Origin: an uncultured Anaerolineales bacterium
Lineage (GTDB): Bacteria; Chloroflexota; Anaerolineae; Anaerolineales; UBA4823
Length of the DNA: 33,661 nucleotides
Direction of reading: 5' to 3'
Assembly (NCBI GenBank): GCA_937928795.1
Contig: CALFWB010000060.1
Span: 1-33,661, forward strand
Under the pieces are notes generated by a model. It was not told the DNA's origin. It worked only from the letters and a program-made list of their open reading frames with translations, and did no database searches. Shown here one piece after another: positions 1 through 33,661 of this stretch (positions are counted from its first letter, which is position 1; every line of letters starts with the position of its first letter). Both the position numbers and the translations under genes were made by a program.

Positions 1-356
1 GCAAAGGCTTCTTTTACACGTTCAGCAATCTCATTGCGGGAAAAGCGGCGCACTTCAAGACCAAAAGCCACATTCTCCCAAGCGGTTAGATGAGGGAACA
101 AGGCATAATTCTGGAAAACTACGCCGATATTCCGTCGCTCAGGAGGTACACCGACCATGTCAGAACCGCCGATCAGAATCCGTCCCTGATCGGGTTCGAT
201 AAAGCCAGCAATTAAGCGCAAAATCGTCGTCTTGCCACTCCCACTTGGCCCTAGCAAGGCAAAAAACTCCCCATCTTCGACTCTGAGACTCACTTGATCA
301 ACTGCTTTTACCTGACCATAAATCTTAGACACTTGTAAGATTTCAACGCTGCTCAT
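1..356 (-). CDS. potA: Polyamine-type ABC transporter ATP-binding protein, C-terminus outside window
   Basis: This is the ATPase that would power uptake by the permeases and binding protein encoded just upstream on the same strand. About 118 N-terminal residues are visible. After the ATG at 356 the protein reads [20 protein letters not shown], with a Walker A motif GPSGSGKTT near residues 38-46 and a Q-loop segment [12 protein letters not shown] near residue 85. These are typical of the PotA/FbpC/MalK family of importer ATPases. The gene begins 20 bases after the stop of the second permease gene, so it is the last visible gene of the operon. The Walker B, signature motif and regulatory C-terminal domain lie beyond the window edge, so substrate cannot be judged from this gene alone; polyamine specificity is inferred from its neighbours. 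Confidence 0.9.
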
Positions 357-376
357 CGGTGGAATCGCATCCTTAG

Positions 377-1153
377 CTACTCGACAAATTTGATTTCACG
401 ACCGGAAAATATTACTAAAGTCGCCGAAAAGAAGAAGACTATCGCAGAGATTGCATTAATCTCCGGGGTAAAACCCTTACGGATTGAGGTATATATCTCA
501 ACCGGCAAAGTGGATACCCCTTGAGGGGCTAAAAAATGAGAAAGGGTAAAGTTATCAAATGAAATTGCAAAAGTAAACATTAGTGACGCAATCAAACCGG
601 GTAGAATAAGGGGAAAGATAATACGACGAAATGCGGTTAATGGATCGGCACCTAAACTGCGGGCAGCCTCCTCAAGTCCCCAATCTACACCCTGAAAGCG
701 GGTCATCATCACCAAAATCACATAGGGTAATGAGACGCCAACATGCCCTACAACTAGGGTGAATAAACTGCGGGGAATCTTGAGCCAGTAAAACATCAGC
801 AAGAGGGCGACAGCCAAAATCAGCCATGGAATTGCAATTGGGGGTACCAAGATAACTTGAAGGAAACTTTTGCCCCGAAAGCGATAGCGGGCCATTGCCC
901 AAGCAGCCAGTGTGCCTAAAAAAGTAGCAAGCAGAGAAACTGCCAATGCAAGCACAATGCTGTTACGGGTGGCGACCAGAATGCGCTCATTGGTGACGAG
1001 TTTTTGAAACCAGATAAGGTCAAAGTGAAAGGGCAACTGATAGAACGGTGAACGGTTAAAGCCCATCACGATCATCACCATCAAGGGACCATAAAGAAAA
1101 ATGAGCATTGAAAGAGCATAGAGATACGCCAGTGTGGCAATTGCGCGCTTCAT
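377..1153 (-). CDS. potC: Spermidine/putrescine-type ABC transporter permease, PotC-like
   Basis: Inner-membrane permease, 258 residues, about six hydrophobic segments. The cytoplasmic EAA loop that contacts the ATPase is visible ([18 protein letters not shown], followed by IFPLILPGL). Its sequence and its position after a PotB-like gene fit PotC. The reading frame is open further upstream, but the start at 1153 is chosen for three reasons: it gives the usual N-terminus [16 protein letters not shown], it follows a GGGGAAGG ribosome-binding site, and it overlaps the stop of the upstream permease as ATGA, which indicates translational coupling. The two permeases would form the membrane heterodimer of the importer. 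Confidence 0.92.
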
Positions 1154-2064
1154 CCACCTTCCCCTCTGAGTAAACGCATTTGACGCAGGAGTAAACCTAG
1201 CAACGCCATAAGGATTAAGACGACCACGAGTAACAAAAACGCTAGGGTAGCCCCGAAATTCCATTTAAACAATTGGACAAATTGATCTTCAATAATCGTG
1301 CCGATCATAGTGCCGGTCCGTCCACCCAACAAGCGCGGCTCGACAAAAGAGCCGATGGTGGGAATAAAAATTAGGATAGAACCGGAGATCATGCCGGGAA
1401 GACTTAGTGGGAATAAGATACGCCAAAATCGCTGCCATGCGTTCGCCCCCAGGCTGGCTGCTGCCTCTAGGAAGGAATTCTCCACTCGGTCTATCGCAAT
1501 ATACAGGGTGAGCACCATATAAGGGAGGTAACCATGCACCAAACCGACCAACACTGCTTGATAGGTGTAAAGAATCTCAAGAGAACCTGACTCAAAACCT
1601 AGCCACTGGATGAACAAGTCTAAGACGCCTCCTTTGCGGAGCACAATTGCCCAAGAGTATAACCTTACAATGGTGTTGCTCCAAAATGGCACAATAACCA
1701 GCATAAACAAGGCGGTGCGCCAGCGGTGAGGGATGATCTTTGCCATAATCAGTGCCAGCGGATAGCCGAGCAAAATACAAAGAATCGTGGTGTAGAGACC
1801 AGTTAAAAGCGACTTAGCAGTCAGTCGCCAATAGAAGGTATTTTGAAAAAAATCTTGGTAATTCTTAAGGGTGAAGAACACTGCTCGCTCGCCGATAGGG
1901 ACATCGCTCAAGAAGCTAAAAACGAACATAATGCCCAAGGGCGCTAACACAGCAAACACTAGCCATCCATAAGAGGGTGTAAGCAGGACAATCAAGGAGA
2001 AAAGACGTCGCCACCGACCCACAGATTTGCCTCCACTGCATTGAGTGCGAGAAGGTGCCTCCAT
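1150..2064 (-). CDS. potB: Spermidine/putrescine-type ABC transporter permease, PotB-like
   Basis: Inner-membrane permease of 304 residues. A short basic cytoplasmic N-terminus precedes a hydrophobic helix (TPSYGWLVFAVLAPLGIMFV), with further membrane segments and an EAA loop EAAASLGANAWQRFWRILF followed by PLSLPGM. This arrangement is typical of PotB/PotH. The stop overlaps the start of the PotC-like gene by four bases (ATGA). It lies 109 bases downstream of the binding-protein gene, with a strong hairpin in the gap that may set a lower expression level for the membrane components. Polyamine specificity is inferred from the gene set; related systems import other small organic molecules. Confidence 0.92.
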   Translation of the reverse strand: MEAPSRTQCSGGKSVGRWRRLFSLIVLLTPSYGWLVFAVLAPLGIMFVFSFLSDVPIGERAVFFTLKNYQDFFQNTFYWRLTAKSLLTGLYTTILCILLGYPLALIMAKIIPHRWRTALFMLVIVPFWSNTIVRLYSWAIVLRKGGVLDLFIQWLGFESGSLEILYTYQAVLVGLVHGYLPYMVLTLYIAIDRVENSFLEAAASLGANAWQRFWRILFPLSLPGMISGSILIFIPTIGSFVEPRLLGGRTGTMIGTIIEDQFVQLFKWNFGATLAFLLLVVVLILMALLGLLLRQMRLLRGEGG

Positions 2065-2078
2065 TACTCAATTGTAGG

Positions 2079-2126
2079 CGAGCGCAGCAAAGCACTTTTT
2101 CACAAAATAAACCTTTGCTGCGCTCG
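2079..2126 (-). promoter_or_regulatory. Intercistronic hairpin between binding-protein and permease genes
   Basis: There is a perfect 14-bp inverted repeat, CGAGCGCAGCAAAG at 2079-2092 and its complement at 2113-2126, with a 20-base loop. No U-run follows on the minus strand, so a simple intrinsic terminator is unlikely. Hairpins at this place in importer operons are known to protect the 5' binding-protein mRNA from 3' exonucleases, which would explain excess binding protein over permease. The role here is inferred. Confidence 0.6.
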
Positions 2127-2173
2127 AGCGGAACGCCTAGTTGTGATAGAGGCTCTAACTCAAGCTACTACAT

Positions 2174-3289
2174 TTATTGGCTGGCTTTGACTTCTTCCCA
2201 GAGCCGATTCCACTCCTCACGGGTTTCGGGACTCATCGTTTCCATAAAGACCAAGCGGGCAAGAACCTCCGGATTGCCCATGACAGCACGATTGAAGTGA
2301 TCTTCAGCAAGAGCATCTAAACTCGCTTGAGTTGTTGGCGCAGGTGCACCAGCAGTGTTATCCCACGTAAGGTAGAACTCGGAAGAAATCATGTAATCCA
2401 GCCATTTGTAAGCAATGTCCTTATGCGGGGCATCCTTAGGAATAGCCCAAGTGTCGATCCAACCTAGAGCACCTTCTGGAGGGACAACAAAGGCCATTGG
2501 AAGTCCCATTTTGGCGGCGCGGGCAGCGGCACCGCTCCAATAATTCCCCAAGGTAATATCGCCGTTGGCGAAGAGTTTGTTAAATTCATCCTCCGAGGCC
2601 CATAGGGTCTTAACGTTATCCATCAACTCCAAAAGTTTCTGCTTTACGGCTTGCAGATCGTCGGGTTGATAAGGGGTCTTATCCCCTAAAGCCAAGCCAG
2701 CAAAAACAATTTCATCTTCAAACGAGTCAAAGATGCCCACTTGTCCTTTATTTGACGGATCCCATAGGGCTTGAATGCTATCGATGCCATTGGGGAATTT
2801 TTCGGTATTATAGGCGATTGCAGTAGCGCCCCAGACCCATGGCACCCCATAGACAGCTCCTGCTTCGTCCCTTAACTCTGGCAAGTCCTTGAAACGAGGC
2901 AGCAACTTCTCCCAGTTCTGCAAGCGGGCTACATCTATCGGTTCGACTAAACCCTCTTGCATGGCAATTCGTAAATAAGCCACATTGGGTAAGATCACAT
3001 CATAGGTTGCCGGGCTAGTGCGCAATTTGGTGAGAATTTCCTCCTCAGAGTTAATGTAATCGTGCTCAATCTTGACGTTGTAAAGCTTGCCGAATTGCTC
3101 CAAGACGAAAGGCTCATCTGAGCCATAGCCATTCCAGTTGATCACCCGAAGCGTGAACCTTTCCGGAGCAGTCGCTTCGCTTTCAGCAGTTGCTACAGGC
3201 GCAAGCGGTTGTGGTGTCGCTTGTCCCCCACAAGCAGATAGCATCAATACAACCAAGAGCAGGATAACAAGAGCTTTGTATTTCATCAT
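2174..3289 (-). CDS. potD: Spermidine/putrescine-type ABC transporter substrate-binding lipoprotein
   Basis: Extracellular solute-binding protein of 371 residues. A lipoprotein signal peptide is visible: MMKYK, a hydrophobic core, then the lipobox LSAC with the lipidated Cys at residue 20. A Pro/Ala/Glu-rich linker follows, then the mature PotD/PotF-like fold with segments such as LRVINWNGYGSDE, YDVILPNVAYLRIAMQEG, GVPWVWGATAIAYNTEKFP and LGWIDTWAIPKDAPHKDIAY. It captures the ligand and hands it to the permease pair. A TAGGAG ribosome-binding site lies 8 bases before the first ATG; a second ATG follows immediately. It is the first gene of the operon, with the order binding protein, permease, permease, ATPase. 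The exact ligand (spermidine, putrescine or a related amine) cannot be read from sequence alone. Confidence 0.92.
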   Translation of the reverse strand: MMKYKALVILLLVVLMLSACGGQATPQPLAPVATAESEATAPERFTLRVINWNGYGSDEPFVLEQFGKLYNVKIEHDYINSEEEILTKLRTSPATYDVILPNVAYLRIAMQEGLVEPIDVARLQNWEKLLPRFKDLPELRDEAGAVYGVPWVWGATAIAYNTEKFPNGIDSIQALWDPSNKGQVGIFDSFEDEIVFAGLALGDKTPYQPDDLQAVKQKLLELMDNVKTLWASEDEFNKLFANGDITLGNYWSGAAARAAKMGLPMAFVVPPEGALGWIDTWAIPKDAPHKDIAYKWLDYMISSEFYLTWDNTAGAPAPTTQASLDALAEDHFNRAVMGNPEVLARLVFMETMSPETREEWNRLWEEVKASQ

Positions 3290-3365
3290 TCTTAATTCTC
3301 CTAGGAATTAAGATTTTGGAGGAATGAGGTAAGTGCCGAAAGAACTCATAGCGAGTTCATAAAAT

Positions 3366-3371
3366 ATTATA
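3366..3371 (-). promoter_or_regulatory. Probable -10 element of the pot operon
   Basis: A perfect TATAAT on the minus strand lies about 77 bases upstream of the binding-protein start. The hexamer 17 bases further upstream (TAATAT) is a poor -35, so the assignment rests on the -10 and the position. A predicted transcript would have a leader of roughly 68 bases. Confidence 0.4.
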
Positions 3372-3509
3372 CCAAATTGTTTGCTCTGATATTAGGAGTG
3401 ACAGTGAGGATCAGCAATTCTAAACTTAGACCTCAAGACGCTGGCTTCAGACACCCGATCTGGAAAAATCATGCAAAGGTAGCATCAATACTGTAAAAAG
3501 GGTCATTTT

Positions 3510-3650
3510 TTAACGCAAAGGCGCAAAGTTGCCAAGATTCTTGAAATTACTTGGAATTTTCTTACAATTTCTTAGGCTATCAATTTATTTTCTTGCATAA
3601 ACCTTAGGATGCTTTGCGCCTTAGCGTCTTGGTGTTAAGATTTTGCGTTT
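3510..3650. repeat. Diverged inverted repeat with GCGCAAAG cores
   Basis: The left arm (3510-3536) and right arm (about 3612-3640) are imperfect reverse complements. They share the core AAGGCGCAAAG and the outer TTAAC, and are separated by an AT-rich centre. It has the look of a dispersed intergenic element. No coding sequence is visible in 3290-3953 apart from the repeats listed here. Confidence 0.45.
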
Positions 3651-3757
3651 TTGCAGTAGACTCAAATGTGTAAACTTAGAATTGCTGATATTATGCACTC
3701 AAGGATTGCTTGAGGATCAAAGCTATCGGAGCTGCCTAAGCGAAAGCAAGAGAGTTT

Positions 3758-3808
3758 AGAGCGCTAAAGTCCCGCTTAAGCTTTGCGCAAGCAGGACTTT
3801 AGCGCTCT
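3758..3808. repeat. Long hairpin, 20-bp stem with one mismatch
   Basis: The left arm AGAGCGCTAAAGTCCCGCTT (3758-3777) pairs with 3789-3808 with one C-A mismatch, around an 11-base loop. No clear T-run follows on either side, so a canonical terminator is not supported. It may be a REP-type palindrome, or may protect or end transcripts of the phosphofructokinase gene read from the right. Confidence 0.6.
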
Positions 3809-3864
3809 ATCATTTTGATAGAGCTGCACCCCGCTACCTGAAATCCACACCAAGCGTTTCGTAT

Positions 3865-3948
3865 GCTGAGCGCTGATAGCTAACCGCTAATAGCCGACTG
3901 CTGATAGCTAACTGTTGAAAGCTGATAGCTGAACGCCGACTGCTAACC
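3865..3948. repeat. Heptamer tandem repeat, 12 units
   Basis: Twelve consecutive 7-base units of the form GCTRAYN run without a break: for example GCTGATA, GCTAACC, GCTAATA, GCCGACT. GCTGATA occurs at 3872, 3900 and 3921, and GCCGACT at 3893 and 3935. Seven-base periodicity is exact over 84 bases, with G at the first position of every unit. It ends five bases before the stop codon of the phosphofructokinase gene on the minus strand. Confidence 0.75.
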
Positions 3949-3953
3949 ACTTG

Positions 3954-5156
3954 TCAATCGCTCGTCATAATGAACAGCGGCTGGAGCTGGAAGGATTTAT
4001 ATTTGGGGCGTAGGCGATCCGTGTTGTAAAAGCGCTCGACATCTACCAGCTTTTTCCTGCTAGTCACAACCTCGATGGGTACGTTGTCGTAGCGTCCATC
4101 TTTCAGCACAACTAAACGTCCGTGAATGCGGTTGAGGATCAAATCCAAAGCGAGATTGCCATAAGCCATAGGGACGATCGAATCGATGGCATCGGGGTCT
4201 CCGGCACGGACGAGGTAAGCGAGTTTTTGATTCAACACGTTGACAGGTTTGCCGTTGTTGTATTTCGGCGAAAGCTCCTTCAGCTTCACGGCGACCAAGT
4301 CCCCGATTCCGCCAAGTTTTTTATGGCCGTAGGCATCGGTGGTTAGGTCTTCAAAGACCATTTCTCCGCCTTGGAACATGGCCCCCTCTGAGACGAGGAC
4401 GACAGCATAGCGGCTGGGATTCTCGCGGCGGTCTTGGCAGAGCAACTCGGTTAGGCGCTCGATGTCGAATTTATACTCTGGAATCACGCAGCGATTCGCC
4501 GCTCCAGCCATCGTGGGCAGCATGGCCGTAAAGCCGGCATAGCGGCCGAATACCTCAAGGACGAGGAAGCGTTCATGTGAACCGGCTACGGTGCGTAAGC
4601 TGTTTGCAAGTTGAATGGTACGGGTGACGCAAGTGCTGAAGCCAATGCAATAATCGGTGCCGGGCACGTCGTTATCCATTGTCTTGGGGATGGCGATGAC
4701 CTTAACCCCCTCGCTATAGAGGCGTACTGCATAGCTTAAGGTATCATCCCCGCCGATCGGGATTAAATAGTCGATGCCTAAGAATTCCAGATTTTTTAAT
4801 ACTTCCCCCGTTAGATCGTTCTTCTCTTCGGTATATTGGTCTTTCAAGTGTTCAGGAACGCTATCCTTGCTCACCCTAGCCGGATTCGTGCGCGAGGAAT
4901 GCAAAAACGTGCCGCCCGTACGGCCAACTCGGTTCACAATGTCTTCATTTAACTCTAGATAACAATCGCTGTTATCCGCTTTGGGGTCGCGCACAATGTC
5001 GACCAAACCAGCCCAGCCACGCCGAATACCGATCACCCGATAGCCTTCATCTATGGCGCGAATCGTCACTGCACGAATAGCTGGATTCAAGCCCGGCACG
5101 TCTCCGCCGCCGGTGAGGATGCCAATGACACCTTTGGTTTTTTGAAGTGTTACCAT
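3954..5156 (-). CDS. 6-phosphofructokinase, predicted pyrophosphate-dependent
   Basis: Phosphorylates fructose 6-phosphate in glycolysis; 400 residues, cytosolic. Family motifs are the N-terminal GILTGGGDVPGLNPAIRAV (residues 12-30), GGTFLHSSRTNP (81-92), IGGDDTL (134-140), the catalytic loop PKTMDND (157-163) and the substrate-binding segment EVFGRYAGF. In known enzymes, Gly after the GGD motif favours ATP, whereas Asp there together with Lys in the PKTxDND loop favours pyrophosphate. Here both residues (Asp138, Lys158) are of the pyrophosphate type, so EC 2.7.1.90 is predicted. The frame is open to a GTG at 5174, but that codon abuts an AAGGAG directly. The ATG at 5156 has GGAGG at a normal distance and is preferred. 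It lies 96 bases downstream of the DUF368 gene on the same strand. Confidence 0.9.
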   Translation of the reverse strand: MVTLQKTKGVIGILTGGGDVPGLNPAIRAVTIRAIDEGYRVIGIRRGWAGLVDIVRDPKADNSDCYLELNEDIVNRVGRTGGTFLHSSRTNPARVSKDSVPEHLKDQYTEEKNDLTGEVLKNLEFLGIDYLIPIGGDDTLSYAVRLYSEGVKVIAIPKTMDNDVPGTDYCIGFSTCVTRTIQLANSLRTVAGSHERFLVLEVFGRYAGFTAMLPTMAGAANRCVIPEYKFDIERLTELLCQDRRENPSRYAVVLVSEGAMFQGGEMVFEDLTTDAYGHKKLGGIGDLVAVKLKELSPKYNNGKPVNVLNQKLAYLVRAGDPDAIDSIVPMAYGNLALDLILNRIHGRLVVLKDGRYDNVPIEVVTSRKKLVDVERFYNTDRLRPKYKSFQLQPLFIMTSD

Positions 5157-5252
5157 ACCTAAACCTCCACACACCTCCTTCGGTGTTGACTAGCTTTTAT
5201 GCTCAAAGGAGGGAATAAAAATCTAAATTGCCTTTTGAAGCAGTTGAAGCGA

Positions 5253-6179
5253 TTATAGCACCATTTTTTGGCTGGATGATTGATAGGAAGCATATTTTTC
5301 AATTCCCCAGACCAGAAGAAACCCTGTAAGCATTAGGAGGAGGGCAATTCCATCGTAAAGGGCAAAGGATTGGGGGAGTTGAGGGACGGTTATCGTTGGG
5401 TTTGCGGCAAGAGGTGTCTGCCATGGCCAAACCTTGCGCAAAGAACCGATCATCAAGCCGGTTAGAACGGCAATCGTGGGCTCGTGAAACTGTGCCATTA
5501 AGTACCGTAAAAGGCGAGAAAAGCCGAGCAGGCCGACCACGCAACCGACGCCAAAGGTAAGCATGACCAGGATATCAAGGCTGATCAACGCATTAAGAAT
5601 ATAAGCATATTTACCTAACAAAACCAAAATGAAAGCCCCGGAAATGCCGGGCAAGATCATGGCGCAGATGGCAATGGCGCCGCTCAGAAAGACTAAAAAA
5701 GGGGTATGGGGCGTCTCTAAAGGGATTAAGCCGACCGCATAAAAAGTAAGCAAGATGGCAATTAGAGTGATCACCATCAAGCTGAAAGACCACCGCTTCA
5801 CCCGCTTGCGAACAACCGTTACGGATGCAAAAACCAAGCCAAAGAAGAAAGCCCACACAAGCGAAGGATGTTCTGCTAATGCCCAATGGATTGGGCGAGA
5901 GAGGCTGAGGATCGCTGTTCCGATTCCCAAACCAAGGGTGAGGAGAAATTGCCAAGGAAAAACGCGCAAGGCGTCTTTCCAACGCAAGGTTATGATCAAG
6001 CGCATGAAGTCCAGGTTAATGGCGTGAAGGGCATCTAGCAGTTGTTGGTAGATTCCGAGAATGAAAGCCATCGTTCCGCCAGAAACGCCGGGGACAAGAT
6101 CGGCAGCGCCCATGCAGAAACCGCGTGCAAAGTTTAGAAGATGTTCTTTGGGGTTTTGAGGAAGAGGCGATTGATTCAT
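5253..6179 (-). CDS. DUF368 family membrane protein, polyprenyl-phosphate translocase family
   Basis: Integral membrane protein of about 308 residues with many hydrophobic segments. The family signature GAADLVPGVSGGTMAFILGIY is near residues 23-43, and a second related motif, ILPGISGAFILVLLGKY, lies in the middle of the protein; the two look like an internal repeat. DUF368 proteins have been shown to recycle undecaprenyl phosphate across the membrane (PopT type), which supports cell-wall and surface glycan synthesis. The start is uncertain: the ATG at 6179 gives MNQSPLPQNPKEHLLNFARG and the expected family length, while an in-frame ATG at 6230 and a GTG at 6239 would add 17-20 residues. None has a clear ribosome-binding site. 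It may be co-transcribed with the phosphofructokinase gene downstream. Confidence 0.85.
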   Translation of the reverse strand: MNQSPLPQNPKEHLLNFARGFCMGAADLVPGVSGGTMAFILGIYQQLLDALHAINLDFMRLIITLRWKDALRVFPWQFLLTLGLGIGTAILSLSRPIHWALAEHPSLVWAFFFGLVFASVTVVRKRVKRWSFSLMVITLIAILLTFYAVGLIPLETPHTPFLVFLSGAIAICAMILPGISGAFILVLLGKYAYILNALISLDILVMLTFGVGCVVGLLGFSRLLRYLMAQFHEPTIAVLTGLMIGSLRKVWPWQTPLAANPTITVPQLPQSFALYDGIALLLMLTGFLLVWGIEKYASYQSSSQKMVL

Positions 6180-6263
6180 AGGGGCAAGTATATCGGAGTT
6201 TGAAACAATCGGGAAGAGAGCTAAATTCATAGTGTGCACTTAAGAGTTGTTGGCAACATTGCT

Positions 6264-6294
6264 TTGTAGGACAACTCATTGAGTTGTCCTACAA
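6264..6294. repeat. Perfect 31-bp palindrome
   Basis: Arms TTGTAGGACAACTCA and its exact complement surround a single central base (6279). It lies 34 bases upstream of the furthest possible DUF368 start and about 330 bases before the divergent promoter at 6624. It could be an operator for a dimeric regulator or a dispersed palindromic repeat. A second palindrome of similar design occurs at 26830-26858. Confidence 0.7.
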
Positions 6295-6310
6295 CTTTCG
6301 CGTGGACACA

Positions 6311-6536
6311 AATTCATAGTGGGGCTTTTCAAAATTCTTATTTTGAGTTCGGTTTTTGTCCTTTCGACGAGCGGAGCGAGGAGAAATCCTAAACACTCCT
6401 CCCTACGCTCGAAGTGATCTATGAAGGTGCTGCGCTCGAAGGGACACATGATGGTACGTTGCTCGCCTCACTCGAAAGCGGAGCTTGCTGTTCCGAAAAG
6501 AGCCTCACATTGAAAAGCCCTAATTCTCATGGAATT
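6311..6536. mobile_element. Possible MITE-like element with terminal inverted repeats
   Basis: GGGCTTTTCAA at 6322-6332 is exactly inverted at 6510-6520, and weaker pairing continues outward (AATTCAT at the left, ATGGAATT at the right). The roughly 225-base interior has no open frame and contains short GA-rich inverted segments such as CGAGCGGAGCGAGGAG. No target-site duplication was confirmed. This is the main content of the gene-free region 6240-6688. Confidence 0.3.
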
Positions 6537-6623
6537 CCCGCGTTACGGGTAAACCCGCTTTGATGGGATCACAACTTAAGCACACCAATTGCCTTTTCCT
6601 AACTGAGCTGTAAGGTTTTCAAA

Positions 6624-6652
6624 TTGACGCGCTTTTAGCTTGTATGTATAAT
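6624..6652 (+). promoter_or_regulatory. Sigma-70 type promoter for the DUF4388/GTPase operon
   Basis: TTGACG (6624-6629) and a perfect TATAAT (6647-6652) are separated by exactly 17 bases. The predicted transcript starts near 6659, about 30 bases before the first start codon. Confidence 0.75.
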
Positions 6653-6688
6653 CGAGGTGATGGGTGATCTGATTGATGGACATGAGCA

Positions 6689-7504
6689 ATGGCACTAAAA
6701 GGCAACCTGCGTGATTTCAGCCTAACCCAACTCTTGAACCTGATCCATTTGGCAAAGAAAAGCGGGACTCTATTTATGGAAAGCGCGCAGGTGAAAGCTT
6801 GGCTTGCCTTCCGAGAGGGAAAGCTTGCCTATGGCAAATACGGGGATGAAGATCACAGTTTGGCTGCCATTCTTTACAATGCCCGCAAATTAAACGCCAA
6901 TCAATATCGCACCATCAAGGAGCGGGGTAATTCGATGAATGATAAGGAGTTGGGGTTACTGCTGGTGAACGCCGGATATGTTTCGCAACAAGAGGTCTTA
7001 GCCAGTTTGCAAGAGTACCTGAAGGCGTTGGTGCAACGGCTCTATGCCTGGTCGGAGGGAACTTTCTACTTCAATGGCGAAACCTTGCCCCCTCAAGATC
7101 GAATCAATCTGCGCCTGAATTTAGAGAACTTGATTATCGAAGGTGCCAGACAGCTCAAAGAAGTTGAGCAACTTCAAGATGAAATTCCGAGTTTGGATAT
7201 CGCTTTGAAATTCCGTGAGCGGCCGGAAACCGATGTGCATAATCTGCGCCTGAGCAAAGAAGAATGGCGAGTGGTCTCTTTCATCAATCCAAAGAACACT
7301 CTTAAGCAAATCGCTCAGGCTTTAAGAATGAATGAAATAGAGATTCGGCGAGTCGCTTATGGACTCGTTCAAGCTGGAGTGGTGGAAATGGTACGTTCGG
7401 AAACATCAACACCTCGACCTATTACCCCGGGCATCCCAAATGCCACCCCTCAGGAGCAAGTCTCGCTGGTGAAACGGATTATCCAACGCATTCGCTCGCT
7501 CTAA
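6689..7504 (+). CDS. DUF4388 domain protein
   Basis: Soluble protein of 271 residues. The N-terminal part (about residues 3-160) begins MALKGNLRDFSLTQLLNLI and continues SGTLFMESAQVKAWLAFREGKLAYG. This is the DUF4388 pattern also found at the N-terminus of PatA-type regulators. A middle segment AGYVSQQEVLASLQEYLKAL resembles the two-helix repeats often found with this domain. The C-terminal third (NTLKQIAQALRMNEIEIRRV) looks like a winged-helix fold. DUF4388 proteins commonly lie next to small GTPases and receiver or kinase genes and are thought to be signalling adaptors; no enzymatic activity is known. It is first in its operon, with a consensus promoter upstream but only a weak ribosome-binding site. 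The GTPase gene follows after 23 bases. Confidence 0.85.
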   Translation: MALKGNLRDFSLTQLLNLIHLAKKSGTLFMESAQVKAWLAFREGKLAYGKYGDEDHSLAAILYNARKLNANQYRTIKERGNSMNDKELGLLLVNAGYVSQQEVLASLQEYLKALVQRLYAWSEGTFYFNGETLPPQDRINLRLNLENLIIEGARQLKEVEQLQDEIPSLDIALKFRERPETDVHNLRLSKEEWRVVSFINPKNTLKQIAQALRMNEIEIRRVAYGLVQAGVVEMVRSETSTPRPITPGIPNATPQEQVSLVKRIIQRIRSL

Positions 7505-7527
7505 CCTTGTACTTAGGATGGACACTC

Positions 7528-8067
7528 ATGCAGACAGTCAAAATGGTGGTTACGGGACCCTTCAATGCAGGTAAAACAGAATTCATTAAGACGGTGAGTG
7601 AGATTGATGTGGTCTCGACCGAGCGTAAAATCACTAAAGAATCCGAAAAGGTGAAAGATACCACCACCGTGGCGATGGATTTTGGGCGCATCACGATTGA
7701 TGACGACCTCGTCTTATACCTGTTTGGCACGCCAGGACAGCGCCGCTTTGATTTTATGTGGGAAATTCTCTCTGAGGGGATGTTGGGGTTTATTGTCATG
7801 GTCGATAGTTGCCGGCCGGAAACCTTTCGGGAAGCGCGCAGCATCTTGGAAACTTTTCGGGCTTATGCGCCGACACCGTATGTCGTGGCGGCCAATAAGC
7901 AAGACCGCAAGGATGCCTGGGACCTGGAGGATATGCGCATTGCCCTTCGTTTAGACTCAACCGTCAAGCTGTTGCCCTGCGTAGCCACCGACAAGGAATC
8001 GGTCAAAAAAGTTTTGCTCGAGCTGCTCTACCAAATCCTCCAAGAGATGGAGGAGGGAGCGGAGTAG
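7528..8067 (+). CDS. Arf/MglA-like small GTPase
   Basis: Cytosolic switch GTPase of 179 residues. GTP-binding motifs are visible in order: P-loop GPFNAGKT (residues 10-17), TTTVAMDFG in the switch I region, FGTPGQRRF (66-74; the GTPGQ form of G3 seen in the bacterial COG2229-type family), NKQD (123-126) and a SAT-like VATD as G5. An upstream TTG in frame is less likely than the ATG at 7528, which has AGGA nine bases before it. Related GTPases work with MglB/roadblock or DUF4388 partners in polarity and signalling. The partner is probably the preceding DUF4388 protein; no separate roadblock gene is visible. No lipid-modification or membrane segment is seen. Confidence 0.88.
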   Translation: MQTVKMVVTGPFNAGKTEFIKTVSEIDVVSTERKITKESEKVKDTTTVAMDFGRITIDDDLVLYLFGTPGQRRFDFMWEILSEGMLGFIVMVDSCRPETFREARSILETFRAYAPTPYVVAANKQDRKDAWDLEDMRIALRLDSTVKLLPCVATDKESVKKVLLELLYQILQEMEEGAE

Positions 8068-8087
8068 CCGCAGGCGGAGCGGCAAGT

Positions 8088-8891
8088 GTGTCTTCCATAA
8101 CGACCGATCAAGGCATCTTACATTATGAGGTTTTTGGGCGGGGAAAGCCCGTCATTCTGTTGCATGGCTGGTTAGGCTCTTGGGGGCTATGGCAGGAAAC
8201 CATGACCGTTCTTGGACGGTCTTTCCGCACTTATGCGATGGATTTTTGGGGCTTCGGCGAATCGGGCAAAAAACGGGATACCTATCGCGTGACCGATTTT
8301 GTCAGCATGGTTGATCAGTTTATGGATCAGCTTGGCATTCAAAAAGCGCCCCTGGTCGGTCACAGTATGGGGGGGACAGTCAGCCTCATGACCGCCATTC
8401 AATTCCCCGAACGGGTGGAAAAAGTCACCGTCATCGGTTCGCCGATCGTCGGCTCTTCTTTATCGTGGTTGTTGAAATTGTTCGGACACCGTGTGATTGC
8501 GTACACGATCCACAACAACCTATGGATATTGCGTTTGGGTTTTCGCCTCCTTGCCCCATTGTATTCGCAAGATCCAAATTGGCCACAAATGATGAACCGC
8601 GATCTCTCGAAGACAACGTTCGACTCCTTTTTGATCAGCATTGCTTCCTTGCGGGAAACCGATTTGCGCCCAGACCTTCCTAAGATTCATGTGCCGGTGA
8701 TGGGGATGTATGGCGACCGCGACATTGTGGTTAACCCTAATCAATGGCAACCTCTTTTAGCCGGCGTTCCGCATGCCCGCATTGAACGCTTCCCAACCGC
8801 TGGGCATTTCATTATGCTCGATGAACCTGCTCAATTTCGCGCCCGCCTGATGGATTTTTTGGAAAATGATCCCAACCGTAGCGGCAGGTAG
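8088..8891 (+). CDS. Alpha/beta hydrolase with intact catalytic triad
   Basis: Soluble hydrolase of 267 residues in the broad esterase/epoxide-hydrolase/dehalogenase fold group. An oxyanion-hole segment LLHGWLGSW (24-32), the nucleophile elbow GHSMGG with Ser93, the acid in YGDRD (Asp211) and the base in AGHF (His239) complete the triad. A cap region (about 125-190) is rich in aromatic and basic residues. The start is a GTG with GGAG eight bases upstream. The 3' end overlaps the next gene by 26 bases. A clear paralogue at 19377-20168 shares the same N-terminus (HYEVxGRGKPV, HGWxGSW, FRTYAxDxWGFG) but lacks the serine. The substrate cannot be predicted. Confidence 0.85.
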   Translation: MSSITTDQGILHYEVFGRGKPVILLHGWLGSWGLWQETMTVLGRSFRTYAMDFWGFGESGKKRDTYRVTDFVSMVDQFMDQLGIQKAPLVGHSMGGTVSLMTAIQFPERVEKVTVIGSPIVGSSLSWLLKLFGHRVIAYTIHNNLWILRLGFRLLAPLYSQDPNWPQMMNRDLSKTTFDSFLISIASLRETDLRPDLPKIHVPVMGMYGDRDIVVNPNQWQPLLAGVPHARIERFPTAGHFIMLDEPAQFRARLMDFLENDPNRSGR

Positions 8892-9510
8892 TTCCATCCC
8901 TCAATTAAGCTGTGCCAATTTTCTTGCCCGCAGCCTTCTCTCTTCCCTGCGCGAGACTTTGGGAAATGAACTTTTTATTTCTCTTTTGAGAGAGGCTGGA
9001 TGGGCAGATGCGTGCGGTTGTTTTCCACCAGATGATCTTGAGGTGCAATATCCGCTGCAGCGGCTTGAGGGCATCTTCTCCGCCTTAGAGAGGATAGCCG
9101 GCAAAAGGGCGCAAAAGGGGGTGTTGCAACGCAGTGGGCGCGCTTGCTTTCATAACCTCCAACGCCGTTCAACCCCTCCCTTGGGCATCTTTACTGCCGA
9201 AGTGCTGACCTTACCGAAAAAGCTAAAAGTCAAGCGTTGTGGAGAAATCCTAGCCGACTACTTTCATCGCTATATGAGAATCGACTTCTTGCTTGAATCA
9301 TCCCAAGAAGCGCTGCAGTGGGGCTTTTCAATCCCTGAGCAAGATGTTCTCTTGTGCGATAGCTTAGCGAGCCTGTGGTTTGGCTTTTGGAGCGAGTTGC
9401 TCTATACTTTATCGGGAGGTAAGCCACATCTTTTGGAATTTACCCCCGCTGCCGGGGGCAGCCAACCGCTCTGGGTGATCCGCATTCCCTATCTGCCTTT
9501 TGAAGGATGA
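8866..9510 (+). CDS. V4R-like ligand-binding domain protein, unknown function
   Basis: Cytosolic protein of 214 residues. Residues about 18-150 (FLARSLLSSLRETLGNELFI, then PPDDLEVQYPLQRLEGIFSALERI, ending in a conserved-looking Cys-rich part) resemble the V4R / 4-vinyl-reductase-like small-molecule binding fold. That fold is frequent in Chloroflexota beside signalling genes. This call rests on overall pattern only. Six or more cysteines are spread through the chain, including ACGC and VKRCGE, but no clear metal site is evident. The ATG at 8866 lies inside the hydrolase gene, which suggests translational coupling. It could act as a sensor subunit for the GTPase/hydrolase operon. Confidence 0.6.
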   Translation: MIPTVAAGSSIPQLSCANFLARSLLSSLRETLGNELFISLLREAGWADACGCFPPDDLEVQYPLQRLEGIFSALERIAGKRAQKGVLQRSGRACFHNLQRRSTPPLGIFTAEVLTLPKKLKVKRCGEILADYFHRYMRIDFLLESSQEALQWGFSIPEQDVLLCDSLASLWFGFWSELLYTLSGGKPHLLEFTPAAGGSQPLWVIRIPYLPFEG

Positions 9511-9517
9511 AGTGGCT

Positions 9518-10795
9518 ATGCTGAAGATCATTGTGGAAGATCCGCGCCATGTCTATCCTTTCAACGAGCGTGCCCGTGATCTGCGGATTCAAAATAAGCC
9601 CTTATGGCTGCATCAGCGCGATGTTTTAGCTCCCTATACCCAGCAAGAACTGGTTGTGCCCTATGGCTCTCCTTTGCCACCGGTGCGCGAAGCCTGTATT
9701 GTGTATCGTGACAATTTGTTTTTCGATTCGTTTTACCTGCAGGCTTTTCTGCAACAGGCACAAAAGCGCAAGCAAGCTAGTCGGGCAGCCTTTACCCTGC
9801 AAGATACTGCCTTTCGGGAACATGCTCTTCCCCTAGCTACTTCCTATACAGTCCAGGGAGATTTATACCTGGCGGATTTGTGGTACTTTCCCAATGGCAT
9901 CGAAGCCGATATTGAGCCGCTGGTGGTCGATTTACAAGCTAAAGAGGTGGGCTATTATCATGTGCCGACCTACATGGCAAGCGAAAGCGGCGATTTGGTC
10001 TTTCAGGTGCCGCGCCGCGCCTTAATTGCCATTGATTCGTGGGTGCATATCTTTATCGCCGACGTGGTGTTTGGCGTTTTTGCCCGCGGTGTGCGCTTTG
10101 AAGACCGTTTGGCGAGCGATCCTTGGTTCAAGTTGAGTATCCTTGCCCAAGCCATGTATGAGGGCAAACAGGTGCTTGAATGCTCAAAACTAGTTCAAAT
10201 AGGTCGTAATTGTGTCATCGACCCGCGGGCTGTCATCCATGGACCGACAACAATTGGGGATAACGTAACCATCAACGCCGGAGCGATCATCGAAAACTGT
10301 ATCATTGGAGATAATGTCAACATCTCGCAGGACTGTCAGTTGATGCTCTCGGTGGTCGGCGATGGCGCCTTTTTGCCATTTCGTGCCGCTCTCTTCATGA
10401 CGACCCTGATGGATAATAGCATGGTGGCGCAAAATGCCTGTCTGCAAATGTGTGTGGTGGGCAGGAATACCTTTATCGGTGCCGGAAACACTTTTACCGA
10501 CTACAATCTTTTGCCAGCCCCAATTCGAGCGCGAGATGGAAACAATCAGTTACGCGAGGCAAACCGCCCCGTCTTGGGTGGTTGTGTCGGGCATAATTGC
10601 CGCATTGGAGCCGGAATGATCATTTTCCCTGCGCGGGCAATTGAGTCCGATGTTGTGCTCTTCGCCTCCGCCGAGAGACGCGTCATCGATCGGGATATTC
10701 GCTATGAAGATAGCGATCACCTCAAGTTGCCTTTCCATCAACTTCACCCCCGTTTGTATCCCCGTCTAGGCGAGGTGGCGATCGAGTCATGGTAA
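9518..10795 (+). CDS. Left-handed beta-helix (hexapeptide-repeat) protein
   Basis: Protein of 425 residues. Hexapeptide repeats are visible in three stretches: about residues 224-290 (IGRNCVIDPRAVIHGPTTIG, continuing with DNVTINAGAIIENCIIG), 310-330 (VVGRNTFIGAGNTF) and 356-378 (VGHNCRIGAGMIIF). This is the fold of GlmU-type acyl- and sugar-modifying enzymes and of carbonic anhydrase-like proteins. The N-terminal 200 residues do not show a nucleotidyltransferase signature (no GxGTRxxP), so it is not a complete GlmU. The preferred ATG (9518) has AAGGA ten bases upstream and lies seven bases after the previous stop. It is the last gene of the first transcription unit. Function unknown; acyltransferase or scaffold is possible. 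Confidence 0.75.
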   Translation: MLKIIVEDPRHVYPFNERARDLRIQNKPLWLHQRDVLAPYTQQELVVPYGSPLPPVREACIVYRDNLFFDSFYLQAFLQQAQKRKQASRAAFTLQDTAFREHALPLATSYTVQGDLYLADLWYFPNGIEADIEPLVVDLQAKEVGYYHVPTYMASESGDLVFQVPRRALIAIDSWVHIFIADVVFGVFARGVRFEDRLASDPWFKLSILAQAMYEGKQVLECSKLVQIGRNCVIDPRAVIHGPTTIGDNVTINAGAIIENCIIGDNVNISQDCQLMLSVVGDGAFLPFRAALFMTTLMDNSMVAQNACLQMCVVGRNTFIGAGNTFTDYNLLPAPIRARDGNNQLREANRPVLGGCVGHNCRIGAGMIIFPARAIESDVVLFASAERRVIDRDIRYEDSDHLKLPFHQLHPRLYPRLGEVAIESW

Positions 10796-10975
10796 AATCA
10801 CCAAGCTAATTAGAGTTAAGCGAGCGGAATTCTTGATGTTGAATGGTTAGGAATGGTTCTTCTTCAGAGATTGGCGTGAAAGAGCGCTCCATGCAGGGAG
10901 AAAGGAATTCTGTCCTGCTGTGCATTGTCAGGGTATTGGGGTGCTTCACAGGAAATCTCACTGAGCCAAAATGAA

Positions 10976-11004
10976 TTGTCAGACTGCTAAAAATGGCGTA
11001 AGAT
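10976..11004 (+). promoter_or_regulatory. Promoter of the receiver/kinase operon
   Basis: TTGTCA (10976-10981) and TAAGAT (10999-11004) are separated by 17 bases, 52 bases before the start codon. It is the best match in the 261-base gap between the two transcription units, which otherwise shows no gene. Confidence 0.55.
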
Positions 11005-11056
11005 TAAGCGACAAAGACTTCAATCTTTTCTCGATCTGGCAGATTGGGAGGCCGAA

Positions 11057-11950
11057 ATGAGTAAGGGACATCTACTAATCGTCGAAGATGATGATGATAT
11101 AGCAACGATGCTGCAGATTTTCTTTACTTCGCAGGATTATAAAGTCGAAATAGCCAGTCGCGGCAGCGAGGCATTGGAAAAAACTCGAAAGAGTTTACCC
11201 CATTTGATCATCTTGGACATTATGTTGCCCGATTTTGATGGCTTTGAGGTCTGCCGTATCTTGCGGACAAACACTCGCACCAGCCACGTTCCGATTATTT
11301 TCTTAACCCAAAAGGACGAGCGCAGCGATAAGCTGCAGGGGCTAGAACTTGGCGCCGATGACTACATTACCAAACCGTTTGACATTGAGGAATTAAAGTT
11401 GCGCGTCCAGCGGACAATCGTCCGCGCAGAACAACAAAGCCTCACTGACCCTCGGTCGGGGCTGCCTTCGGGACGCTTGATCGAAGAACAATTGCGGCGC
11501 ATTATTCAAAGCGATGGTTGGGCATTGTTGGATCTACGCATCAATTCGTTTAGCTCGTTTACCGAAGCTTATGGATTTGTGGCGGGCGATGATGTGCTGC
11601 GCTTTACGGCGATGTTGCTCAATGAGGTTGTCGACCAATTGGGCACCGAGCAAGATTTCATCGGTCATGTGGGAGGCAGCAATTTTGTCCTGATTACCAC
11701 CCAAGATCGGGCAGAGACAATTCGAAAGACGCTCAAGGACAGATTTGCTCAAGAAGTGCTTACTCATTATAACTTCATTGACCGCGAGCAGGGGTATTTG
11801 TTGCTCACCGACGACAGCGGCCGAACGGTAAAAGCGCCCCTGATGACCCTTGCCGTGGGATTAGTTTCGCCCAAAGAGCATACTTTCACCGATATTCGCG
11901 AGATTACGGAGTTGGCCGCTGAAGCTCGCCGCGTCGATTCGCAGAGCTGA
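11057..11950 (+). CDS. Response regulator with degenerate GGDEF domain
   Basis: Receiver protein of 297 residues. The REC domain (residues about 4-122) has the acidic pair in VEDDDD, the phospho-acceptor Asp54 (IILDIMLPDFDG), Thr84 (FLTQKD) and Lys106 (YITKPF). The second domain (about 128-290) starts like a diguanylate cyclase (LTDPRSGLPSGRLIEEQLRR), but its active-site loop reads GGSNF at 206-210 instead of GGDEF/GGEEF. The residues needed for metal binding and catalysis are missing. It is therefore unlikely to make c-di-GMP and may bind nucleotide or serve as a docking module. A GGGAGG site precedes the ATG. The giant kinase gene follows after 10 bases, so it is a likely phosphorylation target. 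Confidence 0.88.
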   Translation: MSKGHLLIVEDDDDIATMLQIFFTSQDYKVEIASRGSEALEKTRKSLPHLIILDIMLPDFDGFEVCRILRTNTRTSHVPIIFLTQKDERSDKLQGLELGADDYITKPFDIEELKLRVQRTIVRAEQQSLTDPRSGLPSGRLIEEQLRRIIQSDGWALLDLRINSFSSFTEAYGFVAGDDVLRFTAMLLNEVVDQLGTEQDFIGHVGGSNFVLITTQDRAETIRKTLKDRFAQEVLTHYNFIDREQGYLLLTDDSGRTVKAPLMTLAVGLVSPKEHTFTDIREITELAAEARRVDSQS

Positions 11951-11960
11951 GCGGAGACTT

Positions 11961-14900
11961 ATGGGGCATTCCGTTACCCTGGTCGGTTGGATCGGTTTTC
12001 TTCTCGGCGTCGTTTTGACGCTCGGCGCAATTTGGTTGGTGACAAGAGCTTTTAGTCGCAAAAACCAATCCCTCCCATCTGCGTTACCCCTCACCCTCGA
12101 TTTGGTGACCCATTCTGAAGCAATTTTACTGATCTCGCGTGGCGGTAAGATCGAATATCTCAATCAAGCAGCTCGAGAGCTCTTTCGTTTAGGAGAGAGC
12201 CGGCCGAATTTGGAAGGTTTAGCCCGCCGTGTGACCCCTTCTGATTCTTTCCTTAGCCTTTGCGCTGCAGAAGGACGGACGCGTTTCACCATTGACGGTC
12301 GGTTGATCGATGGCATTTCTTTTCGCATTCCCTACCCCTCGGGTTGGGCGACCTTGGTTTCTCTCCATCGTTCCCAACTCATTTCCGCTGAGGGACAAAG
12401 CCTATCAACCTCACGGGGGGCTCCTCAGGGACTAGGCGCGTTTGTTGAGGTCATCCAAACGATGACCGCGGTTCAGGATGTAGCCACTACGTTGCTGACC
12501 ATTTTACAAAGCATTGGGCGAATTATTCCCTTCGATACCTCGCTCATTGCTCTTTGGGATCAAGATCAGCAAGTGCTGCTCCCTTATTACTGGAAAACCC
12601 AAGGTAACCGCTTTGCCCTAGAACAAGGGTCGCCGATTTCGGCAGTCGATCGCCTGCGCAATTCTTCGCTTTTGTTCAAACGGGAAGCAACCCTGTGGAG
12701 CGGCCCTCAGTTCGATGAACTACAGGTGTTCTTCCCAACGGCTCAGGACGTGGAGGCTTTTCATTCCTTTTTGAGTGTGCCATTATGGGCAGGCAATGAT
12801 TACCGCGGGGTATTGATCTTGGCTTCCCTAATGGTTGAGGCGTACTCCGAAGAAGACCTCGAAACCGCTAAGTGGATTGCCGATGTTGCCGGCAACGCCT
12901 TGCGCAATGCCCAACTTTACGAGAATCAACAGAAACGGTTGATCGAGTTAACCAGCTTGGTGCAGCTTTCGCAAGCGGTGAATGCGCTGAGCGAACCTCA
13001 GGAACTATTTAGCCATTTGGTGGAAAGTTTTGCCCCGTTGTTAGATGTGCGGGTGTTGGGTTTTTTGCTATACGATGAGAACCGTCACATTCTTGAAGCT
13101 CAATCTCCCTTTCTGGGCGTCCCCCCAAACGCTTTAGAGTTTGCGCGGTACTCCATTCGACCGGGCAGCGAAGCTGAACAATGGATTGGCCGTCGAGAGG
13201 TTTACGTTTCGAGCGATGCACCTAAAGATCGGGAGTTAGCCCTCCTAGAACTCAACCACTTTGCTCAAGCGCTCGGCATCCGTCATCTAGCCCTTCAGCC
13301 GCTGTTGTTAGGCGGACGTTTTTTGGGCTTTTTGCTTGCGGCTGAGAAAAACAGCGCAGAACCTTTTCAGGCAGATGACCTGCGGATTTTATCGCTCATG
13401 GCGGTTCAAACCGCTTCGCTGGTGGACAATGTCAACTTAATGCAGCAAGCGCGCCGGCGTGCCCTTGTTGCAGAAGCTTTGCGCCGCATTACCAATTTGA
13501 CCAGTTCTGCGGCAAACCTGGACGAAATTATCCAGTACTCCGTACTCGATATCGCCCGTTTGTTGGGTTGTGATGTCTCGGCTTTGTTCTTGTTCGATGA
13601 AGCAAAAGGAGAATTGGTGCTCCATCAAGCTTCAACTTACGGCATTGATCCCCAGATCGCAGCCCTCATGAAGCGCATTTCGGTTGAAAACCCGCGCTTT
13701 CAAAGCACGGTCACGGCTCGCCGAACCCCGCTGTTGAGCGGCAATAGCCTAGAAGATCCTATCGTTCTAGCGGTTTACAACGAATGGGTAGGACCGTTGC
13801 AGTTGGACTCGATTCTGGCTGTACCATTAGTGGTGCGCGAGCAAAGCTTGGGGGAATGGATGTTCGGCAGCCATAAACCCGACTTCTTCACGCAAGTGGA
13901 TTTACAAACGGTTTCCACTGCGGCCGGGCAGTTGGCCGGCGCCATTGAGCGGGCAGAGCTTTATTCTCAAACCGATGAAAGTTTGCGCCGGCGGGTGAAT
14001 CAGTTGGTGGCTTTGACTCGCATCAGTCGCGAATTAAATAGCACACAAGACCTCGATTATCTGATTGAGCGCGTTTACGATGAAGCCTTGAGCACAACTG
14101 CTGCCGATTGTGGCACCATTCTACTCTTTGCCTTTGGTGAACCGATTCATCCTTTTTCTTCCGATCCACGCGTAATTTTCTATCTGGGAGAAGCTCCATC
14201 GCCGCAGTTGCGTCCTGAAGAACGGTGGGTGCTTCAAAATGGCGAAAGTTTTTTGGTCGGAGACTATCAAAATCTCCAAGCAGATGTCCTGCCTTTGAGT
14301 GGCTTATCTGCGGAAGGAAACGTGCCGCTGGAGCCGCCACATGCCGATATCCGCTCGGCGATGATTGTGCCGATCGCCTATCAGGATCAAGTGGTGGGGT
14401 TGATTCATCTCCATTCTACTCAGCCCCATGCTTTTGACCAAACCGCCCGAGAAATTGCCGAGTCTTTGGCCATTCAAGCCGCCATTGCGATTGGGAATGC
14501 TCAGCGCTATCAAGATGAAGTGCGCCGCCGCGAGATGCTCACCCAGCGGGTAGATACGTTGGCGAAGCTCTTTGAAGTCGCCCAATCTGTCCAATTAGAT
14601 TTGCCACTTGAAAAGGGTCTTGAGAACATCGCCTATGCTTTGCGCTCCATCACGCCATTTCAAGCGATCAAAATCTACGTTACAAATTCGGATGGCATCC
14701 TTCTAAGTCCCATTGCTTCTATTGGTTTGGATGAGAGCGAACGAGAGGTTTTTGAGAAAAGCCCGGTTGCTTGGGTGGAGCTGCAAGGGTTACTGGAGGA
14801 TGCTTTTCGGCTTGGAAAAGCCTACTTTATTCCTGTTGAGTGTCAAGCCGAAGCGGAAGGGGCTTATTTCCCCAAACTAGTCCCTTGCGACGAACAAGGG

Positions 14901-17900
14901 AGCAACCCAACCCAATATTTTTCTTGGCAGGCAGGCGATTTGTTTGTGCTTCCTCTATACAGCTCAAGAGGGCAGGTCCTGGGGGCAATCCAGATGGACA
15001 AACCGCGCGACAATCTGCGCCCTGACCACTCGATTTTGAATTCCTTGGAGGTCATTGCGGTTCAGGCAGCCCTGATCATCGAAAGTCATAGCCGTGTTGA
15101 CCAACTTCAAAAGAAGATCGCTGAACTCAATGACGAGTTAGAGCAAGCTCGTCAGATGGGATTGGCTTTACGCACACACCTGATGGAACAGGTGGAAAAC
15201 GAACTGAGGCAAGATAGCCAGGTCGAACGGTATCGTATCTTGGGCAAGCGCATTCATGCTCTGCTTAAGGTCAGCAGTGAAATGCTTGAATATACCGATC
15301 GACGAGAATTGCTGCGGATGGTTGGGAGAGCTTTCATTGAGAAGTTAGAGTACCAAAGTGTCCTCCTCGCTGAACCCGGTTCGGGCGGAGTAAAGCTGAT
15401 CGATGTCTTGGGGGATGTCGAGGATGGCGTTGCTATCGAACCTTTGCTTGGCCAGCGCAACCCGCTCTTGGCTTGTTTGCGCAATCGTCAGGCTGAGATA
15501 GTGGCTTCTCTGGTCGAAGAAGGGCGCTGGCAAGATTCGCCTTTGCTCGATGCGCTCGAAGCGAAGGGATTTGTCTGTTTGCCGATTTTGCCGCAGAATG
15601 CCCCTGAGGCGGCGCTCTTAGCTGTCTCGCGAAAACCGCTCTTGCCCTTTTTGAGCGAAGACCTCCAGATGTTTAACCTGTTCTTGCGACAAGTTGGGTT
15701 GGTGCTCCAGCATATCAACCTCATGGAGGAGATTGAGCGCCGTTTTCAGGAGGTCAATTTCTTGTTGGATTTCAGCCGTCGCTTGAGCAGTCTGGAACCA
15801 ACCCATATCGTTGAAACCCTCTTGCAATCGCTGCTTCATCAGTTGCCCATGGCAGAAGCCGGGCTGATTGCTCTGTGGGATGCTCAGCAAGAAATGCTGA
15901 TTCCACAAGCAGTGCTGGGTTATTCCGATAACGATGCCATTCGGAGCATTCGGTATGCCGCTGGCACTTCCTTGATCGGGAAAGCGTTCCTTCGCGGAGA
16001 GCCGCTCGTTATCCCAGACTTGGATTTTGCCCAACATTATCAGCTCTCGGTCAACGATTTGGCAGCTTATCGCAAGGGCACCAACGGCCGCCTCCCCATT
16101 TCCTGTCTGGTGATGCCCTTGAAGGGCTCAGCGCAAATGGCTTCCATTGGCGTTTTGGTGTTGGATAATTTCCGCTTCCCCTCCGCCTTTGGAAGTGAAA
16201 ATGTGGCCTTGGCGGCTTCGTTGTGTCAACAAGCTGCCCTGTATTTGGAGAACTCGCGTTTGTTCCAAGCTTCCCAGCAGAGAGCCGCCCAGCTTCAGGC
16301 TCTCACCAATGTCTCTGCCTCTATCACTGCCAAGTTAGAGCCGGGTGACTTGATCGCTGCGCTGTTGGATGAGCTGCATGCCATTGTGCCGTATGACACC
16401 GGCACGTTATGGTTGAGAGAAGGAGAGCAGGTGGTCGTAGCCGATGCCCGCGGCTTTGCCGATCAGGAGCAACGGGTTGGCTTGGCGGTTGCCATCGAGG
16501 ATAGCCAATTGCTGGCAGAGATGATCGAGACGGCGCAGCCTATTTCGGTGTCAAACACGTTGCTCGACCCCCGTTTCCCCAGATTGGGGGAACAATCCCC
16601 CACTTCTTGGCTGGGTTTACCTTTAGCCGTAGGAGGGAAGGTTTTGGGAGTGATCGCGCTGGAGAAGCAGGGGATCGGCTTTTTTAACGAAGAAACGGTC
16701 CAAATTGCAGCCGCTTTTGCGTCTCAAGCCGCAGTCTCTTTGGAAAACGCGCGTCTCTACCAAGAGAGCCTTTCCCGTGCAGTCGAGTTGACCGAACAAA
16801 CCCAGCGGCTAGCGATGTTAAACCGGCTGTCGCAAGACCTCAGCCAAACGCTCGACCCGCTGCAAATTATCCACCGAACTATTGAAGAAGTCCTGCAAGT
16901 TACCTCAGCAAGCGGGGTCATGGCTGTCTTGTTGGATTCATCCGATTTGCCCATTATGGTTGCCGAACAACCGACCTATGAGGATCATTATCCCTTGCCC
17001 GTTGCTCCTGTTCCCTTGTTTGATCGGTTGCGGGAAAGTTTAGGGCTCTTCTTTACTGAGGATGTAAGCCAAGAAGATGAGCTGAGCGCTTTGCAAGAGC
17101 TTTTTACCTTGCGCCATATCCACTCCCTGCTCGCTTTGCCTTTAGCTACTGCCGAAACGTTGCATGGCGTGATTTTGATCTATTCACAAACTGCCGGGCG
17201 GATTGCTCCTGAAAAGGTGGAGTTGGCGCGCACCGTGATTAACCAAGCGGCAGTGGCTTTGCAGAACGCCCGTCTTTACGCCGAGACGCGGCGCCTGACC
17301 GAAGAGCTGGAAAAACGCGTCCAAGAACGTACCTTGCAACTGGCTTCCGAGCATCAGCGCACGCAAATTTTGCTGCGCATCGCCACCGAATTGACCGCCA
17401 GCCTTGATTTGGAACATGTGATTAACCAAGTGTTGCCAGTCTTAAACGAGTTGGTAGGTGCCGAACAAGTTTCTGTCATGGTCGTGCGCTCCGACTCTCC
17501 GTGGCTGTACCATCTGGCTTCTTTAGGCTACGCGGCGGCGCCTCCCTTTGGTGGAAAGCTCTCGCCCTTCAAGGTCAATGAAGGTTTAGCTGGTTGGGTG
17601 ATTAAGCACCGCCAGCCAGCCCTGATTCCAGATGTGCGCGAGGACCCGCGCTGGGTTCAAGTGTCTAACCAGCTAGGCGAACATCGCAGCGCCATTGCCG
17701 TACCGATGATGGTGGGCGAGGAAGCTTTAGGAGCCTTGCTGTTCTTCCATCGCCAGCCGCATCATTTCACCTCCGATCAATTGGATCTGGTCCTGGCGGC
17801 CGCAAATCAGATGGCCATTGCGGTAAACAATGCTGAATTGTACCGCTTGATCCGCGACCAAGCAGAAGACCTTGGGGTGATGCTGCGCAATCAGCAAATT

Positions 17901-19022
17901 GAAACCAGCCGCTCGAAAGCTATCCTCGAAGCAGTCGCCGATGGCGTTTTGGTGACCGATTCAGCCGGGAAAATCACCTTGTTTAATGCCTCGGCAGAAC
18001 GCATCTTGAACCTCTCGCGCAAAGATGTAATGGGGAAAAACCTGGATCAATTCAGTGGGCTTTTCGCCCGCAGTGCAAGCATGTGGACACAGACCATTGA
18101 AGCCTGGTCAAGCCAGCCCAATTCTTATTCAGCTCAAGAGGTCTATTCCGAGCAAATCGAACTGGATAACGGGAAAGTCGTTGCCGTGAGTCTGGCGCCG
18201 GTCTTTCTGCGTAACGATTTTCTTGGCACGGTCTCGGTTTTCCGCGATATTACGCATCAGGTCGAAGTTGACCGCCTGAAATCGGAGTTTGTGGCGACAG
18301 TGAGCCATGAGTTGCGTACCCCGATGACCTCGATTAAGGGATATGTTGAAATTCTGTTGATGGGAGCAGCGGGAGCATTAAGTGAACAACAGACCCGCTT
18401 TTTGGAGATCGTCCGCAGCAATATTGAACGCTTGGCCGCTTTGGTCAACGATTTGCTGGATATTTCGCGCATCGAAGCCGGTAAAGCAGGGCTCAGTTTG
18501 CAACCCTTAAATATGGTAGACCTCACGAAACAGTCTTTGTCTTTCATCCGAGAGCGGGCAGAGCGCGAAAATAAACCCATGCAATTTGAACTTCACGTTG
18601 AAGGAGCGATTCCCTTTGTCCAAGGTGATCCCGAACGGGTGATGCAAATTCTCGATAACTTGCTGGAGAACGCTTATCATTATTCCGATGCGGGGCGAAC
18701 GGTTCAAGTTCAACTACACGCTGAGGATACGGTTGTGCGGGTGGATGTGATTGATCAAGGGGTGGGTATTCCGCCAGCCTTGCAGGAGCGTATCTTTGAG
18801 CGCTTCTATCGCGGTGAGAATCCGCACGTTCTGGCAACCTATGGCACCGGTTTGGGGTTATCCATTGTCAAGAGACTGGTTGAGATGCATGGTGGAAAAA
18901 TCTGGGTACAAAGCAAAGGCATTGAGGGCGAAGGGAGCACTTTTTCCTTCACATTACCGATTGTCACAAGCGCCTTGCAGCCGCTCGAGACCGATGGAGA
19001 AAGCTCATGGCAAAAATCTTAA
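11961..19022 (+). CDS. Giant multi-GAF sensor histidine kinase (2353 residues)
   Basis: Membrane-anchored sensor kinase. One N-terminal transmembrane helix (about residues 4-28) is followed by a PAS-like module (about 48-140). About ten GAF-type modules then end near residues 322, 492, 668, 850, 1045, 1260, 1437, 1602, 1773 and 1962. Most close with the typical helix pattern AAxxLENARLY. Coiled-coil linkers lie after modules 5 (1045-1090) and 9 (1775-1800). A second PAS module (about 1986-2100) follows. The kinase core has the H-box SHELRTPM with His2116, the N-box DNLLENAYHY, and ATP-lid motifs DQGVGIP, FERFYRG and GTGLGLSIVK. No receiver or HPt domain is fused. The stop lies inside the next receiver gene (16-base overlap). 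GAF modules bind small molecules or cofactors; no bilin-type Cys motif was identified, so the ligands are unknown. The length is several times that of a usual kinase. Confidence 0.93.
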   Translation: MGHSVTLVGWIGFLLGVVLTLGAIWLVTRAFSRKNQSLPSALPLTLDLVTHSEAILLISRGGKIEYLNQAARELFRLGESRPNLEGLARRVTPSDSFLSLCAAEGRTRFTIDGRLIDGISFRIPYPSGWATLVSLHRSQLISAEGQSLSTSRGAPQGLGAFVEVIQTMTAVQDVATTLLTILQSIGRIIPFDTSLIALWDQDQQVLLPYYWKTQGNRFALEQGSPISAVDRLRNSSLLFKREATLWSGPQFDELQVFFPTAQDVEAFHSFLSVPLWAGNDYRGVLILASLMVEAYSEEDLETAKWIADVAGNALRNAQLYENQQKRLIELTSLVQLSQAVNALSEPQELFSHLVESFAPLLDVRVLGFLLYDENRHILEAQSPFLGVPPNALEFARYSIRPGSEAEQWIGRREVYVSSDAPKDRELALLELNHFAQALGIRHLALQPLLLGGRFLGFLLAAEKNSAEPFQADDLRILSLMAVQTASLVDNVNLMQQARRRALVAEALRRITNLTSSAANLDEIIQYSVLDIARLLGCDVSALFLFDEAKGELVLHQASTYGIDPQIAALMKRISVENPRFQSTVTARRTPLLSGNSLEDPIVLAVYNEWVGPLQLDSILAVPLVVREQSLGEWMFGSHKPDFFTQVDLQTVSTAAGQLAGAIERAELYSQTDESLRRRVNQLVALTRISRELNSTQDLDYLIERVYDEALSTTAADCGTILLFAFGEPIHPFSSDPRVIFYLGEAPSPQLRPEERWVLQNGESFLVGDYQNLQADVLPLSGLSAEGNVPLEPPHADIRSAMIVPIAYQDQVVGLIHLHSTQPHAFDQTAREIAESLAIQAAIAIGNAQRYQDEVRRREMLTQRVDTLAKLFEVAQSVQLDLPLEKGLENIAYALRSITPFQAIKIYVTNSDGILLSPIASIGLDESEREVFEKSPVAWVELQGLLEDAFRLGKAYFIPVECQAEAEGAYFPKLVPCDEQGSNPTQYFSWQAGDLFVLPLYSSRGQVLGAIQMDKPRDNLRPDHSILNSLEVIAVQAALIIESHSRVDQLQKKIAELNDELEQARQMGLALRTHLMEQVENELRQDSQVERYRILGKRIHALLKVSSEMLEYTDRRELLRMVGRAFIEKLEYQSVLLAEPGSGGVKLIDVLGDVEDGVAIEPLLGQRNPLLACLRNRQAEIVASLVEEGRWQDSPLLDALEAKGFVCLPILPQNAPEAALLAVSRKPLLPFLSEDLQMFNLFLRQVGLVLQHINLMEEIERRFQEVNFLLDFSRRLSSLEPTHIVETLLQSLLHQLPMAEAGLIALWDAQQEMLIPQAVLGYSDNDAIRSIRYAAGTSLIGKAFLRGEPLVIPDLDFAQHYQLSVNDLAAYRKGTNGRLPISCLVMPLKGSAQMASIGVLVLDNFRFPSAFGSENVALAASLCQQAALYLENSRLFQASQQRAAQLQALTNVSASITAKLEPGDLIAALLDELHAIVPYDTGTLWLREGEQVVVADARGFADQEQRVGLAVAIEDSQLLAEMIETAQPISVSNTLLDPRFPRLGEQSPTSWLGLPLAVGGKVLGVIALEKQGIGFFNEETVQIAAAFASQAAVSLENARLYQESLSRAVELTEQTQRLAMLNRLSQDLSQTLDPLQIIHRTIEEVLQVTSASGVMAVLLDSSDLPIMVAEQPTYEDHYPLPVAPVPLFDRLRESLGLFFTEDVSQEDELSALQELFTLRHIHSLLALPLATAETLHGVILIYSQTAGRIAPEKVELARTVINQAAVALQNARLYAETRRLTEELEKRVQERTLQLASEHQRTQILLRIATELTASLDLEHVINQVLPVLNELVGAEQVSVMVVRSDSPWLYHLASLGYAAAPPFGGKLSPFKVNEGLAGWVIKHRQPALIPDVREDPRWVQVSNQLGEHRSAIAVPMMVGEEALGALLFFHRQPHHFTSDQLDLVLAAANQMAIAVNNAELYRLIRDQAEDLGVMLRNQQIETSRSKAILEAVADGVLVTDSAGKITLFNASAERILNLSRKDVMGKNLDQFSGLFARSASMWTQTIEAWSSQPNSYSAQEVYSEQIELDNGKVVAVSLAPVFLRNDFLGTVSVFRDITHQVEVDRLKSEFVATVSHELRTPMTSIKGYVEILLMGAAGALSEQQTRFLEIVRSNIERLAALVNDLLDISRIEAGKAGLSLQPLNMVDLTKQSLSFIRERAERENKPMQFELHVEGAIPFVQGDPERVMQILDNLLENAYHYSDAGRTVQVQLHAEDTVVRVDVIDQGVGIPPALQERIFERFYRGENPHVLATYGTGLGLSIVKRLVEMHGGKIWVQSKGIEGEGSTFSFTLPIVTSALQPLETDGESSWQKS

Positions 19023-19375
19023 TTGCAGAAGACGAACGCGACATCCGCGACTTGATCGCCTTTACCCTACAATTTGCCGGGCACGAGGTGATCACCACCA
19101 GTAATGGCGAAGAAGCCTTACAAGCTGCCCGGACTCATAATCCTCAATTAGTGTTATTGGACGTGCGAATGCCCAAACTAACCGGCTATCAAGTCTGCAA
19201 GGAACTCAAAGCCGATCCGCAAACCCAAAAGATCCCGGTGGTTTTTTTATCCGCCAAGGGACAAGAGTCGGAAATTCGCGATGGTTTGGAGGCCGGAGCA
19301 GACCAATATTTGCTCAAGCCCTTTTCGCCCGATCAACTGATCGAACAGGTGAACAAGATTTTGGCTGGTCGCTAG
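19007..19375 (+). CDS. Single-domain response regulator
   Basis: Receiver-only protein of 122 residues. The acidic cluster AEDERD (7-12), phospho-acceptor Asp52 (LLDVRMPK), Ser82 (FLSAKG) and Lys104 (YLLKPF) are all present, so phosphorylation by the giant kinase is plausible. It has no output domain and would act by protein-protein contact, like CheY or Spo0F. Its start overlaps the kinase stop by 16 bases, and the paralogous hydrolase starts one base after its stop. This indicates tight co-expression. Confidence 0.92.
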   Translation: MAKILIAEDERDIRDLIAFTLQFAGHEVITTSNGEEALQAARTHNPQLVLLDVRMPKLTGYQVCKELKADPQTQKIPVVFLSAKGQESEIRDGLEAGADQYLLKPFSPDQLIEQVNKILAGR

Positions 19376-19376
19376 G

Positions 19377-20168
19377 ATGAGCGCTGTCATTCTGCGCAAT
19401 CAAGTGGTACATTATGAAGTACTTGGGCGGGGAAAGCCAGTGCTATTTTTGCACGGCTGGGTTGGCTCTTGGCGCTATTGGGTGCCAGCCATGCAGACTG
19501 CTTCGATTGCCTTTCGCACCTACGCTTTAGACCTATGGGGTTTTGGTGATACGGCAAAGACCGCAGAGTATTATTCGCTCAACGCTCAGGTTGAACTGGT
19601 GCAGGAATTTTTGAATGCGATGGGGATTGGGAAAGTTGCTTTCGTCGGGCATGGCTTAGGTGCCCTCATCGCCTTGCAATTTGCCGCTCAAGCGCCACAA
19701 CAGGTCGATCGGTTGCTCTTGATCGGTTTACCTTTGAAGCCTACCAGACTGAATGGTCGCCTGGCTTCGGCGAACGTTGGCGATTTAGCCGAATGGTTGC
19801 TGACTGAAGCAGATGCGGTGAGTGAAGCAGCGCGTCTCGAAGCCCGTAAAGCCGATTTTCAGGCTATTCGCGCTTCGGTGGAGGACTTGCAGGATGTTTC
19901 CTTCGATCAGAGTTTGCTTTTCCTCTCGATTCCCTCACTTTTAGTTTATGGCCTTAACGATCCCTTAGTACTTTTGCCCGAGGGGGAGGAGCTAGCGCAT
20001 TTACCACAAAGTGCCCACTGGATGGTTTTGGACTCCTGCGCTCACTATCCGATGTTGGAGGAAAGCGCAAAGTTTAACCGTTTGTTGATGGATTTCCTGA
20101 ATCTCAATTCGGGTCAAAGCCCGCGCGAATTGCAGCTTAAGGAAGAGTGGAAACGACGCGTTCGGTGA
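19377..20168 (+). CDS. Alpha/beta hydrolase paralogue lacking the nucleophile serine
   Basis: Protein of 263 residues, clearly paralogous to the hydrolase at 8088-8891. It shares HYEVLGRGKPV, FLHGWVGSW, FRTYALDLWGFGDT and the same spacing to the nucleophile elbow. The elbow reads GHGLG, with codon GGC giving Gly93 where the paralogue has Ser93. The acid (Asp195 in YGLNDP) and the histidine (His223 in CAHYPML) remain. The cap region is shorter and differs. Without the nucleophile, classical ester hydrolysis is not expected, so a binding, sensory or regulatory role is more likely. The reading frame is intact, so this is not decay into a pseudogene. It is the last gene of the kinase operon. Confidence 0.85.
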   Translation: MSAVILRNQVVHYEVLGRGKPVLFLHGWVGSWRYWVPAMQTASIAFRTYALDLWGFGDTAKTAEYYSLNAQVELVQEFLNAMGIGKVAFVGHGLGALIALQFAAQAPQQVDRLLLIGLPLKPTRLNGRLASANVGDLAEWLLTEADAVSEAARLEARKADFQAIRASVEDLQDVSFDQSLLFLSIPSLLVYGLNDPLVLLPEGEELAHLPQSAHWMVLDSCAHYPMLEESAKFNRLLMDFLNLNSGQSPRELQLKEEWKRRVR

Positions 20169-20214
20169 GGGAGGAAGCCCTCAACCCCGGCGCTCTCCCA
20201 GAGGGAGACGGGAA

Positions 20215-20281
20215 GATTGCCCTCACCCTTCGACCAGCTCAGGGCAACGCCCCCGTCCCCTCTCCCACAAGGGGAGAGGGG
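20215..20281. repeat. Dispersed GC-rich repeat, copy A
   Basis: This 67-base unit is almost identical to 20558-20624 (two differences seen). It contains the inverted pair CCCCTCTCCCAC / AGGGGAGAGGGG, and its 3' half recurs again at 26344-26376. It belongs to the gene-free block 20169-20638, which holds only repeats. Open frames in this block are translations of repeat sequence. Confidence 0.7.
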
Positions 20282-20334
20282 GGCTGGTTCGCCCTTCTCC
20301 ATAAGGGAGAAGGGTTGGGGATGAGGGAAAAGGC

Positions 20335-20519
20335 GCGGGTTGAGTAGTGAGCGCAGCGAGCGTATCGAAACCCGCGGTGGTTGGGTGGTCTCGGTACGGG
20401 CTGACGCCCTACTCGACCCGCAGAGGCAACCGGCGGGTTGAGTAGTGAGCGCAGCGAGCGTATCGAAACCCACAGTGGTTGGGTGGTCTCGGTACGGGCT
20501 GGCGCCCTACTCGACCTGC
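20335..20519. repeat. Two tandem 87-bp units, 98-bp period
   Basis: Units at 20335-20421 and 20433-20519 are nearly identical. Each starts GCGGGTTGAGTAG and ends with the near-complement CTACTCGACCCGC, so each unit is itself an inverted repeat that could fold into a long hairpin. The interior has GAGCGCAGCGAGCG and CTCGGTACGGGCTG. This looks like a REP/MITE-type non-coding element in tandem. Confidence 0.75.
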
Positions 20520-20557
20520 GCCCTCACCCCCAGCCCCTCTCCCAGAGGGCGAGGGGA

Positions 20558-20624
20558 GATTGCCCTCACCCTTCGACCAGCTCAGGGCAACGCCCCCGGC
20601 CCCTCTCCCACGAGGGGAGAGGGG
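20558..20624. repeat. Dispersed GC-rich repeat, copy B
   Basis: Second copy of the 67-base unit at 20215-20281. It joins directly onto the 3' end of the small peptide gene at 20639-20785. The same junction is present next to the second peptide gene (26344-26390), so repeat and gene were duplicated together. Confidence 0.7.
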
Positions 20625-20638
20625 AGGAAGCTGCTGGG

Positions 20639-20785
20639 TCAGGGCGTTTCACCGAGCGCGTCGTCAAAATCGGGCAGCGAAAGCGGGGAACCGACTTGGG
20701 TTTCTAGCTCGATTTCAAGCACGATCTGCGGCGCTTGGTAGGGGTTTGGTTTATCCGTTGTCTGGTTCGGTAAATTTAACGTCAT
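20639..20785 (-). CDS. Small acidic peptide 1 (48 residues), possible RiPP-like precursor
   Basis: Unrecognised short gene. The peptide begins MTLNLPNQTTDKPN, has a central PYQAPQIVLEIELETQ, and ends GSPLSLPDFDDALGETP. It is acidic, has no Cys and no signal peptide. Evidence that it is real: a strong AGGAG six bases before the ATG; start codon overlapping the stop of the 1809-residue surface protein as ATGA; and a second gene at 26390-26533 with the same length, coupling and sequence (about 80% identical over the shared C-terminal part). The motif YxxPxI followed by Thr and a short tail with Asp resembles leader/core layouts of some ribosomal peptide precursors such as lasso peptides. No modifying enzyme is visible in the window, so function is open; a chaperone or tag for the surface protein is another possibility. 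Confidence 0.7.
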   Translation of the reverse strand: MTLNLPNQTTDKPNPYQAPQIVLEIELETQVGSPLSLPDFDDALGETP

Positions 20786-23700
20786 GAGGCTCTCCTATTG
20801 CGCCAGAACTTAACGGTCCTAACGCTGCCCAACAGGGCGAATATCAGAATAAGCACCCAGAGAGGCGACGTCGGCGGTGAGCTTGCCCTGAACTGAGCGA
20901 CCCGGACCAAAGTCGGGCTGATGCTCATTGTGTAGTTTGCCGTATTGTTATTGGGCTCCGGATCGAGAATTGGATCGGGGGTTTCCACTGAAACCGAGTA
21001 AGTCAGCCCATTGGACTGGTAGTTCGGCGGCAGGATACCCACCACCGTAAGGGTGAGCTCATCACCGGTCAGGAAGGTGATCCCGCTCCAGGTATCGGTG
21101 TCGGGATTATATTCACCGATGCTAGGCGTATAGGTCGGACTGCTGATGACGTTCGGTAGCACATCGATCAGCTTGAATTGCGTCAGACCACTGATCGCAT
21201 GGTGGGAAACTGTGATCGTATAGGTAATCCAGCGTCCGCTCTGCACGCCGCTCACCTGCACCCCTAGATCGGCATAGCGATTGGTGTCTTGTGCGTCTTG
21301 AGCGGAGTTATCGCTTGGGTTTTGCTCAGTGGCTTGGTCGGTGCTGACCTGAGCACTGTTGAGGAGCTGACCGCTAAAGAGAGGGTCCAATTGTCCGCGA
21401 ATGGTGAGCGTGAGTGAGCCATTTGGCGCCAACGAGATACCCGTCCATTCGCCACTTTGCGGGTCATATTGACCGCTGCTCGGCGTATATTGGGGTGCAA
21501 TCAGAGCGCTTGGAAGCGGGTCAAGCAAGGTGAGCCGAGTCAGCGTGCGTGTGCCTTTGTTAGTCACGGTCAGCGTATAGGTCAACACATCGCCGGCAAC
21601 CACGGGATTAGGCAAACTGGATTTGCGCAAAGCAAGATCAGAGAGAGGAAGGTCGACGGCTGCCCCGCTGAGCGTTTGATAGACAGTGCCGCTTGCACTT
21701 GCGTAGTTTGCCCCTGCAAGGTTGGCAATTAGATTCACTTCGTCAGAAAGCACCCGTATCGGGATGCTCTCTTGCGCCTCACATCCGCCTGCGTCACGAG
21801 CGCGCACGACAGCCGTGTATTCCCCAGGCAGGTTGTAAGCATGTTGCGCACTGGAGTTGGTTGAAAAGCCTTGGGATTGACCGTCGCCGAACTCAAAACG
21901 GTATTCAAGCGGTGCAACACCGCCCAGCAATGCTGCATTGGCAGTAAACGTCACGGTTTGACCGGCTTTCAAAATTCTGGGCACCTTGACGAAGGAGCGC
22001 GTTTCACTCCACGCTAGGGTCAAATCGAAGAGCAATCCAGAGTGATCCTGACCGCCAAAAGGAAGGTGACCACCATGGCGGTTGTTCAACAGGCGCACAG
22101 CCAATAAGTTCAGTCCCCCTTGAGCGGCTTGGTTGTCAAAGAAGTTGCTCACTCCACCACCACCGATTTGCTGACCTAGATAGACCCCATTGAGATAGAT
22201 ATCCGAAACGTCGTCTCCGGCTAGGGTGAGGGTCGTTGTAATCCCCGTGGCGTTGAGCGGCACGCAAGCCTTAGCGCGAAAGAAGGTGTAGTTGGGATCC
22301 AGTTGACCCTCCGTATTCATGGTCACCCAATCGGCGCCTAGCGTTCGTTCGTCATACCAATACATTTCCCGAGTGGCAGAAGCGGGTGATGTCCAACCTG
22401 AGTCACTAAAGGTTGTTTGACGGGGGTTGAGATTCCAGCCGGCTGGTCCGAGGGGATTCGGTCCTTGCCAGATGCCCTTCAGGTAACTTGCCCCGACCTT
22501 GGATTTGATATTTACCTGCCCGCCACTGCCTGAGCTACCAAACGATGGCTCAACCGTCGCTGCGCCGCCAGCCGACAGGCTGGGAATGAGGACAAAGGAG
22601 ACTTCGCCCCCGCTTTGGGGCAATAGGTTGCCCACATTCCAGACCACTTGACCGCCTGAGGTTGAACAAATATCTGAAGGCTTACAAGAGCCTAGGACAT
22701 AAGAGGTGTTGGCAGGCAGGGTGTCTGTGATAACTACATTCGTTGCCGGCGTATCGGAGGCGTTTTCATATCTTAGGGTGACCGTGAGCGGCTCATTCGG
22801 TCGGGCGGGTTCGCTCATCGTTTTGGTCAGAAGCACTACCGGGCGGACGACGCGATCACTGTCACTCGAAGTGTTATTCGAGAGGTCAATATCTGCGCCT
22901 TGACTACCATCGTCGGTGATCGCAGCAGGAATGGTGAGAATGGTTTCCGGCAAGGCTTGCGCCGCAACCTGACAGCGAAAAGCTAACGAGCTTGAAGTGC
23001 CGGCTGCCAAGGGGCTAAGACTCCAAGTGAGGGAGCGGCTATTTCCGTCATATTGATAGCTCCCTTGCGCCCACTCGAAGACCAACTCTGGCGGTAACTG
23101 AACGGTTACAGTGATATTTCCAGAGGTTCGGTTGCCTAGGTTTTGGTAGTCAAGCGTATAGGTGATCGTCTCTCCCGCAAGAACGGTTGCTTTGGAGTCG
23201 TCAATCTGGATGGCTAAATTAGGCGCAAAGACCAGCGGATCTTTATCGCTCACCTCGTTATCGGTGATGTCGCTTTCAGGCGAGGCTGTGCGGACAAAGA
23301 CATAGTTATAGGTTTGGGTAATGGATTGGGTGGTCGTCAACCAGGCGGTTAAGTTGAGAGTGGCGCTCTCGCCGGGCAGAAGCGGATTTGGAAGTGTCCA
23401 TACAACTTGCTGCCCATTGTGGACACAGCTTGATGAACAGTCAAGGAACTTCAAGCTGCTTGCCATCGTGTCGGTAATGACGACAGCGGTGGCGGTCAGG
23501 CTGCCGCTGTTCTGCACCGTAATAGTGTAAACGAGGGTATCTTCCAATTGGACGGCGGTCTTGCCGTTGCTCTTGAGCACCAGCAGGTCAGCGTTTTTCA
23601 GTTGCAGGTCTTGGACGTTGATGGCGCCAGATTGGATCGTTTTAGCCACCGACTCGGAGGTTTGGTATTGTGCATGGCTGGCTTGGATGGTTGCCGCGCC

Positions 23701-26211
23701 AGGAGCTAATCCGATGACTTGATAAAAGCCGTCGCTGTCGGTGTTGACCGTATAAAGGTTGTTTTGTGAGTCGATCACCGTTACCGTAGCGGTGTAAATT
23801 GGGGCACCGCTGGCGGCGTCAGTAACAAAGCCTTGCAAGATGGTTGGTTTGACCGTCAAGCTGACGCTGGCACTGTCGTTGGCTGGGTTGTAGTCATAAG
23901 GGCTGGAAGCCGTGCGCGTGGCGGTGTTCTGAATCGTCTGCCCAGCGGTGAGGGGATTAACTTTAGCGGTCAAAGTCAAGGTGGCAAAAGCTTGGTTGGG
24001 CAGCGTGCCAAGTGTCCATTCGCCACTGGAGGGGTTGTAGCTTCCGTTGTTGGTTGAGGCGTTCTGGTAGGTTAACGTGCTGGGGAGAAGATCGCGGATG
24101 ACGACCGAATCGGTTTCATAAGGTCCTTTATTGGTGACCGTAATGGTGAAGGTCACCCAATCGCCTTCGGTGGGATTGGGGTTATCGACTGCTTTGGTCA
24201 CCTGCAAATCGGCGCTGCGCACATTGGCGATGGCGGTTGAAGAATTGTTGCCGGCGTTGCTGTCGTAAGCACTCTTCAAGTTGGCGGTATTGCTAACTTG
24301 CGGTGCAGCGCTCTCGGTGACCGTCATATTCACGGTGATGGGGGGCAAGCTAGCGCCGGGATTCAGTCCGCTGTTATTGAGATGGGTGCATTCGATGGTT
24401 TGGGCGTTGGTGCTACAGCTCCATCCTGTTCCAGAAGCCAGAGGATTAATTAGACTGGCAGGCAGGGTATCGGTGACCGTCACACTGCCCGGCACGATGG
24501 AAGAGCCAACGTTGCTGACCGTTAATTGAAATAAGCCGCCGTTCGCGCCGATGTCAAAAACGCCTGTAGCCGTCTTGGTAATGCGCAAGTCTTGAGACGT
24601 TTGAGGGACAACGTCTAAGGTGCTTGTGATCGGATCAATGGGGTAGTAAGTCCATAGATCAAGCCCTTTGCGGTCGCCAAAACCGTTACTGCCGTCATTG
24701 CCAAAGGCGCGCTGCGTGGTGGCGGTATCAAAACCGTTCAACGGATCGCTATAGGGGATAGAAGGGGCACCAGCTCCGGGTAAAACAACGCCTGGGGTGC
24801 CAACGGTTGCGCCGCTTGAAACGCGGTAGCCACGGTCGTCGTAAAAGGCATGGCGGCAAGTGGCATAAGGGCAAGTTCCATTGATCGGGTTGAGCAGGGT
24901 GATGGTCGGGCCGCCCAACATGCTGTTCTCTACATCTAGCATGGGGAAGTGATATTCGCCGGCGTGAAAGGTCATCTTATAGGTGAAGTTGACTCCGACC
25001 GGGAACGGATTGCCTTGATTATCCTTGCCGTCCCATTCAACCGTATTGACCCCGGCGACCGATTGAGCGTAAATCACACGGTTTTCTGGCTTGGTTGGGT
25101 CAAAATTGGTTCCATCACGGCTGATCACAATTTGGTTAATGCCTCCGATGGTGCCTTGATAGGTAAAAATGCCGCCGCTGGTGTAATAGGCATCATTACC
25201 TCCCGCCGAGCCTTGAAAAGCCACATTGGTAATTGCCGGTGGGGCTGGGCTGGGCAGAATCTCGGCTGGCAAATCGGCGGCTGGATATTGAAAGAAGATT
25301 TTTGCCTCGGCTGGAGCAAGTTTTACTCCGCCTAGCAGGGTGGTCAATTGATTGTCTGTGCCGACCACATCATGGTAAAGGGGGGTTTTGCCGTCTGGGT
25401 CTAAGAAGCCAACGCGGTTGCCGTAGAAGATATAGCCGTTGGGATCGAGACCGCGGAAATCCACCTGATAAATAAAGCCATCGGCGGTAACGGCATACAC
25501 GGTGGAGAAAACGCGCCGTGAGATCCCATTCCCGGCTGTGATCTGGGCGAGATAATCCACAAACACCCTGCCTGGGATGTTCACCCCTTCAGCAGAACGC
25601 ACAGTGATATCCCACATGGAGACGCCGCTGCGCTGGCTGGCGCTCACGTTTGGGACGTCAATCGTGCCGGCATCCCCGTCGCTGCTTCCGTTTGGTCCGT
25701 CAGGCCCGTAGATGGCTACCCAATACACCCCGGTTTGAGGCACGAGGTAAACACAGGGTGTGTATCCTCCAACGGCTGGCAGGGGTCCAGCCAGTTCTTT
25801 TGTCCGCGTGTTCAACTCTCCTGCGCCGGGGTTAGACTGTCGATATGTGCTGCATTTGAACTCTGGGCTGATGCTGTTCAGAGTGGTTGGCGCAATTTGG
25901 GAAGAGGAGATTTGGTTGGGACGATACAGGACGATATCGCCCGAGCCCACGCCAATCGCGCTTGAACCCATCAAGATCGACTCACCTGCACGAGCATACA
26001 CGCGGAAAAAGGTGCGCCGATAAAGTCCAGCCGTCTTATTAGTGCGCCATTCGGTCAAGGCACGCTTGCCACCGTTGGCATTGAGCTCGCGGCTGCCATC
26101 TGCCTGAGCAGGTTGCACGGAGAAGAGCCCTAACAACAGGATAAGCGAAATAAGGGCGCTCAAAAAGGCAAAACCGGGGATTAACAAGGGAAATGAGGGT
26201 TTGTTTTTCAT
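20782..26211 (-). CDS. Giant secreted surface protein with DUF11, PKD and jelly-roll-like domains
   Basis: Exported protein of 1809 residues. A signal peptide (1-37, cleavage after AQA) precedes a unique region (38-380), then a FlgD-Ig-like segment NTVEWDGKDNQGNPFPVGV near 390. DUF11 adhesion-type repeats start near 540, 668, 864, 993, 1123, 1520 and 1647 (for example LQVTKAVDNPNPTEGDWVTF). A carboxypeptidase-regulatory-like domain sits at about 787-857, a carbohydrate-binding-like jelly-roll at about 1243-1400 with NGVYLGQQ, and a PKD domain at about 1407-1490 (FEFGDG, HAYNLPGEYTAVVRARD). The C-terminus has a transmembrane helix (about 1775-1795) and a basic tail RNRRAS, suggesting membrane anchoring or a sorting signal. 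AAGGA lies eight bases before the ATG. Likely a cell-surface or sheath protein mediating adhesion. Its stop overlaps the start of small peptide 1. Confidence 0.9.
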   Translation of the reverse strand: MKNKPSFPLLIPGFAFLSALISLILLLGLFSVQPAQADGSRELNANGGKRALTEWRTNKTAGLYRRTFFRVYARAGESILMGSSAIGVGSGDIVLYRPNQISSSQIAPTTLNSISPEFKCSTYRQSNPGAGELNTRTKELAGPLPAVGGYTPCVYLVPQTGVYWVAIYGPDGPNGSSDGDAGTIDVPNVSASQRSGVSMWDITVRSAEGVNIPGRVFVDYLAQITAGNGISRRVFSTVYAVTADGFIYQVDFRGLDPNGYIFYGNRVGFLDPDGKTPLYHDVVGTDNQLTTLLGGVKLAPAEAKIFFQYPAADLPAEILPSPAPPAITNVAFQGSAGGNDAYYTSGGIFTYQGTIGGINQIVISRDGTNFDPTKPENRVIYAQSVAGVNTVEWDGKDNQGNPFPVGVNFTYKMTFHAGEYHFPMLDVENSMLGGPTITLLNPINGTCPYATCRHAFYDDRGYRVSSGATVGTPGVVLPGAGAPSIPYSDPLNGFDTATTQRAFGNDGSNGFGDRKGLDLWTYYPIDPITSTLDVVPQTSQDLRITKTATGVFDIGANGGLFQLTVSNVGSSIVPGSVTVTDTLPASLINPLASGTGWSCSTNAQTIECTHLNNSGLNPGASLPPITVNMTVTESAAPQVSNTANLKSAYDSNAGNNSSTAIANVRSADLQVTKAVDNPNPTEGDWVTFTITVTNKGPYETDSVVIRDLLPSTLTYQNASTNNGSYNPSSGEWTLGTLPNQAFATLTLTAKVNPLTAGQTIQNTATRTASSPYDYNPANDSASVSLTVKPTILQGFVTDAASGAPIYTATVTVIDSQNNLYTVNTDSDGFYQVIGLAPGAATIQASHAQYQTSESVAKTIQSGAINVQDLQLKNADLLVLKSNGKTAVQLEDTLVYTITVQNSGSLTATAVVITDTMASSLKFLDCSSSCVHNGQQVVWTLPNPLLPGESATLNLTAWLTTTQSITQTYNYVFVRTASPESDITDNEVSDKDPLVFAPNLAIQIDDSKATVLAGETITYTLDYQNLGNRTSGNITVTVQLPPELVFEWAQGSYQYDGNSRSLTWSLSPLAAGTSSSLAFRCQVAAQALPETILTIPAAITDDGSQGADIDLSNNTSSDSDRVVRPVVLLTKTMSEPARPNEPLTVTLRYENASDTPATNVVITDTLPANTSYVLGSCKPSDICSTSGGQVVWNVGNLLPQSGGEVSFVLIPSLSAGGAATVEPSFGSSGSGGQVNIKSKVGASYLKGIWQGPNPLGPAGWNLNPRQTTFSDSGWTSPASATREMYWYDERTLGADWVTMNTEGQLDPNYTFFRAKACVPLNATGITTTLTLAGDDVSDIYLNGVYLGQQIGGGGVSNFFDNQAAQGGLNLLAVRLLNNRHGGHLPFGGQDHSGLLFDLTLAWSETRSFVKVPRILKAGQTVTFTANAALLGGVAPLEYRFEFGDGQSQGFSTNSSAQHAYNLPGEYTAVVRARDAGGCEAQESIPIRVLSDEVNLIANLAGANYASASGTVYQTLSGAAVDLPLSDLALRKSSLPNPVVAGDVLTYTLTVTNKGTRTLTRLTLLDPLPSALIAPQYTPSSGQYDPQSGEWTGISLAPNGSLTLTIRGQLDPLFSGQLLNSAQVSTDQATEQNPSDNSAQDAQDTNRYADLGVQVSGVQSGRWITYTITVSHHAISGLTQFKLIDVLPNVISSPTYTPSIGEYNPDTDTWSGITFLTGDELTLTVVGILPPNYQSNGLTYSVSVETPDPILDPEPNNNTANYTMSISPTLVRVAQFRASSPPTSPLWVLILIFALLGSVRTVKFWRNRRAS

Positions 26212-26343
26212 CTTGGTCTTCCTTCAAGAGCAAGGATCGGCTTCTCGTGCAAGAGAGAAGCATGTAGATGTTAACTAGATTTTAAGGAAAATTAACCGAT
26301 TTTGACTCTACAGTTTTGTAAGATTGGAGAAGATTTGCCCTCA

Positions 26344-26376
26344 CCCCCGGCCCCTCTCCCACGAGGGGAGAGGGGA
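26344..26376. repeat. Dispersed GC-rich repeat, partial copy C
   Basis: Third occurrence of the GCCCCTCTCCCACGAGGGG hairpin sequence, matching 20593-20625 base for base. It lies immediately 3' of small peptide 2, as copy B does for peptide 1. The hairpin could end or stabilise the transcript before the surface protein gene, which starts 130 bases further on. Confidence 0.65.
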
Positions 26377-26389
26377 GGAAGCTGCTGGG

Positions 26390-26533
26390 TCAGGGCGTTT
26401 CACCGAGCGCGTCGTCAAAATCGGGCTGCGAAAGCGGGGAACCGGCTTGGGTTTCTAGCTCGATTTCGAGCACGATCTGCGAGGCTTGGTAGGGTTTCGG
26501 TGCGTTTGACTCGGTGAGAAATTCTGAAGTCAT
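26390..26533 (-). CDS. Small acidic peptide 2 (47 residues), paralogue of peptide 1
   Basis: The peptide begins MTSEFLTESNAPK, has PYQASQIVLEIELETQAG in the middle and ends SPLSQPDFDDALGETP. It is acidic and without Cys. GGAG lies six bases before the ATG, and the ATG overlaps the stop of the surface-protein remnant upstream as ATGA, exactly as for peptide 1. The C-terminal 34 residues differ from peptide 1 at four positions (Pro/Ser, Val/Ala, Leu/Gln and few others), while the N-terminal 12 residues have diverged. The duplicated block (26344-26494 versus 20593-20743) has about five mismatches in 151 bases. Function unknown. Confidence 0.68.
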   Translation of the reverse strand: MTSEFLTESNAPKPYQASQIVLEIELETQAGSPLSQPDFDDALGETP

Positions 26534-26766
26534 GAAGTTCTCCAAGGGGGGAGTGGAGTGCGGTTCAGATAGAGGGTGAGGAGCGCCAAGATCGGCAAAA
26601 GCAGCCTGATGAGCAGGGGTTTGACCGTGGTGGCACGCATTTGTTTGATCTCGCCTGCGGTCGGGCCAACGTCATTGCCGACAGCCCAGTCGGAAAGAGT
26701 CGTCACGCCCTGGCACATAACGCTGTTTGCCGTGTACGAGTGCATGGCGCAATCCCACACGGACAA
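26530..26766 (-). pseudogene. C-terminal remnant of a second surface protein
   Basis: An open frame of up to 78 codons without a good start (only a TTG, in-frame stop just before it). It reads as the tail of an exported protein: TANSVMCQGVTTLSDWAVGN, then GPTAGEIKQMRATT, a hydrophobic helix LLIRLLLPILALLTLYL and a short tail PPWRTS. The ending parallels the intact surface protein (FRASS, transmembrane helix, basic tail). Its stop overlaps the start of small peptide 2. The 5' part of the gene is missing. It could instead be a very small membrane protein, but the lack of signal peptide and ribosome-binding site argues for a truncated gene. Confidence 0.55.
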
Positions 26767-26829
26767 TCGTTACTGTTTCAAAAATGGTAAAAATGGGGTT
26801 TCATAGCATTGCCGGGGCGACTCTGGTAT

Positions 26830-26858
26830 GTGATTGTCATCTGCAAGATGACAATCAC
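26830..26858. repeat. Perfect 29-bp palindrome
   Basis: Arms GTGATTGTCATCT and its exact complement flank a 3-base loop. It sits 64 bases upstream of the LysM-LTD gene, in the divergent gap 26767-26922. It could be an operator, or a dispersed palindrome of the same class as 6264-6294; both combine a short ACAA-containing core with almost no loop. Confidence 0.65.
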
Positions 26859-26922
26859 CTCTAGCCAAAATTTTCCAACGGTTGCTTGGTTTTTGTGCTA
26901 TCATAGAAAGGAGATCGGTTCT

Positions 26923-27669
26923 ATGCAACCTTGGAAGCGCGCCCTCCTTTTTCTCTTGCTCAATGCCATCCTCTCGGCCACAGTTACCCTAACGGTCTTG
27001 TGGATTTGGGAGCTCACCCATCCCGCGCCGTCGGTCGGGGCAGACCAGCTTTTGAAAACTGAGCCTATCCCCGTTGCAGGTGGGGCAGGCGATCAACCAG
27101 CGCCCTTCACTGTCACCCCGGCGATCCTCATGGATGAATATATCGTCCGCGAAGGCGATACGCTAGGGCAGATCGCCGATAAATACCAGGTGAGTGTGGA
27201 GACGCTTCTGAAAGCCAATGGATTGAAAGACCCGAATGCCATTAGCGTCGGTATGGCGATCTACATCCCGATTACCCCCGAAGCGCCGCTTCAATCCGCG
27301 GCGCAGATCACCCCTTCGCCCATTGGTGCTACCCCGACCTTGGTGCCTGGTGCTCAGCCACCCAGCGCAATCATTAGCAGCGTGATTGGGATGGGCGATC
27401 TAGCTACCGAACGCGTTTTTATCACGCGGGTGGGTAGCGGAGTTCTGTTGCTCAAAGACTGGCGCTTGACCGATGAGGACGGCAATGTTTTCGTCTTTCC
27501 GGAATTGGCGCTCTATGAGGATGGCGCTATCAATGTCTGGACGACCACGGGCACGGTCACGCCAGTGGATTTGTATTGGGGCTTAGCAACGCCGTTGTGG
27601 CGCTCGGGCGAGACAGCCACGCTGTTGAACGAGCGCGGCGAGGTCATCTCAACCTATACCATCCCTTGA
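26923..27669 (+). CDS. Membrane-anchored LysM and lamin-tail (LTD) domain protein
   Basis: Envelope protein of 248 residues. A short basic N-terminus and transmembrane helix (about 6-30) act as signal anchor. A Pro/Ala-rich stretch leads to one LysM domain (residues 72-116: EYIVREGDTLGQIADKYQVS, then LLKANGLKDPNAISVGM) that would bind peptidoglycan. After a Pro/Thr linker, residues about 160-248 match an LTD fold (LKDWRLTDEDGNVFVFPE, then TATLLNERGEVISTY). The ATG at 26923 is chosen over an upstream in-frame start because AAGGAG lies nine bases before it and the residues upstream do not look coding. It probably links the cell wall with the membrane. The DUF1992 gene follows after 10 bases. 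Confidence 0.85.
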   Translation: MQPWKRALLFLLLNAILSATVTLTVLWIWELTHPAPSVGADQLLKTEPIPVAGGAGDQPAPFTVTPAILMDEYIVREGDTLGQIADKYQVSVETLLKANGLKDPNAISVGMAIYIPITPEAPLQSAAQITPSPIGATPTLVPGAQPPSAIISSVIGMGDLATERVFITRVGSGVLLLKDWRLTDEDGNVFVFPELALYEDGAINVWTTTGTVTPVDLYWGLATPLWRSGETATLLNERGEVISTYTIP

Positions 27670-27679
27670 GGAGGAAAAG

Positions 27680-28074
27680 ATGCGTTGGGTTGAAGAGCGC
27701 ATCCGTGAGGCGATCGAACGCGGCGAATTTGAGAACCTCAAAGGCAAGGGGAGGCCTATCCAATGGGAAGAGAATCCATTCACACCCCCCGAATTGCAAC
27801 TAGCCTTTCACCTCCTGCGCTCGAGTGGCTTTACCCTACCCTGGATTGAAATGCGCCGCGAATTGGTGCAAGAAATCGAAACCCTGCGCCAACGGGTCGC
27901 TCAGCTCCGCCAATCCCCGCGTTGGAACGACGCATGGGGGAAACGGGAGAAAATTCGGTTAGAAAAACAAATCGAAGACCTGAATCGGCGCATCCGCAGG
28001 TATAATATCGAGGTGCCGCTGACGCACTTTCATTTACCTGTATTAGATTGCCAAGCCGAACTCGAAGGAAATCC

Positions 28075-28078
<4 letters not shown>
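27680..28078 (+). CDS. DUF1992 (DnaJC28-like) protein
   Basis: Small soluble protein of 132 residues. The conserved part (residues about 3-65) reads WVEERIREAIERGEFENLKG, KGRPIQWEENPFTPPEL and AFHLLRSSGFTLPWIEMRRE, the hallmark of DUF1992, a domain found alone in bacteria and with J-domains in eukaryotes. The remainder is a charged coiled coil (residues about 60-110). No biochemical function is established. GAGGAGG precedes the ATG. Its stop overlaps the dnaX start as ATGA, so it is translated together with the replication genes. Confidence 0.85.
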
Positions 28079-29676
<1,598 letters not shown>

Positions 29677-29695
29677 TTTTTGTCAGGAGGAAGCA

Positions 29696-30022
29696 ATGGC
29701 GAAAGGTTACAAAGCTCCAAAAGGTATGGGGCAAATGGGAATGATGCAGCAATTGCAAAAGTTACAAGAACAACTCCAACTGGCGCAAGAGCAGCTTGCC
29801 CAAGAGACGATCACGGCGACGGCTGGTGGCGGCGCGGTCAAGGTTACCTTAACCGGCGACCAACGCTGTACCGCCGTAGAGATCGACCCGCAACTTCTGC
29901 AAGATGGCGATGTGGAAATGATCCAAGACCTAATGTTAGCGGCCTTTAATGCTGCGCTGGAGCAGAGCCGCGAGCTGGCTGCGGAGCGGTTAGGTCCTCT
30001 CGCCGGCGGTTTGTCCTTCTAA
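29696..30022 (+). CDS. YbaB/EbfC family nucleoid-associated protein
   Basis: DNA-binding protein of 108 residues. After MAKGYKAPKGMGQMGMM comes a long helix QQLQKLQEQLQLAQEQLAQE and the family core VTLTGDQRCTAVEIDPQLL, followed by a C-terminal helix ending LGPLAGGLSF. It forms dimers that bind DNA and is almost always next to dnaX and recR. The start at 29696 has a CAGGAGG site; an upstream extension of the frame overlaps dnaX and is rejected. Confidence 0.93.
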   Translation: MAKGYKAPKGMGQMGMMQQLQKLQEQLQLAQEQLAQETITATAGGGAVKVTLTGDQRCTAVEIDPQLLQDGDVEMIQDLMLAAFNAALEQSRELAAERLGPLAGGLSF

Positions 30023-30025
30023 GCA

Positions 30026-30643
30026 ATGTCTTTGCCGAAACCGCTGCAAGATGTGGTTCATGCCCTCAGCCGCTTGCCGGGCATCGGCCCAAAAACGGCC
30101 TCGCGCTTGGCTTTTTATCTCTGGCGTGCGCCGGAGGAGCTAAGTGTTGATCTTGCCAATGCGTTGTTGGCTTTGAAGACCGAAACGACCACCTGCCCGC
30201 GCTGCTTTCACATCATGGCGGTTGGGCAGGACGCCTGTGAAATTTGTTTGGACCGCACGCGGCAAAGTGAGTTGTTATGTGTGGTGGAAGAGCCCTTGGA
30301 TGTGATTGCTATTGAGCGCTCAGGCGCCTATCGCGGCCTCTATCACGTCTTGCAAGGCGTGCTCTCGCCGATCGAAGGAGTCGGTCCGCACGATTTACGG
30401 ATAGCCGAACTGGTGCAGCGCATTCAAAACGAGCCGATCGAAGAAGTGATTCTGGCGACCAACCCCAGTCTGGAGGGGGAGGCGACAGCCATGTACTTGA
30501 AACAGCGTCTCCAAACTCTTGGGGTGAGAGTTACGCGGTTGGCGCGTGGCTTGCCGGTCGGAGGGGATTTAGAGTATGCCGACCCGAACACCCTGTTGCG
30601 GGCGTTGGTAGGACGGCAAGAGATGGAAAGCAAAGAAGGGTAA
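30026..30643 (+). CDS. recR: Recombination mediator protein RecR
   Basis: Protein of 205 residues that helps load RecA at gaps through the RecFOR pathway. A helix-hairpin-helix (LPGIGPKTASRLAFYLW, 17-33), a C4 zinc finger (Cys57, Cys60, Cys71, Cys74) and a Toprim domain (about 82-175, LLCVVEEPLDVIAIERSG, then ILATNPSLEGEATAMYL) are in the standard order. Length is normal for the family. It starts three bases after the previous stop, so it is the last gene of the dnaX operon. The rRNA promoters begin 58 bases downstream. Confidence 0.96.
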   Translation: MSLPKPLQDVVHALSRLPGIGPKTASRLAFYLWRAPEELSVDLANALLALKTETTTCPRCFHIMAVGQDACEICLDRTRQSELLCVVEEPLDVIAIERSGAYRGLYHVLQGVLSPIEGVGPHDLRIAELVQRIQNEPIEEVILATNPSLEGEATAMYLKQRLQTLGVRVTRLARGLPVGGDLEYADPNTLLRALVGRQEMESKEG

Positions 30644-30701
30644 AGTCTAGCATTAATAGATATTAATCGCATCATCAAAGATTAAAATGGCTTAAAACCC
30701 C

Positions 30702-30729
30702 TTGACAGGTGGCATCAAATCGGTATAAT
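30702..30729 (+). promoter_or_regulatory. rRNA promoter P1
   Basis: Perfect TTGACA (30702-30707) and TATAAT (30724-30729) with a 16-base spacer, about 290 bases upstream of mature 16S rRNA. The AT-rich stretch immediately upstream could act as an UP element. Confidence 0.85.
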
Positions 30730-30841
30730 AAAGCTTGCAAGAAACCCAAATCGGATCTCACCGCACAGGGATGATCCTTTACAATTGAAGAGACGCCCCT
30801 GCGTCAGAGACCAGAACTGGAAAGTTTGTTCGGTCTGACGG

Positions 30842-30861
30842 CCGATGTCCAAAGACATCGG
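30842..30861 (+). promoter_or_regulatory. Leader hairpin between rRNA promoters
   Basis: CCGATGTC and its complement GACATCGG with a 4-base loop, followed by a T-rich tract (TATTTTGTCT). In P1 transcripts it could be a terminator-like structure overcome by antitermination. Another imperfect hairpin (CGTCAGA / TCTGACG) lies just upstream. Confidence 0.5.
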
Positions 30862-30880
30862 TATTTTGTCTCTAAAATCC

Positions 30881-30909
30881 TTGACAGGCGCAGGCGAGGC
30901 TGGTATACT
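30881..30909 (+). promoter_or_regulatory. rRNA promoter P2
   Basis: TTGACA (30881-30886) and TATACT (30904-30909) with a 17-base spacer. Tandem P1/P2 promoters are usual for rRNA operons and allow growth-rate control. Confidence 0.82.
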
Positions 30910-30930
30910 CCCAACTCGCTTCAAAGACAG

Positions 30931-30946
30931 CACCTTAACAACTGAA
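30931..30946 (+). promoter_or_regulatory. boxA-like antitermination element, leader copy
   Basis: CACCTTAACAACTGAA resembles the rRNA boxA consensus (CTCTTTAACA). The same 16 bases recur before 23S rRNA at 33057-33072. Confidence 0.55.
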
Positions 30947-30979
30947 GAGTGATAGAAAGTGAAACCTTGCGCTTCCGGT
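30936..30979 (+). other. 16S rRNA processing stem, 5' arm
   Basis: This segment (including GTGATAGAAAG and GCTTCCGG) is complementary, with small interruptions, to 32613-32655 after the 16S gene. The long duplex would be the RNase III target that releases the 16S precursor. Confidence 0.75.
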
Positions 30980-31020
30980 CAACATCCGTAAGCAACGTAT
31001 CGAAAGATACGAAAATTTTT

Positions 31021-32529
<1,509 letters not shown>

Positions 32530-32612
32530 CTATAGAGTGCCGAGCGACATGGCGCAGCATAGCTGCTCTGTGAAGCTCTACTCCAAATATTTTGTCTCTC
32601 AGCGGTGTAGAG

Positions 32613-32655
32613 ACGCCGGAAGCCAAGTCGCTTTCTATCACTTCTCAGTTGTTGA
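32613..32655 (+). other. 16S rRNA processing stem, 3' arm
   Basis: Contains CCGGAAGCCAAG and CTTTCTATCACTTCTCAGTT, complementary to 30936-30979 on the other side of 16S rRNA. Confidence 0.75.
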
Positions 32656-32668
32656 GGGCTGTTGCCTT

Positions 32669-32742
<74 letters not shown>

Positions 32743-32765
32743 CAACCCGCAGGGTTGTGTGACCC

Positions 32766-32838
32766 GGGGATGTAGCTCAGTTGGGAGAGCGCCGCCTTTG
32801 CAAGGCGGAAGTCACGGGTTCGAGTCCCGTCATCTCCA
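32766..32838 (+). tRNA. tRNA-Ala (anticodon TGC)
   Basis: A 73-base cloverleaf with acceptor GGGGATG / CATCTCC (one G-U pair), T-loop GGTTCGAGTCC and anticodon TGC at 32799-32801. The CCA end is not encoded. It follows tRNA-Ile by 23 bases, the usual Ile-Ala pair of rRNA spacers. Confidence 0.95.
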
Positions 32839-33056
32839 CCTGACGGAGCGAAATGTAAAGGAGTTTGAAAAAGTTTGGTTTCACGACAAGCGAACAAAGG
32901 TTAATTGGCAGGCAAAATCGCAAGGGATCGACGGCCCGGCGGTTTGCCGGGTCGACTTGTCTAAAAATTGGGTTGAGCGACAGGGGGCGCTTCAGACAGA
33001 TAGAAAGATGTCGGAGCGACCGCAGGCGTTCAACCGCCTCCTGAGCAATCAGGTAG

Positions 33057-33072
33057 CACCTTAACAACTGAA
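33057..33072 (+). promoter_or_regulatory. boxA-like element, spacer copy
   Basis: Exact repeat of the 16-base CACCTTAACAACTGAA element found in the 16S leader, placed 46 bases before 23S rRNA. The rest of the spacer (32839-33056) shows only a GC-rich hairpin around 32933-32954 and no gene. Confidence 0.55.
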
Positions 33073-33117
33073 CAGGCAACAGTATTCACGAAAAGTTTCG
33101 ATTTCTCCGCATCACGG

Positions 33118-33661
<544 letters not shown>

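Follow-up and report, generated by a model that had tools for sequence, protein, structure and literature searches.

Short peptides encoded behind surface-protein genes in Chloroflexota are candidate RiPP precursors

Two short genes, each overlapping the end of a surface-protein gene or of its remnant, belong to a conserved peptide family of Chloroflexota. We found them in a window of 33,661 nucleotides, the whole stretch of DNA analyzed, from an uncultured Anaerolineales bacterium. Both are probably precursors of ribosomally synthesised and post-translationally modified peptides (RiPPs), from a Chloroflexota branch of systems resembling those of lasso peptides and linear polyphosphorylated peptides (LPPs), in which the precursor would be guided by PqqD, phosphorylated by a kinase, freed of its leader and paired with surface proteins that bear a common signal. 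This reading would provide the first candidate function and maturation machinery for a so far unannotated family of small proteins from a major environmental phylum. It would also extend beyond Bacillota the linear, kinase-dependent RiPPs that were recently described. It would further tie such peptides to surface proteins with a common C-terminal signal and to a sortase-like peptidase, and the role of the peptide thereby becomes directly testable. The peptides and the signal-bearing proteins point to an undescribed surface system.

Layout of the two peptide genes

The features of the window that bear on the two genes are listed here.

20593..20750, no strand assigned: direct repeat copy 1, covering the peptide from about codon 12 together with its 3' flank, 158 nt, 96% identical to copy 2
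20639..20785, minus strand: candidate precursor peptide 1 (P0001), 48 aa, MTLNLPNQTTDKPNPYQAPQIVLEIELETQVGSPLSLPDFDDALGETP, with a YxxPxI leader motif; the putative leader/core junction within it is E-T-Q-V-G-S-P-L-S
20782..26211, minus strand: DUF11/PKD surface protein, 1809 aa, with an N-terminal signal-like segment and a C-terminal sorting-like signal
20785..20919, minus strand: C-terminal sorting-like signal of the 1809-aa protein, SPTLVRVAQFRA plus a hydrophobic stretch plus WRNRRAS (E 2.8e-13, itself a row of the profile)
20792..20796, minus strand: Shine-Dalgarno sequence AGGAG, 6 nt 5' of the peptide 1 ATG
26344..26501, no strand assigned: direct repeat copy 2, 158 nt, 96% identical to copy 1
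26390..26533, minus strand: candidate precursor peptide 2 (P0002), 47 aa
26530..26766, minus strand: remnant of a second surface-protein gene, 78 codons, with the C-terminal signal alone kept
26533..26667, minus strand: the remnant's C-terminal sorting-like signal, GPTAGEIKQMRATT followed by a hydrophobic stretch and PPWRTS (by eye)
26540..26543, minus strand: Shine-Dalgarno sequence GGAG, 6 nt 5' of the peptide 2 ATG

The layout proposed by an earlier sequence-only reading of this DNA held. Each peptide gene starts inside the stop codon upstream of it: the ATG of P0001 shares four nucleotides, ATGA, with the stop of the 1809-residue gene (20782-20785), and the same overlap joins P0002 to the stop of the ORF at 26530-26766 (26530-26533). 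AGGAG and GGAG were found where ribosome-binding sites had been placed, six bases before each ATG. That ORF had been regarded as what is left of a surface-protein gene. We agree, because its 78-residue product ends in VGPTAGEIKQMRATT plus a hydrophobic stretch, which is the tail type of the intact surface proteins; this signal lies outside the signal profile described below and had no reported match in the profile search of the genome.

The core of P0002 differs from that of P0001 by a single change, Leu to Gln, after GS. The 96% identity over 158 nt runs from near peptide codon 12 to about 45 nt beyond the stop. Since it begins inside the peptide and passes the stop, the recently copied or converted unit is the peptide core with its 3' flank; surface protein and peptide together are not what was recently copied. 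Clustered palindromic repeats (CCCCTCTCCCACGAGGGGAGAGGGG) lie at 20176-20625 and 26337-26376 of the window, and a pair of 87-nt repeats is found downstream of the peptides in the same region. At 11961-19022 the window encodes an unusually long multi-domain sensor histidine kinase (2353 aa), followed by a response-regulator receiver gene.

The peptide family and its surface-protein neighbours

The genome, a fragmented MAG of 3.29 Mb in 128 contigs, holds three more homologues on contigs C96, C8 and C68, giving five in all. A profile built from these five copies matched 36 of the 298 genomes of the window's class, and a 56-member profile matched 61 of the 298. In a sample of the phylum (n=400, threshold 1e-6) the matches were the window's genome, one other genome of the class and one outside it. 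For 20 loci the hosts are named, among them Thermoflexales, Ardenticatenaceae and other Anaerolineae MAGs. None of the 56 members scanned matched an NCBIfam family or, in any meaningful way, a Pfam family, the peptide profile retrieved no solved structure of a relative, and we found nothing in the literature on the peptide family or on a Chloroflexota C25/PqqD cassette.

Alignment of 59 members revealed the core R-K-P-Y-x-x-P-x-[IV]-[IV]-[YH]-E-x-x-L-E-[TV]-[RQ]-A-G-S-P-L-G, or in summary form R-K-P-Y-x-x-P-x-[IV]-[IV]-x-E-x-x-L-E-x-R-A-G-S-P-L-G, with a variable C-terminal end rich in Pro, Asp and Leu. Within the YxxPx[IVM] leader motif, Y is kept in 58/59 aligned members, P in 58/59 and [IVM] in 59/59, and a hydroxyl residue follows AG in 58/59. 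P0001 deviates at one conserved position, having V for A in AGS. P0002 is the sole one of the 59 members that lacks the YxxP proline (YQAS, S for P). A good or strong Shine-Dalgarno site precedes most family starts. A sibling class of precursors, KKPYEKPxxIHRQxLEAVAGVC...C and similar, in which AGVC replaces AGS, was seen in HprK-PqqD-rSAM-C25 cassettes (L106, L119, L122, L123); this class, too, is apparently undescribed.

In nearly all close homologue pairs dN was well below dS (dN/dS <1) and, judged by these codon changes, the family is under purifying selection. Together with the three homologues in the genome and the spread over 61/298 class genomes, this confirms that the two short genes are more than chance. 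The sequence-only reading had named as refutations a lack of homologues elsewhere, homologues that never follow surface-protein genes, and equal rates of both kinds of codon change; none of these was found, because homologues exist elsewhere, are under purifying selection and in some cases lie behind surface proteins. Its claim that the peptide survives the loss of its large partner fared worse. P0002 is weak proof of it, because the YxxP proline is lost, the surface-protein partner is truncated and dN/dS against P0001 is high at about 0.64; this orphan copy may be decaying or losing function.

The bodies of the surface proteins that adjoin the peptides are of several kinds with no relation to one another, among them DUF11/PKD, SdrD-like, PARCEL repeats and choice-of-anchor Q. 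What these proteins share is a C-terminal signal: the motif [GSD]-P-T-A-V-x-L-x-x-[LF]-x-A, then a membrane segment, then a tail rich in Arg. The window's genome has just four strong carriers of this signal, each with one of the five peptides behind it; the fifth peptide follows the remnant, and one weak carrier at a contig edge has no peptide behind it. As the four strong carriers are themselves rows of the signal profile, what counts is that no further strong carrier was found in the genome. Across the class sample the signal lay 0-400 bp upstream of 18 peptides in 12 genomes, a co-occurrence inflated by the signal profile (A7) having been built partly from peptide neighbours. The surface-protein/peptide pair is thus a recurring unit, as had been supposed of the coupled module, but the ATGA overlap is not general: the copies on C96, C8 and C68 each start 27-29 nt after the stop of a different surface-protein gene. 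At locus L062 (G097:C160, minus strand) precursor sequence lies in the reading frame of a surface protein, after its membrane anchor and Arg tail, which represents either a natural fusion or an internal start. Many large secreted proteins of the genomes examined, such as C25 proteins in L048, L049, L061, L063, L099 and other loci, carry a YLPLV(L/R)-like motif at the C-terminus.

Maturation machinery and how the peptides may be processed

A strict rule placing every homologue behind a surface protein is not supported. Many are found there, but for about 25 of the 62 precursors that were mapped, PqqD, HprK-like kinase or C25 genes are within 10 kb instead; precursors occur in two settings, in a cassette with PqqD, kinase or C25, or behind surface-protein genes. 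The order kinase(HprK)-PqqD-peptide is found in tandem at L046, L052, L057, L058 and L059, and the order peptide-C25-PqqD-FnIII/TM-C25 at L047-L049, L055 and L061. PqqD is encoded in 33/33 peptide genomes (a count within peptide genomes alone), often 0.1-6 kb from the peptide. The kinase was detected in 26/37 genomes with strong peptide matches versus 30/261 others (Fisher 9e-14, the tests counting related class genomes as independent), and C25 in 59/61 peptide genomes versus 128/237 others. A strong kinase match was absent from 11/37 strong peptide genomes, mainly of family f38. Because a sequence search with the kinase profile matched mostly P-loops, we used a fold search, in which the AlphaFold model of the kinase (pLDDT 93) matched PEP carboxykinases (PEPCK) and an HPr kinase.

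Further genes accompany some of the cassettes. An archaeal-type signal peptidase (TIGR02228) was recognised at L051, L099, L106 and L123, in every case below the TIGR02228 cut-off; an ABC exporter precedes the peptide at L047, and a low-molecular-weight phosphatase is present in some cassettes. At L083 an rSAM/SPASM maturase follows 18 nt after the peptide, with an equal-length homologue at L076.

The window's own genome encodes the HprK-like kinase at C88:3037-3795 (E 1e-61), on a contig that also carries an FnIII/TM protein and a C25 protein of which the N-terminal part is present. PqqD lies at the edge of C3 (C3:1-234), and an FnIII/TM protein and a C25 peptidase are encoded at the start of the same contig. 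Because the gene order matches that of the unbroken cassette in genome G097 (L105), the C88 and C3 fragments probably form one operon, with the assembly breaking between them. No precursor gene was seen on either fragment; all five were found dispersed. A cassette-linked archaeal-type signal peptidase was not found in this genome: of two candidates, identified by eye, one is an ordinary SPase I and the other adjoins a Ni-SOD-like gene. A PF14907 nucleotidyltransferase gene, of a type that paeninodin and LPP clusters contain, is located on C34, outside the cassette (L160/L150, G000:C34, 5181-6344 / 128-1291). It adjoins an NDP-sugar gene and part of a fifth surface protein that bears the signal. 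On C86, a radical SAM/SPASM protein whose N-terminus gives a weak PqqD-like match (L045, G000:C86, 2894-5928) adjoins a protein of 558 aa that ends with a tail of Cys-Ala repeats (GGGCACACACACAGCACACAGGGR); this looks like a separate modified-peptide system.

We propose that the PqqD-type recognition element, encoded on another contig than the window, would bind the YxxPx[IVL] leader and present the peptide to the HprK/PEPCK-fold kinase, which would most likely phosphorylate the near-invariant Ser of the R/Q-A-G-S junction. We infer RRE-guided Ser phosphorylation because the YxxPx[IVL] motif is as in LPPs and LE[TV][RQ]AGS stands at the equivalent place, with its hydroxyl residue in 58/59 members. 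A protease would remove the leader at about L-E-[TV]-[RQ], presumably the archaeal-type signal peptidase in some cassettes and possibly a C25 peptidase in the window's genome, and export would follow. The dispersed precursors of the window's genome would be made together with the proteins that share the PTAVxLxxLxA-membrane segment-Arg tail signal, and the mature peptide would probably act with them at the surface, a partnership that the gene pairing by itself suggests. The earlier proposal that the peptide helps to secrete, anchor or modify the surface protein is less attractive, as the peptide lacks a signal sequence and resembles a RiPP precursor.

The modification is perhaps not phosphorylation everywhere, because some members adjoin rSAM maturases. 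It is unlikely, though credible, that the peptides are RiPP precursors modified in another way, with the HprK-like protein acting on another target or in regulation and a distant radical SAM enzyme modifying the acidic or aromatic core. The maturase at L083, which is of the QhpD/PapB type, would fit this, as would the sibling AGVC precursors in their rSAM-containing cassettes and the radical SAM/SPASM protein on C86. However, most AGS-type cassettes examined consist of kinase and PqqD with no rSAM nearby, the AGS peptides of the window's genome are devoid of Cys, and the hydroxyl residue after AG is nearly always kept. We consider it improbable that the small protein stays unmodified and serves the C-terminal signal of the surface protein as a partner or chaperone, with a YxxP motif of other origin. 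Such a role would suit the tight pairing with the signal and the in-frame arrangement at L062, but it would leave the linkage and co-occurrence with PqqD and kinase unexplained, and many precursors lie in cassettes, away from any signal-bearing protein.

A classical lasso peptide precursor is very doubtful. The leader spacing YxxPx[IVL] is as in lasso leaders (PMC13381572) and the PqqD proteins resemble lasso B1 models (E 1e-11 to 1e-5), but the absence of the B2 leader protease PF13471 from the window's genome and from 28/33 peptide genomes disfavours this reading (5/33 gave matches, 3 over the cut-off), and the alignment holds no consistent Asp/Glu at ring position 7-9. The proteins scanned with Pfam/NCBIfam included none recognised as a macrolactam synthetase (Asn synthase-like). 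Finally, although the 158-nt repeat passes the stop and adjoins palindromic repeats, the idea of a mobile or repetitive DNA element with an incidental ORF can hardly be upheld, since divergent homologues keep the protein and not the DNA, strong ribosome sites precede most starts, and dS far above dN refutes a reading as DNA element only.

Comparison with known systems

If the peptides are kinase-dependent RiPP precursors, LPPs are a close point of reference. LPP systems comprise a discrete RRE, an HprK-like kinase, an archaeal-type SPase, an NTP transferase and an MsbA-like exporter; the leader reads YxxPxVLxHQxIxFETxxS, cleavage occurs at FET, and the HprK-like kinase phosphorylates Ser3 of A-Q-S (PMC13381572). 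In both lasso peptides and LPPs, discrete PqqD-type RREs bind the YxxPx[IVL] leader motif; the LPPs are called restricted to Bacillota, with their role unknown (PMC13381572). The window's genome and its relatives share with LPPs the YxxPx[VIL] leader, a discrete PqqD-type RRE and an HprK-like kinase, as well as a variable C-terminus. A Ser would lie a few residues into the putative core, and some cassettes include a candidate archaeal-type signal peptidase or an ABC exporter. The junction differs, being LE[TV]RAGS in place of FETxxS: E and often T are kept, L stands for F, and one more residue precedes the Ser. In contrast to LPPs, C25 peptidases and FnIII-TM proteins form part of the cassette, and many precursors lie scattered behind genes for surface proteins.

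Lasso peptides of the paeninodin type likewise have the RRE leader motif and an HprK-like kinase, whereas here the B2 protease is missing from nearly all peptide genomes and there is no fitting ring acceptor. In the SynChlorMet cassette (TIGR04248/TIGR04249, ScmD/ScmC), ScmD is the best NCBIfam match of the L046 PqqD and ScmC that of the kinases. All these matches are, however, below the curated cut-offs (49.8 of 100 and 30-40 of 125 bits), and the AGS-type precursors come without the ScmE/ScmF pair.

The C25 catalytic domain resembles models of PorU, the type IX secretion sortase, for which a sortase-like reaction linking surface proteins to peptides or A-LPS has been proposed in Porphyromonas (PMC4560394). 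With this proposed precedent one may speculate that a PorU-like C25 transpeptidase would join the kinase-modified peptide to the C-terminus of the surface protein after the PTAVxLxxLxA signal. We regard such surface tagging as tentative and rather unlikely; if true, each surface protein would receive its own peptide tag or anchor. The C25 proteins score 183.8 and 266.1 bits against a sortase cut-off of 420, and the C-terminal signal here, unlike that of type IX secretion, is a short motif with a membrane segment and not a CTD.
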